64,000 nt of DNA, from contig NZ_LRUC01000020.1 of assembly GCF_001550095.1 (NCBI RefSeq), positions 1 to 64,000 on the forward strand, written 5' to 3'. The stretch is from Celeribacter ethanolicus. GTDB lineage: Bacteria; Pseudomonadota; Alphaproteobacteria; Rhodobacterales; Rhodobacteraceae. The notes beneath the pieces are model-generated. The model saw nothing but the letters and a program-made list of their open reading frames with translations. It searched no databases and was not told where the DNA came from. This document shows, piece by piece, positions 1 to 64,000 of the stretch (position 1 is its first letter; each line of letters starts with the position of its first letter). The translations under genes and the position numbers were made by a program.

Positions 1-624
1 TGGGACCGCAATCAAATGGCCGCGCGCGCGGCGCAGGAACTTCAGGACGGCACCTATGTGAACCTCGGGATCGGCATCCCTACACTGGTGCCAAATTTCA
101 TCCCCGAAGGCGTCTCCGTGACGCTTCAGTCGGAGAACGGCATGCTCGGCATGGGCCCGTTTCCCTATGAGGGCGACGAGGACCCGGACCTGATCAACGC
201 CGGCAAGCAGACCATCACGGAACTGCCCAACACCGCCTATTTCGACAGTTCTTTCAGCTTCGGCATGATCCGGGGCGGCAAGATCGCCATGGCAATTTTG
301 GGGGCGATGGAGGTCGACGAGAAGGGCGATCTGGCGAACTGGATGATCCCCGGCAAGCTGGTCAAAGGCATGGGCGGCGCAATGGATCTCGTGGCGGGCG
401 TGGGCCGTGTGGTGGTGGTGATGGATCACACCAACAAACACGGCGAGAGCAAACTTCTGCACCAATGCACCCTGCCGCTCACCGGTCAGGGCGTGGTGGA
501 TCGGGTGATCACCAATCTCGGCGTGCTGGATGTGGTCGAGGGCGGGTTGAAGATCGTCGAACTGGCCGAAGGCGTGTCTGAGGCAGAGCTGCGCGCCGCG
601 ACCGAGGCGAAAATCGTCAACTGA
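1..624 (+). CDS. scoB: 3-oxoacid CoA-transferase subunit B (5' end outside window)
   Basis: Beta subunit of a 3-oxoacid (succinyl-CoA:acetoacetate type) CoA-transferase, a cytosolic enzyme that moves CoA from succinyl-CoA to a 3-oxoacid. The frame is open from base 1, and residues WDRNQ precede the first ATG at 16, which fits the usual family start just upstream, so the gene is partial. The glycine-rich [10 protein letters not shown] segment and the SENG motif, whose glutamate forms the acyl-CoA thioester intermediate in this family, are both present. The A subunit would be expected immediately upstream, outside the window. The gene ends before a strong terminator. Confidence 0.92.
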
Positions 625-653
625 TCTGAGTCTTTTCACTGCACTCAAGACAA

Positions 654-686
654 GACGCGGCTCCCGGACGGGGCCGCGTTTTCTTT
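654..686 (+). terminator. Rho-independent terminator after scoB
   Basis: A 7-bp stem, ACGCGGC (655-661) with GCCGCGT (673-679), is followed by a T-rich run. It lies 30 bases after the scoB stop codon. Confidence 0.85.
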
Positions 687-697
687 TGCAAAGATTG

Positions 698-711
698 TTC
701 GGAAATCCGAA
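698..711. promoter_or_regulatory. 14-bp perfect palindrome, candidate operator
   Basis: TTCGGAAATCCGAA is a perfect inverted repeat in the 150-bp gap before the DprE1-like gene, 67 bases from its start. It has no T-run, so it is a better candidate for a dimeric regulator site than for a terminator. The regulator is unknown. Confidence 0.3.
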
Positions 712-777
712 ACAGCACCACACTATCGCCCCAATTGTTATGTATTCAGCGGAGAAATCAGACACAGTCACAAGACC

Positions 778-2130
778 ATGATCACAGAGCAGCCCTCCCC
801 CAAATCAGAGCCCCCGACGGTCTGGAACCCCCTCACCTATACTGGCTGGGGCCGGGCGCGTTCCGCCGCGGGTCAAATCGCCCGCCCCGAACGTCAATCC
901 GTCCTCGCCAGCGCTGTCGCCCAACGCCCCGCGCCCGCCTTCGGCCTGCGCCGCTCCTATGGCGACGTGGCGCTGAACGATGGCGGCAATTCCTATGACA
1001 TGACCCGGCTCGACCGGGTGTTGGAATTCGGCACGGACAGCGGTCTCGTCACCGTCGAGGCCGGGATGCCCATCGGCGATCTGGCGCGGCTCACGGCCCC
1101 CAAGGGCTGGCTCCCCGCCGTGATGCCCGGCACCGGCTTTGCCACCGTCGGCGGCTGTATCGCCAATGACGTGCATGGCAAGAACCACCACACGCAGGGC
1201 AGCTTCGGACAACACGTGACCGAGATCACGCTTTTGCAAGGCGAGACCTCGCGCACCATCACCCCGGACAGCGGTGCGATCTGGCTGGCCACTCTCGGCG
1301 GGCTCGGCCAGACCGGGGTGATCGCCAAGGCAACCCTGCAACTCATGCCCTGCCCCGGCGAGATGATGCGCCTGACGGAACGGCGAATCGAGAACCTCGA
1401 CGCCTTCCTGCGCGCCTTCGACGACAGCCAAACGCCCTACACGGTCGGCTGGATCGACGGCACCGCCACGGGCGATGCGCTTGGCCGTGGCATTCTTGAG
1501 GAAAGCGAACTGGTGACAGGGGTGGACAGCTCCGGCGAAGGCACAGTCTCGGTGCCGATGAATGCGCCGGGCTGGGCGCTGTCGTCTCCCATCGTGCGCC
1601 TGTTCAACGCCGCCTATCTCCGCAAAGTGCCGACCGGGGGCCGCACCTCTGTCAAACCGATCCACAAGGTGTTGTTCCCGCTCGATGCGCTTCACGACTG
1701 GAACCGGCTTTATGGCAAGCGCGGCTTCAACCAGTTCCAATGCGTCCTGCCCACGGATCGGGTCGACGTGCTGCGCGCGATGCTCGAAAAGATCGCCGCC
1801 TCGCATCTCTGTTCGCCGCTGGCCGTGCTCAAGAAGATGGGGCCGGGGCGTGGCGGCTATCTGTCCTTCCCGATGGAGGGCTATACGCTGGCCATCGACG
1901 TCCCGAACCGGGACGGATCGCAAGAGCTGATCGCCGAGCTGACCCAGATGACGCAGGACGCGGACGGGCGGATCTATTTCGCCAAGGACGGTGTCGCCGA
2001 TGCGGCACAGATCATGGGCATGTACCCGGATCTGGACCTCTGGGCCGAGACCGTCAATGCCGCCGACCCAACCCGCGCGTTCGAAACCGATCTGGTGCGG
2101 CGTCTGAACCTGCGCGGGAAAGGGGCCTGA
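778..2130 (+). CDS. FAD-binding oxidoreductase, DprE1-like
   Basis: A 450-residue flavoprotein of the PCMH/VAO family, most like decaprenylphosphoryl-ribose 2-oxidase DprE1. The N-terminal FAD domain (about residues 55-200) shows the FGLRRSYGD segment, the GTGFATVGGCIANDVHGKNH stretch typical of this family, and GGLGQTGVI. The C-terminal half is the substrate cap. It is followed one base later by a short-chain dehydrogenase like DprE2, the partner that reduces the 2-keto intermediate. In actinobacteria the pair epimerises a polyprenyl-phosphoribose for arabinan. In this Gram-negative the sugar acceptor is unknown, so only the chemistry (polyprenyl-phospho-sugar epimerisation) is inferred. Confidence 0.8.
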   Translation: MITEQPSPKSEPPTVWNPLTYTGWGRARSAAGQIARPERQSVLASAVAQRPAPAFGLRRSYGDVALNDGGNSYDMTRLDRVLEFGTDSGLVTVEAGMPIGDLARLTAPKGWLPAVMPGTGFATVGGCIANDVHGKNHHTQGSFGQHVTEITLLQGETSRTITPDSGAIWLATLGGLGQTGVIAKATLQLMPCPGEMMRLTERRIENLDAFLRAFDDSQTPYTVGWIDGTATGDALGRGILEESELVTGVDSSGEGTVSVPMNAPGWALSSPIVRLFNAAYLRKVPTGGRTSVKPIHKVLFPLDALHDWNRLYGKRGFNQFQCVLPTDRVDVLRAMLEKIAASHLCSPLAVLKKMGPGRGGYLSFPMEGYTLAIDVPNRDGSQELIAELTQMTQDADGRIYFAKDGVADAAQIMGMYPDLDLWAETVNAADPTRAFETDLVRRLNLRGKGA

Positions 2131-2131
2131 G

Positions 2132-2869
2132 ATGCAACACATCTGGATCATTCTCGGCGCCACCTCCTCCATGGCCCGCGCCACGGCCCGCCGTCTCGCG
2201 AAAGACGGCGCGGTGCTCCTGCTCTGCGGTCGCGACATGGACGACCTCTCCGCCACCGCCAGCGATTGCCTTGCCCGTGGCGCAGCCAAAGCCGAAGCCC
2301 TGCGCTTCGACGCCCGCAACAGCGCCACTTTCGCACCGATCATCGACCGCGCGCGCGCCGAGGACGGCACGCTCAACTGCGCCGTTTTCGTGGGGTCCAT
2401 GCCCGAGCAATCCGCCATCGACGCCGATCCGACCCTGATCGACGGCGTGGTGCAGGACAGCCATATCGGCCCCGCCACCTTCCTCTCCCTGCTCGCCCCG
2501 CATCTCGAAGAGCGCGGCCAAGGCACGGTGGTGGGCGTCACCTCGGTGGCGGGAGATCGCGGCCGGATCGGCAATTACGTTTACGGCTCCGCGAAAGCGG
2601 GCTTCGCCACCTATCTCTCCGGCCTGCGCAACCGTCTGACGCGGGCGGGCGGGCATGTGGTCACCGTCAAACCAGGCTTTGTCGATACGGCGATGACCTG
2701 GGGCATCGAGGGCATGTTCCTCGTCGCCTCCCCCGACGCGGTGGCGAAAGACATCCTCAAGGCCGTGCACAAGAAAAAGAACGTAATCTACACGCCGTTC
2801 TTCTGGCGTTACATCATGCTGATCATCCGGTTGATCCCGGAATTCATCTTCAAGAAACTTTCGATCTGA
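2132..2869 (+). CDS. SDR-family oxidoreductase, DprE2-like
   Basis: A 245-residue short-chain dehydrogenase. The N-terminal nucleotide motif is GATSSMA (residues 8-14), a relaxed form of TGxxxGxG, and the active-site YGSAK pair sits near residues 151-155. It starts one base after the DprE1-like stop codon, so the two are translationally linked. The pairing suggests it reduces the keto-sugar made by the upstream flavoprotein. The C-terminus (about 228-245) is hydrophobic and basic, which would suit a membrane-bound polyprenyl substrate. This is the DprE2 type by context; the exact substrate is not shown. Confidence 0.8.
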   Translation: MQHIWIILGATSSMARATARRLAKDGAVLLLCGRDMDDLSATASDCLARGAAKAEALRFDARNSATFAPIIDRARAEDGTLNCAVFVGSMPEQSAIDADPTLIDGVVQDSHIGPATFLSLLAPHLEERGQGTVVGVTSVAGDRGRIGNYVYGSAKAGFATYLSGLRNRLTRAGGHVVTVKPGFVDTAMTWGIEGMFLVASPDAVAKDILKAVHKKKNVIYTPFFWRYIMLIIRLIPEFIFKKLSI

Positions 2870-2893
2870 CGAGAGGGCTTTCGAGCCGTCTTT

Positions 2894-3745
2894 TCAGTTC
2901 TGCGCCCGCACCGCATTGGTCGCAAACACGCACCCATCCGAATACAGCTCCGGCGGAGTGAGACACAGCCCCTTGGCCACCTGCCAGGCCGCCAGAACCT
3001 TGGGCACATAGGCGCGGGTCTCGGCATAGGGCGGCGGGCCACCCGCAGCCTTCACCGCATTCTCTCCGGCATTATACCCCGCCAGCGCCAGCGCCACGTC
3101 GCCGTTGAATTCGGTCAGGAGCCAGTCGAGATAAGCAATGCCGCCCTTGATATTCTGATCCGGATCTTTGGCATCGACGCCGAACCGCTCCGCCGTCGCC
3201 GGAATGAGCTGCATCAGCCCCTGCGCCCCCGCCCCGCTCACCGCCTCCGCATTGCCGGAGGATTCGACCGCCATCACCGCCAGCGCCAGCGCGGGGCTCA
3301 CCTTCGTCCCGATCGAGTGCAGCAAAAGCGAGGCGCCGTAGCGATTGGCGATGTCCGTGACCTGCTGAAAGCTCGGGCTGGGAACCGACTTGCCGGGATC
3401 GAGATCGAGCGCGGCCAAGGCCGCACCGAACCGTTCGGGGCCTGCCCCCGCAAGATCGTGCGGCACAGCACTCCAGTACCAGTCCAGCAATTCCGCAGGC
3501 ACCGGGGCAACCGGATCGGGCACGGTCGGCGGGGCGGTCACGGTTTTCATCCCCGGCCTGATCTGCACGTCGATGAGATGCCCGGCCCCGCCGGAAGGCA
3601 CTCCGATGCGTTTCGGACGCACCTCGGGCCAGGGCGGCGGCGCGCTCGCCTCCTCGGCACGCAAAGCAGAACCGCCAACAAGACAGCTCAGACTCACGAC
3701 AAGCGCGCAAAACCCGGCGCGGTTCAGGAGAAACGACATGATCAT
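2894..3745 (-). CDS. Lytic transglycosylase, SLT domain
   Basis: A 283-residue exported peptidoglycan lytic transglycosylase. I place the start at the ATG at 3745 (MIMSFLL), which has a GAGAG ribosome site; an ATG at 3739 is also possible. A signal peptide ends near ALRA. The C-terminal SLT domain (about 125-265) contains the catalytic glutamate in AVMAVESSGN, the GAQGLMQLIPATA motif and AGYNAG near the end. It is convergent with the DprE2-like gene and divergent from the pilin gene. A role in opening the wall for the pilus is possible by position only. Confidence 0.88.
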   Translation of the reverse strand: MIMSFLLNRAGFCALVVSLSCLVGGSALRAEEASAPPPWPEVRPKRIGVPSGGAGHLIDVQIRPGMKTVTAPPTVPDPVAPVPAELLDWYWSAVPHDLAGAGPERFGAALAALDLDPGKSVPSPSFQQVTDIANRYGASLLLHSIGTKVSPALALAVMAVESSGNAEAVSGAGAQGLMQLIPATAERFGVDAKDPDQNIKGGIAYLDWLLTEFNGDVALALAGYNAGENAVKAAGGPPPYAETRAYVPKVLAAWQVAKGLCLTPPELYSDGCVFATNAVRAQN

Positions 3746-3904
3746 ACTGCTCTCAAGGGGCGGTCCGGTCCGGAACACTGGCCGCTTTTACCACCAGTTT
3801 CGCAAAAATCTCGCCCGAGAGCCAGAATTTTAGACGATTCCACCACCAATCTTATGCCAAGGTTAACCTGAAAAACCGCTAAAAAGCATTTTCAGACAAA
3901 ATAG

Positions 3905-3920
3905 TTAAAATTTTTTTAAC
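3905..3920. promoter_or_regulatory. CtrA-type binding site upstream of the flp pilin
   Basis: TTAA (3905-3908), seven bases, then TTAAC (3916-3920) exactly fits the alphaproteobacterial CtrA consensus TTAA-N7-TTAAC. It lies inside a 17-base palindrome (3904-3920). The surrounding AT-rich stretch also holds GGTTAACC (3861-3868) and GTTAAC (3935-3940). The site sits about 205 bases upstream of the pilin start, in the 378-bp divergent region between the pilin and the transglycosylase; apart from these motifs I see no gene in that region. Confidence 0.5.
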
Positions 3921-4123
3921 TTTAAAATCAATAAGTTAACCCTCACCTCTGCAAAATTCACGCCGTTTCCAAAAACGTACCAATCCTGCCCAACTCTCGC
4001 CCCAGTTGGGGGGCCATATAGGGTCATCGAAAGCGAGACGGAGCGCTGAGGCAAGGGAAACGCCAAGCTCGAAATCGCCAAGACGTGGAAACCAAACTGA
4101 ACACATCCTCGGAGGGATATAAA

Positions 4124-4366
4124 ATGGAATTCTTCAAGCTCTACAAACGCTTCTCCCGTGACGAAGACGGTGCCGTGACCGTTGACTGGGTCGTGCTGAC
4201 CTCCGCCGTCGTGGGCCTCGGCATCGCCGTTCTGACCACCGTTTCCAAAGGCACCACAGCCCTCGGCGACAAAATTTCCACCGACCTCGCTGGCCGCACC
4301 GTGATCGACTACACCGCCACCGACACCGCGACCGACCCGGTCGCCGATCCGGCCCCCGACGCATAA
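4124..4366 (+). CDS. flp: Flp-type IVb pilin subunit
   Basis: An 80-residue pilin precursor, the main subunit of a Tad pilus. The start is the ATG at 4124, which has a strong GGAGGG site; an earlier in-frame ATG at 4085 lacks one. A short basic leader ends at glycine in DEDG, followed by the hydrophobic helix VDWVVLTSAVVGLGIAVL. The usual Flp processing signature has Glu then Tyr at positions +5/+6; here these are Asp and Trp. The C-terminus is rich in Thr, Asp and Pro. A strong terminator follows, so the pilin can be made as a separate abundant transcript. Confidence 0.85.
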   Translation: MEFFKLYKRFSRDEDGAVTVDWVVLTSAVVGLGIAVLTTVSKGTTALGDKISTDLAGRTVIDYTATDTATDPVADPAPDA

Positions 4367-4402
4367 TCTACGTTTTCCGACACGTATCGGACTGCATGAC
4401 AC

Positions 4403-4433
4403 AACCGCGCCCCTCCCGGGCGCGGTTTTCCTT
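4403..4433 (+). terminator. Terminator after the pilin gene
   Basis: A perfect 10-bp stem, AACCGCGCCC (4403-4412) with GGGCGCGGTT (4418-4427), has a five-base loop and is followed by TTCCTTT. It separates the pilin transcript from cpaB. Confidence 0.9.
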
Positions 4434-4647
4434 TCGGGCAAACCGTCTCTGGATCCCGGGCACCTTTGACGAACAGCCATCGGAATTCGCACCGTTTGTT
4501 CGGGAATCGGCAAAAATTCACGACTGCGCCGCGGTGAAACCACCAATTTGCCGTATTTCGATGAAACTCTGATCGGGTGTTCCCGGGGGACTGGACCGCG
4601 AAGCGGTCGGCATGCCCGGAAGTGGGGCCGCAAGTAGAGGGAAAGTC

Positions 4648-5490
4648 ATGCGTATTATTTTCGGATTGGTCCTTGTGATCGGCGTCGCCCTGGCCGGGTT
4701 TGCCGTTCATATGACACGCGGGTACCTGTCGACCTATCAGGCCGAGCTGGACCGTGAGAAAGCCATGCGCGCCAATGTCGTCCAGACGACGGACATCTAT
4801 GTCGCGGTCAAACCCCTCAGCTATGGCGACCCGCTTCTGCCGAACATGGTGAAAAAGATTCGCTGGCCAAACGACGCCATGCCGAAAGGCGCTTTCCTCA
4901 CGGAAGAAGCCCTCTTCCCGGAAGGCCCGGACGTGCCGCGCCGGGTGTTGCGCAACATCGAACCGATGGAGCCCCTGCTCGCGGTCAAGCTCACCGCCCC
5001 CGGCGAAGATGCCGGTGTGGCCTCCCGTCTCGCCAAGGGCATGCGCGCCTTCGCGATCCGCGTCGACGTGGCCTCCGGCGTGTCGGGCTTCCTGCATCCG
5101 GGCGACCGTGTCGATGTCTACTGGACCGGGCGTCTGCCCGATTCCGGGCGCGACGTGACGAAGCTGATCCAGACTTCGATCCCGCTGGTCGCCGTCGACC
5201 AGATTTCCAACAGCGATCCGCAGACCACCAACATCGCCCGCACGGTGACCGTCGAAGCCACGCCGACGCAGGTCGCGACACTGGCGACGGCGCAAAGCAC
5301 AGGACGTCTGTCGCTCGCCCTCGTCGGCCGTAACGACGACACCGTGATCGATAGTGTCGAGGTCGACAAGAACACGCTTCTGGGGATCGAGGAACAGGTC
5401 TACACCGCCGCCCCGAAAGCCAAGGTCTGTACGGTGCGCACCCGCAAAGGCGGCGAAATCATCGTAATGAACATTCCCTGCACGGAGTGA
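4648..5490 (+). CDS. cpaB: Flp pilus assembly protein CpaB/RcpC
   Basis: A 280-residue protein of the CpaB/RcpC family, associated with the outer-membrane secretin of Tad pili. The start at 4648 has a GAGGGAA site. One N-terminal membrane segment (about 3-20) is followed by a SAF-type domain (about 45-115) and the conserved region GMRAFAIRVD...VSGFLHPGDRVDVYWTG (about 132-165). The roughly 200 bases of leader between the pilin terminator and the start contain a small hairpin, GACCGC-GAA-GCGGTC (4594-4608). Confidence 0.9.
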   Translation: MRIIFGLVLVIGVALAGFAVHMTRGYLSTYQAELDREKAMRANVVQTTDIYVAVKPLSYGDPLLPNMVKKIRWPNDAMPKGAFLTEEALFPEGPDVPRRVLRNIEPMEPLLAVKLTAPGEDAGVASRLAKGMRAFAIRVDVASGVSGFLHPGDRVDVYWTGRLPDSGRDVTKLIQTSIPLVAVDQISNSDPQTTNIARTVTVEATPTQVATLATAQSTGRLSLALVGRNDDTVIDSVEVDKNTLLGIEEQVYTAAPKAKVCTVRTRKGGEIIVMNIPCTE

Positions 5491-5523
5491 ACGCCGCCGT
5501 CACGGCCCATCACCACGCTCACG

Positions 5524-5562
5524 AAATCCCGGATGGCGGCATCGCCGCAGCCGGGATTTTTC
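5524..5562 (+). terminator. Terminator after cpaB
   Basis: A 9-bp stem, AAATCCCGG (5524-5532) with CCGGGATTT (5551-5559), encloses an inner GC hairpin and ends in a T-run. cpaC is therefore probably transcribed from its own promoter, in part or wholly. Confidence 0.8.
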
Positions 5563-5667
5563 GATTTGATCAAAGACTTGCCCTGAGATGAGGTGAAAAC
5601 CGGCCCTGCCACTTGTGGCTTCTCCACATCACAAACACCCGCCAAGAGATTGATTCTTGCAAAAAAA

Positions 5668-5678
5668 GTTAAATTAAC
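5668..5678. promoter_or_regulatory. GTTAAATTAAC palindrome upstream of cpaC
   Basis: A perfect 11-bp palindrome in an A/T patch 70 bases before cpaC. It resembles the GTTAA/TTAAC half-sites upstream of the pilin, but the halves are one base apart, not seven, so it is not a standard CtrA box. It could be a promoter element. Confidence 0.25.
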
Positions 5679-5747
5679 GCATTGTCTGTCCAAATGGGTC
5701 GCAAAGAACCCGATGGATTGAGGCGTGGTCGACAGAGGCAGGATCAC

Positions 5748-7118
5748 ATGAAAACGTTGAATTTGATCAAGGCGGCCCTCGTCGGGCTTGCCGCACTCGG
5801 CGCTACCCCGACCGGGGCTTTCGCAGAGAAACTCCGCGTCATGACCGGAGCCCCCTCCGGCGTTCTGAACGTGCCGATGAACCGCGCCGTGGTTGTCGAA
5901 AGCGACGAACCCTTCGCCGAGATTTCGATCGCCAATGCGGCCATCGCCGACATTTCGACCCTGTCCGAACGCTCGATCTATGTGCTGGGCCGCGCGCCTG
6001 GCATGACCACCATGACACTTCTTGCGCCCGACGGTTCGTTGATCACCAACGTCCAGGTCCAGGTGACGCCGGATGTCACCGAGTTCAAGGAACGTCTGCG
6101 CCAGATCATGCCGAACGAGAGCATCGAAGTGCGCACCGCCAATGACGGGATCGTCCTGTCGGGCACGATCTCCTCGGCCATCATGATGAACCGGGCCATT
6201 GAACTGGCCGAACGCTATGCCCCGAACCGTGTGTCGAACATGATGAACATCGGCGGCACGCAACAGGTGATGTTGAAAGTCCGGTTCGCCGAGATGTCCC
6301 GTTCGGTGTCGAAAGATCTGAGCGCAGCGCTCGGTGTCGATTATTCCGCCGGAAGCGCGTCCGGCACAACATCTCTCGGCCCGTCGATGACCGGCGACGG
6401 CCTCGGCCAGCTCATGATCGGTGGCGCCATCGGCAACACGCAATTGGCCATCGCCATCGAGGCACTCGAGGAAAAAGGCGTCGTACGCACCCTTGCGGAA
6501 CCGAACCTGACCGCCCTCTCGGGACAACAGGCGAAATTCCTCGCCGGGGGCGAGTATCCGATCCCCGTGCGCGACAACGATGGCGTGTCGATCAACTACA
6601 AACCCTTCGGCGTCGAGCTCGAGTTCACGCCCCGCGTGGTCAACGGCGATCAGATCAACCTTGAGATGCGCGCGGCCGTTTCCGGGGTCGACAGCTCTGT
6701 CAACTACACCGTCGACGGCTTCACCCTGAACTCCTTCAAACGCCGCGAAACCTCCACGACCGTGGAACTGCGCGACGGCCAGAGCTTTGCCATCGCCGGT
6801 CTGTTGCAGGACGATTTCGAGGATCTGGTCGGTCAGGTGCCATGGCTCGGTGACATACCGGTGCTCGGCGCGCTGTTTCGCTCGACCGATTACACCCGCC
6901 GCCAATCCGAGCTCGTCATCATCGTGACGCCGCATCTCGTGACGCCGGTGAATGGCATGGCGCTGAGCCTGCCGACCGACCGGGTGAAAATCCCCACGGA
7001 GGGTGAGCTTTTCCTCTTCGGCAAGACCTATGGCGGCACCACGGCCCCGAAAACCGGCGCAGCCGCGGAAGTCGCGAAGCAGGATTTCTCCGGCTCCTAT
7101 GGCTACGTGATGGAGTAA
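5748..7118 (+). CDS. cpaC: Tad secretin CpaC/RcpA
   Basis: A 456-residue outer-membrane secretin, the channel for Tad pilus export. The start is the ATG at 5748 with a GGCAGGA site, giving a clear signal peptide that ends TGAFA. The N-terminal domain (about 30-180) is of the pilus-formation type found before secretins. The C-terminal secretin domain (about 230-430) contains the hallmark VPWLGDIPVLGALFRS. It is followed six bases later by the OmpA-like lipoprotein, in the position of a secretin accessory gene. Confidence 0.93.
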   Translation: MKTLNLIKAALVGLAALGATPTGAFAEKLRVMTGAPSGVLNVPMNRAVVVESDEPFAEISIANAAIADISTLSERSIYVLGRAPGMTTMTLLAPDGSLITNVQVQVTPDVTEFKERLRQIMPNESIEVRTANDGIVLSGTISSAIMMNRAIELAERYAPNRVSNMMNIGGTQQVMLKVRFAEMSRSVSKDLSAALGVDYSAGSASGTTSLGPSMTGDGLGQLMIGGAIGNTQLAIAIEALEEKGVVRTLAEPNLTALSGQQAKFLAGGEYPIPVRDNDGVSINYKPFGVELEFTPRVVNGDQINLEMRAAVSGVDSSVNYTVDGFTLNSFKRRETSTTVELRDGQSFAIAGLLQDDFEDLVGQVPWLGDIPVLGALFRSTDYTRRQSELVIIVTPHLVTPVNGMALSLPTDRVKIPTEGELFLFGKTYGGTTAPKTGAAAEVAKQDFSGSYGYVME

Positions 7119-7124
7119 GACGAC

Positions 7125-7778
7125 ATGCGGATTTCCCTGAAACTTTCCCTTGCCGCCACCGCACTTCTCGCCTTGGGTGCCTGTTCCGACCAGAACGCGC
7201 TGAACTACTTCAACCAGGAGGCCGGCGGCTATCTCGACAACGGCACCTTCGGCAATGCGACGATGAACAACACGCTCGCACAGACTGGCCAGTTGAAGTA
7301 TGTGATCGACCTGAACGAGCGCTTTGCCGCCAGCGTGCCCACCACGGTGAATTTCGAATTCAACTCCGCGACGCTCGACGGTGCCGCCCGCGACGCGATC
7401 CGAAAACAGGCGCATTTCATGGCGCAATTCCCGGAAGTGCGCTTCCGCGTCTACGGTCACACCGATCTCGTCGGCTCCAACGCCTATAACAAAGCGCTGG
7501 GACTGCGCCGGGCGAAAGCCGTTGTTGCCGAACTGGCGCGCAATGGCATCTCCCGCTCGCGTCTCGAGGCCATGGTGTCCTTTGGTGAAACCCAGCCCCT
7601 GATCGTCACCCAGAGCCCGGAGCGCAAGAACCGCCGGACGGTCACGGAAGTCTCTGGTTTCGTGGAGAACTCCCCGTTGATCATGGATGGGAAATATGCC
7701 GAGATCGTCCGTCGCGGCTATCTCAGCAGCGCGCAATCTCGCACCAGCATTTCCGCCAGCGGCAGCGTCGACGGCTAA
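7125..7778 (+). CDS. OmpA-family lipoprotein of the tad locus
   Basis: A 217-residue predicted lipoprotein. The lipobox is LALGAC (Cys20), and the OmpA C-terminal domain (about 75-185) includes NFEFNSATL and GHTDLVGSNAYNKALGLRRA, with the Asp and Arg that hold diaminopimelate in this family. It would tie the outer membrane to peptidoglycan. It sits between the secretin and cpaE, where many tad loci carry cpaD. A role as secretin pilot or wall anchor is inferred from position. Confidence 0.85.
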   Translation: MRISLKLSLAATALLALGACSDQNALNYFNQEAGGYLDNGTFGNATMNNTLAQTGQLKYVIDLNERFAASVPTTVNFEFNSATLDGAARDAIRKQAHFMAQFPEVRFRVYGHTDLVGSNAYNKALGLRRAKAVVAELARNGISRSRLEAMVSFGETQPLIVTQSPERKNRRTVTEVSGFVENSPLIMDGKYAEIVRRGYLSSAQSRTSISASGSVDG

Positions 7779-7979
7779 ACGATCGTCGCGGAATAGCGAA
7801 TTATTACGCGATTTCGGCCCTATTGTTGCCCCAATACCCCGGCACCTTATCCCCAATGGGAGCAGTATGCCCGACAACCGAGTCGGGCAAACGCGCCAGG
7901 GGATCAGGGCCGGGTTTCTCGTTTGAGGCACTCTGAGCCTCGGTAAGCCTGGCGTTCGAGATAAAGGACGCTTTGAGCA

Positions 7980-9233
7980 ATGACGAGTGAAGCTCTATTG
8001 CAAAACGACCCGGCCCCGCTTGTGGCCTGTACCGTCAGCCGGGACGTACAGAACTTCGATCTTCTGATCGAGGACATGGAGGCTGAACTGGGCGAAGCCT
8101 GGGGCGATCTCTCCTTTGAAGACGCGCGGCAGTTTTTCCGCCAACCGGAAAGCGGCGGGCTGAAATTCGTCGCCATGGCGCTCGATCATGAGGACGAGAG
8201 CCTGTTGGCGATGATCGCGGATCTGATCAAGTCGGCCAAAGCACAGAATATCAAGGTGATTCTGGTCGCCGACGAAATTTCCCCCATGGTCCTGCATCAG
8301 TTGTTGCAACTGGGTGCCGAGGATTTCATCCCCTACCCGCTGCCGGAAAACGCCCTGCATGAGGCGATCGAACGGCTGGATGCGCCGCGCAAGGTGCCCG
8401 CCATCGACTTCGTGGATGCCCGCCCGACACATGCCGGCCAAGGCGGCGGGGCGCATGGTATCGTGCTGCCGGTGCAATCCATTTCTGGCGGGGCCGGCGC
8501 CACGACCATTGCGGTCAACCTCGCCTGGGAACTCGCCAATATCGAAAAGAAAGGCCCGCAGCCGCGTGTGCTTCTGATTGATTTCAACCTGCAATACGGC
8601 TCGGTTTCGACCTATCTCGACCTGCCACGGCGCAATGCGGTCTATGAGCTTTTGTCCTCCACCGAGATGATGGATGACGACGCTTTCAAGGGCGCGTTGA
8701 TGAATTTCAACGACAAGCTTTCGGTGCTGACCTCGCCGCCGGACATCCTGCCGCTCGATTTCATCGATGCGACCGATGTGCAGCGTCTGCTCGACATGGG
8801 CCGCAAACATTTCGACTATGTCATTCTCGACATGCCGACGACGCTGGTGAGCTGGACCGAAACGGTGCTCAACGCCGCCGAATTCTATTTCGCGCCGGTC
8901 GAGCTGGATCTGCGCTCGGCCCAGAACATCCTGCGTCTGCGCAATGCGCTCAAGGCGGAGGAGCTGCCTTTCGACAAGATGCGCTTCCTGTTGAACCGGG
9001 CCCCGAAGGCGATGGATCTTTCCGCGAAGGCCCGTTTGAAACGCATGGCGGAGAACCTCGAAATCGACATCGACGTGCAATTTCCCGATGGCGGTCGCCC
9101 GGTGCGCGATGCCTGCGATCAGGGCATGCCGCTTGGTATCGAAGCCGCGAAAAATCCGCTGCGCAAGGAAATCCAGAAACTCGCGGCCTCGCTGCATGCG
9201 CGGCAGACCCAGCAACTCGAAGCGGCGCAATGA
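7980..9233 (+). CDS. cpaE: Pilus assembly ATPase-like protein CpaE/TadZ
   Basis: A 417-residue MinD/ParA-like protein that positions Tad pili at a cell site. The N-terminal part (about 10-130) resembles a receiver-like domain. The P-loop region, SISGGAGATTIAVNLAWELA (about 167-186), lacks the lysines of a normal ParA Walker A, as is common in CpaE/TadZ. LIDFNLQYGS and VILDMPTTL match the other nucleotide motifs. The 200 bases before it contain a GCCCGAC/GTCGGGC hairpin (7869-7888) and no clear gene. Confidence 0.9.
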   Translation: MTSEALLQNDPAPLVACTVSRDVQNFDLLIEDMEAELGEAWGDLSFEDARQFFRQPESGGLKFVAMALDHEDESLLAMIADLIKSAKAQNIKVILVADEISPMVLHQLLQLGAEDFIPYPLPENALHEAIERLDAPRKVPAIDFVDARPTHAGQGGGAHGIVLPVQSISGGAGATTIAVNLAWELANIEKKGPQPRVLLIDFNLQYGSVSTYLDLPRRNAVYELLSSTEMMDDDAFKGALMNFNDKLSVLTSPPDILPLDFIDATDVQRLLDMGRKHFDYVILDMPTTLVSWTETVLNAAEFYFAPVELDLRSAQNILRLRNALKAEELPFDKMRFLLNRAPKAMDLSAKARLKRMAENLEIDIDVQFPDGGRPVRDACDQGMPLGIEAAKNPLRKEIQKLAASLHARQTQQLEAAQ

Positions 9234-9269
9234 AGCCTGTCCACGGGCATGAGGTGAGAGAGCAAGACG

Positions 9270-10730
9270 ATGTTTTCGCGATATAAAAAATCCGATGGTC
9301 AAAAGGTCGCCCCGGTCAGGACCGCAACCGCTGCCCCGACCCCGACCGCCGCGCAAGATCCCGCCCCGGCGAAAGCGCCCGCCCCGGCCGCCAAGGTTCA
9401 GCGTCGCGAAGCCCCGCGCAGCGCGCAGGTTGCGCCGCAGGACAAGGAACGCCGCCGCAAGGAGCGTCTGGGCGACATCAAGGTCGAGATGCACAAGCGC
9501 CTGCTTGAGGACCTGAACCTCGCCGCTCTGGAAACCGCGCAGGAAAAGGACCTGAAATCGGAGATTTCCGACATCACGGCGGAATTCCTCGCCGATCAGG
9601 GGCTGGTGCTGAACCGCGACGAACGCATCCTGCTCAATCAGGAGCTCTACGACGAAGTGCGCGGCCTCGGGCCGCTCGAGCCGCTTTTGAAAGATGAAAG
9701 CGTCAACGATATTCTCGTCAACGGCCCGCATCAGATCTTCATCGAACGCGCCGGCAAGCTCGAACTGTCGGACATCACCTTCAAGGACGAAAAGCACCTT
9801 CTCAGGATCATCGACAAGATCGTCTCCGCCGTGGGGCGTCGGGTCGACGAATCCAACCCCTATGTCGACGCCCGTCTCAAGGACGGGTCGCGTTTCAACG
9901 CCATGGTGCCCCCCGTTGCGGTGGACGGTTCCCTCGTCTCCATCCGGAAATTCAAAAAGGACAAGCTCGGCATCGACGATCTCGTCCGGTTCGGCGCCTT
10001 TACCGAGGAAATGGCCGCCTATCTTCAGGCCGCCGTCTCCACCCGTCTCAATGTCATCGTCTCCGGCGGGACGGGCTCCGGGAAAACCACCACGCTCAAC
10101 GCCCTCTCGGGCTTCATCGACAACGATGAACGCATCCTGACGATCGAGGATACCGCGGAGCTTCAGCTTCAGCAGACCCATGTCGGCCGGATGGAAAGCC
10201 GGCCCGCCAACGTCGAGGGCAAGGGCGCCGTCACCCAGCGCGATTGTCTCCGCAACGCGCTGCGGATGCGTCCCGACCGGATCATCGTGGGTGAAACCCG
10301 CGGCGAGGAGGTGATCGACATGCTTCAGGCCATGAACACCGGCCACGACGGCTCGATGACCACGATCCACGCCAACTCGGCGCGCGATGGGGTGTCACGT
10401 CTCGAAAACATGATCGCCATGGCCGGGATCGAAATGCCTCTCAAGGCGGTGCGTTCGCAGATCGCCTCCGCCGTCAACCTGATCGTGCAGGCTTCGCGCC
10501 TTCAGGACGGTTCGCGCCGCATGGTCTCGATCACCGAAATCACCGGCATGGAGGGCGACGTGATCTCCATGCAGGAGGTGTTCCGCTTCCAGCGCACCGG
10601 CCTCACCCCCGACAACAAGATCATCGGCCATTTCACGGCGACCGGGGTCCGCAGCCACTTCTCGGAACGCTTCCGGATGTGGGGCTACGACCTGCCGCAC
10701 GCGATTTTCGAACCGACCAACCCGCGTTAA
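9270..10730 (+). CDS. cpaF: Tad pilus secretion ATPase CpaF/TadA
   Basis: A 486-residue hexameric ATPase that drives pilus assembly on the cytoplasmic side of the inner membrane. An Ala/Pro-rich N-terminus (about 1-60) precedes the type II/IV secretion ATPase core. The Walker A is [13 protein letters not shown] (about 262-274), the Asp box is TIEDTAEL, the Walker B region contains VGETRGEE, and the His box is TIHANS. It starts 36 bases after cpaE and is followed 13 bases later by tadB. Confidence 0.95.
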
Positions 10731-10743
10731 GGAGCCTCCCCCC

Positions 10744-11715
10744 ATGATCATTTCCCTGGAACCGGTCATTTACGGCGTCATCTTCATCGCCGTGCTGCTT
10801 CTGGTCGAAGGCATCTATCTGACCGTGTTCGGCAAGTCGATCTCGCTGAACTCCCGCGTCAACCGTCGCTACGAATTGCTCGAGAAAGGCACAGGCGACC
10901 GCGAGGAGGTGCTCAACCAGCTCCGCAAGGAGATGAGCCAGCACCTCAAGTCGCGTCAGGTTCCGCTCTATTCCGTGCTGGCCGAAAAGGCGCAGAAGGC
11001 CAATATCGCCTTCTCCCCCACCCAGCTTCTCATGGTCATGGTGCTTTTGGGCATGGTCGCCTTCGTCGGTCTGTCGATTGGCACCTCGGCCTCCCTGCCG
11101 ATCCGCATCGCCGTCTCCGTCGGCATGGGCGTCGGCGCTGTCTATGTCTGGATCCAGGGCAAAGCCAAGAAACGTCTGAGCCTGATCGAGGAACAGCTTC
11201 CCGACGCCGTCGAACTCATGGTCCGCAGCTTGCGTGTCGGCCACCCGTTCTCCAATGCGCTCACCATCGTTTCCAAGGAGGTCCCCGATCCTCTGGGCAC
11301 CGAAATGGGCGTGATCGCCGACGAGAGCGCCTATGGGCGCGACGTGGGCGAGGCGCTCAAGGATATGGCCGAACGGCTCGACATGCAGGATTTGCGCTTT
11401 CTCGCCGTCGCCGTGTCGATCCAGCAGCAATCGGGCGGCAACCTGGCCGAAGTGCTCGACGGTCTGGCCAAGGTGATCCGCTCGCGCTTCAAACTCTTCC
11501 GCCGGGTCAAGGCGATCACCGCCGAGGCGCAATGGTCCGGCAAGTTCCTCTCGGGCTTCCCGCTTCTGATGCTGCTGGCGATCAATCTGATGAAACCCGA
11601 CTATTACGACCGGGTGAAGGACACATCCGCCTTCATCCCCGCCTGTCTCGTGGTCGCGGGCTTTCTCACGGTCAACATCTTCGTGATGAAATCGCTCGTG
11701 AACATCAAGGTCTGA
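10744..11715 (+). CDS. tadB: Tad pilus inner-membrane platform protein TadB
   Basis: A 323-residue membrane protein of the type II secretion F (GspF) family, part of the platform on which CpaF acts. Membrane segments lie near 5-25, 95-135 and at the C-terminus (about 265-315). The cytoplasmic GspF domain (about 155-280) contains EEQLPDAVELMVRSLRVGH. tadC follows after 12 bases. Confidence 0.92.
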   Translation: MIISLEPVIYGVIFIAVLLLVEGIYLTVFGKSISLNSRVNRRYELLEKGTGDREEVLNQLRKEMSQHLKSRQVPLYSVLAEKAQKANIAFSPTQLLMVMVLLGMVAFVGLSIGTSASLPIRIAVSVGMGVGAVYVWIQGKAKKRLSLIEEQLPDAVELMVRSLRVGHPFSNALTIVSKEVPDPLGTEMGVIADESAYGRDVGEALKDMAERLDMQDLRFLAVAVSIQQQSGGNLAEVLDGLAKVIRSRFKLFRRVKAITAEAQWSGKFLSGFPLLMLLAINLMKPDYYDRVKDTSAFIPACLVVAGFLTVNIFVMKSLVNIKV

Positions 11716-11727
11716 GGAGGACACGCC

Positions 11728-12705
11728 ATGCAAGAGTTCTTTACCTCGCTGCTCGGCGATCAGCTCGGCCCCTTCGGGCCGCTGATCCTCGTTGGCACGC
11801 TGGGCACCGTGCTGATCCTCGTCGCCCTGCCCGCGCTTCTGAACCGCAAACGCGACCCGATGGACCGGCTCAAGGCCCAGGCCCAGGCCAGCAAGGTGGC
11901 AAACAAGAAGGCCGCGCTGCGTTATGAGGACAAGAAAGGTGCGAAGCTCGAGAAATACTCCGCCTTCCTCGAACCGCAGGACGAGGAGGAGTATTCCGCC
12001 GCTCAGCTCAAGATGATCCAGGCGGGCTATCGCGGCAAGAATGCCGTGCGTATGTTCCACTTCGCGCAATTCGCGATGGGCATCGGCGCACTGATCCTGG
12101 GCCTGCTCTTTGCCCTGCTGAAATCTTCGCAACAAGAGGTGACGCCGCGCTCGCTGGTGTTCATGGTGCTGTTCCCGGCAGTAATAGGGTACATGCTGCC
12201 GAAATACTGGGTCACCCGCCGCGTCGAGGCCCGCAAGGAAGAGATCACCAACGGTTTCCCCGACGCGCTCGATCTCATGCTGGTCTGTGTCGAGGCCGGT
12301 CAGTCGCTCGATCAGGCGATCATCCGTGTGGCCAAGGAAATCCGCTCCGGCTTCCCGGCGCTGGCCGACGAATTCGAGATCGTCTCCTATGAGATCAAGG
12401 CCGGCAAGGACAAGACCGTCGTGCTGCGCGACATGGCGGAGCGCTGCGGCGTGCCGGATGTGGCCTCCTTCGTGACCGTGCTGATCCAGTCGCAGCAATT
12501 CGGGACATCCATTGCCGACGCGCTTCGGATTTATGCCGGTGAAATGCGTGACAAACGCGTGATGCGCGCAGAAGAGGCCGCAAACAAGTTGCCTACGAAG
12601 ATGACCCTTGCCACAATGATGCTGACCGTGCCGCCGCTGCTGATCATCCTGATCGGACCGTCGGTCTATGACATCTACGTCCTGCTGTCGGAAGCCAGTT
12701 TCTGA
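11728..12705 (+). CDS. tadC: Tad pilus inner-membrane platform protein TadC
   Basis: A 325-residue partner of TadB, also of the GspF family. It has membrane segments near 10-35, 110-160 and 290-320. The central GspF domain (about 175-300) includes NGFPDALDLMLVCVEAGQSL and AEEAANKLPTKM. It is tightly linked to tadB. Confidence 0.92.
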   Translation: MQEFFTSLLGDQLGPFGPLILVGTLGTVLILVALPALLNRKRDPMDRLKAQAQASKVANKKAALRYEDKKGAKLEKYSAFLEPQDEEEYSAAQLKMIQAGYRGKNAVRMFHFAQFAMGIGALILGLLFALLKSSQQEVTPRSLVFMVLFPAVIGYMLPKYWVTRRVEARKEEITNGFPDALDLMLVCVEAGQSLDQAIIRVAKEIRSGFPALADEFEIVSYEIKAGKDKTVVLRDMAERCGVPDVASFVTVLIQSQQFGTSIADALRIYAGEMRDKRVMRAEEAANKLPTKMTLATMMLTVPPLLIILIGPSVYDIYVLLSEASF

Positions 12706-12773
12706 GCCCCTTGCCCGGGGGGCGCGAACAACCGGTTCCGGTCACAGGACCACACAAGAAGGCAAGGGACAGC

Positions 12774-13361
12774 ATGTCTCGACATCTCACGCGCGGCCGC
12801 CGATACGCCATCGGGGCTGCGCTTTTCCTCTCTCTCATGGCCGCTTGCGGCTCCGAAGACATGCTCAAGCCGCTCAGGGACAACGGCGATTATGCCCCCA
12901 CAGGCGTCGATGCCCACGCGGTCTCGGTCGACGGGCTGATCGTCGGCCACCGTCTGATGGCGGCGGGCGAATACGAACTGGCGCTCAAGGCCTATTACCG
13001 TGCCGCAGCCCATCAGGGCATGACCGTCGACACGCTCTCGGCCATCGGCTCCGCCAAGCTGCGCCTCGGGCGTCTCGGCCAGGCCGAGGCCGATCTGCGT
13101 CGTGCGATCGAGCTGGACGACGCATTCGTTCCCGCCTGGAACAACCTCGGCGTCGTGTTGATGGAGCGCGGCGTCTATGGCGAGGCTGAGCGGGTGTTCC
13201 GCACCGCCTTTGCGCTGGACAGTGGCCAATCTGCCGAAATTCGCGAAAACCTGCGCTTGGCGCTCGCAAAACTCGAAAACCCCACGTATAGTGAGGAAAA
13301 CGAGAGCAATTTCACCTTGGTGCGGCGCGGGACGAGCGAATACGAAATCCTTGCACGCTGA
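12774..13361 (+). CDS. tadD: TPR lipoprotein, TadD-like
   Basis: A 195-residue predicted lipoprotein. I choose the ATG at 12774, which has an AAGGGA site and gives a signal peptide with a SLMAAC lipobox. Tetratricopeptide repeats cover about 55-165 (LMAAGEYELALKAYYRA, then LGRLGQAEADLRRAIELDD). TadD proteins help secretin assembly or stability. It lies directly after tadC. Confidence 0.82.
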   Translation: MSRHLTRGRRYAIGAALFLSLMAACGSEDMLKPLRDNGDYAPTGVDAHAVSVDGLIVGHRLMAAGEYELALKAYYRAAAHQGMTVDTLSAIGSAKLRLGRLGQAEADLRRAIELDDAFVPAWNNLGVVLMERGVYGEAERVFRTAFALDSGQSAEIRENLRLALAKLENPTYSEENESNFTLVRRGTSEYEILAR

Positions 13362-13492
13362 GATCGTCTGAGATCCGAAAACGGACCGGCGGTCGGAACG
13401 AGGCGAAAACGAGTTGAGGCAAACTGGGGCAACAAGAGGCGCGTCGTCACAAGGCGGACTGCCCGGCTCCGAGACAGAGGATGGCAGGCACC

Positions 13493-14353
13493 ATGCGCAA
13501 CCTTCATGTGATCACGCTCGCGCTGGCGGGCTCCGTGGCCCTGACGGCCTGTCAGAAACCCTTTGGTGGCGATGTGCGCCGCGCCGACACCTCCGTGAAC
13601 GCCATTGACGGCGCCGGTCTCTCCGACATCATGCTCAACGCCGCCGATCCGGCCGAGGCGGTGAGCTATTTCTCGCGTGCAGTGGGGGAAAACCCCGACC
13701 GCATCGACCTGCAACGCGGGCTGGCGAAATCTCTGGTGCGTGCGGGCGAGACCCAGGCTGCGGTCAGCGCCTGGAAAAACGTCGTTGCGCACAAGGCCTC
13801 GACAATGGACGACCGCGTGGATTACGCCGATGCGCTGATCCGCACCGGAGCGTGGAAAGAGGCCGAGGCCCAGCTCGACGCCGTGCCGCCCACCCATGAG
13901 ACCTACAAACGCTACCGGCTCGAGGCGATGATCGCCGACAGCAATCAGGAATGGAAGAAGGCTGACAGTTTCTATCAGACTGCCGTCGGCCTGACGACCC
14001 GTCCCGCCGGTGTGCTGAACAACTGGGGCTATTCGAAACTGACCCGTGGCGAATACAGCGAAGCGGAAAAACTCTTCGCACAGGCGATCACCTATGACTC
14101 CTCGCTGTTCACCGCCAAAAACAACCTCATCCTCGCCCGTGGCGCGCAGGGCAAATACGACCTGCCGGTGATGGAGATGACCCAGACAGAGCGCGCACAG
14201 CTTCTCTACACGCTGGGGCTTGCGGCGGTGAAGGCCGGGGACGTCACCATCGGCAAGGGGCTGATCAAGGACGCCATCGACACCCATCCGCAGCATTTCG
14301 AAGCCGCCGTGCGCTCGTTGCGCGCGCTGGAAGCGAACGTCTCGAACGGCTGA
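13493..14353 (+). CDS. Second TPR lipoprotein of the tad locus
   Basis: A 286-residue predicted lipoprotein with tetratricopeptide repeats through most of its length. The start at 13493 gives a signal peptide ending in a VALTAC lipobox; an ATG at 13481 is in frame but has the ribosome site pressed against it. The WGYSKLTRGEYSEAEKLFAQAI stretch is a clear repeat. It is probably a pilus-assembly accessory like TadD. The prepilin peptidase begins seven bases after it. Confidence 0.8.
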   Translation: MRNLHVITLALAGSVALTACQKPFGGDVRRADTSVNAIDGAGLSDIMLNAADPAEAVSYFSRAVGENPDRIDLQRGLAKSLVRAGETQAAVSAWKNVVAHKASTMDDRVDYADALIRTGAWKEAEAQLDAVPPTHETYKRYRLEAMIADSNQEWKKADSFYQTAVGLTTRPAGVLNNWGYSKLTRGEYSEAEKLFAQAITYDSSLFTAKNNLILARGAQGKYDLPVMEMTQTERAQLLYTLGLAAVKAGDVTIGKGLIKDAIDTHPQHFEAAVRSLRALEANVSNG

Positions 14354-14360
14354 CCCGCGC

Positions 14361-14852
14361 ATGCTGACCCTGCCCTCTCAGGCCGCGCTCTGGTTCCTTT
14401 TGCCGGTCGCGCTGGTGTCCTTCGTCGCCGCGTTCAACGACCTGAAACGCATGAAACTGCCGAATGCCGTCGTTCTGGCCCTTGCCGCGATCTATGTGGT
14501 GATGGGACCGTTTCTGCTGCCGTTCGATCAGTATCTCTGGGGCTTTGCCCATGCCGCGGTGATGTATGTCGTCGCACTCTTTGCCTATGCCTATCTCGGC
14601 GTCGGCGCGGGCGACGGGAAATTCGCCGCCGCCATGGCGATGTTCATTCCCCTCGCGGATCTCGGCGCCGTTCTGACGCTCTTTGCCGCTTTCCTGCTGG
14701 GCGCCTTCTTCGCCCATCGCCTGTTGCGTGCCCTGCCGCCGGTGCGGCGCGCCACGCCGGACTGGATCTCCTGGGAGCATCGCAAATTCCCAATGGGGCT
14801 GGCGCTTGCCGGAACGATGATCAGCTATCTTGGGCTCGCGATCCGTTTCTGA
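14361..14852 (+). CDS. cpaA: Prepilin peptidase CpaA/TadV
   Basis: A 163-residue integral membrane aspartic peptidase that removes the leader from the Flp pilin. The two catalytic aspartates are visible in FNDLKRMKLPN (Asp27) and GVGAGDGKFAA (about Asp86). It lacks the methyltransferase domain of full-size PilD, as is normal for TadV. It is the last gene of the co-directional pilus run and is convergent with the next gene. Confidence 0.92.
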   Translation: MLTLPSQAALWFLLPVALVSFVAAFNDLKRMKLPNAVVLALAAIYVVMGPFLLPFDQYLWGFAHAAVMYVVALFAYAYLGVGAGDGKFAAAMAMFIPLADLGAVLTLFAAFLLGAFFAHRLLRALPPVRRATPDWISWEHRKFPMGLALAGTMISYLGLAIRF

Positions 14853-14863
14853 GGTCGCAGGCC

Positions 14864-16498
14864 TTATTCTTTCACCACCGGATAAACCAGCATCATCGGA
14901 TCGCGCAGCGGCGCGCGCAATGTCAGCCCCGCACTCTCCAGCCCGGCCAGCACACGGCGCGCCACTCCCGGATCGACCGGGCAGGTCGGCACGATGATGG
15001 CATCCGCGTTCTCCACCCCCGGCGTGCCGGAATAATACCACGGCGCACCGCCTTTCAGCGGGGCAAAATCCCCGAAAATCCAGATCGCGGAGGCAAGATC
15101 GGCGACAAAGAACTGGCTTGTCGCCGGAAAATTGAACGGCGGTTCCTTCAGCCGGTCCGCCATATAACGATGCACGGCCAGATCTCCTAACTGAAGCGCA
15201 CAATGCGGCATGCTCTCGCCGAGGAATTCGAGCGGCGCGAACACCTTCTCGTCACCGGCATAGGGGGCAAGTTCCGGATGGCGCGCAGCAAGGTTTTCAC
15301 GCGTCAGCATCATCGACGCCCGCCGCTCAGAAACAAACAGATCATCCAGACCCGCGCGGTCCGCGAAAGGCGGCACATAACCTTCCGTTTTCACAACGAG
15401 ATTATGAAAAGGGCTGGTGACGATATTCTGCAACGAGGGCGCGATGAGGGCGAAGGCCACAAGCGCCAGCGCGGCAATGGCACCGCGCGCATCGGTGTTG
15501 AACAGAACCCGCCGCCCGCGCTCAGGCCGTTCCGCCAGAAGCAGGATGCACAAGAGGATGAGCCATTGCGGATCGTTGCCGAAATTCTGGTAGGTGACAT
15601 AGACGAAGCCCGGCGCCAGCAGCAAAAGCAACAGCCCCGTACGGTCGCGCCCCGCCTGTCGCAGCACGATGATCGACAGGATCAGCGTGAGCGTCCCGAT
15701 CAGGAACCGGGGCGCGTTTAACACGTCAACGAAGGACACGCCGGGGGCCGCACGGTTCCCCGAACGGGTGACCGTCAGCAGATCGGCGACATAGGCCGGA
15801 AAGAACTCCGTGCCGTAAATCGCCACCATCGCCAGAGCGACGGCGAGACCGCTCATCAGTCCCGCGAACAGACTGCGCCAGGCCCCGCGCAGCACGAAGC
15901 CAAACGCCACCGGCAGCACGAACCCCACGAAATAAGTCGGCTTGATCAGCGCCAGAACCGCCAGCATCAGCCCTGCGATCACGCCGTCAATCAGCGGGGC
16001 TTTGTCCCCGTCCCGTTCCGGCAGCACCGCCAGAAGCACCGCGATGAAGGACGCGACCCAGGCCCAGCGGTTGTAATACATCGCCACGGAGATCGCGGTG
16101 ACATTCTCGCCATGCACCAGAGCGAGGATCATCGCCACCGCCACCACGCCAAAGCCCCAGGCCGCAAGCCCCGTGAGCCGTGAAAGCGCGACACGCGCAA
16201 CCAGCGGTGCGAACAGCACGGCGATCAGAACCTGCGCAGCGACAAAGGCCTGCCCGACGCCCAGCCCCGCATCCATCATCCAGCGGATCGGCAGAAAGGC
16301 GAAAATCCCGATGGGAGTGGAGAAATCCAGATGCGGCACCTGCCCCAGCCCCATGCGCAGCAGCACGTCCACCATATGCGTGGCGTCGCCCTCGTGTTGC
16401 GTGAGATAGAGCCCGCCTTTGGCAAGCCCTGCCCCGCCCAGAACAAGGATCAGAACCGCAAGAAATACGATGTATCTTATCGGAGAAATTCGCCCCAT
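14864..16498 (-). CDS. Polytopic membrane protein, GT-C glycosyltransferase-like
   Basis: About 544 residues with ten or so membrane segments in the first 390 and a soluble C-terminal part of about 150. I prefer the ATG at 16498, which follows an AGGCAGGG site; an ATG at 16516 also fits. The first periplasmic loop carries acidic HEGDATHM, where GT-C glycosyltransferases place their catalytic Asp. The overall shape (many helices, Asp in loop 1, soluble C-terminal domain) suggests a polyprenyl-linked glycosyltransferase. No family signature is firm, and the function is unassigned. Confidence 0.6.
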   Translation of the reverse strand: MGRISPIRYIVFLAVLILVLGGAGLAKGGLYLTQHEGDATHMVDVLLRMGLGQVPHLDFSTPIGIFAFLPIRWMMDAGLGVGQAFVAAQVLIAVLFAPLVARVALSRLTGLAAWGFGVVAVAMILALVHGENVTAISVAMYYNRWAWVASFIAVLLAVLPERDGDKAPLIDGVIAGLMLAVLALIKPTYFVGFVLPVAFGFVLRGAWRSLFAGLMSGLAVALAMVAIYGTEFFPAYVADLLTVTRSGNRAAPGVSFVDVLNAPRFLIGTLTLILSIIVLRQAGRDRTGLLLLLLAPGFVYVTYQNFGNDPQWLILLCILLLAERPERGRRVLFNTDARGAIAALALVAFALIAPSLQNIVTSPFHNLVVKTEGYVPPFADRAGLDDLFVSERRASMMLTRENLAARHPELAPYAGDEKVFAPLEFLGESMPHCALQLGDLAVHRYMADRLKEPPFNFPATSQFFVADLASAIWIFGDFAPLKGGAPWYYSGTPGVENADAIIVPTCPVDPGVARRVLAGLESAGLTLRAPLRDPMMLVYPVVKE

Positions 16499-16661
16499 CT
16501 GCCCTGCCTTATTCATTTTTGCGAAAGGTTATGGCCAAACACTCCGCATTGCAAATCCGTGCCGGTGAAACCGCGCGAAAATCTTGGCTTTATGTACGGG
16601 TCTCCGTAGACTGTCGGCAAAAGCACAAGCCTGCGAACAGGCACAACAGAGGGCAGCCACC

Positions 16662-17978
16662 ATGACCATGATGGAACCGACACCGAACGTGATCGCACCC
16701 GTCGCACCGAAGCGCGCCGAGGAGACCGGCCTGTCGCCGGTGATGATGCGCGACATCGTGTTGAAAACCATGTTCCGCACCAATCTCGAACAGGTCTCGC
16801 GCCTCTCGATGGCGCTGTGCCTGCCGGTGTCGATCACGCAGGATCTGGTTGACCGTGCCCGCGAACAGGGGCTTGTCGAGGCCACCGGCACGATGCATGC
16901 GGGCGCGGGCTCCGAGATGGGATTTCGCCTTTCCGATACCGGCAAGGCGCGCGCGCTCGATGCGCTGTCGCAGTCGGAATATTACGGTGCGATGCCGATC
17001 CCGCTTGAGATTTATGCCGAGCAGGTGAAACGCCAGTCCGTGCGGAACATGAAGGTGACACGCGATGCGCTTCTGGGCGCGATGGGCCATCTGATCCTGC
17101 CCCCGAACCTTCTCGATCAGCTCGGGCCTGCGGTGGGTGCGGGGCGTTCGATCCTGATGTACGGCCCGCCGGGCAACGGGAAATCCTCGATTTCCAACGG
17201 CATTCGCGACGCGCTCGGCGATCTGATCTATGTGCCGCGCGCGATCGAGTACAACGGGTCGGTCATCACGGTTTACGACCCCCTTATGCATGTCAAACGC
17301 GAGGATGCGGAGGACAATCCCAATGCGCTCAGGAAAACCTCCAATCGCTTCGACCGGCGCTATGTGCGCTGTGAGCGGCCCTCTGTTGTGACCGGCGGTG
17401 AGCTGTCGCTCAACATGCTCGATCTGGTCTACAACCCCACCGCACGGACCTATCAGGCGCCTTTGCAGCTCAAATCCACCGGCGGGATTTTCATCGTCGA
17501 CGACCTTGGCCGCCAGGAAGAACCGCCACAAAAGCTCGTCAACCGCTGGATCGTTCCGCTCGAAGAGAGCAAGGATATTCTGGCGCTCCAGTCCGGTGAA
17601 AAATTCGAAGTGCCGTTCGACACGCTGGTGATTTTCTCTACCAACTTCCACCCGAACAAGATCTTCGACACCGCCGCCCTTCGCCGGATTTTCTACAAGA
17701 TCAAGATCGACGGGCCGGATCAGGCGGGGTTCCTGAAAATCTTCGCCATGGTCGCGCGCAAGAAAAAGATGCCGCTCAACGAGGAGGCGCTGGTCTACCT
17801 GCTCAAGGAAAAATACCCGACCATCGACAATGTCTACGCCAACTATCAGCCGGTCTTCCTGATCGACCAGATCATTTCGATCTGCGACTTCGAGGGCATC
17901 CCCTATCAGATGACGCCGGAGCTGATGGAACGGGCCTGGGCGAACATGTTCGTCGAAGAAAGCGAATTCGCGCACTAG
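16662..17978 (+). CDS. AAA-family ATPase next to the tad locus
   Basis: A 438-residue ATPase. The start at 16662 follows GAGGGC. The N-terminal 110 residues resemble a winged-helix-like domain. The AAA core has Walker A YGPPGNGKSS (about 165-174), Walker B GGIFIVDDLG (about 273-282), and a sensor region with FSTNFHPNKIFDTAALRRIF (sensor Asn, Arg finger). It is MoxR/ATPase-like and possibly works as a chaperone or remodeler. It lies just after the tad genes on the same strand but is separated from them by a - strand gene, so a pilus role is a guess. Confidence 0.75.
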   Translation: MTMMEPTPNVIAPVAPKRAEETGLSPVMMRDIVLKTMFRTNLEQVSRLSMALCLPVSITQDLVDRAREQGLVEATGTMHAGAGSEMGFRLSDTGKARALDALSQSEYYGAMPIPLEIYAEQVKRQSVRNMKVTRDALLGAMGHLILPPNLLDQLGPAVGAGRSILMYGPPGNGKSSISNGIRDALGDLIYVPRAIEYNGSVITVYDPLMHVKREDAEDNPNALRKTSNRFDRRYVRCERPSVVTGGELSLNMLDLVYNPTARTYQAPLQLKSTGGIFIVDDLGRQEEPPQKLVNRWIVPLEESKDILALQSGEKFEVPFDTLVIFSTNFHPNKIFDTAALRRIFYKIKIDGPDQAGFLKIFAMVARKKKMPLNEEALVYLLKEKYPTIDNVYANYQPVFLIDQIISICDFEGIPYQMTPELMERAWANMFVEESEFAH

Positions 17979-18015
17979 TTTTGGACTTTAAGCCATCAGA
18001 AAGCCCTGAGCACAG

Positions 18016-18039
18016 CAAAAGAGGCCCCGCAGGGCCTCT
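18016..18039 (-). terminator. folD terminator
   Basis: An 8-bp stem, AGAGGCCC (18020-18027) with GGGCCTCT (18032-18039), has a four-base loop. On the - strand it is followed by TTTT, so it terminates folD. It also lies 42 bases after the convergent AAA ATPase gene. Confidence 0.8.
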
Positions 18040-18065
18040 GATCATGTTGCAGAATGTGGGCGCGC

Positions 18066-18968
18066 TCAGGCGGTCAGCCCCTCCGGCTCCGCCAGCCCGT
18101 GCGTGCGGCAACAGGCGGTGAGCGTGTTGGCCAGAAGGCAGGCGATGGTCATCGGTCCGACGCCGCCCGGCACCGGCGTGATCGCACCTGCAACCTCTTT
18201 CGCCGCGTCGAAGTCCACATCGCCCACGAGCCGCGTCTTGCCCTCGCCTTTTTCCGGCGCCGGGATGCGGTTGATGCCCACGTCGATCACGGTCGCGCCC
18301 GGTTTGATCCAGTCGCCCTGCACGAAATTCGGACGCCCCACGGCGGCCACGACGATATCGGCGCGTTTGACCACCTCGGCGAGGTCTTTCGTGCGCGAGT
18401 GCGCGATGGTCACCGTGCAGCTATCTCCCAAAAGAAGCTGTGCCATCGGCTTGCCGACAATGTTCGACCGGCCGATCACCACCGCAGTCTTGCCCGACAA
18501 CTCGCCCAGATGATCGCGCAGCATCATCAGGCAGCCCAGAGGCGTGCAAGGCACCATGCTCTTTTGCCCGGTTCCCAGAAGCCCGACGTTGGAAATATGG
18601 AACCCGTCCACATCCTTCGCCGGGTCGATCGCGTTGATCACGAGGCTTTCGTTCAGATGCTTCGGAAGCGGCAGTTGCACAAGGATGCCATGCACCGCCT
18701 TGTCGCTGTTCAATTGTTCGATCAGTGCAAGAAGATCGGCCTCCGACGTGTCCGCAGGCAGTTTATGCTCGTAAGAGTGCATGCCGACCTCGACCGTCTG
18801 CTTGCCCTTCGAGCGCACATAGACCTCGGAGGCGGGATCGTCGCCAACCAGGACCACGGCAAGGCCGGGGGTCACACCCTGCGCTTCCTTGATCCGCGCC
18901 ACATGGGTCGCAACACGTTCGCGCACGGAGACTGCGAACGCCTTGCCGTCGATCAGGGTTGCCGTCAT
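18066..18968 (-). CDS. folD: Methylenetetrahydrofolate dehydrogenase/cyclohydrolase
   Basis: A 300-residue bifunctional cytosolic enzyme interconverting methylene-, methenyl- and 10-formyl-tetrahydrofolate. The catalytic lysine lies in YVRSKGKQT (about 50-58). The folate site has VQLPLPKHL and DVDGFH, and the NADP domain has [12 protein letters not shown]. It begins three bases after the chorismate mutase stop. In this genome it also serves the one-carbon flow from methylated amines (dmm genes and purU elsewhere in the window). Confidence 0.95.
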
Positions 18969-18971
18969 GTC

Positions 18972-19283
18972 CTACTCCTTCGTCTCACGCCCGAGCACAT
19001 GCTCTTCACGGGCAATCATCTCTTCGATCATCAAGGCCCACATCTGGCGCGCCAGAACCGGGTCGAACCCGCTCAGCCGAGCGCGAGCCTCCACCTTGTC
19101 GAGCACATCGAGCACCCGGGCTTCGATCCGCGCCGGAAGCCCCTCGCCCGGCTTGATCTCGGCCGCACGGTCGATATGCGCCTGACGCACAGACAGAAGA
19201 TCGACGAGCCTGCGGTCGAGTTCGTCGATCTGGCCGCGCAACTCGGCCATCGTACCGATCTCTTTCGGTGATTTCAGCATCAT
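18972..19283 (-). CDS. Chorismate mutase, AroQ class
   Basis: A 103-residue monofunctional chorismate mutase (chorismate to prephenate). The helical AroQ fold shows LRGQIDELDRRLVDLLSVR near 15-35, including the Arg of the active site. The ATG at 19283 has AAGGGA at good spacing; the ATG at 19289 has no space for it. It is in an operon with folD. Confidence 0.87.
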   Translation of the reverse strand: MMLKSPKEIGTMAELRGQIDELDRRLVDLLSVRQAHIDRAAEIKPGEGLPARIEARVLDVLDKVEARARLSGFDPVLARQMWALMIEEMIAREEHVLGRETKE

Positions 19284-19341
19284 AGTCATCCCTTGTGGGC
19301 CTTTCGCGGGCCTTTATCATGCCCGCGCCCTCAGCGAAAGC

Positions 19342-20115
19342 TCAGGCCTTGTGCAGCGTCACGAAGAGCCGCTTGAACGGGAACCAAGCCCGGCCCTGAC
19401 GGTCGATCGGATAGGCGGCGTTCAGCTCTGTGTCATAGGCGTCGAGATAGGCATCCAAACGCCCCTGCGCCCCGAAATGCTCGAGATAGGGGCGCAAATA
19501 GGTAGCCTGGGTGAAATGCCGCACCGGATGGCCGAAGGGCGCTTTGATCTCCTGCATATATTCCGTCATCCAGACCCGGACCTCACCGAAGGGCTCCAGA
19601 ATGCTGACATAGCTGCGCGGCGGCAGCACATTGGAATTCGCATCCGTATCGGGGAAGGCCTCCGGATCGAGACGGTTCGCCACTTCGCGCGCGAGCACAT
19701 GGGACGGCGCATCGTGCTGGCTCGGGACCTGCATGGCAAACCAGCCGCCGGGGGCGAGAAACTGCATCAGATGCGGCAGAACGCTGCGGTGATCCGGCAC
19801 CCAGTTCAGCGCCGCATTGGTGAAGATCAGCGCCAGATCGGCGCCAAGGTCCTGACTGGCAAGATCGCCGCTCCGCACTTCGGCATAGGCCCCCGTGGCT
19901 TCTGCCGCCTCACGCATCGCCTGCGACTGCTCGAGACCATATAGCGCATGGCCGGAAAAGCGGTCCGCCAGAAGACCGCCGACACCGCCCGAGCCACAGC
20001 CGAGATCCATGATCGCCCCGTCGGGAATCTCCCCCACGGCGGCGAGAAGATCGCGGGCGGGCAGAAGGCGCAGATCGTAATATTGCGCGTATTTCGTGGG
20101 GCTCCAGTCGCTCAT
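19342..20115 (-). CDS. tam: Trans-aconitate 2-methyltransferase
   Basis: A 257-residue SAM-dependent methyltransferase that esterifies trans-aconitate, a by-product that inhibits aconitase. It has the N-terminal WSPTKYAQYYDLR, the SAM motif MDLGCGSGGVGGLL (about 36-49), and the NAALNWVPDH motif typical of the family. The ATG at 20115 has a strong GAGGAG site that lies just beyond the ftsH terminator hairpin. Confidence 0.88.
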   Translation of the reverse strand: MSDWSPTKYAQYYDLRLLPARDLLAAVGEIPDGAIMDLGCGSGGVGGLLADRFSGHALYGLEQSQAMREAAEATGAYAEVRSGDLASQDLGADLALIFTNAALNWVPDHRSVLPHLMQFLAPGGWFAMQVPSQHDAPSHVLAREVANRLDPEAFPDTDANSNVLPPRSYVSILEPFGEVRVWMTEYMQEIKAPFGHPVRHFTQATYLRPYLEHFGAQGRLDAYLDAYDTELNAAYPIDRQGRAWFPFKRLFVTLHKA

Positions 20116-20131
20116 GCGGGTCTCCTCAAGC

Positions 20132-20160
20132 AAAAACCGCGCCCCGGAAAGGGACGCGGT
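20132..20160 (-). terminator. ftsH terminator
   Basis: A GC-rich inverted repeat (20136-20160; ACCGCG pairs with CGCGGT) ends in TTTTT on the - strand. It separates ftsH from tam, 24 bases after the ftsH stop. Confidence 0.85.
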
Positions 20161-20184
20161 CTCTGTCTAACAGGCTTTCGGGCC

Positions 20185-22095
20185 TCAGGCCATGGGTTCA
20201 GGCTCCATGCCGCCATCGCCTTTGGGCTTTTTCTTGGTCTTCGGGATCGCCGTGACCGACGCCTCACCGGATCCCCCGGAGCCGCCCTCGTCCTCGTCCG
20301 CCTGCGGCGGCAGACCGGCGATCACGCGTTTGATCTCTTCACCGGTGAGGGTTTCGTATTCCAGAAGCCCCTGCGCCAGTCGTTCCCATTCCTCTTCGTA
20401 TTCCGAGATGATGCGATACGCCTCGGCATAGCCTTCGTCGATGAAGCGTTTGACCTCTTCCTCGATCAGCTCCTTGGTATGGGCCGACACGGAGAGCCCC
20501 GTGGTGTTGCCCTGATAGCCCTCGGCAGCCTCGGCATAGTCGATGTTCCCGACCTTGTCGGACATGCCGTAGCGCATCACCATGGCACGCGCGAGTTGCG
20601 AGGCCTGCTGAATGTCGCCAACGGGGCCGGAGGACACTTCCTCTTCACCGTATTTGAAGATCTCGGCGGCTTTCCCAGCCATGGTCATGGCGATGCGCTG
20701 ACGCGCCTCGTCCTTGAAGAGCTGGAGCTTGTCCATTTCCGGCAGGCTCATCACCATCCCAAGCGCACCACCGCGCGGGATGATCGTCGCCTTGTAGACC
20801 GGATCGCATTTCGGCAGCTTGAGTCCGACGATGGCGTGACCGGCCTCGTGATAGGCGGTCTTTTCCTTTTGCTCGTCGGTCAGAACCATGGAGCGGCGCT
20901 CCGCCCCCATCATCACCTTGTCCTTGGCCTGTTCGAAATCTTCCATCGTCACCTGACGACGGCCGACACGGGCAGCCATGAGCGCAGCCTCGTTCACGAG
21001 GTTGGCAAGATCCGCGCCGGAGAAGCCGGGCGTGCCGCGCGCGATGATGCGCAGATCGACATCCGGGCCAAGCGGCACTTTGCGGGCATGGACGTTGAGG
21101 ATTTTCTCGCGGCCTTTGATGTCCGGGTTCGGCACAGTGATCTGCCGGTCGAAACGACCGGGACGCAGCAGTGCCGGATCGAGCACGTCACGACGGTTGG
21201 TCGCGGCAATGATGATCACGCCTTCGTTCGATTCAAAGCCATCCATCTCAACGAGCAGCTGGTTGAGTGTTTGCTCGCGCTCATCGTTCCCGCCGCCATA
21301 ACCGGCACCACGGTGACGACCGACCGCGTCGATCTCGTCGATGAACACGATACAGGGCGCATTCTTTTTGGCTTGTTCGAACATATCCCGAACACGCGAC
21401 GCACCGACACCCACGAACATTTCGACAAAGTCGGAACCGGAGATGGTGAAGAACGGCACGCCCGCCTCCCCCGCAATGGCCCGCGCCAGAAGCGTTTTAC
21501 CGGTGCCCGGAGGGCCCACGAGCAAAGCGCCTTTCGGGATTTTGCCGCCCAGAGCCGAGAATTTCTGCGGATTGCGCAGGAATTCGACGATCTCTTCCAG
21601 CTCTTCCTTGGCCTCGTCGATGCCCGCGACATCGTCAAAGGTGACGCGGCCTTGCTTTTCGGTCAACAGTTTCGCGCGCGATTTGCCAAAGCCCATCGCC
21701 CCGCCTTTGCCGCCGCCCTGCATCCGGTTCATGAAATAGATCCACACGCCGATGATCAGGAAAATTGGCAAGAAGGAGATGACGAACGGCATGATGCCGC
21801 TTTCTTCCTGCGGCTTGCCTTCGACGTTCACATCCTTGGCCAGAAGCTCGCTCACGAGGTTCTGATCGCCCGGGTTGATCGTATATTTCTGGCGGCTGTC
21901 CGCACCGGTGAAATAGACTTTCTCCCCGTCGACTTTGACAGAGGTGACCGTGCCGTCATCCACTTTCGTCATGAATTCGGAATAGGGGACGACTTCCGAC
22001 GACATGCTCGACTGATTGCCGCCCAGCACCTGAAACAGGGCCAGAACCAGCATCAAGAGCACGAGCCAGAAGGCAAGATTGCGTGCATTGCCCAA
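20185..22095 (-). CDS. ftsH: ATP-dependent zinc metalloprotease FtsH
   Basis: A membrane-bound AAA protease, 636 residues. I choose the TTG at 22095, because it has a perfect AAGGAG site at seven bases and gives the family start GNARNLAFW; an upstream GTG at 22122 lacks one. Membrane segments lie at about 5-25 and 103-121. The Walker A GPPGTGKT is at about 194-201, the SRH region has [17 protein letters not shown], and the zinc motif HEAGH is at about 416-420. A Gly/Ser and Lys-rich tail follows. It lies downstream of tilS. Confidence 0.95.
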
Positions 22096-22184
22096 AGGGG
22101 ATCTCCTTGATTGATCATTCACGCCCGACCGAACCCGGTCGCGCGCGCGGGGTTCCCTATAAAATAGGGATCATGAGGCCAAGT

Positions 22185-23444
22185 TCAATGCGATAAAAGC
22201 GCAGTATGGAAACCGCCCTTCGCCGGAACGAGACGCGCTGTCGCCGGACCGTGACCCGCCAGAGGGGCCGCGATCAGCGTATTGCCCACAAACAGCGCCG
22301 GAGACGCGATCAGGCTTTCACGCGGCGGCGCAGTCGCGGGCCGCTCGCCCAGTTGCAACAAGCCGTCTTCCCCCAACGCACGCACGATACCGTCTTGATT
22401 TTCAACGCTTTCGACAATCCAGCGCCCATCCCAAAGCGCGCCGGGCAAGGCCACGGTGCCCGCCACGGCGGCATGCTCGCGCGTGAGCCGAAAGCTCTCC
22501 TTGCCACCCAAAAGCCGCACGCCATGCAGCGTCGCATCGCGACCGCGCATCATCGCGGAGAGAAATTCCTGCAATTTCATGCCCCTTGGGCCGTAATCCG
22601 CCGAGGAAATCCACCGCAGGGCCGCTTCCACCAGACGCCGGTTCACCTCCGGCGCGCCCTCGGCAAACCGTCGCCGGTCGAGGATCAGATCGCCACGATC
22701 TTCGGTCACGCAATCGAGCGCATGGTCGTGAGTCGCAAAATCCAGAGCGGAACGCACCTGTGACAGGTGATCCATCACCCGCCCCACCACATGCGCATCA
22801 ATTCCGAGCTTCGTCAGTTCCGCCATCGCGCGCCGCGCCTTCACCCGCTCATAGGCCTCATCGTCATTCGACGGATCGTCCACCCAGGGCTCGCGCAGCT
22901 CCCGCAGATATTGCCGAAGCTCAAACCGTTCCTGCATCAACAGCGGCCGCACCCAGGTGATGCCGTCCGACACCCGCCGTCGCTGCATCCCCGTCAGCCC
23001 GTCGATCCCCGACGCCCGCGCCAGACGCATGAAAAACGTCTCCGCCTGATCGTCGGCGGTATGCGCCAGCGCGATGGTGGAAATCCCCTGCCCCTTGGCC
23101 CAGTCCGCCATGAGCCGATACCGCGCACGTCGCGCCGCGTCCTGAAGATTTCCGTCCGCCGTCTTCCCGGCCCAGTTCAATGTCGTGTGCCTGATCCGAA
23201 GCCGCTCGGACACCTCGGCCACGAACCGCGCTTCCTCTGCGGCCTCCGGGCGCAGCCCGTGGTTCACCGTCACCGCCTGAAGCCGCACTTTCTCTTCGCG
23301 CGCCCACTCACTCAGCAGATGCAGCAAAGCCATACTGTCTCCACCGCCGGAGACGGCCACGGCCAGATGATCGGGTTTCTCGAAGGCAAAGGCGGTGGCC
23401 ACGAAATGGCGCAACATCGCCCGGTTCGTCTCCACCCCGGTCAT
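22185..23444 (-). CDS. tilS: tRNA(Ile)-lysidine synthase
   Basis: A 419-residue ATP-dependent enzyme that converts the wobble C34 of the CAU tRNA-Ile to lysidine, so that it reads AUA. The PP-loop is AVSGGGDSMALLHLL (about 28-42). The ATG at 23444 lies four bases after the ybgF stop; upstream in-frame starts run into ybgF. It sits between the tol-pal genes and ftsH, a common arrangement. Confidence 0.93.
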   Translation of the reverse strand: MTGVETNRAMLRHFVATAFAFEKPDHLAVAVSGGGDSMALLHLLSEWAREEKVRLQAVTVNHGLRPEAAEEARFVAEVSERLRIRHTTLNWAGKTADGNLQDAARRARYRLMADWAKGQGISTIALAHTADDQAETFFMRLARASGIDGLTGMQRRRVSDGITWVRPLLMQERFELRQYLRELREPWVDDPSNDDEAYERVKARRAMAELTKLGIDAHVVGRVMDHLSQVRSALDFATHDHALDCVTEDRGDLILDRRRFAEGAPEVNRRLVEAALRWISSADYGPRGMKLQEFLSAMMRGRDATLHGVRLLGGKESFRLTREHAAVAGTVALPGALWDGRWIVESVENQDGIVRALGEDGLLQLGERPATAPPRESLIASPALFVGNTLIAAPLAGHGPATARLVPAKGGFHTALLSH

Positions 23445-23448
23445 GTGC

Positions 23449-24285
23449 TTACGGGCAGCCGAAGCCGCGCGCCTCCGTCGGAGCCTGCGCCGCAGCGGTC
23501 GACCCCGGGAAACGGGCACCAACCTCACCATACATGACACAGGCCTTGTCGGTCTGGCCCAGCTTGCCCAAAGCGCCCGCCAGTTTCAAAAGCGCATCGG
23601 GCGCGCGCTCGCCTTCCGGGTTGCCGGAGAAACTGTCGAGATAGGCCCGCGCCGCATTGGCGGTATCGCCCGCCGCCGTCAGAGCCTCGCCCCGCATGTA
23701 ATGCGCTTCGGCGGTCAGGTAACCGCCGGTGTAGGTCTGGGCAAAGGTGGCAAAAGCGTCGGCAGACGCCTGATACTGGCCTTGGTCATAAAGCGCCTTG
23801 GCGGCATCGAAATCGCTCTGTTCGGTCATGGCAAGATTGCTGCCGTCATCCATATTCGCCCCCGGTCCCGGAACGATCACATCTGTGGCCCCGGTCTCAG
23901 CGGTTTCACCGCCCAAAGGGCTCAGCGGCGGCAGGTTGCCGACATCGCAACCGCTCTCCAGCTCGCAAAGCCGGAAATTCAGGTCGTCCAACTGGTTGGT
24001 GCCGTCCTTGACCACCCGGTCGATGCGGAACTCCAACGCTTCGAGCTTCGCCGTCAGATTGGCCAGAGACGCCTCCATCAGATCGACGCGTTGAAGCGTA
24101 TCGGTACCCGCGAACTGCGTGTTCGGCGCGCCGGTGGTGGAGAGCTCGCGCTTGAGCTTGTTGATCTCGACGGACAGCACAGCCGCCTCCTGACGAATAT
24201 CCGCCAGCGTCTGCGCATCCTGCGCCCAGAGAGCACCGCCAACGCAGCTCAGCGCCAGCGCCGCGCCAAAGATCGTCGCTTTCAT
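23449..24285 (-). CDS. ybgF: Tol-Pal system protein CpoB (YbgF)
   Basis: A 278-residue periplasmic protein that coordinates outer-membrane constriction with septal peptidoglycan synthesis. It has a signal peptide ending ALWA, a coiled coil (about 25-110), and C-terminal TPR repeats (about 155-275; AKALYDQGQYQASADAFATF). It lies 20 bases after pal. Confidence 0.9.
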   Translation of the reverse strand: MKATIFGAALALSCVGGALWAQDAQTLADIRQEAAVLSVEINKLKRELSTTGAPNTQFAGTDTLQRVDLMEASLANLTAKLEALEFRIDRVVKDGTNQLDDLNFRLCELESGCDVGNLPPLSPLGGETAETGATDVIVPGPGANMDDGSNLAMTEQSDFDAAKALYDQGQYQASADAFATFAQTYTGGYLTAEAHYMRGEALTAAGDTANAARAYLDSFSGNPEGERAPDALLKLAGALGKLGQTDKACVMYGEVGARFPGSTAAAQAPTEARGFGCP

Positions 24286-24305
24286 CGCAAACTCTCCCTT
24301 TTCGC

Positions 24306-24836
24306 TTACATGCCTGCGCCAGCGGCGAGCACAGTCACCGCGCGACGGTTCTGGCTGTAGCAGCTTTCATCCGAACAGACGGCGAGCGGGCGCTCCTTGC
24401 CGTAGGGGATGGTTTTCAGGCGCGAGGGGGCGACGCCTTGGCTGATCAGGTAATCCTGAACCGAGGCGGCGCGGCGGGCGGAAAGCGCAAAGTTGTATTC
24501 GCGGGTGCCCTGTTCGTCGGCATGGCCTTCGATGATCGCGGTGTATCCCGGGTTGCTGTTCAGCCAGTTGGCCTGACCGGCCAGAATGGTGCGCGCCTCA
24601 TCCGAAACCGTAGATTGGTCCACGGCAAAAAGCACGCGGTCGCCCACGGTCTGGTTGAAATAGGCGATCGAGGTCGGATCGGACACCGACCCGTCCATCA
24701 GGCCATTGGCACCGACGCCATTGGCGGAAGAGCTGCCGTTGTTGCCGAAACGGCCGGGGTTGGTACAGGCGGAAAGGCCAAGGGCCGCGACAAGAAGAAA
24801 CGCGCGGGAGGCTTTGGAGGTCAGAAACTGGGACAT
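24306..24836 (-). CDS. pal: Peptidoglycan-associated lipoprotein
   Basis: A 176-residue outer-membrane lipoprotein that binds peptidoglycan and TolB. The ATG at 24836 gives a signal peptide with a GLSAC lipobox; in-frame sequence further upstream is non-coding in character. The OmpA-type domain (about 65-170) has FAVDQSTVS, IEGHADEQGTREYNFALSARRA and PYGKERP. It has its own 200-bp upstream region with repeats and a TATAGT box. Confidence 0.95.
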   Translation of the reverse strand: MSQFLTSKASRAFLLVAALGLSACTNPGRFGNNGSSSANGVGANGLMDGSVSDPTSIAYFNQTVGDRVLFAVDQSTVSDEARTILAGQANWLNSNPGYTAIIEGHADEQGTREYNFALSARRAASVQDYLISQGVAPSRLKTIPYGKERPLAVCSDESCYSQNRRAVTVLAAGAGM

Positions 24837-24875
24837 GGATGATCCTTTGGGAGGCTCGGAACTGCTCTGGTTTGG

Positions 24876-24881
24876 ACTATA
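24876..24881 (-). promoter_or_regulatory. Candidate -10 element of pal
   Basis: TATAGT on the - strand, 40 bases before the pal start. The matching -35 (TCCCCA) is poor, so the promoter may need an activator. A CCTCCCC/GGGGAGG hairpin overlaps the spacer. Confidence 0.35.
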
Positions 24882-24988
24882 GCAGCCTCCCCTGGACTTG
24901 GGGAGGGTGCAGAATTTCACTTAAACGTTTTGCCCATCCGGGCGGCGCAGACAACACATCGGTGCGCCATGCCCCCGTGGAACGGGGT

Positions 24989-25026
24989 CCGACAAAAGTC
25001 CGACGCAAGGCCGACACTTATCCGAC
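24989..25026. repeat. Four CCGAC direct repeats with an exact 11-bp period
   Basis: CCGAC begins at 24989, 25000, 25011 and 25022, with six unrelated bases between copies. Tandem direct repeats at 11 bp are the usual site form for OmpR/PhoB-family response regulators. The array lies between tolB and pal, about 150-190 bases before the pal start. The remainder of this 200-bp gap holds a small hairpin and the TATAGT box. Confidence 0.6.
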
Positions 25027-25035
25027 ACGCAAATT

Positions 25036-26373
25036 TCACTTCAACAGCGGCGACCAGGCCGGATCGGAAGCGCCCGCCGTGGTCGGCACACGTTTCAGGT
25101 TCCGCCCGGAAATGTCTACGGTGTAAAGCGCGCTTTCGCCGCCCGTGCCCTGACTTTCCCGGGTGAACATGATCACCCGGCCATTGGGCGCCCAGCTCGG
25201 GCCTTCGTCGAGGAAGGACGCGGTCAGCAGGCGCTCTTCAGAGCCGTCGGTGCGCATCACGCCGATGTGGAACCGACCCTGATTTTGTTTCGTGAAAGCA
25301 ATGAGATCACCGCGCGGAGACCACACCGGCGTGCCATAGCGCCCGATCCCCGAAGAGATCCGCCGCGCCTCACCGCCGCCCGCGGGCATGATATAAAGTT
25401 GCTGCGTGCCGGAACGGTCGGATTCGAACACGATCTGCGTACCATCGGGCGAAAAACTCGGCGCGGTCTCGATGGCAGGCGTGTTGGTCAGCCGGGTGAT
25501 CTGCGACGAGGCGATGTCCATACGGTAGAGATCGGTGTTCGACCCCGTGGACATGGAATAGACGATGGAGCGTCCGTCGGGCGAGAACCGCGGCGCAAAG
25601 GTCACGGATTCGGCCGGAACCGGCAGGCGCGTGCGCGTCACCGTGCCGACGTCGAGCATCATGATCTGCGGCGTGCCGGTTTCATAGGAGGTGTAGAGCA
25701 CCCGGTCGCCCGTGGGGGAAAAACGCGGTGCGAAGACGATGTAATGGTCGTCGGTCAGGTACTGAAGCCCCGCCCCATCGTAATCCATCACGCCTAGGCG
25801 TTTCTTGCGGTCGTTCTTCGGCCCGGTCTGCGACACGAAGACCACGCGGCTGTCGAAATAACCGCCCTCGCCGGTGATCCGGGAATAGACCACATCGGCC
25901 ACCTTATGCGCGATCCGGCGCCAGCTCGTGGTCGAACCGCCGAGTTGCAACCCGGAACCCAGCGGCGCTTCGGCATAGACGTCGAAGACCCGGAACTTGA
26001 CCGACAGGTTGCCCGCGCTGTCCATGCTCACAGCCCCGGTCACCAGCCCCTGCGCGTTGATCGCTTTCCAGTCGGCATATTGCACGGCAGCGCCGAAATT
26101 CGTCACCTGCGAGATATAGGCCGAGGACGGAATTTCCCGGAACAACCCGGTGCCCACGAGATCGGCGGCGATCACTTCGGAGATCTGCCGGGCATAATCG
26201 GCGGCCTGCGGCGTCTCGGCCACAAAATCCGGCAGGGCGAGCGGAAGGGGTTCGATCACACCGCGCGTGATGTCGAGTTTCAGCGGCCCCGGATCCTGCG
26301 CCAACGCAGGCGCAGTGCTCCCCAGGGACAGCGCGGCAACGGCAGCACAGGCAAAAGCGGTCAGGCGTTTCAT
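25036..26373 (-). CDS. tolB: Tol-Pal translocation protein TolB
   Basis: A 445-residue periplasmic beta-propeller that links Pal to the TolQRA motor. The signal peptide ends APALA. The N-terminal domain (about 30-170) is followed by WD40-like PD40 repeats such as [20 protein letters not shown]. The start overlaps the tolA stop by four bases. Confidence 0.95.
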
Positions 26374-27548
26374 TTAAACCTCATCTGTTCGGGATCGAAC
26401 GTCATTTCGATATTGCGCCAATGGGCATATTTTTCCACCGGCAAGGGGAATCCTTTAGCCCCACAGCGGATAATCGCGCGTCGGGCCACCTCGAAAGCGG
26501 CTGTCGCGCCCGCCTCCGTGCCGCCCGTGTGGGACAGGAGCTTGATGGAACCGCCTTGCGGGGTGCCGTCTTCATTCATCGCGACACTGACCGTGATCAC
26601 GGTGCGCATCGCATCGGTCGACATCGCGCCGACGTTCCAGCATTGCGACACGGCCACACGCATGCCCTCGCGCTCCCCTGCCGTGAGCGGTGGACCGACC
26701 GGACGTTCGGGGGCGGCGGGGCTTCCGACGCTCTCGGCGGCAAGGGCGGCGGCGGCCGCCGCTGCGGCTTCGGCCACGGCGTCGGAGCTGTCTTGTTTCG
26801 GCTCGGCTTCCGGCTCAGCCATCGGCGTGGCGGGTTTCGGCGTCTCCTGCGCCTTCTCCGCCGCTGCCGCCTGCGCCGCCAGATTGGCCGGGCGCGATTT
26901 CGGACGCGGCGAGGTCGACATACCCGAAGGCTTCTCGGCCTCGGTCACGATCTCTGTCGTCGTCTCCTGTGGCGCGGCTTCCTCGACCTTCTCTTCGACC
27001 ACCTCGGGGCTCTCGCTTTCCTCATTGGCGGCTTCGACCGGCGCATCGGAAATTTCCGGCTGCGGTTCGGGCGCAGTCACCACCTGATCGGCGATACGCG
27101 GCACCGGGCGTGGCGTCGGTTTGCGATCCGGAATGTCGGGCAGGCCCGCACCCGGATCCTCGAGCGAAATCTCCGGTTCGGCCTGCGGACTCGGCGGCGT
27201 CGGCTGCACCTCGACCGGCGGCGTCACAGCCTCCGGCGTGACGGGCTTCGGCTCGGGCGCGGTGGGCGGCGGTGTCTCCGGTGTACTCGGCGAGGGCTTC
27301 GTCTCTGCGGGCTGGCTCACTTCCGGCGCGCTTTCCGTTTCCGGCGCGCGCATCTCCGGGGCCACCTCATAAGTGTCGGGCGCCGTGCTCTGCGCCACGA
27401 GGGCGGCGTATTCGCTCTCGGAGATCAGCGCCACCTCCTGTACGGACACGTCCGAAGGCTCCTCGGGATGCAGGAACAGCCCCCCGAACAGCACATAGGC
27501 AATCAGGCCGATATGGCCCGCGCCGGAGATATATTGGCCCGCGTTCAC
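26370..27548 (-). CDS. tolA: TolA-like envelope-spanning protein
   Basis: A 392-residue protein starting with GTG, with an AAGGGG site. It has one N-terminal membrane segment (about 8-27), a long Pro/Glu/Ala-rich spacer (about 40-280) with an alanine-rich helical stretch, and a C-terminal TonB/TolA-like domain (about 295-390). It spans from the inner membrane to TolB/Pal. It sits between tolR and tolB. Confidence 0.88.
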
Positions 27549-27560
27549 GCGTTTTGCCCC

Positions 27561-28031
27561 TTAGTTTCCGGACCCGTCGAGACGTGGCCCGCCCTGCTCG
27601 GTCACAAGACCGATGGAGCGAAACCCGCCCGCGTTCAATGCTCCCATCACCTGAGCCACACGAGCGTAGGGCACCGATCCGTCGGCGCGCAGGAAGATTT
27701 TATCGTCCTGACGCTCGGCGGCGATGGCTTTGAGCTTGGTCACAAGATCCTCTTCGGGGGTCTCGTTCGCCATCAAGAGAACCTGCCCATCGGCGGTGAG
27801 CGTGATGGTCAGCGGTTCCTGTTCTTCCTGCGGCAGGGCCGTTGCCGCCGTTTCCGGCAGCTCGATGGGCACACCCACGGTCATCATCGGCGCGGCCACC
27901 ATGAAGATGATCAGCAAAACGAGCATGACGTCGACGAAAGGCGTGACGTTGATCTCGCTCATCGCGGCGGGGCGACGACGGCGCCCTCTGCGACCGCCTC
28001 CCCCCGATTTCTGAATGACACCGGCACCCAT
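27561..28031 (-). CDS. tolR: Tol-Pal motor protein TolR
   Basis: A 156-residue ExbD/TolR protein. The start at 28031 lies one base after the tolQ stop. The N-terminus is basic and glycine-rich. The single membrane helix (about 32-50) carries the proton-binding Asp in NVTPFVDVMLVLLIIFMV. The periplasmic domain follows. Confidence 0.93.
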   Translation of the reverse strand: MGAGVIQKSGGGGRRGRRRRPAAMSEINVTPFVDVMLVLLIIFMVAAPMMTVGVPIELPETAATALPQEEQEPLTITLTADGQVLLMANETPEEDLVTKLKAIAAERQDDKIFLRADGSVPYARVAQVMGALNAGGFRSIGLVTEQGGPRLDGSGN

Positions 28032-28032
28032 C

Positions 28033-28728
28033 TTAACTGTCCAGCTCGCGCGACAGGATGGTGGCGAATTCGTCGGCAAAGGCCTCGTAGCCGCCAAGGA
28101 TACGTTCGCTGTCGGCGTTCAGCTTGTTGTAGAAGATCACCGCCGGAATAGCCGCGAGAAGACCGAGCGCGGTTGCCAAAAGCGCCTCCGCGATCCCCGG
28201 TGCCACAACGGCAAGGTTGGTGGACTGCGCCATGGCGATGTCTTCGAACGCGGTCTTGATCCCCCAAACGGTGCCGAAGAGACCGACGAACGGCCCGGTG
28301 GAACCGACGGTCGCGAGGAAGGACAGACCTTTGGTCATCTCTTCGCTCTCTTTGGCGATGGCCACATCCATCGACCGGTCGATCCGCGACTGGGCGCCTG
28401 CGATCAGCCCGCCATCTGCGCGATGCGAGCGACGCCATTCGGTCATGCCCGCAGAAAACACCCGCTCCGGCGCAGACATCGGCCCGCCGGAGATCTGGTC
28501 ATACAGCTCATCCAACGGCTCGCCCGACCAGAAGGCCTGATCGAAAGCCGCCGCCTCGGCACGGGCTTTTTTGTAGGAAATGAATTTCTGGATGATGATC
28601 GACCATGACCAGAAAGAGGCCACGATCAGCATCAGCATCACGATTTTCACGGTGAAGGTGGCGCGCATGAAAAGCGCGAGCAAGGAGAAGTCGATCTCCT
28701 GCGCCATCGCAAGGGTTTGTTGGTCCAT
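28033..28728 (-). CDS. tolQ: Tol-Pal motor protein TolQ
   Basis: A 231-residue inner-membrane proton channel of the MotA/TolQ/ExbB family. Three membrane helices lie near 17-40, 130-155 and 170-195. The GLFGTVWGIKTAF and APGIAEALLATALGLLAAIPA signatures are present. It is the first tol gene after ybgC, 135 bases downstream. Confidence 0.95.
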   Translation of the reverse strand: MDQQTLAMAQEIDFSLLALFMRATFTVKIVMLMLIVASFWSWSIIIQKFISYKKARAEAAAFDQAFWSGEPLDELYDQISGGPMSAPERVFSAGMTEWRRSHRADGGLIAGAQSRIDRSMDVAIAKESEEMTKGLSFLATVGSTGPFVGLFGTVWGIKTAFEDIAMAQSTNLAVVAPGIAEALLATALGLLAAIPAVIFYNKLNADSERILGGYEAFADEFATILSRELDS

Positions 28729-28863
28729 GAACCTGCTCTTTAATCGCCTTTATGGGCCGCATTTGCACGGCTCTCATCATTACCCCCGATTCTATCGCAT
28801 CGTCAGGGGGAGCGCCAACACGAACATGTGAGGCGAGGCAGGAATTTGCGGAATTTCGACAGT

Positions 28864-29253
28864 TCAGTGCAGATTTCGGCGGAGATTTGCCGGAAGACGC
28901 GCCGGATGACCGGTTGCGGTGAGCGCCACGATGGTCACCTGTGCCGAAAACAGCACATCCTCGCCGCGTTTGACCACCTGGGTCATCACGATCCGCGCCC
29001 CTGTCATGGCCTCCAAAGCGGTTTCCACAGTGAGATCGTCATCGAATTTCGCAGGCGCGAGGTAATCCGCCTCGACCCGGCGGACGGCAAAGACGATCCC
29101 ATCCTCCTCCTTCAGCTTGACCTGATCAATGCCCAGATCGCGCACCCATTCGGTGCGCGCGCGTTCAATAAACTTGAGGTAATTGGCGTAATAGACGATG
29201 CCCGCGAGATCGGTGTCCTCGTAATAGACATGGACGGGAAATCTGTGGGTCAT
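28864..29253 (-). CDS. ybgC: Acyl-CoA thioesterase of the tol-pal operon
   Basis: A 129-residue hot-dog fold thioesterase. The catalytic Asp lies in VYYEDTDLAGIVYYANYLKF (about 9-28). It heads the tol-pal gene order, as in many proteobacteria. Confidence 0.92.
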   Translation of the reverse strand: MTHRFPVHVYYEDTDLAGIVYYANYLKFIERARTEWVRDLGIDQVKLKEEDGIVFAVRRVEADYLAPAKFDDDLTVETALEAMTGARIVMTQVVKRGEDVLFSAQVTIVALTATGHPARLPANLRRNLH

Positions 29254-29282
29254 CGTCTTGGCCTTTCGTTTTGGTCACGACC

Positions 29283-29825
29283 CTATTGGCCGAGCGGATA
29301 GCTCGCAAGGGTCTCATAAAGCGCGCCTTCATGGCTCAGGAGAGACTGGACCATATCAAAACTAGCGGGGCGGAACGCGGGGGCATGAAAGTCCCCGTTC
29401 ACCATAAGAAACCGTTCAAGCTCATCGCGCTCGCCAAAGCCCAGCCGTTGAAACCGGCGCAGGGTGACATGCGGGCGGAACCTTTTGTGCGACAGTTCGA
29501 TGCCAACCGCCCGCGCTGCCTGCCGGACTTTCTTGTGCAAATCGCTGAGCGCCTCATTTGGCCGCACGGCGGCAAAGAGCAGGCGCGGCTTGTCGCTACC
29601 GAAGAGGTCGAGCCCGTCGATGGCGATCTCAGGCGCAGACAGATACAGCCCGGACAACGCCTCATGCAGATCGGCCAGAAGCTCTTCCGGCTGCTCATCG
29701 AGAAACGCGAGCGTGATATGCATATTCTCCGCCGGCACGGCCCGCCCGAACCGAAGCCCCGCCGCCAGTTCTTCAAGCCGGTCGCGCAAATCTTCCGGCA
29801 GAGGAATGCCGACAAAGACTCTCAC
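29283..29825 (-). CDS. thpR: RNA 2',3'-cyclic phosphodiesterase
   Basis: About 180 residues, of the 2H phosphoesterase family (LigT/ThpR). The two HxTx motifs are HITLAF (about 39-44) and HVTLRRF (about 122-128). I prefer the GTG at 29825, which gives the usual (M)RVFVGIPLPEDL start; a TTG at 29843 would overlap the upstream gene. Confidence 0.87.
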   Translation of the reverse strand: MRVFVGIPLPEDLRDRLEELAAGLRFGRAVPAENMHITLAFLDEQPEELLADLHEALSGLYLSAPEIAIDGLDLFGSDKPRLLFAAVRPNEALSDLHKKVRQAARAVGIELSHKRFRPHVTLRRFQRLGFGERDELERFLMVNGDFHAPAFRPASFDMVQSLLSHEGALYETLASYPLGQ

Positions 29826-29832
29826 CGGCCTG

Positions 29833-30462
29833 TCATCCCGCAATCACCCGCGCGTAGAGCCTAAGCGCATGTGACGCCTCCCGCGCAGCATTGGGCAGCA
29901 TCGGATCGTAGGCCGCACGCAGCACATTAGCCACATCCGGGCGCACCACCGTGCCCTCGGGCGCAACGGCCAGCGGGCTGTCCTGAGTGAATTCCACATC
30001 CGACCACAGAAGCATCGCCTGCACCGCCTGGCTCAGCGCGATCACCTCGGCAGGCACCTCATCCATCGCGCCGCCCATGCGCACGAAGGTAAAACAGGCC
30101 TTGATCGCACCTTGGTCGTCAAACCGAAACGCCCGGTACTGATGCGCGCCGCGCTCTTGGAGTGTCGCCACCCGTGCCTCCAAATCGGGGATCAGATCGC
30201 CCATATGCGGCACATCCAACAGCTCCGCCCAATCGGACAGGAAAAACACCATGAGGTTGCTGCCCAACTCCGGGTCCATTTCCTCGATCCGGTGCCCCGC
30301 GATGGCGACACAGGCTTCGATGGCGGATTTCACCGTCACCAGCGTCTCTTCCTCGACACCAAAGACAACCGGCGCAATCGGCCGCCCCCAGCGCGCAAAG
30401 ACATAGTCGCCGTTCGAACGGGTGAAAAACTCTTCGATACGTTCCGGTGTGATCTCGCTCAT
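29833..30462 (-). CDS. Conserved hypothetical protein
   Basis: A 209-residue soluble acidic protein, not recognised. The ATG at 30462 follows GAGGGC. The sequence is largely mixed alpha/beta with motifs such as [16 protein letters not shown] and [20 protein letters not shown]. No signal peptide, membrane segment or known catalytic motif is visible. It is divergent from aroQ, with 100 bases between the start codons. Confidence 0.65.
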
Positions 30463-30562
30463 GTGGCCCTCTCGCGTCTCTTGCCGTCCTTTTGCTACAG
30501 CGCGACTTGCGCGGCAACCCCTGCCCCGCGTAACCTCCGACACAGACAAGACGAGGCACATC

Positions 30563-31000
30563 ATGAGCAAGACGATCTACATCCTGAACGGTCCCAACCT
30601 GAACCTTCTGGGCAAACGCCAACCGGAGATTTACGGCCATGACACGCTCGAAGATGTCGAGGCGCTTTGTGCCGCCGAGGCCGCAACGCATGACCTCGAC
30701 GTGGTTTTCGCCCAGTCGAACCATGAGGGCGAGATCATCGAGCTGATCCATGAAGCCCGCGAAAAAGCCGCCGGCATCGTCATCAACCCGGCGGCCTACA
30801 CGCATACTTCGGTCGCCATTCTCGACGCGCTCAACACCTTCGAAGGCCCGGTGATCGAGGTCCATATCAGCCAGGTCCACAAACGCGAGGCCTTCCGCCA
30901 TCATTCCTATGTCTCGATGCGCGCCGATGCGGTCATGGCCGGGTTCGGGATCAATGGCTACCGTCTGGCCGTGGCGCAGATGGGACACCTTCTGGGCTAA
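30563..31000 (+). CDS. aroQ: 3-dehydroquinate dehydratase, type II
   Basis: A 145-residue dodecameric shikimate-pathway enzyme (3-dehydroquinate to 3-dehydroshikimate). [19 protein letters not shown] (about 7-25) holds the catalytic Arg and Tyr. [28 protein letters not shown] and GFGINGY follow. The ATG at 30563 has a GAGGCA site. Confidence 0.95.
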
Positions 31001-31003
31001 ATC

Positions 31004-31816
31004 TCACTCGGTGTGATCGACAAACACCTGAATGATCGCCTGCGGCAGCGGCTGGTTCTGGGCATCGCCATAAAACCGCAGCCCCGCGGGCGGCTCAAAT
31101 TCCGAACGGTCGATCACCGCCACCATGGCATGCCCATCCCGGCTCATCGCCAAGGCGCCTTCGAGAGAACCGCAGGCATCGGTCTTGCAACCACTCGCCA
31201 CAAGCCAGTCGCCTTGCCACTCCAGCAAGCTCGCCTGCTCAAAGAGCGCCCGAAGATCGAGCAGGCCCACCGGCCCTACGGTCGCAAGAAACCGCCCCTC
31301 CCAAGCCGGATCGTTGACCAAAAGCTTCGGATGCTGCCCCTGCCACTCGGCGACCTGCGTAAAGCCCAGCGATTTCGGAGGGCCCAGCTCCTCATGAAGC
31401 TCATGCCCCACGAGCCAATAGCGCACATCCCCACTCTGACCTGGCTCCGTCGCCGGAGAGATCACCTCGATCCCGCGCTCTGTCACCAAGGCTTTGCCGT
31501 CGTCGTGACAGGTCCCGAACATGTCAGAAACCCAAACCGGCTCGCTCCCGGCATCGACATAAACCCATTGCTTCGGACAGCCCGTCCCGCCGGAGGCCAA
31601 GAGGATCAGCAACACATCCCCATCCTGCGCCGCAATGTCGAGGTGATCCGCCGCTTGCGGCAAATCGACCGCCTCATCCGCGAGATAAAGCGCATCCGTG
31701 TCAAACGGCCCGAGCGGCAAGATCTCGGCCACGCCCACCGAGGTCTCCACCTGATCTGCCGCCAAAGCGACACACGGCAAAGCGCTCAGAACGAACGACA
31801 GAACGAAAAGACGCAT
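31004..31816 (-). CDS. Secreted hypothetical protein
   Basis: A 270-residue exported protein with a signal peptide ending ALAA. It is not recognised. Four cysteines (two pairs) suggest disulphides in the periplasm. It lies convergent to aroQ with only a few bases between the stops. Confidence 0.6.
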   Translation of the reverse strand: MRLFVLSFVLSALPCVALAADQVETSVGVAEILPLGPFDTDALYLADEAVDLPQAADHLDIAAQDGDVLLILLASGGTGCPKQWVYVDAGSEPVWVSDMFGTCHDDGKALVTERGIEVISPATEPGQSGDVRYWLVGHELHEELGPPKSLGFTQVAEWQGQHPKLLVNDPAWEGRFLATVGPVGLLDLRALFEQASLLEWQGDWLVASGCKTDACGSLEGALAMSRDGHAMVAVIDRSEFEPPAGLRFYGDAQNQPLPQAIIQVFVDHTE

Positions 31817-31845
31817 GGCCCCTCACCTCAAAGGAATTTGACCCA

Positions 31846-31857
31846 TTTGCGCGCAAA
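31846..31857. promoter_or_regulatory. TTTGCGCGCAAA palindrome
   Basis: A perfect 12-bp palindrome 30 bases upstream of the secreted hypothetical gene, in its likely promoter. It could be an operator; the protein is unknown. Confidence 0.25.
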
Positions 31858-31905
31858 CGCCCCGGAAAGGTCAACCCCATCCGTTTCCTTTGCTGCCGCA
31901 AATAC

Positions 31906-32934
31906 TCACTTTCCGAACAGGTCCGACTGGTCCGGCGCTTTCGGAGCCTCAAGCCCCAGATGTTTCCACGATTTCTGCGTCAACATCCGACCGCGCGGGG
32001 TGCGCTGAATGAGGCCCTGCTGCAAAAGATAGGGCTCGATCACATCCTCAATGGCATCGCGGCTCTCGGAAAGCGCTGCCGCCAAAGTCTCAACGCCCAC
32101 AGGCCCGCCGCCGTAATTCTCCGCGATCATCCCGAGATAGCGCCGGTCCGCACCATCGAGGCCGATCAGGTCAACGCCCAGCCGCGTCAGCGCCCCGTCG
32201 GCCAGAGATTTGGTAATCCGCCCGTCGCCCTCGACCACCGCGAAATCCACCACCCGGCGCAAAAGTCGCCCGGCGATCCGCGGCGTGCCGCGGGCGCGTT
32301 TGGCAATTTCATGCGCCCCGTCCGCATCCGCAGGCACACCCAAAAGCCGCGCCCCACGGGTGACGATCTCGTGCAGCTCTTCGGTGGTGTAAAACTGAAG
32401 CCGGGTCGGAATGCCGAAGCGGTCCCGCAAAGGTGTGGTCAAAAGCCCGAGCCGCGTGGTCGCGCCCACCAGCGTAAAGGGTTGCAACTCGATCCGCACG
32501 GTGCGCGCGGCGGGGCCTTCGCCGATCACCAGATCGAGCTCGAAATCCTCCATCGCCGGGTAGAGCACCTCTTCGACCACCGGGTTCATCCGGTGAATCT
32601 CGTCGATGAACAACACATCGCGGGCCTCAAGATTGGTCAGGATCGCCGCCAGATCGCCGGCTTTGGCCAGAACCGGCCCGGAGGTCATTTTGAAATTCAC
32701 GCCCAATTCGCGCGCCATGATCTGTGCCAGTGTGGTTTTGCCGAGGCCCGGCGGGCCGTGGAACAGCACATGATCCATCGCCTCTTCGCGCATCTTGGCA
32801 GACTCGATGAACACGCGCAGGTTGGCGCGGGCTTCCTGTTGGCCGATGAATTCCTCCAGCGCCTGCGGGCGCAGGGCGCGGTCGGCATCCTGCGGCTGTC
32901 GCTCCGGGCGCAAAGTGGGATCGGGGCTTTCCAT
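31906..32934 (-). CDS. ruvB: Holliday junction branch migration ATPase RuvB
   Basis: A 342-residue AAA+ helicase motor. Walker A is [13 protein letters not shown] (about 59-71), Walker B is [11 protein letters not shown], and the C-terminal winged helix has [16 protein letters not shown]. It follows ruvA after three bases. Confidence 0.96.
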
Positions 32935-32937
32935 CTC

Positions 32938-33618
32938 TTACCCTTTCGGCGCCAAAAGGCGCAGCGCGGCTTTGATCAGGGTGGAGGTGTCCGCCTCCGG
33001 CGCGTCCTGCGCGGATTGCGCCACGGCCTGCGCCGCATCAGACGGAGAATAACCGAGGTTTTGCAGGGCGGACAGGGCTTCGGCCTCTGCCGATGCATTG
33101 GCCTTCGCGGGCGCTTTCTTCGGCGCAGGTTTCGCGGCGGGAGAGGCGCTTTCGATCACTTCGGAGGCTTCGGGGGCTTCCAAAGCCTCCGAAAGTTTGC
33201 CGCCCATCGACATCACCACCGGCGCCTTGTCCTTCAGCTCGTTGACCACCCGCTGCGCGATCTTCGGGCCAACCCCCGGAGCGGCCTTGACCGCCGTCCA
33301 GTCGCCCAGCGCAATCGCCCGCCCCGTCGCCTCCGGTCCAAGCGTGCCAAGGATCGCCATGGCGGCTTTCGAGCCGATGCCCTGAACGGAAATCAGCAGG
33401 CGATACCATTCTTTTTCCAACAAGGACGTGAAGCCGAAAAGTTGCAGATTGGTCTCCTGCACCAGCATATCGGTGTAAAGCGCGACCGGCACACCGCGCC
33501 CCGGCAGCGACATGCGCGTGCGCTCAGACACATAGACGATATAGCCGACGCCGCGCACGTCGATCAGGACGTGATCCGTGCCGATATAATCGATGACACC
33601 CGTGAGTTTGCCGATCAT
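32938..33618 (-). CDS. ruvA: Holliday junction binding protein RuvA
   Basis: A 226-residue tetrameric junction-binding protein. The N-terminal OB fold ([13 protein letters not shown]), the helix-hairpin-helix region [16 protein letters not shown] and [15 protein letters not shown], and a C-terminal RuvB-binding domain (about 180-226) after an Ala/Lys linker are all visible. The start overlaps the ruvC stop by four bases. Confidence 0.95.
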
Positions 33619-34124
33619 GAGGCGGCCTTTCTAAGCGCGTCTTGCAGCCGCGAGGAGGATTGCGCGTGATAGGAATGGGTGATCGCGATGGCCAAGGCGT
33701 CAACGGCATCCGGGCCTTCGAGTTTCGCTCCGGGCAATTGCAGCTTGATCATATGTTCGACCTGTTGCTTGGCGGCGTGGCCGACGCCGACGACGGTCTT
33801 TTTCACCGCGTTGGGGGCATATTCGCCGATGGGGATGCCCGCACGCGCCGGAACCAAAAGCGCAACAGAGCGCGCTTGGCCGAGTTTCAGCGTCGCGACG
33901 GCGTCCTTGTTGACAAAGGTCTGCTCGACGGCGGCGCTGTCGGGACGGTAGGTCTCGACGATGGCGGTGAGCTGATCGAAGAGCGACAAAAGCCGCGTGG
34001 CGAGATCGTCGGAAGAGGCCGAGCGGCAGATGCCGTTGGCGACATGGCTGATACGGGGCCCTGCGACATCAATGATGCCCCAACCCATATTGCGCAGCCC
34101 GGGGTCGATGCCCATCACACGCAT
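33615..34124 (-). CDS. ruvC: Crossover junction endodeoxyribonuclease RuvC
   Basis: A 169-residue Holliday junction resolvase. The acidic catalytic residues lie in [14 protein letters not shown] (Asp7), [10 protein letters not shown] (Glu), and the C-terminal [12 protein letters not shown]. It is the first gene of ruvCAB. Confidence 0.95.
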
Positions 34125-34320
34125 GGTCTCACCTGCTCGTTTTATTCGTTACGAATTGGTTAGCACGAAACGAGAACATTTGCCAAGGCTGGTTTGCCTG
34201 AAGCCCCTCGTTTCCACCGGAGCGCTGATCCGCCGCCAAAGGTGGCGAGCCCTGCGACCGCATGACCGGCGATCAGCCCGCCCACTGCGGAGGCTCCGCC
34301 GCGAGCAGATATAAAAAGTG

Positions 34321-34351
34321 AAAACCCGCACCGGAGGGCGGTGCGGGTTTT
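34321..34351. terminator. Bidirectional terminator between ruvC and the next gene
   Basis: A 12-bp stem, AAAACCCGCACC (34321-34332) with GGTGCGGGTTTT (34340-34351), has a short loop and A/T runs at both ends. It stops transcription of the - strand gene at 34413-34760. The rest of the 288-bp gap has no convincing gene. Confidence 0.85.
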
Positions 34352-34412
34352 GACGTGGCAGGGATCGGGCGGCATGGAGGGAAACAACCATCCGACCCCC
34401 GATGAATATTTC

Positions 34413-34760
34413 TCAGCTCAGAAGCATTTTGCCCTGAAGCGCCAGCCAGACGGTGATCTGGTCGGCATGCATGACCCAGGCCGCGGCGCGCTCAACCGCC
34501 GTCCCCTGCGCCAGTTCATCAACCCGCATCGCATAAGACGCAGCTCCGAGGCTCGCATAAAGTGCCGCCTTGAAGGCAATCACCCCGGCAAGGGCGAAAA
34601 ACACCAGATAGAGCGGCCGCCGCATCCCGCGACGACGCGGGCGGGCGATGATAAGACCATCCTGGTTAACCGAATAAACGACACCGCGCTTGAGAGCACG
34701 CCTGCGCGCCTCAATGCGAGTGAGCCGTTTCTCCAATTGCTGCGAACCGGCATAAGCCAT
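34413..34760 (-). CDS. Small single-pass membrane protein, hypothetical
   Basis: A 115-residue protein, not recognised. The ATG at 34760 has a strong GAGGAGG site. A basic N-terminus (about 10-50, with ARPRRRGMRRP) precedes a membrane helix (about 50-72), then a short C-terminal region. It ends before a terminator. Confidence 0.6.
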   Translation of the reverse strand: MAYAGSQQLEKRLTRIEARRRALKRGVVYSVNQDGLIIARPRRRGMRRPLYLVFFALAGVIAFKAALYASLGAASYAMRVDELAQGTAVERAAAWVMHADQITVWLALQGKMLLS

Positions 34761-34866
34761 GGCAGCCTCCTCGTGAACATCGGCCCCCACCGACTGAGAC
34801 ATTCTTGCGGCGAAATGTGGCGAAATTGGGGCAAACGGGGCGAGAAGGTGGTTTTTCCCTTTGCTT

Positions 34867-35739
34867 TTAGGCAGTTCGCGCCATCGTTAGCGTCGTCCAG
34901 TCAACAATCTCCTGACGTTCGACAAGATTGAACCCGGAGTGTGTATAAACCTCGACAACCTCATCGGCCTGCGGATTGAGAATCCCGGAGAGAATCACAT
35001 GCCCGCCCGGTCGCACGTTCGCCGCCATGTCGGGAGCGAGCGCCACCAGAGGTCCCTTGAGGATATTGGCGAAGACCAGATCGAAGGGGGCTTTCTCGGA
35101 CAGAACCGGGTGATTGAACCCGGCAGCTTCGAGACAGATCACCCGACCGGCAAGATCGTTGGCACGCACGTTGCTTTCGGCCACTTCGACCGCCACCTCG
35201 TCGATGTCGGAGGCATAGACCGTCTTGTCGGAGATTTTCGCCGCCGCCATCGCGAGCACAGCCGTGCCACAACCGATGTCGGCCACGTTGTCGAAGCTCT
35301 GCCCCTCCGCCATCAGATGATCGAGCGCTTTCAAACACCCAAGCGTGGTGCCGTGATGCCCGGTACCAAAGGCCATGGCCGCCTCGATCAGCAGGCCGAT
35401 CTTGTCGGCGGGCAGCGTGTCGGCGTCATGCGAGCCGTAGACATAAAAGCGCCCGGCCTCCACAGGGGCCAGATCGCGGCGCACCTTGGCGACCCAATCG
35501 GTTTCCGGCAGTTCGGAGATGACGAAATCCGGCGCATCGTTGGCCTTGGCCAGAAGCGCCAGAGCGATCTCGTCGGGGGCTTCGGTAAAATAGGCGCCGA
35601 CCTCCCAAAGGCCCGATCCGTCCTCGATCTCGAAGACACCGACGCCGGTCGGTTCCGGATCGAGAAATTCGAGCGCGTCGCCGATGGCTTCAGCGGGGGC
35701 TTTGCCCTTGGTCTTGGTGAAAGCGGTAAAGGTCGGCAT
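34867..35739 (-). CDS. prmA: Ribosomal protein L11 methyltransferase
   Basis: A 290-residue SAM-dependent methyltransferase. The C-terminal Rossmann domain has AFGTGHHGTTLGCL, VADIGCGTAVLAMAAA and the VFANILKGPL motif, which carries the catalytic Asn. The start at 35739 fits the MPTFTAFTKTKG N-terminus; further upstream the frame is non-coding. Confidence 0.93.
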   Translation of the reverse strand: MPTFTAFTKTKGKAPAEAIGDALEFLDPEPTGVGVFEIEDGSGLWEVGAYFTEAPDEIALALLAKANDAPDFVISELPETDWVAKVRRDLAPVEAGRFYVYGSHDADTLPADKIGLLIEAAMAFGTGHHGTTLGCLKALDHLMAEGQSFDNVADIGCGTAVLAMAAAKISDKTVYASDIDEVAVEVAESNVRANDLAGRVICLEAAGFNHPVLSEKAPFDLVFANILKGPLVALAPDMAANVRPGGHVILSGILNPQADEVVEVYTHSGFNLVERQEIVDWTTLTMARTA

Positions 35740-35846
35740 GGCGGCACTCCGGACTTGGGTTTTCTCTAGGAAGTTTCCCCTGGGTGGTTTTCCCTGCCTT
35801 AGCCGCCCGGCGGGGTTTTCACAACCCGCCGCCGGCTCTGGCCGAA

Positions 35847-36548
35847 TTACGCGGGACTGTCGGGCCGCTCCATCTCTTCGTTCCACTGCACGGAACGCTC
35901 CATCGTCAAACCGACCGGGCAACTCACCCCGGTGCCGCCAATGCCGCAATAGCCATTCGGGTTCTTCGCGAGATATTGCTGATGATAGTCCTCCGCAAAG
36001 TAGAACTCGCCCGCAGGCAAAACCTCGGTCGTGATCGCTCCAAAGCCCTTGTCCTGCAACAACACGTTATAGCCCGCAAGGCTCGCCTCCGCTTCACGGC
36101 GCTGCGCGTCAGAGGCCCAGTAGATGCCGGAGCGGTACTGCGTGCCGCGGTCATTGCCCTGACGCATGCCCTGGGTCGGATCGTGGTTTTCCCAGAAGGT
36201 CTTCAAAAGCGTCGCGTAACTCACCTTTGTGGGATCGTAGACCACGCGCACCACCTCGTTGTGGCCGGTCTTGCCGGAGCAAACTTCCTCATAGGTCGGG
36301 TTCGGCGTATAGCCCGCGGTATAGCCCACCGCCGTGTTCACCACTCCCGGCACCTGCCAGAAGATGCGCTCGACGCCCCAGAAACAGCCCATACCGAACA
36401 CCGCCTCCGCGCAGCCTTCGGGCACCGGTGCCACAAGCGGCACATGCAGAACGAAATGCTCTTCCGCCGTTGGGATCGCGTCGGGACGCCCCGGCAACGC
36501 TTCATCGGGCGTGGGCATGGTGAGTTTCCTGGTCAGAGCGGCAAACAT
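35847..36548 (-). CDS. msrA: Peptide methionine (S)-S-oxide reductase
   Basis: A 233-residue repair enzyme. The catalytic GCFWG (about 53-57) and the C-terminal [10 protein letters not shown], with a likely resolving Cys, are present. The ATG at 36548 follows GGAGGAC. No signal peptide is visible. Confidence 0.94.
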
Positions 36549-36641
36549 GGCAGTCCTCCGTATGTGCGGTTTGTCCTGCAATATAGTCCGCAATCGGCCC
36601 TGCGCCAATCGTCCCGTCATCACACACGAATGGCCGGAGGC

Positions 36642-37883
36642 TCACTCCGCCGGAGCCACCTCAGGCACGCGCGGCAAAAGACGCCATTCATTGCCCTTTT
36701 CCGGATGCCGCGGGATCAGCGCGGACAGCCCCACCGACCCCATCGCCAGCGCCGCCGCCAATCCGAAAACAGCACCCGGAGACACCACCCAGAGATAGCC
36801 CAGAAGTGCCGGCAGGAAGACCGCCGCGATATGGTTGATCGTAAAGGCCACTGCCGCCGTCGGGGCGATGTCTTGGGGATCGGCGATCTTCTGGAAATAG
36901 GTCTTGAGCGCGAAAGCCAGACCGAACAGCATGTGGTCGATGACGTAAAGCGCCGCGGCCACGAGCACGCCCCAGCCCAGCCAATAGATTCCGCCATAGG
37001 CCATGAACACCAGCGTCAGCCCGATATATTCGAGCATGAGAACAAAACGCTCCCCCTTGATGAAGACGATTTTCCCCATCATCGGGGCAATGACCATATT
37101 GGCCAGATAATTGATCAGGAACAGCGCCGTGATCTGTTCGACCTCGAGACCGAATTTCTCCACCATCATGAAGGCCGCGAAGACGACGAAAATCTGCCGC
37201 CGGGCCCCCGCCATGAACTGGAGCGCATAATAGAGCCCATAGCGACGTTTCAGGATGAGCTTCTTGGCCTGCGGATTGGGCGCTTCGAACTGTGGGTAGG
37301 CGTAAAGCGCGAAGAGCGCCACGAGCGCGGTAAACCCGCCCGAGACCAGATAGACCAGATTGTAGGACAGATCGAAGGCCTTCCACGTCAGCACGAGAAG
37401 CCCGTAAGCCACCAAAGAGGCCGCCGAGCCCGCCGCCAGCAGACGTCCGAGCACAATGGGCGCGCGGTCTTTCGGCAGCCATTGAAGCTGAAGCGACTGG
37501 TTCACAGTCTCGTAATAGTGAAAGCCGATGGAGGAGAGCATGGTGATGGTCAGGATCCCGCCCAATGAGGGGAACCATGCGGTCACCGCCGTCGCCGCCC
37601 CCAAAAGCAGAAGCGACACCACGCCCAGAACCTGTTCGCGCACGATCATGATCAGCGCGATCACCCCGATGGCCAGAAAACCGGGAATTTCCCGCACCGT
37701 ATGAAGCCAGCCGATCTGGACCCCCGTGAACCCCGCCACCTCGATGACGAAATTGTTCAGAAGCGCGTTCCATGTGGCAAAAGCCACAGGCATGGCGAAG
37801 GCCATCAGGAACAACAGGGACTCCGGCCGCCGCCAGCGCGGCAGGTGGGAGACGTCGGAGAGGGAGATGGGAGCGTTTTTCAT
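36642..37883 (-). CDS. MFS transporter
   Basis: A 413-residue protein with about 12 membrane segments and a loop near 200-215 (PQAKKLILKRRYG). The start is taken at the ATG at 37883; a GTG at 37934 has no ribosome site. The substrate is not evident. It has the general form of a major facilitator. Confidence 0.75.
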   Translation of the reverse strand: MKNAPISLSDVSHLPRWRRPESLLFLMAFAMPVAFATWNALLNNFVIEVAGFTGVQIGWLHTVREIPGFLAIGVIALIMIVREQVLGVVSLLLLGAATAVTAWFPSLGGILTITMLSSIGFHYYETVNQSLQLQWLPKDRAPIVLGRLLAAGSAASLVAYGLLVLTWKAFDLSYNLVYLVSGGFTALVALFALYAYPQFEAPNPQAKKLILKRRYGLYYALQFMAGARRQIFVVFAAFMMVEKFGLEVEQITALFLINYLANMVIAPMMGKIVFIKGERFVLMLEYIGLTLVFMAYGGIYWLGWGVLVAAALYVIDHMLFGLAFALKTYFQKIADPQDIAPTAAVAFTINHIAAVFLPALLGYLWVVSPGAVFGLAAALAMGSVGLSALIPRHPEKGNEWRLLPRVPEVAPAE

Positions 37884-37954
37884 GTATACGCAATAAAAGA
37901 CGCCGTGAGACCTGCCCAGAGAGATTTCCTGCACAGGGTGCCGAGTGCGAACGC

Positions 37955-38641
37955 TCAGCTCCCGAGTTTCCTGATCACATCCTCACGCAGATACTCCCAA
38001 AGCCCATTGTGATCCCAGCGCTCCCGGTTGTGAGTCAACCACTCGCGCAAGATGGGCTCCTCCTGTACCGTGCAGTCCCCATCGCGAAACTGGACCAGGA
38101 GTGCTGACACAAGATCCAGCCCTTTCGCAGACCGAGTTTCGTTTGGCTCACAAAGTTCCAATGCCTCAAGGAGCGCCTGCGTATCATATTCTGCAAGGAT
38201 CAAATCTTCATCCTGAGAAAGGAAGTACTCATCCTCATGTGCGATCCAATAGGCCAGCGCCTCCGGCGACACACCAGAATACGACACACTTGAGCCCCAC
38301 GTATCCTTCCCCCCACACCAGATACATGAAAACGGAATTTCCATACGCACGCTTTCGAGATGACCGGCAACCTCGTCCAGAAACCGTTCGTTCTCCCCCT
38401 TGCAATCCCTGCATGTCCACATCTGATGAACGGAATAAGCCGTTTGGGCCGTTTCCCGGGTTTTGAAAATATCCACCCCCTTGTCACGGACCCACCTGGC
38501 AATCCGCGCTTCTTCCATGCGGCGCATGTTAATCGCGTCGGAGCCCCGCCGTTTGGTCTCGGCGGAATCTCGTCTTATTTGCCTCCCGACATCGCGCTTT
38601 CTTCGCGCATAGTTTCGCAACTGAGAAAACAACGATCTCAA
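37955..38641 (-). CDS. Hypothetical protein with two CxxC pairs
   Basis: A 228-residue soluble protein, not recognised. The frame begins with TTG at 38641, which has a GGAAGG site eight bases before it. The N-terminus is strongly basic (about 8-33). CRDC (about 77-80) and CIWC (about 106-109) could form a zinc ribbon. The C-terminal half is acidic and helical. Base composition appears lower in GC than that of its neighbours, which hints at transfer. Confidence 0.6.
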   Translation of the reverse strand: MRSLFSQLRNYARRKRDVGRQIRRDSAETKRRGSDAINMRRMEEARIARWVRDKGVDIFKTRETAQTAYSVHQMWTCRDCKGENERFLDEVAGHLESVRMEIPFSCIWCGGKDTWGSSVSYSGVSPEALAYWIAHEDEYFLSQDEDLILAEYDTQALLEALELCEPNETRSAKGLDLVSALLVQFRDGDCTVQEEPILREWLTHNRERWDHNGLWEYLREDVIRKLGS

Positions 38642-38775
38642 AACACTTCACCTTCCAATACCTGCGGCATTACTGATTACATTGGCATGAAACCTGATCA
38701 AAGCCAAATCGTTGCATCGCGAACAGAGCCCTTTAAACTTGCACTAAATCTGTGTGCGGAAGGAGGAGAAAAACC

Positions 38776-39837
38776 ATGGATATTCTGACCCTTGTCGAGG
38801 GTATCGGGGAAAGCCCGACGACCGCTCTGTTCGGCCTGTTGACCGGGCTTATTTTCGGCGTCTCGGCGCAACGCTCACAGTTCTGCCTGCGCGCAGCCAC
38901 GGTCGAGTTTGCCCGAGGTCGCCTCGGCCCGAAGGTCGCCGTCTGGTTCCTCACGCTCTCCACCGCCATCGTCTGGGTGCAAGGCGCCCAGCTTATGGGC
39001 CTGTTCCGCGAAGCCGACGCCCGCGTCATGGCGGTGCCCGGGTCTTGGTCCGGGGCGATCATCGGCGGGCTGATGTTCGGCGCGGGTATGGTGATGTCGC
39101 GCGGCTGTTCGGGACGTTTGCTCGTGCTCGCCTCCACCGGCAATCTGCGCTCGGTCGTCTCGGGCCTGATCTTCGCCGTCACCGCCCAGATGAGCCTTCA
39201 TGGCATCCTCTCGCCTTATCGCGACCGGCTCGCCTCGCTCTCGATCACCGGGAGCGAAAACATCAATCTCCTGAACGCACTTCACCTTCCAAGCGGCTCC
39301 GGCCTAGCCCTCGGCCTCGCCTTTGCGGCCCTCGCGCTCTTTCTCGCCGTCAAAAACCAAATCGGGCCGAAAACATGGATTTTCGCCTCGGGCGTGGGCT
39401 TTGCGGTCGCGGTCGGCTGGTATCTCACATGGCAACTGGCGCAGGTCGCCTTCGATCCCGTGCCGGTCTCTTCGGTGACATTCTCCGGCCCCTCGGCCAA
39501 CACGCTGATGTTCTTTCTCAACCGCAACGCCGTTCTGGAATTTGACGTCGGCCTCGTTCCGGGCGTGGTGATCGGCGCTTTTGCCGCCTCGATGATCGCG
39601 GGTGAATTCCGCTGGCAAAGCTTCGATTCCGTCCCCGTCATGCGCCGCTCGATGATCGGGGCGGTGCTCATGGGCTTCGGCGCGATGCTGGCGGGCGGCT
39701 GCGCCATCGGCAATGGCGTCACCGGCAGTTCGGTCTTCGCCGCCACCGCCTGGCTCGCCCTGTTCTGCATGTGGATCGGCGCGATTGCCACAACGCTTTT
39801 GATAGACAAGCAAGCAGATCCAGCACTGGCCTGTTAA
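38776..39837 (+). CDS. YeeE/YedE-family thiosulfate-type transporter
   Basis: A 353-residue membrane protein with about nine or ten segments. The start at 38776 has a GGAGGAG site. Three conserved cysteines lie in RSQFCLRA, SRGCSGRL and AGGCAIGNG, the motif set of the TsuA-type thiosulfate channel, where Cys residues relay the ion. It is likely an importer of reduced sulfur. Confidence 0.85.
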   Translation: MDILTLVEGIGESPTTALFGLLTGLIFGVSAQRSQFCLRAATVEFARGRLGPKVAVWFLTLSTAIVWVQGAQLMGLFREADARVMAVPGSWSGAIIGGLMFGAGMVMSRGCSGRLLVLASTGNLRSVVSGLIFAVTAQMSLHGILSPYRDRLASLSITGSENINLLNALHLPSGSGLALGLAFAALALFLAVKNQIGPKTWIFASGVGFAVAVGWYLTWQLAQVAFDPVPVSSVTFSGPSANTLMFFLNRNAVLEFDVGLVPGVVIGAFAASMIAGEFRWQSFDSVPVMRRSMIGAVLMGFGAMLAGGCAIGNGVTGSSVFAATAWLALFCMWIGAIATTLLIDKQADPALAC

Positions 39838-39870
39838 ACTTTCTTTTGTCTAAAAATATCCCGGGGTGAG

Positions 39871-39911
39871 CTTGGCGCGGGGCACCCGTGCCAAGTGAGG
39901 GGCAGCGCCCC
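39871..39911. terminator. Two adjacent hairpins between the YeeE gene and priA
   Basis: Stem 1 is CTTGGCGCGGG (39871-39881) with CCCGTGCCAAG (39885-39895), one mismatch. Stem 2 is GGGGC (39899-39903) with GCCCC (39907-39911), then TTT. On the - strand the stems are followed by ATATTTTTAG. They probably terminate both convergent genes. Confidence 0.6.
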
Positions 39912-39913
39912 TT

Positions 39914-42106
39914 TCACCAGAACGATTGCGGATCAATATCAACCTGCAAACGCACATTGGCGGGCAGTTTCACCTGCCCGATCCACTCCGAAATCGCCAC
40001 CTGGATCGGCGCGCTTTTGTCGGCCTTGACCAAGAGCCGTATGCGATGCCGCCCGCGCACCCGCGCAATCGGCGCAGGTGCCGGGCCGAAAAGCTGGGCG
40101 TTTATCCGCTGCAAAGGCCCGGCAATGCGCGCCAGATGATTGGCAACATCGGAGACCACAGCCAAATCCGGCCCCGACAGGATAATCCCCGCCATCCGGC
40201 CATAGGGCGGCACGCCCGCCATCTTGCGTTCGGCGGCCTCGGCGCGCCAAAACCCTTCCTCATCGCCCGCGAGAATGGCCCGGATCACCGGATGCTCCGG
40301 CTGATAGGTCTGGAGCAAAGCCACGCCCTTTTTCTCCGACCGCCCCGCGCGCCCCGCCACCTGTCGCATCAGCTGAAACGTCCGCTCGGCGGCGCGCAGA
40401 TCGGAGCCTTGCAGTCCCAGATCGGCGTCGATCACGCCCACAAGCGTGAGGTTCGGAAAATTGTGCCCTTTGGCGACCAATTGCGTGCCGATGATGATAT
40501 CCGTGTCGCCCTCGGCAATCAGCCGGATTTGTTCCTTCAAAGCCCGCGCCGAGGCAAAGAGGTCCGACGACAGCACCGCGCATTTCGCCTCCGGAAACCG
40601 CTCCGCCACCTCTTCCGCCAGCCGTTCCACGCCGGGCCCGACGGGGGCAAGACGCCCTTCGACGCCACAGGAGGGGCAGGCCTCCGGCATCGGTTTTGTT
40701 TCGCCGCATTGGTGGCACACGAGGCGTTTGAGGAACCGGTGCTCGACCATCCGCGCATCGCAATGGTCGCATTGGATTTGATAGCCACAGGCCCGGCAAA
40801 TCGTCACCGGCGCATAGCCGCGACGGTTGAGAAACAGGAGCGACTGCTCGCCCTTCTCCATCCGCTTGCGCACCGAGCCGACCAGCGCGTCAGAAATAAA
40901 CCGCGTCGCCGGAAGTTTCTCGCTCCGCATGTCGATCGCGTGCATATCGGGCATCACGGCGGGGCCATAGCGGCTCTCCAAATCGAGGCGCTTGTACTTC
41001 CCGGCCTCGACATTCGCCCATGTTTCCAGCGAGGGCGTCGCAGAAGCCAGAACCACCGCCGCCGAACAGAGCGACGCACGCAAAACCGCCATGTCGCGGG
41101 CGTTGTAATGCACCCCGTCTTCTTGCTTGTAGGAGCCGTCATGCTCCTCATCGACGACGATCAGCCCGAGGTTCTGAAACGGCAGGTAAAGCGCAGAGCG
41201 CGCCCCGATCACCACCTGCGCACCGCCTTGGCCGACCATTTTCCAAACCCGGCGACGTTCGGTCATGGTCACGCCCGAATGCCATTCGGCGGGGCGTGCG
41301 CCAAAGCGTTCCTCGAAGCGGGTCAGAAAGGCGGAGGTCAGCGCGATCTCCGGCAAAAGCACCAAAGCCTGACGCCCATGGCGCAGACATTCGGCGACGG
41401 CTTCGAGATAGACTTCGGTCTTGCCGGAGCCGGTGACGCCTTTGAGAAGCGTCGTGGAATAGTGTTCAGCGGCCACTGAGTCGCGGAGCGCAGCGGCGGC
41501 TTCCGATTGCGCCTCGGTCAGGTCTTTGCCGGGGGCCTCCGCATCGAGACGGCGATAGGGCAGATCGCGCGGCGTGTCCTCTTCGAGGATCGCGCCCGAG
41601 GGCAGAAGCCCCTTGATCACCGACGTCGTCACATCCGCCGCATCCGCCAGTTCCTTGAGCGTAAAGGCCAGCCCGCCGTATTCTTCCAAAGTGTCCAGAA
41701 CCTTGCGCCGCGCGTCGGTCTCGCGCGGCGGGCGGCCCTCGCCCCGCCGGTACACCTTGCGCATCGACGGCGGGTTCATCAGCCCCGGCGCACGGGTCGC
41801 CAGCCGCAGCATGGCGGGCATGGGCGTCAACGTGTAAGCCGCGACTTTCTCTAGGAAAAGCCGCATTTCTTCGCGCATGGGCGCAACATCGAGAACGGTC
41901 GAGACAGAGCGCGCCTTGGAGAGATCGAAGCCCCCCGCCCCCGCCCCCCAGACACAGCCCAAAACCTTGCGCGGCCCCAAAGGCACTTCGACATAGGCGC
42001 CAAGCTCGACCCCGCCCTCGGGCGCTTTGTAATCCAGCGTCCGATCCAAGGGTTCGGTGGTCAGCACGGCGACAAGCGCGCCTTCGGGGAAGAAATCGTC
42101 ATTCAT
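39914..42106 (-). CDS. priA: Primosomal replication helicase PriA
   Basis: A 730-residue replication restart helicase. Walker A is LKGVTGSGKTEVYLEA (about 213-228), Walker B is VDEEHDGSYKQ, and the zinc cluster is CRACGYQIQCDHC...CHQCG...CPSCG (about 410-455). Motifs V/VI include GTQLVAKGHNFPNL. The start at 42106 gives MNDDFFPEGALVAVL; the site is weak. Confidence 0.94.
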   Translation of the reverse strand: MNDDFFPEGALVAVLTTEPLDRTLDYKAPEGGVELGAYVEVPLGPRKVLGCVWGAGAGGFDLSKARSVSTVLDVAPMREEMRLFLEKVAAYTLTPMPAMLRLATRAPGLMNPPSMRKVYRRGEGRPPRETDARRKVLDTLEEYGGLAFTLKELADAADVTTSVIKGLLPSGAILEEDTPRDLPYRRLDAEAPGKDLTEAQSEAAAALRDSVAAEHYSTTLLKGVTGSGKTEVYLEAVAECLRHGRQALVLLPEIALTSAFLTRFEERFGARPAEWHSGVTMTERRRVWKMVGQGGAQVVIGARSALYLPFQNLGLIVVDEEHDGSYKQEDGVHYNARDMAVLRASLCSAAVVLASATPSLETWANVEAGKYKRLDLESRYGPAVMPDMHAIDMRSEKLPATRFISDALVGSVRKRMEKGEQSLLFLNRRGYAPVTICRACGYQIQCDHCDARMVEHRFLKRLVCHQCGETKPMPEACPSCGVEGRLAPVGPGVERLAEEVAERFPEAKCAVLSSDLFASARALKEQIRLIAEGDTDIIIGTQLVAKGHNFPNLTLVGVIDADLGLQGSDLRAAERTFQLMRQVAGRAGRSEKKGVALLQTYQPEHPVIRAILAGDEEGFWRAEAAERKMAGVPPYGRMAGIILSGPDLAVVSDVANHLARIAGPLQRINAQLFGPAPAPIARVRGRHRIRLLVKADKSAPIQVAISEWIGQVKLPANVRLQVDIDPQSFW

Positions 42107-42225
42107 GGCCCAGAGATAGGAGGTTTGCACCTGGCAAGCCAGCCCCCGCAAGCTCACACCCCCTTTCTCTGTGAACCACATTGCACTATGAACGCGCTAA
42201 CAGTTTGGCGAAAGGAGAAGCGCCC

Positions 42226-42879
42226 ATGAAATTCTTTGTCGATACCGCTGATGTCGATGCGATCCGCGAGCTCAACGATCTGGGCTTTGTCGATGGCGTC
42301 ACCACCAACCCGTCGCTGATCAAGAAATCCGGCCGTGACATCCTCGAAGTCACCAAAGAGATCTGCGACATGGTGGACGGCCCCGTCTCCGCCGAAGTCG
42401 TGGCGCTCGATTACGACAGCATGGTCATCGAAGGCCGCAAGCTTGCGACCATCGCCGACAACGTGGTGATCAAACTTCCGCTGACGCTCGACGGCCTGAA
42501 AGCCTGCAAGACGCTCTCCGGCGAAGGTCACCAGATCAACGTCACGCTCTGCTTCTCCGTCAATCAGGCGATCCTCGCGGCCAAAGCCGGTGCGACCTTC
42601 ATCTCCCCCTTCGTCGGTCGTCTCGACGACATCAACCTCGACGGGCTGGAGTTGATCGAGGACATCCGCACGGTTTACGACAATTACGGGTTTGAGACCG
42701 AAATTCTCGCCGCTTCGATCCGCAGCGTGAATCACATTTCCGATTGTGCGAAAATCGGCGCCGATGTGATCACCGCGCCGCCCGCCGTGATCAAGGCCAT
42801 GGCGAACCACGTTCTCACCGACAAGGGTCTGGCGCAGTTCGTGAAAGACGCCGAAGACGCCGGGATCAAGATCGTCTGA
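42226..42879 (+). CDS. tal: Transaldolase, TalC/Fsa-type
   Basis: A 217-residue short transaldolase of the pentose phosphate pathway. The [15 protein letters not shown] start, the TTNPSLI motif and the Schiff-base lysine in NVVIKLPLT (about Lys86) are present. The start at 42226 has an AAAGGAG site. It ends before a terminator. Confidence 0.94.
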
Positions 42880-42904
42880 TCCGATCCGCTCAGAAAAATC
42901 AAAG

Positions 42905-42937
42905 AGTCCCCCGCGCCACAGGTTCGGGGGATTTTTT
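42905..42937 (+). terminator. Terminator after tal
   Basis: A 7-bp GC stem, TCCCCCG near 42907 with CGGGGGA near 42925-42931, is followed by TTTTTT. Confidence 0.87.
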
Positions 42938-43057
42938 ATGCCTGACGCGAGGACGGCCCCGCCTGCGGCCACAAACAATTGCGCCCGCCCCCGGTTTTCG
43001 GGCATAGTCGAAACAACGACCGGAAAACCGGCGGATCGAGACAGTAGACGAGGCACC

Positions 43058-43774
43058 ATGAGTACCCAGCTTCCCCGGGCGATCACGCCCTTGGCCGATG
43101 AATTGCGCGAAAAGATCATCTCCGACCCGGATATGGTGCTCGAAGATCTGGACGTGATGCGCGCCCTGATCGCCGCCAATGAGCGCGGCACCGGAGCCAA
43201 TGTGGTCGATCTGCGCGGGCTGGCGATGGAGCGGCTCGAAGAGCGGCTTGGGCGGCTCGAGGACACCCATCGCGGCGTGATCGCCGCCGCCTATGAGAAC
43301 CTCGCCGGGACCAATCAGATTCACCGCGCCGTGTTGCAGCTTTTGCAACCGACGCAATTCACCGAATTCCTCAACGCGCTCTCAGGCGAGGTGGCCCAGA
43401 CGCTGAGGATCGACAGCGTGAAACTTCTGCTCGAAACCAAGGTGACCGAGGAAGAGCCCGCCATTCATAAACTCGGCAAGGTACTACTGACCGCCGAGCC
43501 CGGTTTCATCGAGACCTATATCACCTATGGCCGCAATGTGCCCGTGCGCCCCGTCACCCTGCGGCAGGTCTCGCCCGAGGCCGATCTGATCCACGGTGAC
43601 GGCTTCGTCCATTCCGAAGCGCTGATGACGCTCGATCTCGGCCCCGGGCGTCTGCCCGGCCTGCTCATCTTCGGCGCGGAGGACCCGCATATGTTCCGCC
43701 CGACGCAGGGCACCGATCTTCTGGCCTTCTTCGCCGGTGTGTTCGAGCGGATGATGCGCCGTTACCTCGGATGA
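43058..43774 (+). CDS. DUF484 family protein
   Basis: A 238-residue protein of the DUF484 (GAF-like) family, commonly located before xerC. The start at 43058 follows GAGGCA. The central part (about 80-130) has a helix then the GAF-like fold. The last bases overlap xerC by four (ATGA), so the two are coupled. Confidence 0.83.
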   Translation: MSTQLPRAITPLADELREKIISDPDMVLEDLDVMRALIAANERGTGANVVDLRGLAMERLEERLGRLEDTHRGVIAAAYENLAGTNQIHRAVLQLLQPTQFTEFLNALSGEVAQTLRIDSVKLLLETKVTEEEPAIHKLGKVLLTAEPGFIETYITYGRNVPVRPVTLRQVSPEADLIHGDGFVHSEALMTLDLGPGRLPGLLIFGAEDPHMFRPTQGTDLLAFFAGVFERMMRRYLG

Positions 43775-44703
43775 GCCTCGCGATTTCAGACGGCTTGCGG
43801 GATCGGCTTTCGAGCTGGCTCGATCACGAGCGAGCGCTGAAATCCGCCTCGGAGCACACGATCACCGCCTACGCGCGCGATGTCTCCGGCTGGCTGTCGT
43901 TTCTGGCCGGGCATGAGGGCGGCACCTTCGGCGTGGCCCAGATCGCCCGGCTCAGGATCACCGACATGCGGGCCTGGATGGCGCATGAGCGCAGCCGGGG
44001 CGTGGCGCCGCGCTCGCTGGCGCGGTCCTTGTCTGCGGTCAAGACTTTCACTCGCTGGCTGGCCGAACGCGACGGGTTCGATCCGACCGCGATCCTGTCC
44101 ACCCGCTCGCCGAAATTCCAAAAGAAACTGCCACGCCCGCTGTCTCCGGATGCCGCCCGCGATATGCTGGCGACGGTCGAGATGCAGCATGACGAGCCAT
44201 GGATCGCGGCGCGCGACGTGGCCGTGGTGACGCTGCTCTATGGCTGCGGGTTGCGGATTTCAGAGGCTCTGTCGCTGACCGGGAATGCCCTGCCTTTGGG
44301 CGAGGTGATCCGCATCGTCGGCAAGGGCGACAAGGAGCGGATCGTGCCGGTCCTGCCCGCCGCGCGCCGTGCGGTAGCCGAGTATGTCCGGCTTTGCCCC
44401 TATGAGATGACGCCCGACGCCCCGCTGTTTCGCGGCAAACGCGGCGGCGGGCTCAATCCCCGGCTGATCGCCAAGGTGACGGAAGCCGCGCGCATGCAAC
44501 TCGGCCTTCCCGCCTCCGTCACGCCCCACGCCATGCGCCACTCCTTTGCAACGCACCTCTTGAATGCGGGCGGCGATCTGCGGGCCATTCAGGAGCTTTT
44601 GGGCCATGCCTCTCTGTCGACGACGCAGGCCTATACGGCGGTCGATGGGGCGCGTCTGCTCGAAGTTTACGATGCCGCCCATCCGCGCGCGAAAAAGGCG
44701 TGA
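43771..44703 (+). CDS. xerC: Tyrosine recombinase XerC
   Basis: A 310-residue site-specific recombinase that resolves chromosome dimers at dif with XerD. The catalytic residues are Arg162 (GCGLRISEAL), Lys185 (GKGDKER), His253 and Arg256 (HAMRHSFATHLL), His279 (LGHASL) and Tyr288 (TTQAYTAVD). All are present. Confidence 0.92.
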   Translation: MSLAISDGLRDRLSSWLDHERALKSASEHTITAYARDVSGWLSFLAGHEGGTFGVAQIARLRITDMRAWMAHERSRGVAPRSLARSLSAVKTFTRWLAERDGFDPTAILSTRSPKFQKKLPRPLSPDAARDMLATVEMQHDEPWIAARDVAVVTLLYGCGLRISEALSLTGNALPLGEVIRIVGKGDKERIVPVLPAARRAVAEYVRLCPYEMTPDAPLFRGKRGGGLNPRLIAKVTEAARMQLGLPASVTPHAMRHSFATHLLNAGGDLRAIQELLGHASLSTTQAYTAVDGARLLEVYDAAHPRAKKA

Positions 44704-44780
44704 CGCTTTAATCCTCCTCACCTTTTGTTCACCTCTCTCTGCCTATGCTGAGCTAAGATCAGGGGAAAACGGGGAATGAC

Positions 44781-44975
44781 ATGTCAGAGACTGACACGGG
44801 ACCGGAGGGTGAGCGACCGAAACTGCAAGAGGTCGCAACCGTCACACGCATCACTCAGGAAGATTTCCTTGCGCAACTCGCGCAGATCGTCGCGCTTTAC
44901 GATCAGGACGGCGATGGCGTTCTGACCGATGAAGAATGGAAATGGGTGGAGGACGCGTTCCGCGACGCAGGGTGA
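44781..44975 (+). CDS. Small EF-hand calcium-binding protein
   Basis: A 64-residue protein with one EF-hand loop, DQDGDGVLTDEE (about 43-54), between helices. There is no signal peptide. The start is the ATG at 44781 with a GGGGAA site. A partner is needed to form a paired EF-hand; a dimer is possible. Confidence 0.65.
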   Translation: MSETDTGPEGERPKLQEVATVTRITQEDFLAQLAQIVALYDQDGDGVLTDEEWKWVEDAFRDAG

Positions 44976-45012
44976 AAAGTCAGGCACCTCCCTCGAAGGG
45001 CGAGAAATGAAA

Positions 45013-45035
45013 AAACGGGGCCGAAAGCCCCGTTT
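45013..45035. terminator. Bidirectional terminator between the EF-hand gene and ileS
   Basis: A 9-bp stem, AAACGGGGC (45013-45021) with GCCCCGTTT (45027-45035), has a CGAAA loop and A/T tracts. It serves both convergent genes. Confidence 0.85.
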
Positions 45036-45077
45036 CAGTGTGTTCGATACTGGCCGCGCGCCTGAAACGCGTGACGT

Positions 45078-48014
45078 TTAGCCAAGCGCCTCGTCGCAGC
45101 GCCCGCAGACACCCGCGTGACCATGGGTGCCCACATCCGGCAGGATTTTCCAGCAACGCTGACATTTCTGCCCTTCGGCCTTCTCGAAAACGACGCCGAT
45201 CCCCTCGACCTCGCCTTCGAGGCGGAAGGCCTCGTTCGGCGCCGGATCGCCCGTGAGCGTGATCCCGGAGGTGATGCAGAGATCGTCAAAGTCGATGGAT
45301 TTCAGCGCCGCCAGAAGCGCCTGATCCTCGACATGCACCGTCGGTGCGGCTTCGAGAGACGCGCCGATCACCTTGTCACGACGCTGCACTTCGAGGGCGG
45401 CGGTCACGACGCGGCGTGCCTTGCGGATACCGGCCCATTTCGAGGCCAGAGCCCCATCAAGCCAGCCCGGCGCGGCCTCGGGGAAGTCCACGAGATGCAC
45501 GGAGCTTTCGTCCCCCGGGAAGCGTTCCAGCCAGACTTCCTCCATCGTGAACACGAGGATCGGAGCGAGCCAGGTGGTCAAACGGTGGAACAGGATGTCC
45601 AGCACGGTCAGCGCCGCGCGACGACGATCCGTGTCCCCGTCGCAATAGAGCACGTCCTTACGGATGTCGAAATAGAAGGAGGACAGATCGACGGTCGCAA
45701 AGTTGAACACCGCCTGCCAGACGCCGGAGAAATCGAAGGTTTCGTAGCCCTCGCGCACCGTGGTGTCCAACTCGGCCAGACGATGCAGCACCCAGCGCTC
45801 CAGCTCCGGCATGTCGCGACAATGCATCCGGTCGGCTTCATCGAAGTCTCCGAGCGAGCCGAGGATAAAGCGCATGGTGTTGCGCAGACGACGGTAGCTG
45901 TCCGCCACGCCTTTTAGGATTTCCGGCCCGATCCGCTGATCGGCGGTGTAATCCGTCTGCGCCACCCAAAGCCGCAGGATGTCAGCGCCGTATTGTTTGA
46001 CGATCTGCTCCGGCACGATGGTATTGCCGAGAGATTTGGACATTTTCATGCCCTTCTCATCCAGCGTAAACCCATGCGTCACAACGTTTTTATAGGGCGC
46101 ACGGCCTTTGGTGCCGCAGGCCTGCAAGAGAGACGAATGGAACCAGCCGCGGTGTTGGTCGGTGCCTTCGAGGTACACGTCGGCGATGCCATCAGGCGTG
46201 CCGTCCTCGCGGTCGCGCAGCACGAAAGCATGCGTTGAACCCGAGTCGAACCACACGTCCAACACGTCGAAAACCTGTTCATACTCATCCGGGTTCACGA
46301 CATTGCCGAGCACGCGCTCCTTGAAGCCCTCTTCGTACCAGACATCCGCGCCTTTTTCCTCGAAAGCGGCGGAGATGCGGGCGTTGACCTCGTCATTGCG
46401 CAGAAGGAACCCGTCCTCGGTCGGCAACAGACCTTTCTTGGTGAAGCAGGTCAGCGGCACACCCCAGGCACGTTGACGCGAGAGCACCCAGTCCGGGCGG
46501 TTCTCGATCATCGAGTACAAGCGGTTGCGCCCGGTCTGCGGCGTCCATTTCACCAGTTGGTCGATGGAGGTTAGCGCGCGGGTCCGGATCGTATCGCCAT
46601 AGGTGTCCATACCGTCATCGAGTTTACGGTCGACCGCGACAAACCATTGCGGCGTGTTGCGGAAGATCACCGGGGCTTTCGAACGCCACGAATGCGGGTA
46701 GCTGTGCTTGATCTTACCGCGCGCCATGAGACCACCCACTTCGGTCAGCTTGGCGATCACGGCGGCGTTGGCATCGCCCTCCCAATCGCCTTTCTTCGGC
46801 TTGTCGCGCAGGATGCGCTTGCCGCCGAAGAAGGGCAGATCTTCGCGGAAGCTGCCGTCGTCCATGACGTTATAGGTGATCACCTGCTCGAGCATGCCGA
46901 GATCGCGGTAGAGCTCGAATTCTTCCATCCCGTGCGACGGCGCACAGTGCACAAAGCCGGTGCCCTCGTCATCGGTGACAAAGGGCGCAGCGCGGAAGTC
47001 GCGCAACCCGTCCCATTCGCCATTGCTGCCCTCGGCCCCTGCGAGGGGGTGCAACAGCGACAGGCCTTCGAACTCAGAGGTCGGCACATCGCGCACGCGG
47101 GTCCATTGATCCTCGGCGAGGCGCGCCTTGGCAAAGCATTGCGCCGCGAGTTTATCGGCGAGGACATATTTCTCCCCGACCTTGAGCCAGCATTCGTCCG
47201 GCGTGCCCGTCACCTCATAGAGGCCGTAGTTGTAATCGGCACCGTAGACCACCGCCTTGTTCGACGGGATGGTCCAGGGCGTGGTGGTCCAGATCACGAC
47301 ATAGGCGCCCTGAAGGTCCGCACCCTCATTGGCGACGGCGAACTTCACCCAGATCGTCGGGCTTTCCTTGTCGTGATATTCGACCTCGGCCTCGGCCAAT
47401 GCAGTCTCTTCGACCGGCGACCACATCACGGGTTTGGAGCCTTGGTACAACGTGCCGTTCATCAGGAATTTCATGAACTCCTCGGCGATCACCGCCTCGG
47501 CATGGAAATTCATCGTCAGGTAGGGATCGTCCCACTTGCCGTAGACACCCAGCCGTTTGAATTCCTCGCGCTGGACGTTCACCCATTCATCGGCAAAGGC
47601 GCGGCATTCCTGGCGGAAATCCACCACCGGGACCTCGTCCTTGTTCTTGCCCTTTTCGCGATATTTCTCTTCGATCTTCCATTCGATCGGAAGGCCGTGA
47701 CAATCCCAACCCGGCACGTAACGCGCGTCAAACCCCATCATCTGATGCGAGCGCGTGATGATGTCCTTGATCGTCTTGTTCAGCGCGTGGCCGATGTGCA
47801 GATGCCCGTTGGCGTAGGGAGGGCCATCGTGCAGCACGAAGGATGGGCGACCGTCCGCCTTACCCTTGGCGCGAAGCGTCTCATAGACGTCGATCTTGGC
47901 CCAACGTTCCAGCCAGCCCGGCTCGCGGTTCGGCAGGCCCGCGCGCATCGGGAAATCGGTTTTCGGCAGATTGAGCGTGTCTTTATACTCGGGTGTGGTC
48001 GTCTCGGAACACAT
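45078..48014 (-). CDS. ileS: Isoleucyl-tRNA synthetase
   Basis: A 978-residue class I synthetase that charges tRNA-Ile and edits valine. HIGH is at 73-76 (ANGHLHIGHA), the editing domain covers about 200-400 (VIWTTTPWTIPSNKA), and KMSKSLGN follows. The C-terminal zinc motif is CQRCWK...CGRC. It starts at 48014 with AAGGAC. The upstream region encodes an Ile-rich leader peptide with alternative hairpins, so the gene is probably controlled by charged tRNA-Ile. Confidence 0.97.
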   Translation of the reverse strand: MCSETTTPEYKDTLNLPKTDFPMRAGLPNREPGWLERWAKIDVYETLRAKGKADGRPSFVLHDGPPYANGHLHIGHALNKTIKDIITRSHQMMGFDARYVPGWDCHGLPIEWKIEEKYREKGKNKDEVPVVDFRQECRAFADEWVNVQREEFKRLGVYGKWDDPYLTMNFHAEAVIAEEFMKFLMNGTLYQGSKPVMWSPVEETALAEAEVEYHDKESPTIWVKFAVANEGADLQGAYVVIWTTTPWTIPSNKAVVYGADYNYGLYEVTGTPDECWLKVGEKYVLADKLAAQCFAKARLAEDQWTRVRDVPTSEFEGLSLLHPLAGAEGSNGEWDGLRDFRAAPFVTDDEGTGFVHCAPSHGMEEFELYRDLGMLEQVITYNVMDDGSFREDLPFFGGKRILRDKPKKGDWEGDANAAVIAKLTEVGGLMARGKIKHSYPHSWRSKAPVIFRNTPQWFVAVDRKLDDGMDTYGDTIRTRALTSIDQLVKWTPQTGRNRLYSMIENRPDWVLSRQRAWGVPLTCFTKKGLLPTEDGFLLRNDEVNARISAAFEEKGADVWYEEGFKERVLGNVVNPDEYEQVFDVLDVWFDSGSTHAFVLRDREDGTPDGIADVYLEGTDQHRGWFHSSLLQACGTKGRAPYKNVVTHGFTLDEKGMKMSKSLGNTIVPEQIVKQYGADILRLWVAQTDYTADQRIGPEILKGVADSYRRLRNTMRFILGSLGDFDEADRMHCRDMPELERWVLHRLAELDTTVREGYETFDFSGVWQAVFNFATVDLSSFYFDIRKDVLYCDGDTDRRRAALTVLDILFHRLTTWLAPILVFTMEEVWLERFPGDESSVHLVDFPEAAPGWLDGALASKWAGIRKARRVVTAALEVQRRDKVIGASLEAAPTVHVEDQALLAALKSIDFDDLCITSGITLTGDPAPNEAFRLEGEVEGIGVVFEKAEGQKCQRCWKILPDVGTHGHAGVCGRCDEALG

Positions 48015-48050
48015 GTTTTTGTCCTTGGGAGGAATGGTCGGAAAATTCGA

Positions 48051-48081
48051 GGGCGGCGCGGGTCTCCATACGCCTTGTCCC
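48051..48081 (-). promoter_or_regulatory. Weak terminator-like hairpin of the ileS leader
   Basis: On the - strand GGGACAAGGCG pairs with CGCCGCCC (GGG with CCC, GGCG with CGCC, internal loop), and a TTTT tract begins five bases later (48042-48045). It uses the same GGG as the upstream hairpin, so only one of the two can form. The terminator strength is uncertain. Confidence 0.4.
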
Positions 48082-48117
48082 GGCGGCTCGTAGGATCTTT
48101 GAGATCAGAGCGCCGGG
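48079..48117 (-). promoter_or_regulatory. Antiterminator-type hairpin overlapping the leader stop
   Basis: On the - strand CCCGGCGCTC (48117-48108) pairs with GAGCCGCCGGG (48089-48079) with one bulged C; a small inner hairpin, GATCT/AGATC, lies in the loop. The 5' arm lies over the last codons of the leader peptide and its stop, so a ribosome finishing the leader would block it. Confidence 0.55.
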
Positions 48118-48155
48118 CTGATAATTCGAATAATGATCGCGACCATGAATGTCAT
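48105..48155 (-). CDS. Isoleucine-rich leader peptide of ileS
   Basis: A 16-residue open frame reads MTFMVAIIIRIISPAL and stops at 48105, about 90 bases before ileS. Five of six codons in the core are Ile (ATC ATT ATT, CGA, ATT ATC). The run is in the same position as leader peptides of amino-acid attenuators. The start may be leaderless (TATAAG box six bases upstream) or use AAGG at 48163. No ortholog was checked. Confidence 0.7.
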   Translation of the reverse strand: MTFMVAIIIRIISPAL

Positions 48156-48161
48156 AAGCGC

Positions 48162-48190
48162 CTTATAGGACGCGGCTTGCGGGCGGTAAA
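48162..48190 (-). promoter_or_regulatory. Promoter of the ileS leader
   Basis: On the - strand TTTACC (48190-48185), 17 bases, then TATAAG (48167-48162). The A of the leader ATG (48155) would be at or next to the transcription start, giving a leaderless leader peptide as reported for alphaproteobacterial trpL. Confidence 0.45.
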
Positions 48191-48225
48191 CCCGTCTTAA
48201 CAGGGGCCGTATATGAAAACCGGAT

Positions 48226-48267
48226 AGGAAAAAGGGACGCCGCAGACCCTGTCTGAGGCATCCCTTT
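48226..48267 (-). terminator. Terminator after the four-cysteine gene
   Basis: On the - strand an 11-bp stem, AAAGGGATGCC with GGCGTCCCTTT (one GT pair), encloses a GTCTG/CAGAC inner pairing and is followed by TTTCC. It separates the small gene from the ileS leader. Confidence 0.8.
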
Positions 48268-48355
48268 CTCATGTGCTGTCTGGCGAGAGGGCGGCGTGGC
48301 TGGCCCGGGTGTTTCCTAGCGTGCTTCGGTCGCTGTCTGGCTGGAGCGCGTAATC

Positions 48356-48535
48356 TCAGGCGGCGTTTTGTTCGAACTGACCGCACCAGTCGTCGGATTT
48401 CACAACCGGCCACATGCCTTTGTGTTCCGCTTCGGTCAGGAAGGTCGGCGGGTTGAAACGGCATTCGCCTTTGGCGTCGGTTTCAACAGCCTTAAGCTCA
48501 AAGAAGGCACAGGTTTTGCAAGCGGTATCAGACAT
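48356..48535 (-). CDS. Small four-cysteine protein, hypothetical
   Basis: A 59-residue protein starting MSDTACKTCAFFELKA. Cysteines lie at 6, 9, 25 and 51, a CxxC pair plus two more, which could bind zinc or an iron-sulfur cluster. The ATG at 48535 lies after GGGAGTG. It has a good terminator and diverges from the truncated haemoglobin across a 289-bp region. It is too small to be found by length alone. The function is not known. Confidence 0.72.
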   Translation of the reverse strand: MSDTACKTCAFFELKAVETDAKGECRFNPPTFLTEAEHKGMWPVVKSDDWCGQFEQNAA

Positions 48536-48690
48536 GGCGACACTCCCCGATCCGGGTTCATAGGTTTTGGCTATTGGGCTGAAGCGGCTGGGAGAATGGC
48601 TGCCTGCGATGGGTGGCTTTTCGTCCTTGCTGAGAGTGATTTAGGCGCACGGAACAAAGAAGTCAAGAAAATATTCAACAAAATCAAATG

Positions 48691-48709
48691 GTTGACATAT
48701 TTTCTCAAC
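48691..48709. promoter_or_regulatory. GTTGA-N9-TCAAC inverted repeat, Rrf2-type operator candidate
   Basis: A perfect inverted repeat, GTTGA (48691-48695) and TCAAC (48705-48709), with nine A/T-rich bases between. It fits the TGA-N9-TCA form of RirA/Rrf2 iron-responsive boxes. It is in the AT-rich divergent region between the four-cysteine gene and the truncated haemoglobin. It could control one or both genes in answer to iron or NO. Confidence 0.45.
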
Positions 48710-48824
48710 TATAAAAACACTCAGGAATGGAAAGCAAAACAGTCGGAATAAGCGCGACATTCCGGCACTGGTGGAAAAAGACCATCGAGAATATACCTTT
48801 AGCGAAACGCTCAAGGAGCCCCCG

Positions 48825-49244
48825 ATGTCAGAGCCTCGTTCCGCCCTGCCCCCGAAATTCGAGATCAGCCATGACGAGATGGACCGCGTGCTCACACGTT
48901 TCTATGCGGGTGTACGTCAGCACCCCGAGCTCGCCCCGGTGTTCGGCGCCCATGTCGAGGATTGGCCCGCGCATGAGGAAAAAATCGGCCGCTTCTGGCG
49001 CAATGCGATTCTGCACGAACGGCAATACGACGGCTTTCCGCAGCGCGTCCACCTGATGGCGCCGGAGGTGAAAGAGCATCATTTTGCCATGTGGCTTGGG
49101 CTTTTTGACGAAACGCTGAATGCCGAGCTGGACCCGGAGACGGCGGCCAAATGGTCGGAAATGGCGCATCGCATCGGGCGGGCCTTTCGCATGGGGATCA
49201 TGCAGCGCGACCAACCGAAAGACGCGCCGCCGAAGCTGTTTTGA
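48825..49244 (+). CDS. Truncated haemoglobin, group III
   Basis: A 139-residue globin. The start at 48825 follows AAGGAG. The group III pattern is seen in FWRNAILHERQYDG and HFAMWLGLFDETL. The proximal His is in EHHFAMW. Such globins bind O2 or NO and are often linked to NO or respiratory stress. The upstream Rrf2-type site supports an iron or NO control. Confidence 0.85.
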   Translation: MSEPRSALPPKFEISHDEMDRVLTRFYAGVRQHPELAPVFGAHVEDWPAHEEKIGRFWRNAILHERQYDGFPQRVHLMAPEVKEHHFAMWLGLFDETLNAELDPETAAKWSEMAHRIGRAFRMGIMQRDQPKDAPPKLF

Positions 49245-49272
49245 GCCTTATTTATCTTCGGCGGACAATCTC

Positions 49273-49684
49273 ATGAATATAAAAACGATTGGGATCGCCT
49301 TTTCGCTTGGCATCTTTCTCGGGTGGTCGGCACGTTACATGCTCACGCCATGGAACATCCGTGAACAGGCCTCTCTCTTCGCTTGGGGGGGAACGCCTGA
49401 AATCCATGAACGGCGTCGGGCGGGACGGGAGCCTATCCGGAGATCGGGACCTATTTGACGAACGTGGGGACTGCCTGCCCAACGCGGAGCTCGCACTGCT
49501 CTTGATCGAACAAACTGAACTCACCGCCATTTACCGTTGCCATGAAATCATCAAAGGGACCGAAGTCGTCGGAGAACGCGTCGTCCAATCCTTTAGAGAG
49601 GCCTACGGATCTTATTCGGCCGGCTTTCTGCCAGCGGCGAACGATCCTGGTATGGGTGAAATTGCGGGAATGACTTTCCGTTAG
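49273..49684 (+). pseudogene. Frameshifted membrane-anchored hypothetical gene
   Basis: The first frame starts at 49273 with an N-terminal membrane segment (MNIKTIGIAFSLGIFLGWSA) and reads about 40 residues to a run of seven G at 49385-49391. It then continues in a different frame (ERLKSMNGVGRDGSL...) and stops at 49682-49684. With one G fewer the frame is open for 136 residues. The gene could be a pseudogene, a sequencing error, or a site of slippage. It is not recognised. Its stop overlaps that of the convergent YcjF-like gene. Confidence 0.5.
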
Positions 49685-50688
49685 CCAGCGCCCTTATCGA
49701 ACAACCCCGTCAAAGCCCGTTTCACCGCCCCCGATACAGAGGGCTTCTTGGCCTTCATGAACGGCAGCGGGCGACAGACTTCGATGGCGGCCACGCCGAC
49801 GCGCGCGGTGAGTGCGCCGTTGACCACGCCTTCGCCGAACCGCCGCGAAACCTTGGCCATCACGCCACCGCCGGCCATGGTGCCGATCAGGTCATCGCCC
49901 ACGGCCACCGCCCCGGTCGCGACCAGATGGGTGAGCACGGATTTCGTCACCCGCCAGGACCCGAGCGTACCCGAGCGTCCGCCGTAAATCTCCGCAATCC
50001 GGCGGATCATCCGCAGGTTCGCGGTCAGCGCGGTGAACACGTCCGCCAAAGCCAGCGGTACAAGGGCGGTGACAGCGGCGACCTGACGCGCGGCGGCTTC
50101 GACTTCGCGGCGGGCGCTCGCGTCGAGCGGGACAAGGAGTTCCGTTTCCGCCAGCCCCAAAAGCCCGTCAGCATCGAACACCTCGGCCTCACGTTCGCGA
50201 AACCTGTCCTTGCCCCAGTTCAGCTCCGAACGATGGGCGTAGACCGACAAAAGCTTATCGGTGACGCCTTTCGCGGCTTTCAGATCGGCGGCCCCCATCG
50301 CGTCCACTGCCGCCTTTTGCAGCGTGTCGATGCGTTTGAGCCGCGCGAAGGCCGACAATTCCCGAAGCGCAATCGCCGCCAGAACAAGGACAAAGGCCCC
50401 CGTCAGCCCCAGTGCGACATAGCCCAACACGGGATGCGCGGCGATCAGCCCCATGATCGCATCATAGGTCACGATCGAAACGGTGAAGGCAAAAAGCGCT
50501 GCAAACAGCCGCCAGAACCAGCGTGCCAAAGCCGAGGGCTTGCGCGCCGCCAAAACCGCCACGCGCTGCATTGCCGCAGGCCGCGCGAGATCGGGAACGG
50601 GATCGGCGGTGGAGGGGGTGATCGTCGGCTCCTCGTCCAGCTCGATCAGGATCGGGCCACGTTTTGCACCGGGGTTTTGCTCAGTCAT
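49681..50688 (-). CDS. ycjF: YcjF/TIGR01620 family membrane protein
   Basis: A 335-residue inner-membrane protein, partner of YcjX. The N-terminus is acidic and Pro-rich (about 1-45). Two membrane segments lie near 58-110. The C-terminal DUF697-like domain has VAAVTALVPLALADVF and ALTARVGVAAIEVCRPLPF. It overlaps the ycjX stop by four bases. The pair is induced by stress in other bacteria; the precise role is unknown. Confidence 0.85.
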   Translation of the reverse strand: MTEQNPGAKRGPILIELDEEPTITPSTADPVPDLARPAAMQRVAVLAARKPSALARWFWRLFAALFAFTVSIVTYDAIMGLIAAHPVLGYVALGLTGAFVLVLAAIALRELSAFARLKRIDTLQKAAVDAMGAADLKAAKGVTDKLLSVYAHRSELNWGKDRFREREAEVFDADGLLGLAETELLVPLDASARREVEAAARQVAAVTALVPLALADVFTALTANLRMIRRIAEIYGGRSGTLGSWRVTKSVLTHLVATGAVAVGDDLIGTMAGGGVMAKVSRRFGEGVVNGALTARVGVAAIEVCRPLPFMKAKKPSVSGAVKRALTGLFDKGAG

Positions 50689-52136
50689 AGCTTGTCTCCG
50701 ATCAAAAACTCGGCGGCACGGTCGAGCCGGATATGCGGCGGTCCTTCGCCGGGGCGCAGCGTCAACCGCGCGGGGCGGAATTTCATGATTTCGTATTGCG
50801 CATCCAGCCAACGCTCCGCCCCCTTGCGCGCAGGCGACAGGATATGGGCCGGGTCTTCGGGCAATTCGCCGGGATAAAACGCAGCCTGCTTGCCGCCTTC
50901 GGTCATGCCGCGCACCACATCGAGGCTCTGGCCCTGATGCTCCATGGTCTCTTCGACCGTCGCACGCAGCGCAGCCAAGGACATGGCCTGCGTCGAAGCG
51001 CCTGCGAAATCGGCACGGTCACGGGCATCGCGCACCAAGGCCTCCATGATCGCGGTCAGGCACGGGTGTTGGTTGTGGTGGATGTGGTCGGCCTTTGTGG
51101 CGGCAAAGAGGATTTTTTCGACCTTGTGCTGCCCGAGCAAAGACATGATCCGCCCCACCCGTCCGGGCCTGAAAGCCGAAAGTATGTCGGCCATGGTCCG
51201 ACGCAGATCTTCGACGGCTTTCGGCCCGGAATGAATCGCGCCCAGCGCATCGACCAGAACCACCTGCCGGTCGATCCGGGAGAAATGATCGCGGAAGAAA
51301 GGTTTGACCACCTCACGTTTGTAGGCCTCGAACCGGCGCTCGAATTCGCGGTGTAGCGAGCCGCGCGGGGCCTCGCCCGCGGGCAGAGGGGCAAAGGTCA
51401 GGACGGGTGAGCCGTCCAACTCGCCGGGCAGCAAAAACCGTCCCGGCGTGCAATCGGAATAGCCCGCCGCGCGGGCGGATTGCAGGTAGGCCGTGAAGCT
51501 CTGCGCGAGAGCCTTGGCCGTTGGCTCATCGTGTTTTTTGTCTGGCTCACAGGTCGCCAGCAAAGCCACGAAATCCGTTCCCTCCGCGCGATCCCGCGCC
51601 GCTTTCAGCGCCTCGGCGGACCACTCGGCAAATGATTTCTCCATCAGGCCGAGATCCAGCAGCCATTCGCCGGGATAATCGACAATGTCGAGATGCACAG
51701 TCTTTTGACCCGTCAGACCGCCCAAAAGCCCCGCAGGCCGCACCTTGAACGACAGCCGCAGCTCGGAGACCGCGCGGGTGCTGTCCGGCCAATGCGGCGT
51801 AGGCGAGGTGAGAGCGGAAAGGTGGCTTTCATAGTCAAAGCGCGGCACGGTGTCGTCCGGCTGCGGTTGCAGATAAGCGGCGGTGATCGCGGTCGCCGGT
51901 CCGAATTGCGGCATCCGGCCCCGGTCCAGAAGATTGGCCACGAGCGAGGTGATGAACACCGTCTTGCCGGAGCGCGACAGCCCGGTGACGCCCAGCCGGA
52001 TCACCGGTTCGAACAGCGCCTCATGGACGCCGTCCTGAACCGTCTCGACGCCACGCAAAATCCGGTCTGCCAGGGTATTGAGGATCAAATCCGCCGCCTC
52101 TCGTCCGATGTTTACCCGCTCAACATAGGCATTCAA
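50685..52136 (-). CDS. ycjX: YcjX-like P-loop NTPase
   Basis: About 483 residues, of the YcjX family of P-loop proteins. The Walker A is [10 protein letters not shown] (about 51-60) and a [12 protein letters not shown] motif lies at about 147. The start is uncertain: TTG at 52136 is used here, as an ATG at 52196 would abut truA. It overlaps the next gene (ycjF) by four bases. It is divergent from truA. Confidence 0.85.
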
Positions 52137-52196
52137 AGCCCCGGTTGTAAGGGAGAAACACTGGACGCGCGCTGCACGCCGCGCTATGGCCCGCAT

Positions 52197-52967
52197 ATGC
52201 CCAGATACGCCCTTTTGATCGAATATAACGGCGCGCCTTTTGCCGGTTGGCAACGCCAAAAAGAGCATCCTTCCGTTCAACAGGCGGTGGAGGAGGCTTT
52301 GCGCAAACTCGAACCGGACTGTCCCGGGATCGGCGCCGCCGGGCGCACGGACGCGGGGGTGCATGCGACCGCTCAGGTGGCGCATTGCGATATGGCGAAG
52401 GACTGGGACCCGTTTCGCCTCAGTGAGGCGTTGAACCATCATCTCAAACCCCATCCCGTGGCGGTCCTCAAGGCGGCGCGTGTGGCGGACGACTGGCACG
52501 CACGGTTTTCGGCGATGGAACGGCGCTACATGTTCCGGCTGATTACGCGGCGCGCGCCTCTGGTGCACGACGCGGGACTGGCGTGGCGGGTCAATCACGA
52601 TCTCGACCGCGACGCGATGCAGGCGGGGGCGGATCGGCTGATCGGCCTGCATGATTTCACCACCTTCCGCTCGACCATGTGTCAGGCGGACAGCCCGGTG
52701 AAGACGCTGGACGAGGCCCGTGTCGAGGCCAGCGACATTCCCTACGGGCAGGAATTTCGGTTCTATTTCCGGGCGCGGTCTTTCCTGCACAATCAGGTGC
52801 GGAGTTTCGTCGGCACCTTGGAGCGTGTCGGTTCCGGCGCCTGGTCGCCAGAGGATGTGACAGAGGCCCTGGAAGCCAAGGACCGCGCCGCCTGTGGGCC
52901 GGTCTGTCCGCCGGAAGGGCTGTATCTGGTGGGCGTGGGCTATCCGAAAGATCCCTTCGTAAAGTGA
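52197..52967 (+). CDS. truA: tRNA pseudouridine38-40 synthase
   Basis: A 256-residue tRNA modification enzyme. The [19 protein letters not shown] start and the catalytic Asp in [12 protein letters not shown] (about Asp52) are present. FRSTMCQ and [13 protein letters not shown] follow. It starts next to ycjX with almost no intergenic space. Confidence 0.94.
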
Positions 52968-53070
52968 CGCAAAGTCACCCACAATCTCCCGAAAGCCGCC
53001 CCGCGCCCGCCGCATTTCCGCCCGATTTCCCTGTCAGCACTCAACATGCGTCTACTTCAGGAGTGTTGCC

Positions 53071-53220
53071 ATGGACCTGTCCACCATCACCTTCGACCAG
53101 CTCGCACTGGCCATCATGACCACCATCGCGATCCGCGAGGTCATGATCGTGGCGCTTCCCGACCGTATCGCAGGCCCCGGTGGCTGGCTCATCGACACGA
53201 GCCTCGGCGACCGCGTCTAA
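53071..53220 (+). CDS. Small hypothetical protein
   Basis: A 49-residue open frame, MDLSTITFDQLALAIMTTIA..., with an AGGAG site eight bases before the ATG. A hydrophobic stretch lies at about 9-30. It is not recognised. The gap around it (52968-53417) has no larger gene, but two LacI-like palindromes. Codon use agrees with its neighbours. It could also be a chance frame. Confidence 0.5.
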   Translation: MDLSTITFDQLALAIMTTIAIREVMIVALPDRIAGPGGWLIDTSLGDRV

Positions 53221-53256
53221 CCCCGAGTCGCCCAGCCTCGGAGCCCCCATTTTTGC

Positions 53257-53269
53257 CGAAACCGTTTCG
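53257..53269. promoter_or_regulatory. CGAAACCGTTTCG palindrome (LacI-like operator 1)
   Basis: A perfect 6-1-6 inverted repeat, 149 bases before the sugar phosphorylase. LacI-type operators often read (x)AAAC..GTTT(x). No LacI gene is in the window. Confidence 0.4.
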
Positions 53270-53368
53270 ACTGCCTGCTTTTTGAGCGGTTTTGAAACGT
53301 CTCTCTGCATTCCGACGAATTTTGCACAGCAAAGCCGGGATTTCCCCCGTCGTTGCATTGAACCCGTG

Positions 53369-53379
53369 CAAACGGTTTG
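53369..53379. promoter_or_regulatory. CAAACGGTTTG palindrome (LacI-like operator 2)
   Basis: A perfect 5-1-5 inverted repeat, 38 bases before the start of the sugar phosphorylase. It resembles operator 1, about 110 bases upstream, so the two could be looped by one regulator. Confidence 0.4.
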
Positions 53380-53417
53380 ATTTACCAAAGTGAAAGAGCA
53401 ACAGAAGGGGACGCCCG

Positions 53418-55166
53418 ATGGCAAAACCGTCTTCGCAATTCAGCACGCGGCTGCGCGCGCTGATCGGCCAGATTTATCCGGAACAGAACAGCAAGCGGCT
53501 CGCCGAAGAGATCGTCGTGGCCTTCTGGCCCGAGGGCACCAAACCGCGGGCGCGGGCGCGGGTGCCGGGCAACAGCCTCTGGAACGAGACCGACACGCTG
53601 GTCATCACCTACGGCAATTCGCTGATTGACGGCCAGCACAAACCGCTAGATCTGCTCTACGACTTCCTCAATCGCTATCTCAAGGGCACGGTGCATGGCG
53701 TGCATATCCTGCCCTTCTTCCCCTTCACCTCCGACGACGGGTTCGCGGTCACCGATTACCGTCAGGTCAACAGCCAGCTTGGCGACTGGGCCGACATTCA
53801 ACGCATCGGCGGTGAGTTCCGCCTGATGTCCGATCTGGTGTTGAACCACGTCTCTTCGATGTCGACCTGGTTCACCGAATATCGTCAGGGCCATGAGCCC
53901 TATGACAAGTTCTTCGTCGAAGCCTCCCCCGAGGACGATCTGTCGATGGTCACACGCCCCCGCACCTCGCCCCTGCTGCGCGAGGTTTCGACGGTCAACG
54001 GCCCGAAACATGTCTGGTGCACCTTCTCGCACGACCAGATCGACGTGGATTTCAAGAACCCCGAGGTCCTGCTCGAATTCCTGCGGATCATGCGGCTGCA
54101 TGTCGACAACGGCGTGCGCATCGTGCGGCTCGATGCCGTGGCCTTTATCTGGAAGGAACTCGGCACCTCCTGCATCCACCTGCCCCAGACCCATGCCATC
54201 GTGCGGCTCATGCGCCTTCTCTGCGATTACGCCGAGGAGCGCGTGGTTCTCTTGACCGAGACGAACGTGCCCAATGCCGAGAACCTGAGCTATTTCGGCA
54301 ACCGCAACGAAGCGCATATGATCTACAACTTCTCGCTGCCGCCCCTGCTGCTGCATGCGCTTTTGTCGGGAAGCTCGCTCTATCTGAACCAATGGCTGAT
54401 GCGGATGCCGCCGGCGCAGCTCGGGTGTGCCTATCTCAACTTCTCCGCCTCCCATGACGGCATCGGTGTGCGCGGGGCCGAGGGGCTTCTGGCGCCTGAG
54501 GAGCTTGGTCAGGTGATCCAGCGCGTGCGCGACTCGGGTGGGCTGGTGTCGATGCGCTCGCTGCCCGACGGCTCGGAAAAACCCTATGAGCTCAACATCA
54601 CCTATTTCGACGCGCTCAAAGGCACGATCGCGAAAGGTGAGGACGGCAAGCAGGTGGCGCGGTTCCTCTGTTCGCAAACCATCGTCATGGCGCTCGAAGG
54701 CGTACCTGCCTTCTACATCCATTCGCTGATCGGCACACATAACGATCACGCGGGCGTCGAGAAAACCGGCGTCAAACGTGCGATCAACCGGCATCGCTGG
54801 GATTATCCGGAACTGCGCGCCCTGCTCGACGATCCCGAGAGCCAGAACGCCCGGGTGCTGGCCGAGATGAAACGCCGGATCGGCATTCGCATCGCGCAAA
54901 AGGCCTTCCACCCGAACGCCACGCAATTCACCATGCATCTCGGCGAAGACCTGTTCGGCATCTGGCGTCAGTCGCCGAACCGCGATCAGTCGATCTTTGC
55001 GCTGCACAATGTCACCGACCGCATGGTCGAAGTGCCGCATATTTCGATCAACCTGATCGACGGAGAGGCCTGGTATGATCTTTTGAGCGGTGAAAAGATC
55101 GACCTGACGAAGCCGAACATCACCTTCGCGCCCTATCAGTGCCGCTGGATTTCCAACCGACTCTGA
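53418..55166 (+). CDS. GH13 subfamily 18 sugar phosphorylase
   Basis: A 582-residue glycoside phosphorylase of the sucrose phosphorylase / glucosylglycerate phosphorylase (YcjM) type. The (beta/alpha)8 core has DDGFAVTDYRQVN, the nucleophile Asp in IVRLDAVAFIWKELGT (about 241), the acid/base Glu in LLTETNVPN (about 282) and SHDGIG (about 351). It would use phosphate to release glucose 1-phosphate. The length and the FIWKELGT motif are nearest to glucosylglycerate phosphorylases, but the exact sugar is not shown. The start has an AAGGGGA site. Confidence 0.85.
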   Translation: MAKPSSQFSTRLRALIGQIYPEQNSKRLAEEIVVAFWPEGTKPRARARVPGNSLWNETDTLVITYGNSLIDGQHKPLDLLYDFLNRYLKGTVHGVHILPFFPFTSDDGFAVTDYRQVNSQLGDWADIQRIGGEFRLMSDLVLNHVSSMSTWFTEYRQGHEPYDKFFVEASPEDDLSMVTRPRTSPLLREVSTVNGPKHVWCTFSHDQIDVDFKNPEVLLEFLRIMRLHVDNGVRIVRLDAVAFIWKELGTSCIHLPQTHAIVRLMRLLCDYAEERVVLLTETNVPNAENLSYFGNRNEAHMIYNFSLPPLLLHALLSGSSLYLNQWLMRMPPAQLGCAYLNFSASHDGIGVRGAEGLLAPEELGQVIQRVRDSGGLVSMRSLPDGSEKPYELNITYFDALKGTIAKGEDGKQVARFLCSQTIVMALEGVPAFYIHSLIGTHNDHAGVEKTGVKRAINRHRWDYPELRALLDDPESQNARVLAEMKRRIGIRIAQKAFHPNATQFTMHLGEDLFGIWRQSPNRDQSIFALHNVTDRMVEVPHISINLIDGEAWYDLLSGEKIDLTKPNITFAPYQCRWISNRL

Positions 55167-55267
55167 ACCGGCTTGCGTAACGGAACCGCCTGCAAAGCGA
55201 TTGACCTCCCTCCCGGCGGGCGCTAGGGGCAGGGTCATTCCACCGCCACAGGACCGAGCCGTTTGAC

Positions 55268-55927
55268 ATGTCCCTTTCCCTTGACGCAACGCTGGCGCAG
55301 CTAAGCAGCAGCGACAGCCCCAATGAGCTGTACGGCGTCACCGCCCCCTCCGCGAAAAGCCGGGCGACCGTCGAAAAGGTTCTGGAAGAGGCGGAGGCGG
55401 TTCTGGCCGAGGAGGGCGTCGCGGGGCTCACCTTCCGGGCGCTTGCACGGCGCTGCGACATGCGGCTGAGCAACCTGCAATACTATTTCGCCACACAGGA
55501 AGACCTGCTGACCGCCGTCACCCGCTATGTTCTGGTCCGGCGCCTGTCGGAGCTACAGGCCCGCGGGCCGCTGGGCCTCATCGAGACGCCGCAGCGGTTC
55601 ACCGCCTATATCGAATTCCGCATGGAACGCGCCGCCGATCCGAAGGCCCAGGCGATCACCACGGGCCTCAGGGATCTGGCCCTGCGTCAGGATGGCCCCG
55701 CCCGGCATGTGGCACAGATCTGCCGGTTTCACACCGGCGTGCTGGAAGACATGATCGCCCTCCTCGCCCCCGACGTTTCAGAGCAGGACATTCGCCGCAA
55801 AGCGGCGATGATCGCGGCACTGGTCGAGGCGGTCGGGCCAACCTGCGGCCGGATGTTCGACCTGCCGGAGGAGCTGCGCCCGGCAATCCTGTCGCAGGCC
55901 CGCAGCATCGTCGGCCTTCCGGCTTAA
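55268..55927 (+). CDS. TetR-family regulator
   Basis: A 219-residue regulator. The helix-turn-helix is near 45-75 (GLTFRALARRCDMRLSNLQYYF), and the C-terminal part is a helical ligand domain. It is convergent with the SMR gene; the stops overlap by four bases. The target is unknown. The exporter is a possible one. Confidence 0.85.
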   Translation: MSLSLDATLAQLSSSDSPNELYGVTAPSAKSRATVEKVLEEAEAVLAEEGVAGLTFRALARRCDMRLSNLQYYFATQEDLLTAVTRYVLVRRLSELQARGPLGLIETPQRFTAYIEFRMERAADPKAQAITTGLRDLALRQDGPARHVAQICRFHTGVLEDMIALLAPDVSEQDIRRKAAMIAALVEAVGPTCGRMFDLPEELRPAILSQARSIVGLPA

Positions 55928-56238
55928 GCCGACAGTTTCATCAGCCCCATCCCGGCCACGATCAGCGTGGCGGCGGCGATGCGCGTGAGATTGAGCGCCT
56001 CGCCATGCAGCACGACCCCGGCGATGAACGCTCCGATCGCGCCGATGCCGACCCAGACCATGTAGGATGTGCCCAGCGGCAGGCTTTTCATCGCGATGGA
56101 CAGCAGACCGAAGGAGGCAAGCATGGCGACAATCGTCACCACGCTCGGCCAGAACACCGTGAACCCATTCGAGGATTTCATCGCGGTCGCCCAGACGACT
56201 TCCAGAAGCCCTGCGATGGTCAAGAGAATCCACGCCAT
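55924..56238 (-). CDS. SMR-family exporter, Gdx/SugE-type
   Basis: A 104-residue small multidrug resistance protein of four membrane helices. The conserved Glu13 (LLEVVWATAMK) and GTSYMVWVGIGAIGAF fit the Gdx (guanidinium exporter) branch. It starts 21 bases after dmmC with an AGAGGAC site, so it is likely the last gene of the dmm unit. Export of small cations or amines is possible. Confidence 0.83.
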   Translation of the reverse strand: MAWILLTIAGLLEVVWATAMKSSNGFTVFWPSVVTIVAMLASFGLLSIAMKSLPLGTSYMVWVGIGAIGAFIAGVVLHGEALNLTRIAAATLIVAGMGLMKLSA

Positions 56239-56259
56239 GTTGCGTCCTCTTCTGCGTCC

Positions 56260-57303
56260 TTATGCATCCGGGAAAATCCCCGGCGACGTCGGCGCACCAT
56301 CATCGAATTGCGACAGGTAGTCCACGATGATTTTCTGGTTCACCGCAAAGCCTTTGTACTCCGCCAGAGCCGGGTCGATGTCGCGCAGCACGCGGTGCAG
56401 GCGGCGGCCCCATTTCGGGTTCGACGCAATGTCTTCGAGGTTCATCAAATAGCACCGGATCGGAAACGCCAGCGCATTGGAGCGCGGCAGGCGGAAAAAC
56501 GTCTGTAGCTCAACGCGCAGAAATTGTTTCTGGCCGACGTTTTCCGGCGTAATCGTCCGCTTTTCCGGGCCCCATTTGTGGTAGTTCTCGGGCGAGGTAT
56601 CGAGACGCGGATTGACCGTCATCGTCCAGTTCAACCGGCGATAATGCTGGCCCTGGCCCACCGCCAAAAGGAATTTCAACGCCTTGTCGAACACGCCCAT
56701 CTTGCGGGCTTTCGGCACCGGCGCGTGCCATTCGAAAAAATTCATGCCCACATCGAAATCCAGCGACCAGTCGGCCTGGGACGTGATCATCCCGGCGTCC
56801 ATCCAGAGATTGTTGTCGCGCTCATGCAGCAACGCAAAATCGCCCTGCGTCTGCCGCGTGATATATTCCATCGGTCCGCACGGGAGCGTGGTCGCGTCCA
56901 AGAACGTGAATTTCTTCTCAATCCCCAACGGCTTGTTGATCCAGTGCCAGTCGTTGCCATCACGATGCAGCGTGAAAAGATCGGGGTAATCCCGCGCCTT
57001 CGACACCATGATGAGTTCGAGCAAATCCCAGCCCGCCAACTCCATATGCGGCAAGGACTGACAGCGCAGCGGGTCTTCGGCCAGCGTGATCTCGCGATCC
57101 TTCATCTCCGCCACATAATGCTCGTCCACATCGAACATCTTTTCGAACGGCGTGTCTTTCGGGCCGCCCGGATGCTGTTCGATGTTGACCGAGTACATGT
57201 AGCTGTCCTGATCGAACGGAAAGGGAAACCGGCGGATCGCCTCGGGGGAATTGTGATAGGTGTAATCGCCCCGGAAGGTCTCGTCATTGAATTGCATGGT
57301 CAT
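56260..57303 (-). CDS. dmmC: Dimethylamine monooxygenase heme subunit (DUF3445)
   Basis: A 347-residue protein of the heme-dependent oxidative N-demethylase family (PAS-type heme domain). RDYPDLFTLHRDGNDWHWINKPLG and the FFRLPRSNALAFPIRCYL stretch (about 283-300) are typical. It converts dimethylamine to methylamine and formaldehyde with O2 and electrons from DmmB. The start at 57303 has GAGGAG. The symbol follows the known gene order D-A-B-C. Confidence 0.85.
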   Translation of the reverse strand: MTMQFNDETFRGDYTYHNSPEAIRRFPFPFDQDSYMYSVNIEQHPGGPKDTPFEKMFDVDEHYVAEMKDREITLAEDPLRCQSLPHMELAGWDLLELIMVSKARDYPDLFTLHRDGNDWHWINKPLGIEKKFTFLDATTLPCGPMEYITRQTQGDFALLHERDNNLWMDAGMITSQADWSLDFDVGMNFFEWHAPVPKARKMGVFDKALKFLLAVGQGQHYRRLNWTMTVNPRLDTSPENYHKWGPEKRTITPENVGQKQFLRVELQTFFRLPRSNALAFPIRCYLMNLEDIASNPKWGRRLHRVLRDIDPALAEYKGFAVNQKIIVDYLSQFDDGAPTSPGIFPDA

Positions 57304-57315
57304 GGGTCTGTCTCC

Positions 57316-58263
57316 TCACAGGTCCAGTTCAAGTCGCGTGCCTTTGAAACGCGACATGCAGGGCATGATGTCTTGTTGTGCGGCGCGCTCGTCGTCCGAC
57401 AGCCAGTGATCGTTGTGCAGAATGCGCCCGTCACAGGCCGTCACTTTGGTATGGCAACGCCCGCAAGCCCCGCCGCGGCAGGAATAATCAATGTCCACCT
57501 TGGCGGCTTCCAAAGCCTCCAAAAGGCTCTGATCGGCTTTCACATGCACGGTCTTGCCGGAGGATTTCACCACCACGTCAAAGGGTTCGCCCGGCGGGGG
57601 CGCGGTGAAGGCTTCGGAATGCACCGCAGCTTTGGGCCAGCCCAAGCGCGCGGTCTGATCGGCCACCGCCGTGATCAACCCGTCGGGACCGCAGGTGTAG
57701 ACATGGGTTCCCAGAGGTTGACCGTCGAGAATGGCGCCAAGGTCCATGCGCGACCCCTCTTCCGAGATATGCACATGGATATGCGCGGCCTGCGGCAAAA
57801 GCTTGATCCCGGCGGCCTCTTCGCGCGACCGGGCGGCGTAATGCAGCTCGTAGGGTTTCTGCTCCATGTCGAGCTGACGCAGTTGCGACAGGAAAGGCGT
57901 GATGCCGATGCCGCCGCCGATCAGCACATGCTTGCGCGCACGCAGGTCGAGTTGGAACAGGTTCGAGGGCAATGAGACAGTGATGTCATCGCCTTCCGAC
58001 ACTTTCGTGTGCATGTAAAGCGAGCCACCCCGCCCCCTGTCCTCGCGGCGCACGGCGATCTCATAGGCGCTGCCGTCATAAGGATCGGAGATCAGCGAAT
58101 AGGAATTGCGGCGGATGGTGTCGCCTTCGGGCATCTCGACGGTCAAATGCGCACCACCGGAGAAGACCGGCAGAGTGGCACCCGTCGGATCCTCGAAGCG
58201 GAAGCGTTTCACCAAGGGCGAGAGTTGTTCAACCGCCGTGACTTTCAAACACAGTTTTTTCAT
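57316..58263 (-). CDS. dmmB: Dimethylamine monooxygenase ferredoxin/flavin reductase subunit
   Basis: A 315-residue electron-transfer protein. The FNR-type flavin/NAD(P) domain (about 1-225) has IRRNSYSLISDP, VLIGGGIGITPFL and YTCGPDGL. The C-terminal 2Fe-2S domain has DYSCRGGACGRCHTKV (about 266-281) and PCMS. It passes electrons from NAD(P)H to the heme subunit. The start overlaps the dmmA stop by four bases. Confidence 0.88.
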   Translation of the reverse strand: MKKLCLKVTAVEQLSPLVKRFRFEDPTGATLPVFSGGAHLTVEMPEGDTIRRNSYSLISDPYDGSAYEIAVRREDRGRGGSLYMHTKVSEGDDITVSLPSNLFQLDLRARKHVLIGGGIGITPFLSQLRQLDMEQKPYELHYAARSREEAAGIKLLPQAAHIHVHISEEGSRMDLGAILDGQPLGTHVYTCGPDGLITAVADQTARLGWPKAAVHSEAFTAPPPGEPFDVVVKSSGKTVHVKADQSLLEALEAAKVDIDYSCRGGACGRCHTKVTACDGRILHNDHWLSDDERAAQQDIMPCMSRFKGTRLELDL

Positions 58264-58853
58264 GCCTGAATCTCCACGACCTCGGGCACGACACCCGGGG
58301 TTTCCGCATCGACACAGACGCCTTGGAACACGCCCAAACGGCGCGAGAAATGATCGCGCACGAAGAGCGTCAGCCCGCAATGGGCGCAGGTAAAGGGATC
58401 CGTGGTGACATCTTCGGTGATGCCCTTGCAATGCACGCATTGCATCCGCCGCGCGATGGAACCGCGATGCTCCATCTGGATCTCATCGACCGGCATCCCG
58501 GCGGCAAACGCTAGGGCGGAGACATGGCCGATCAACCCTTCGGAGCCTGCGAGATAGATCTGCGTGCCCATCCGCGCCGTGTTCAAAAGCTGGGTCACCA
58601 GCGGCGTGGCGGCGTCGAAATCGGGGGCCTCATGCAGGGCAACAGGTTTGACATCGCCAAGAGCGGCGGCGTCACAGCCAACCAGCACCACATGGGCGTG
58701 ATCCATGACGGAGGCGTCAGAAGCGGCCAGATCGAAGAGCGCGGCAGCGCCTGCCTCATCCGCGACCATGATCGCGGGGGCGGCACCTTGCGAGACAAGC
58801 CCGGCGTAGGTCGGCCGGCTGTCGATGGACGGGGAAAATTCAGTCTTGGGCAT
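58260..58853 (-). CDS. dmmA: Dimethylamine monooxygenase subunit DmmA (zinc ribbon)
   Basis: A 197-residue protein. The C-terminus holds two CxxC pairs, QCVHCKG and FTCAHCG (about 141-165), as a zinc ribbon. The N-terminal domain (about 20-130) is flavodoxin/reductase-like. It is the small subunit of the complex by gene order. The start at 58853 is after a hairpin between dmmD and dmmA. Confidence 0.82.
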   Translation of the reverse strand: MPKTEFSPSIDSRPTYAGLVSQGAAPAIMVADEAGAAALFDLAASDASVMDHAHVVLVGCDAAALGDVKPVALHEAPDFDAATPLVTQLLNTARMGTQIYLAGSEGLIGHVSALAFAAGMPVDEIQMEHRGSIARRMQCVHCKGITEDVTTDPFTCAHCGLTLFVRDHFSRRLGVFQGVCVDAETPGVVPEVVEIQA

Positions 58854-58874
58854 TACGGGTCCTGTTGGTCTCAG

Positions 58875-58902
58875 GAGGCGGGCACGGGATTGCGCCCGCC
58901 TC
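58875..58902. other. GC-rich hairpin between dmmD and dmmA
   Basis: GAGGCGGGC (58875-58883) pairs with GCCCGCCTC (58894-58902), nine perfect pairs and no T-run. Probably an mRNA-processing or stability element of the operon. Confidence 0.6.
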
Positions 58903-58933
58903 GTAAGTCTTTGTGCTGATTTATATTTGGGGC

Positions 58934-60067
58934 TTAACCCTTGGCGGTGCGACGTTTCTTGTCGACGTCGTAGAAGGGCATCGGATGCGCGATGGCCTTG
59001 ATCTCGCCATCGGGGTTCTTGACCGTGAGTTCGGTGCCTTCGACGGCGCACTCGACCGGCATACGCGCGATGCCGACGTTGTGCTCATTGAGGGGCGAGT
59101 ACATGCCGATGGTCACGACGCCCACCTCTTGGCCGTCTTTCAGCAAAGGCGCACCTTCGGCGGCGGGCGTCGTACCCTCGAGTTTCACACCGTAGATTTT
59201 GAAGCGCTCTTTGCCCTTCAGACGGTAATGCTCCTCGGCGCCACGGAATCCGGTCTTGCCCGGCGAGACGGTGAACTCGAGACCCAACTCCCACAGCGTG
59301 TCGCCATTGGACTCGTCTTCGAACGGGTACATTTCCGAGTTGTCATAGGGGAAGAACAAGAGATAACTCTCCGCGCGCAGCCAATCGAGCGTGGTGAAGC
59401 GCGTCGGGATGATGCCCATCGCTGCGCCTTCCGCCACGATGGTGTCCCAAATTTCGACGGCATCCTGACGGCGGCAGAAAATCTCATAGCCGCGCTCGCC
59501 GGTGTAGCCGGTGCGGGAAATCATCACAGGCTTGCCGAAGAGCGTCGTCTGGATGTGGCTGAAATAGACCACATCACGGATGCCCGGCACATGTTTTTCA
59601 AGGTAATCGACAGCCATCGGGCCTTGCAGCGAAATGTCGTGCAACTCGTCGTCGAAGAGCACGGCGACATTGCGCCCGGCGGCGTATTTCGTCAGTTGCT
59701 CATGCCCCGCGCCGGAGCCATGCACGACCATGAAATTCTGCGGCCCGAGACGGTAGATCACACAGTCATCGACGAATTTGCCGGCATCATTGAGCATGGT
59801 GGCATAGGTCGATCGACCGGGTTTCAGTTTTTCGATATTGCGGGTCGTGGCCTTGTCGATCACGTATTGGGCGTGCGGCCCCACAACGTAAACCTTCTTG
59901 AGGCCCGAGACATCCATGACGCCCGCCTTGGTGCGGATCGCCAGATACTCCTCCGTCTGATCCTTGTCATAGCTCCAGGCGGTGCCCATGCCGCTCCAGT
60001 CTTCGAGATCGGAGCCAAGGGCGCGGTGCCGGTCCGCCAGTGCGGAAAATCTCCATGATGCGATCAT
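58934..60067 (-). CDS. dmmD: Dimethylamine monooxygenase folate subunit (GcvT-like)
   Basis: A 377-residue protein of the GcvT aminomethyltransferase fold. SRTGYTGERGYEIFC (about 183-197) and SPGKTGFRG are typical. It likely takes the formaldehyde made by the heme subunit onto tetrahydrofolate. The start at 60067 has AAGGAT. It is the first of the four dmm genes. Confidence 0.87.
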   Translation of the reverse strand: MIASWRFSALADRHRALGSDLEDWSGMGTAWSYDKDQTEEYLAIRTKAGVMDVSGLKKVYVVGPHAQYVIDKATTRNIEKLKPGRSTYATMLNDAGKFVDDCVIYRLGPQNFMVVHGSGAGHEQLTKYAAGRNVAVLFDDELHDISLQGPMAVDYLEKHVPGIRDVVYFSHIQTTLFGKPVMISRTGYTGERGYEIFCRRQDAVEIWDTIVAEGAAMGIIPTRFTTLDWLRAESYLLFFPYDNSEMYPFEDESNGDTLWELGLEFTVSPGKTGFRGAEEHYRLKGKERFKIYGVKLEGTTPAAEGAPLLKDGQEVGVVTIGMYSPLNEHNVGIARMPVECAVEGTELTVKNPDGEIKAIAHPMPFYDVDKKRRTAKG

Positions 60068-60109
60068 TGTTTTTATCCTTAGGGTCGTATTTTGAATTCT
60101 GTTTGATGG

Positions 60110-60138
60110 GAACCGGCGACGGGTTGCGCCGCCGGTTC
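60110..60138. other. GC-rich hairpin between the small membrane gene and dmmD
   Basis: GAACCGGCG (60110-60118) pairs with CGCCGGTTC (60130-60138), nine perfect pairs and no T-run. A second intercistronic hairpin of the same style as at 58875. Confidence 0.6.
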
Positions 60139-60174
60139 AGGGGAAGGGTGTGAAGCCCTGTCTTGAGACCGGGA

Positions 60175-60351
60175 TCAGTCTTTCTTCTCGGTCGCCTTGT
60201 AGGCATGTTCCTCGTGGCGCCAGCCGAACACGATCGCGATCACGACCATGGCGAGGCAGGCAAAGAGCCAGAGACCTTCGACGGAGCCGTAACCCGCGTA
60301 AATCGCGCCGGTGATGCCGTCCCAGGAGGTTGCGTCAAAAGGTGCTTCCAT
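60175..60351 (-). CDS. Small Amt-associated membrane protein
   Basis: A 58-residue protein, starting MEAPFDATSWDGITGAIYAG, with one membrane helix (about 24-44) and a charged C-terminus (HEEHAYKATEKKD). The ATG at 60351 has AAAGGAC. It starts 21 bases after amt and precedes dmmD. It may be a partner of Amt. Function unknown. Confidence 0.75.
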   Translation of the reverse strand: MEAPFDATSWDGITGAIYAGYGSVEGLWLFACLAMVVIAIVFGWRHEEHAYKATEKKD

Positions 60352-60372
60352 TTCGATAGTCCTTTCTTGAGA

Positions 60373-61752
60373 TCACTCAGCCGGGCTGACCGACGGGTGA
60401 AGCGCTTCGGGGTAGGCTTCGGCAGGCACTTTGACCTTGTCGAGCCCCATGATCTCGGCTTCTTCCGGCACGCGGAGCTGACCGGTCACCTTCAGGATGA
60501 AGGAGATGGCATAGCCCGGCACGAACCCGAGAGCGCCCATCACACCGGCACCGACAAGCTGGCCGAGGAAGGAGGTCTCGATGACATCTTCGCCGAACAT
60601 TGCCGGGTAGCCCTGGGCCGCGATACCGACCGCCAGAAGTCCCCACATGCCGAGGAACCCGTGCACAGCGAAGGCCCCCACGGCGTCGTCGATGCCGCGA
60701 CGTTCGATGAAGGAGGCGACAAAGGGCATGGCGCAGGCACCGATGAACCCGATCGCAAACGCCATCGGCGGATACCAGAGGTCGAGACCGGCAGCACAGG
60801 AGATGATCCCGCCGAGAGCCCCGGACATCATCCAGAACGGATCGCGGGTGATCATCCAGGCCCCGATGATGCCACCGGCAAAGCCCATCAGCGTGTTGAA
60901 GGTCATGCCGGAGATGGTCATCGGCGTGCCGTAGATCGTCGCTTCGATGTCCGTGCCCCAGGACCAGGCTTCGCCCGGAACGATGACACAGCCCATCAAA
61001 AAGCCCCAGAACCCGGCGATGATCAGCATGAGGCCGATCAGCGTCATCGGCATGGAGTGACCCGGGATGTGGTTGGCGGAGCCGTCGGCATTGAACTTGC
61101 CGATCCGCGGCCCGAGGTTGATCAGGACACCGAGCGAAAAGAAGCCCGCGATCATGTGCACGACACCTGCGGCGCCGAAGTCATGATAGCCGAACTTGGT
61201 GACCAGCCAGCCATCCGCGTGCCAGCCCCAGGCAGCCGCGAGAATCCAGACGAAGGCGCCCAGAACGATGGCCAGAACGACAAAGCCGGTCAGCTTGATG
61301 CGCTCGATCACGCCGCCCGAGAGGATGGATGCGGTCGTTGCGGCAAACAGCACGAATGCCCCCCAGAACACACCGGAGGCACGGTCGTCGAGATTGGGAC
61401 CCATGTATTGGCTCCACGGCAGGGCGACGTCATTGGCATAGGCCAGACCGGACGTGCCCATCGCACCTTCGGACAGCGTCAGACCCGTCGGGAAGGCCCA
61501 GTAGATCCACCAGCCGACGAAATAAAAGAACGGAACGATCATCGCGAAGGCGAGGATGTTCTTGATGCCGGAGGCCAGCGCGTTCTTCGACCGCGATGCG
61601 CCCATTTCATATGCGAGGAACCCGGCGTGGATGAGTACCATCAGCGGGATCGTCAGAAAGTAGAAAGTCTCGGAAAACGTGCCATTTGTCGCGGCATGGT
61701 TTCCCTGTAGCTCCGCAACCGCGGCAGCCAAGGATGCAAGATCCTGTTCCAA
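60373..61752 (-). CDS. amt: Ammonium transporter
   Basis: A 459-residue Amt/Rh channel of 11 segments. The twin-His residues are in GAAGVVHMIAG and AFAVHGFLGMWG. The start is a TTG at 61752 with an AGGGAG site; no ATG is suitable. It heads the dmm operon, so it may take up ammonium or methylated amines or recapture released ammonium. Confidence 0.92.
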   Translation of the reverse strand: MEQDLASLAAAVAELQGNHAATNGTFSETFYFLTIPLMVLIHAGFLAYEMGASRSKNALASGIKNILAFAMIVPFFYFVGWWIYWAFPTGLTLSEGAMGTSGLAYANDVALPWSQYMGPNLDDRASGVFWGAFVLFAATTASILSGGVIERIKLTGFVVLAIVLGAFVWILAAAWGWHADGWLVTKFGYHDFGAAGVVHMIAGFFSLGVLINLGPRIGKFNADGSANHIPGHSMPMTLIGLMLIIAGFWGFLMGCVIVPGEAWSWGTDIEATIYGTPMTISGMTFNTLMGFAGGIIGAWMITRDPFWMMSGALGGIISCAAGLDLWYPPMAFAIGFIGACAMPFVASFIERRGIDDAVGAFAVHGFLGMWGLLAVGIAAQGYPAMFGEDVIETSFLGQLVGAGVMGALGFVPGYAISFILKVTGQLRVPEEAEIMGLDKVKVPAEAYPEALHPSVSPAE

Positions 61753-61775
61753 GTCGTTCTCCCTGTCCTGTTGAA

Positions 61776-61793
61776 CTTGATTGGAATATCAAG
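61776..61793. promoter_or_regulatory. CTTGAT-N6-ATCAAG inverted repeat near amt
   Basis: A perfect 6-bp inverted repeat with six bases between, 24-41 bases before amt. It could be a hairpin in the leader or an operator. It is not an FNR box, as the spacing is six, not four. Confidence 0.3.
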
Positions 61794-61818
61794 CCAGCTT
61801 GGCCCGGTTTTGGTTTGG

Positions 61819-61837
61819 ACCAATTGTGCGAACTGGC
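61819..61837. promoter_or_regulatory. GntR-operator candidate upstream of amt
   Basis: ACCAATT (61819-61825), five bases, AACTGGC (61831-61837). It matches the site upstream of gntR in 13 of 14 arm bases. It is 67-85 bases before amt. The remainder of the 423-bp gap (61753-62175) has the ATCAAG repeat and A/T-rich promoter sequence, but no gene seen. Confidence 0.55.
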
Positions 61838-62175
61838 TCACTCAGTGAGTTCATGAAAGCGGAAGGGATCACCATGGGTCAAAGTTTTTTCCTCTGAGGA
61901 ATTAATTTTGACACGGGCTGCGCCACTTTTTAGGTCAAACGACCACCCTTATTTGACGGAGTGCTGAATTTCTGGGCGCAGATGGAATGTCGCCAGACCC
62001 GGCTGACAAAGCGAGAGGGAATACGGCCGCAGAGAAAGCCCAGGGCCACCGCCCCGACAGGACGGAAACGGCTCGAAGATTCGCCCGCTTTCTCGGATCA
62101 AACGGTCAAGAAATAGCAAGGAAACCCGAATTGCCTTCCTCGCGGATTGGTAGGGCCAATCCCAAAGGAAAAACG

Positions 62176-62886
62176 TCAGCCTTCCTGGAGCAACAGCCGC
62201 TGATCCTCGATCAGGGCAAGCTTCATGAATTCGCTGGCCTCTTCGATGTCCCGCGCCGCAATGGCGTTGAACAACCCGTTGTAGCCCTGCTGATAGATCG
62301 CAATCCGGGTCGGCGTCAGGTGACGCCGGTACATCGCGGTGCGGAACGACTGCCGCCGGGCATCGAGCACGAGATTGTAGCAGGCGATCACAAGCGGGTT
62401 GCCCGTACCCTCCGCGAGCAGCCGGTGGAACTCTTCCTCAAGCCGCACGAAGGCCGCTGCATCGGTCTGTACCGCTTCCATTTTCGACAAGACGACGGAG
62501 AGCGCCTCGATCTGTCGCGGCGACATGTTGACGATCGCGAGCCGCACCATTTCCGGCTCGATGATCCCCCGCATCACCTGCAATTGCAGCGGTCCGGTCT
62601 CTGCGGCAACCGGCGACAGCGCCTCCCCCTGTCCGTCAGGATCATAGGTCACGAAAGAGCCAGACCCTGCCCGCCGGCGGATCATGCCGCGCGCTTCGAG
62701 CTGATCCAGAGCCTCGCGCACCGTGTTGCGCGCCACCCCCAGTTCCTGCGCCAGTTGCCGCTCCGACGGCAGGCGTTCTTCGGTCGCGTATTCCTGCGTC
62801 ACGATCCGCGTCGACAGCGTCTCGATCACATATTTCACCGTCGCCCCGGGAAGCGAGGTCGTGGGAGGCAGGGCAGAATTGGGCAC
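62176..62886 (-). CDS. GntR-family (FadR subfamily) regulator
   Basis: A 236-residue regulator. The start is GTG at 62886 with AAAGGAC at seven bases; a TTG at 62961 is upstream, inside the promoter. The winged helix (about 15-85) has LPSERQLAQELGVARNTVREALDQL. The FCD ligand domain follows (about 100-225). It is upstream of amt-dmm on the same strand and likely controls it and itself. Confidence 0.88.
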   Translation of the reverse strand: MPNSALPPTTSLPGATVKYVIETLSTRIVTQEYATEERLPSERQLAQELGVARNTVREALDQLEARGMIRRRAGSGSFVTYDPDGQGEALSPVAAETGPLQLQVMRGIIEPEMVRLAIVNMSPRQIEALSVVLSKMEAVQTDAAAFVRLEEEFHRLLAEGTGNPLVIACYNLVLDARRQSFRTAMYRRHLTPTRIAIYQQGYNGLFNAIAARDIEEASEFMKLALIEDQRLLLQEG

Positions 62887-62918
62887 GCGGTCAGTCCTTT
62901 GCGGTTTCCGACTATTAG

Positions 62919-62938
62919 ACCAATTTTTTACAACTGGT
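62919..62938. promoter_or_regulatory. GntR-operator candidate upstream of gntR
   Basis: ACCAATT (62919-62925), six bases, AACTGGT (62932-62938): near-perfect inverted repeat, 33-52 bases before the GTG start. Shared with the site upstream of amt. Confidence 0.55.
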
Positions 62939-62975
62939 CCAGAGAGAGCGTGCTGGTTCAATCGCCCAGAATGCG

Positions 62976-63003
62976 AAAGAGGCGCGGAAAACCGCGCCTC
63001 TTT
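62976..63003 (-). terminator. Terminator downstream of purU
   Basis: A 12-bp perfect stem, AAAGAGGCGCGG (62976-62987) with CCGCGCCTCTTT (62992-63003), and an AAAA loop. On the - strand it ends in CTTT. It lies 125 bases after purU. Two further hairpins lie between (ATCGCTCC/GGAGCGAT at 63082-63100, CGGCCC/GGGCCG at 63105-63120). Confidence 0.8.
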
Positions 63004-63128
63004 GGGGAAGTTCTAGGGGGTTTGGTCTTTGACGAGAGTTTGCCCGGCGCCCGCAGGGGTGCGGGCGCGTTCGGCGCTTCTATCGCTCCACCGGAGCGAT
63101 GGATCGGCCCCTTAGGGCCGACCGCGCC

Positions 63129-64000
63129 TCACCCCATCCGCTCACTGGAATAGGACCCCGGCGAGGCCTGGAACACTACCGTTTTGTTGCCGTTCAGGAA
63201 GACCCGATGGTTGGCATGCGCATGGATCGCACGGGCCAGAACCTGGCTTTCCACGTCACGGCCCAGAGACACGAAATCGTCCGGACTCTGCGCGTGGGTG
63301 ATCCGCACGACGTCCTGCTCGATGATCGGCCCCTCGTCGAGATCGGCGGTCACATAGTGCGAGGTCGCCCCGATCAGCTTCACGCCGCGCGCATAAGCCT
63401 GTTTGTACGGGTTAGCGCCCTTGAACGACGGCAGGAAAGAGTGGTGGATGTTGATGATCCGACCCGACATCACCTTGCACATCTGATCAGACAGGATCTG
63501 CATGTAGCGGGCCAGAACGATCAGCTCGGCGCCCGAATCCTCGACCACTTTCATGATCGCACCCTCGGCCTCCGGTTTGTTCTCCTTGGTCACACGAATA
63601 TAGTGGAACGGAATATCGTTGTTCACGACAACCTTTTGATAATCCATGTGGTTCGAGATCACCGCAACGATTTCCACCGGCAGCGCACCGATGCGCACAC
63701 GGTAGAGCAAATCGTTCAGACAATGGCCGAAACGGCTCACCATGATCACGACTTTCATCTTCACGCTCTCGTCATGGAAGGCATAGGTCATGGCGAAATC
63801 TTCAGCGATCTTGGCGAAGTCCTTTTCAAGCGACGCCTGCGCCACGCCCTCTTCCGAATTGAAACTCACGCGCATGAAGAACTGGCCGGTTTCGGTGTCG
63901 TCGAATTGCGAACTGTCGGTGATGTTGCAGCCGTGCTCCGCGAGGAAGGTGGCGATGGCGGCGACGATCCCGCGCGTCGTGGCGCAGGTCACGGTGAGGC
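63129..64000 (-). CDS. purU: Formyltetrahydrofolate deformylase (5' end outside window)
   Basis: At least 290 residues. It hydrolyses 10-formyl-THF to formate and THF. The N-terminal ACT domain begins LTVTCATTRG at the window end, so only a few residues are missing. The catalytic residues are in INIHHSFLPSF and DLDEGPIIEQD. It is upstream of gntR-amt-dmm and fits with disposal of one-carbon units from amine demethylation. Confidence 0.94.
   Translation of the reverse strand, partial: LTVTCATTRGIVAAIATFLAEHGCNITDSSQFDDTETGQFFMRVSFNSEEGVAQASLEKDFAKIAEDFAMTYAFHDESVKMKVVIMVSRFGHCLNDLLYRVRIGALPVEIVAVISNHMDYQKVVVNNDIPFHYIRVTKENKPEAEGAIMKVVEDSGAELIVLARYMQILSDQMCKVMSGRIINIHHSFLPSFKGANPYKQAYARGVKLIGATSHYVTADLDEGPIIEQDVVRITHAQSPDDFVSLGRDVESQVLARAIHAHANHRVFLNGNKTVVFQASPGSYSSERMG

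Follow-up and report, generated by a model that had tools for sequence, protein, structure and literature searches.

What does the DNA in front of ileS do in Celeribacter ethanolicus? The gene is essential, and in the window (the whole stretch of 64,000 nucleotides that was analysed, from contig NZ_LRUC01000020.1) it is preceded by a short reading frame rich in isoleucine codons and by sequence that can fold into two hairpins. An initial annotation had read this arrangement as a transcription attenuator. We compared the region with its counterparts in related genomes, of which the named loci were retrieved with the IleS N-terminus as query; that the gene is ileS we take from its sequence features and the initial annotation. 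The comparison suggests, with a probability of about 80%, that the leader senses the supply of Ile-tRNA through its translation and controls ileS.

Table 1. Positions of the features in and around the ileS leader of the window.
Feature	Position	Strand	Basis
ileS, isoleucyl-tRNA synthetase, 978 aa	45078..48014	-	ORF list
Promoter-like TTTACC-17-TATAAG	48162..48190	-	sequence reading; TATA spacing conserved
Its parts: TTTACC, TATAAG, spacer of 17 nt	48190-48185 (TTTACC); 48167-48162 (TATAAG)	-	sequence reading
Leader ORF MTFMVAIIIRIISPAL, probably translated from a leaderless 5' end	48105..48155	-	155/161 regions; frame and stop tests; Ile codons at -3 to -1
Core CGAATTA (codons CGA ATT A..)	48122..48128	-	conservation; rare codons in ileS
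Hairpin 1 (HP1), stop codon in loop region	48079..48117	-	-20.5 kcal/mol; covariation
Hairpin 2 (HP2)	48055..48074	-	87.1% of cells paired in main helix
Possible outer HP2 extension (GGG:CCC) that would exclude the HP1 foot	48051..48081	-	enriched over control triplets
Shine-Dalgarno-like AAGGA of ileS	48022..48026	-	sequence reading

On the minus strand the elements follow one another in the order TTTACC-17-TATAAG, leader, HP1, HP2, a C-rich stretch, AAGGA and the ileS ATG. Six nucleotides separate TATAAG from the leader ATG, and 90 nt separate the leader stop from the ileS ATG (48014). The 16 codons of the leader are ATG ACA TTC ATG GTC GCG ATC ATT ATT CGA ATT ATC AGC CCG GCG CTC (ATG at 48155-48153, TGA at 48107-48105), and the entire leader folds with a z score of -2.86. 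For the AAGGA of ileS, folding of the window yields the adjacent UCCU as the only partner (a 4-bp hairpin), and inspection of related loci by eye, without a count, showed no conserved partner in the leader for this Shine-Dalgarno sequence. The gene upstream of the leader has its own likely terminator at 48226-48268 (-), a hairpin that folds with -26.7 kcal/mol and has TTTTT behind it; it is an example of a U-run terminator in this genome and would insulate the leader from upstream transcription.

The Ile-rich frame proposed initially recurs across the genus and family, in 155 of 161 regions upstream of ileS. These regions represent 142 of 149 family genomes (one per genus; two gave no match and five gave weak or short matches) and 19 further members of the genus. 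Among the six regions without the leader, one lies on a contig that offers nothing upstream of ileS (L253) and another carries the variant CGAATTG (L243). The core heptamer CGAATTA is absent before ileS or misplaced in five of the 161 regions (L193, L233, L243, L251 and L253), and in L250 it occurs by chance; this row was dropped as a false match from the alignment used here (A1, 137 of 138 selected rows).

Several properties of the frame point to translation. In all 143 testable leaders, the first ATG past the TATA hexamer, chosen regardless of frame, is in frame with the CGA of the core; the other 18 of the 161 regions were set aside, 13 without a TATA in range and five without the core. Each of the 143 leaders has an in-frame stop no more than 40 nt away; in the two other frames only 12 and 37 do. 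Within the genus the leader length differs by in-frame steps of 3 nt, and the stop codon varies among leaders (TGA, TAA or later in-frame stops). Isoleucine occupies codons -3, -2 and -1 in 82, 101 and 74 of 137 leaders and is written with each of its three codons; ATG stands at the same positions in only 2, 2 and 3 of these rows. The initial annotation had named loss of the Ile codons in relatives as the result that would count against it; the codons are conserved. As in an attenuator, a short leader with codons for the regulated amino acid, the translation of which we infer from frame, stop and Ile conservation, thus lies between ileS and a promoter placed by its TATA position.

In the window alone the leader frame stays open up to an ATG at 48464, so the start at 48155 is assigned by comparison only. 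Of the 143 testable leaders, 141 have a TATA hexamer 5-10 nt 5' of their ATG, a spacing from which transcription would begin at the AUG or beside it. The conserved position speaks for the start that had been proposed behind TTTACC-17-TATAAG, whereas a consensus scan of 47800-48600 found neither promoter nor terminator. Because the same scan missed the clear hairpin and T-run at 48268-48226, it is weak evidence either way. The leader is probably translated, and from a leaderless 5' end. A start mapped in Methylorubrum, which its paper places 150 nt upstream of ileS and behind TAGAAG (PMC9320726), fits a leaderless leader by its position.

Within the leader, the codon pair CGA-ATT is invariant in 143 leaders, an invariance that is partly built in since these rows were selected by CGAATTA and the A1 rows by CGAATT. 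Both codons are rare in the gene itself. Across 137 loci, ATT accounts for 7.6% of the Ile codons in the ileS part and CGA for 1.4% of the Arg codons there, and ileS of the window uses neither (0 ATT among 37 Ile codons, 0 CGA among 64 Arg codons). Retention of such rare codons in the leader argues for selection beyond the amino acids. None of the 137 rows shows a gap between CGA and the foot of HP1.

In the genome of the window the pattern CGAATTANNNNCCSGG has a single match, at ileS, and the family pattern search matched 121 of 149 genomes, with a single match for the reversed-pattern control. A wider regulon was rejected, the core pattern being single in this genome and six off-list family matches having been inspected: three lie in sequences that resemble one another, seem to be coding and have no leader frame (L315, L316, L318), one lies in a different sequence (L317), one lies before ileS (L320) and one ends at a contig edge (L319). 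We also discarded mimicry of a tRNA T-loop, as the bases 5' of CGAATTA vary outside the family, and a helix between the core and a TTCGAA further downstream, which is seen in folds of the window and, judged by eye, is not conserved beyond the genus.

HP1 stands out by energy. It folds with -20.5 kcal/mol (z -4.19), a value equalled by none of 200 shuffles; in A1, 94.1% of its cells are paired and seven of ten pairs show changes on both sides. For HP1 and HP2 as drawn, 90.2% of the cells in the 137 rows of A1 are paired, compared with 85.3% after shuffling and 33-42% when the structure is slid, although drawing the structure from the same sequences favours it over the slid versions. The covariation of both hairpins that had been predicted is borne out by 131 double changes in A1 against 44.8 in shuffled alignments. 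RNAalifold, run on the entire A1 alignment, recovered just seven HP1 pairs and no HP2. The idea that the loop of HP1 presents a GAU anticodon was rejected, since CTGATC is not conserved.

The second hairpin is unremarkable by energy alone (48081-48051, -10.9 kcal/mol, z -1.07, 27 of 200 shuffles as good; inner part 48074-48055, -7.5 kcal/mol, z -1.67, 15 of 200), and the inner part has covariation in its favour. In A1, 87.1% of the cells of the main helix are paired, GGCG/CGCC exchanges with GGTG/CACC, and one pair has 38 double changes; the four core pairs form in 99 of 137 rows and are incomplete in 38. HP1 and HP2 are compatible with each other; exclusion of HP1 would come solely from the outer GGG:CCC pairs that extend HP2, as had been suggested from the shared GGG. 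In this extension 80.5% of cells are paired, with one double change. All three outer pairs form in 51 of the 99 leaders with HP2, against 24.5% of downstream control triplets, and at least two of three form in 93 of 99, against 63%. The outer pairs are therefore enriched but hardly covary, and mutual exclusion of the hairpins is possible. A version of the second hairpin with CGGG:CCCG was rejected, its covariation not exceeding that of shuffles and its last pair being unformed in 67 of 123 lettered rows. Counted without regard to descent, HP2 tends to come with the upstream Ile run, which is present in 78 of the 99 leaders with HP2 and in 9 of the other 38; on the tree the link is not significant, with only three supported independent pairs, and a coupling of the two was discarded.

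The second hairpin and a following TTTT had been taken for an intrinsic terminator, which the comparison does not support. The TTTT near 48045 is neither adjacent to the hairpin nor conserved, and at least four T within 8 nt past HP2 were found in just 20 of 146 leaders. Past HP1, at least four T within 8 nt occur in just 3 of 198 Rhodobacteraceae rows, a set that, like another of 38 rows, includes a few false matches and some errors of a simple hairpin finder (as in L138). An intrinsic terminator, in the sense of a hairpin with a U-run, was thus not recognised before ileS in Rhodobacteraceae.

The element extends beyond the family. All ten Caulobacteraceae loci have the leader, 92-217 nt 5' of ileS (an IleS match was obtained in 10 of 12 genomes searched), as do 12 of 60 class-wide loci, a sample of every second row from 124 places in which five further CGAATT strings were excluded by eye. 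CGAATTA is present in the 220 nt 5' of ileS in 60 of 80 named loci (an eye count; two have shorter upstream sequence) and missing in six named loci with gamma- or betaproteobacterial titles (L113, L124, L128, L130, L133 and L136). HP1, directly 3' of the core, is the hairpin common to lineages beyond Rhodobacteraceae. Its offset is identical in all 23 named loci that were tested, and outside Rhodobacterales 21 named loci have the element and HP1 at this offset. Nine of these 21 (L109, L111, L123, L127, L132, L135, L137, L138 and L139) have a T-run of at least three T in a row no more than 7 nt past HP1, in an analysis that corrects the errors of the hairpin finder for these loci; the other 12, including five Bosea-like and two Roseibium loci, do not. 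With a T-run behind it, HP1 outside Rhodobacterales looks like a terminator, the opposite of the role given to it initially. Occurrence of the same arrangement in many Alphaproteobacteria very probably reflects an old isoleucine-sensing switch. In six Rhizobiales loci (L111, L123, L127, L135, L137 and L138) folding places a further hairpin past HP1, often GCGC-rich.

How might such a switch operate? Transcription would begin at the leader AUG or beside it, and a ribosome would load at the 5' end and translate a short peptide in which CGA-AUU is directly 5' of HP1. With Ile-tRNA in short supply, the ribosome would wait at the Ile codons; at AUU it would cover the HP1 foot or abut it. With ample Ile-tRNA it would reach the stop codon and leave, and HP1 could form. 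Because HP1 is common to the lineages and terminator-like in some, we regard it as the candidate ancestral off-structure, which may act as an intrinsic terminator in some Rhizobiales. Stalling, direction of control and output step are read from sequence, and the proposed direction together with HP1 as off-structure has, in our judgement, a little less than an even chance of being right. Several points count against the explanation as a whole: the general lack of U-runs in Rhodobacteraceae and of T-runs in 12 of 21 named loci elsewhere, the partial recovery of the structure by RNAalifold, and the retention of CGA and ATT at the codon level, which Ile sensing alone would not need. The family Ile run counts against it too, since most of it precedes CGA and a ribosome stalled there would stay clear of HP1. 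When CGA occupies the P site and AUU the A site, the HP1 foot is at +12. A ribosome footprint reaches about +15 and would cover the lowest pairs of HP1, whereas the ribosome helicase position at +11 would leave them uncovered, so that geometry alone leaves the direction of control unsettled.

In Rhodobacteraceae the off-step is probably of another kind, with HP1 lacking a U-run and a second hairpin present. As neither hairpin is followed by a U-run in most family leaders, the output would have to be Rho-dependent, an effect on stability or another step, and our first guess would be that Rho ends transcription on the C-rich stretch in front of ileS. The median C/G ratio at -55 to -15 before ileS is 2.1 in 137 family loci and 0.88 in the control, for which 31 upstream regions of the window were picked mechanically; the pooled ratios are 2.13 and 0.97. 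Such a stretch is compatible with Rho and proves nothing. The excess of C over G, seen at 48029-48069 (-) of the window and in the 137 family loci, marks a possible loading stretch for Rho.

The classical reading of the initial annotation inverts the role of HP1. A ribosome stalled in the Ile run would let HP1 form and take the GGG, which blocks the extended HP2 and leaves ileS on, and a ribosome at the stop codon would mask HP1, so that the extended HP2 forms and transcription stops. Placement of the family Ile codons at -3 to -1, mostly upstream of CGA, agrees with it, as do the enrichment of the outer HP2 pairs, the raw association of HP2 with the Ile run, and a fold in which removal of the 5' part up to a stop-codon ribosome gives the extended HP2. 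We nevertheless consider it quite unlikely: most leaders have no U-run past HP2, the outer pairs barely covary, the association with the Ile run fades on the tree, and class-wide HP1 is itself terminator-like in the nine named loci with a T-run. In a bolder reading CGAAUUA itself would act as a codon-pair or RNA-sequence signal, more than an Ile codon. The element would then be a class-wide minimal attenuator, in which CGA-AUU holds a leaderless ribosome at a stop-bearing hairpin and the outputs vary, with intrinsic termination in some Rhizobiales and a non-intrinsic step plus second hairpin in Rhodobacteraceae. This reading is tentative and seems to us somewhat unlikely.

Effects on mRNA stability would account for two observations at once, the base-level conservation of CGAATTA in excess of amino acid need and the failure to find a terminator in the family. 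Here the leader ribosome would shield an RNase E site in the A/U-rich GAAUU, a candidate by the RNase E consensus, or HP1 would be a protective 5' hairpin. Neither version explains the T-run past HP1 in nine of 21 named loci or the conserved CG of the core, and we judge it improbable. The two covarying hairpins and nearly fixed core would also suit a protein-binding or other structural RNA with the reading frame as a by-product, which is highly improbable given a frame kept in every testable leader, stops that shift in frame, lengths that change in frame and an HP2 core incompletely paired in 38 of 137 rows.

The leader that we propose to sense Ile-tRNA resembles the attenuators of trp, his, ilv and leu operons, in which a short leader with codons for the operon's own amino acid is followed by hairpins. 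Unlike them, it would control a synthetase gene from a leaderless start, its stop codon is inside a hairpin, the family has no recognisable intrinsic terminator, and mutual exclusion is weakly supported. The description of trpL/rnTrpL in Sinorhizobium meliloti (PMC10117765), a leaderless short ORF beginning at the AUG of the transcript, is similar; its codons are for Trp and it precedes trpE with an attenuator, and the likeness is one of description, not of compared sequences. In Actinobacteria, the passages on T-boxes in PMC1262725 assign ileS control to the RNA level too, through direct binding of tRNA, whereas no Rfam family, the T-box model included, matches the ileS leader: searches at E up to 5 over 47800-48700 gave one chance match only, and at the gathering score eight related loci gave none. 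The same paper describes conserved actinobacterial cys leader peptides without obvious terminator, for which its authors considered Rho.

An ileS leader CDS has been named before. A figure legend in Schrader et al. (2014) lists CCNA_03934 of Caulobacter crescentus as a negative control (PMC4117421), in an alphaproteobacterium whose family carries the element; the legend gives the name without mechanism or conservation, and the CDS may correspond to the element. Beyond this CDS, full-text searches of an open-access library brought up no account of the class-wide element, a result that does not prove novelty. The main text of a survey of premature terminators (PMC2965389) contains none of ileS, isoleuc-, Alphaproteobacteria, Rhizobi- and Agrobacterium, and ileS is absent from the main texts of two S. 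meliloti papers (PMC3616915 and PMC10117765).

If confirmed, a leader sensing tRNA-Ile would be common to Rhodobacteraceae, Caulobacteraceae and several Rhizobiales. It would offer a natural series in which one sensor of constant geometry gains or loses a U-run, and the question why a rare CGA-AUU pair keeps a fixed distance to a hairpin would become testable. Among the named loci the core itself shows a few exceptions. One locus reads CGAATTC (L091), and outside the family three Bradyrhizobium-like leaders (L109, L119 and L129) keep ATTA and HP1 with GGC or CGG in place of CGA. In L139, CGAATTA occurs twice, 9 nt apart, 5' of the hairpin.
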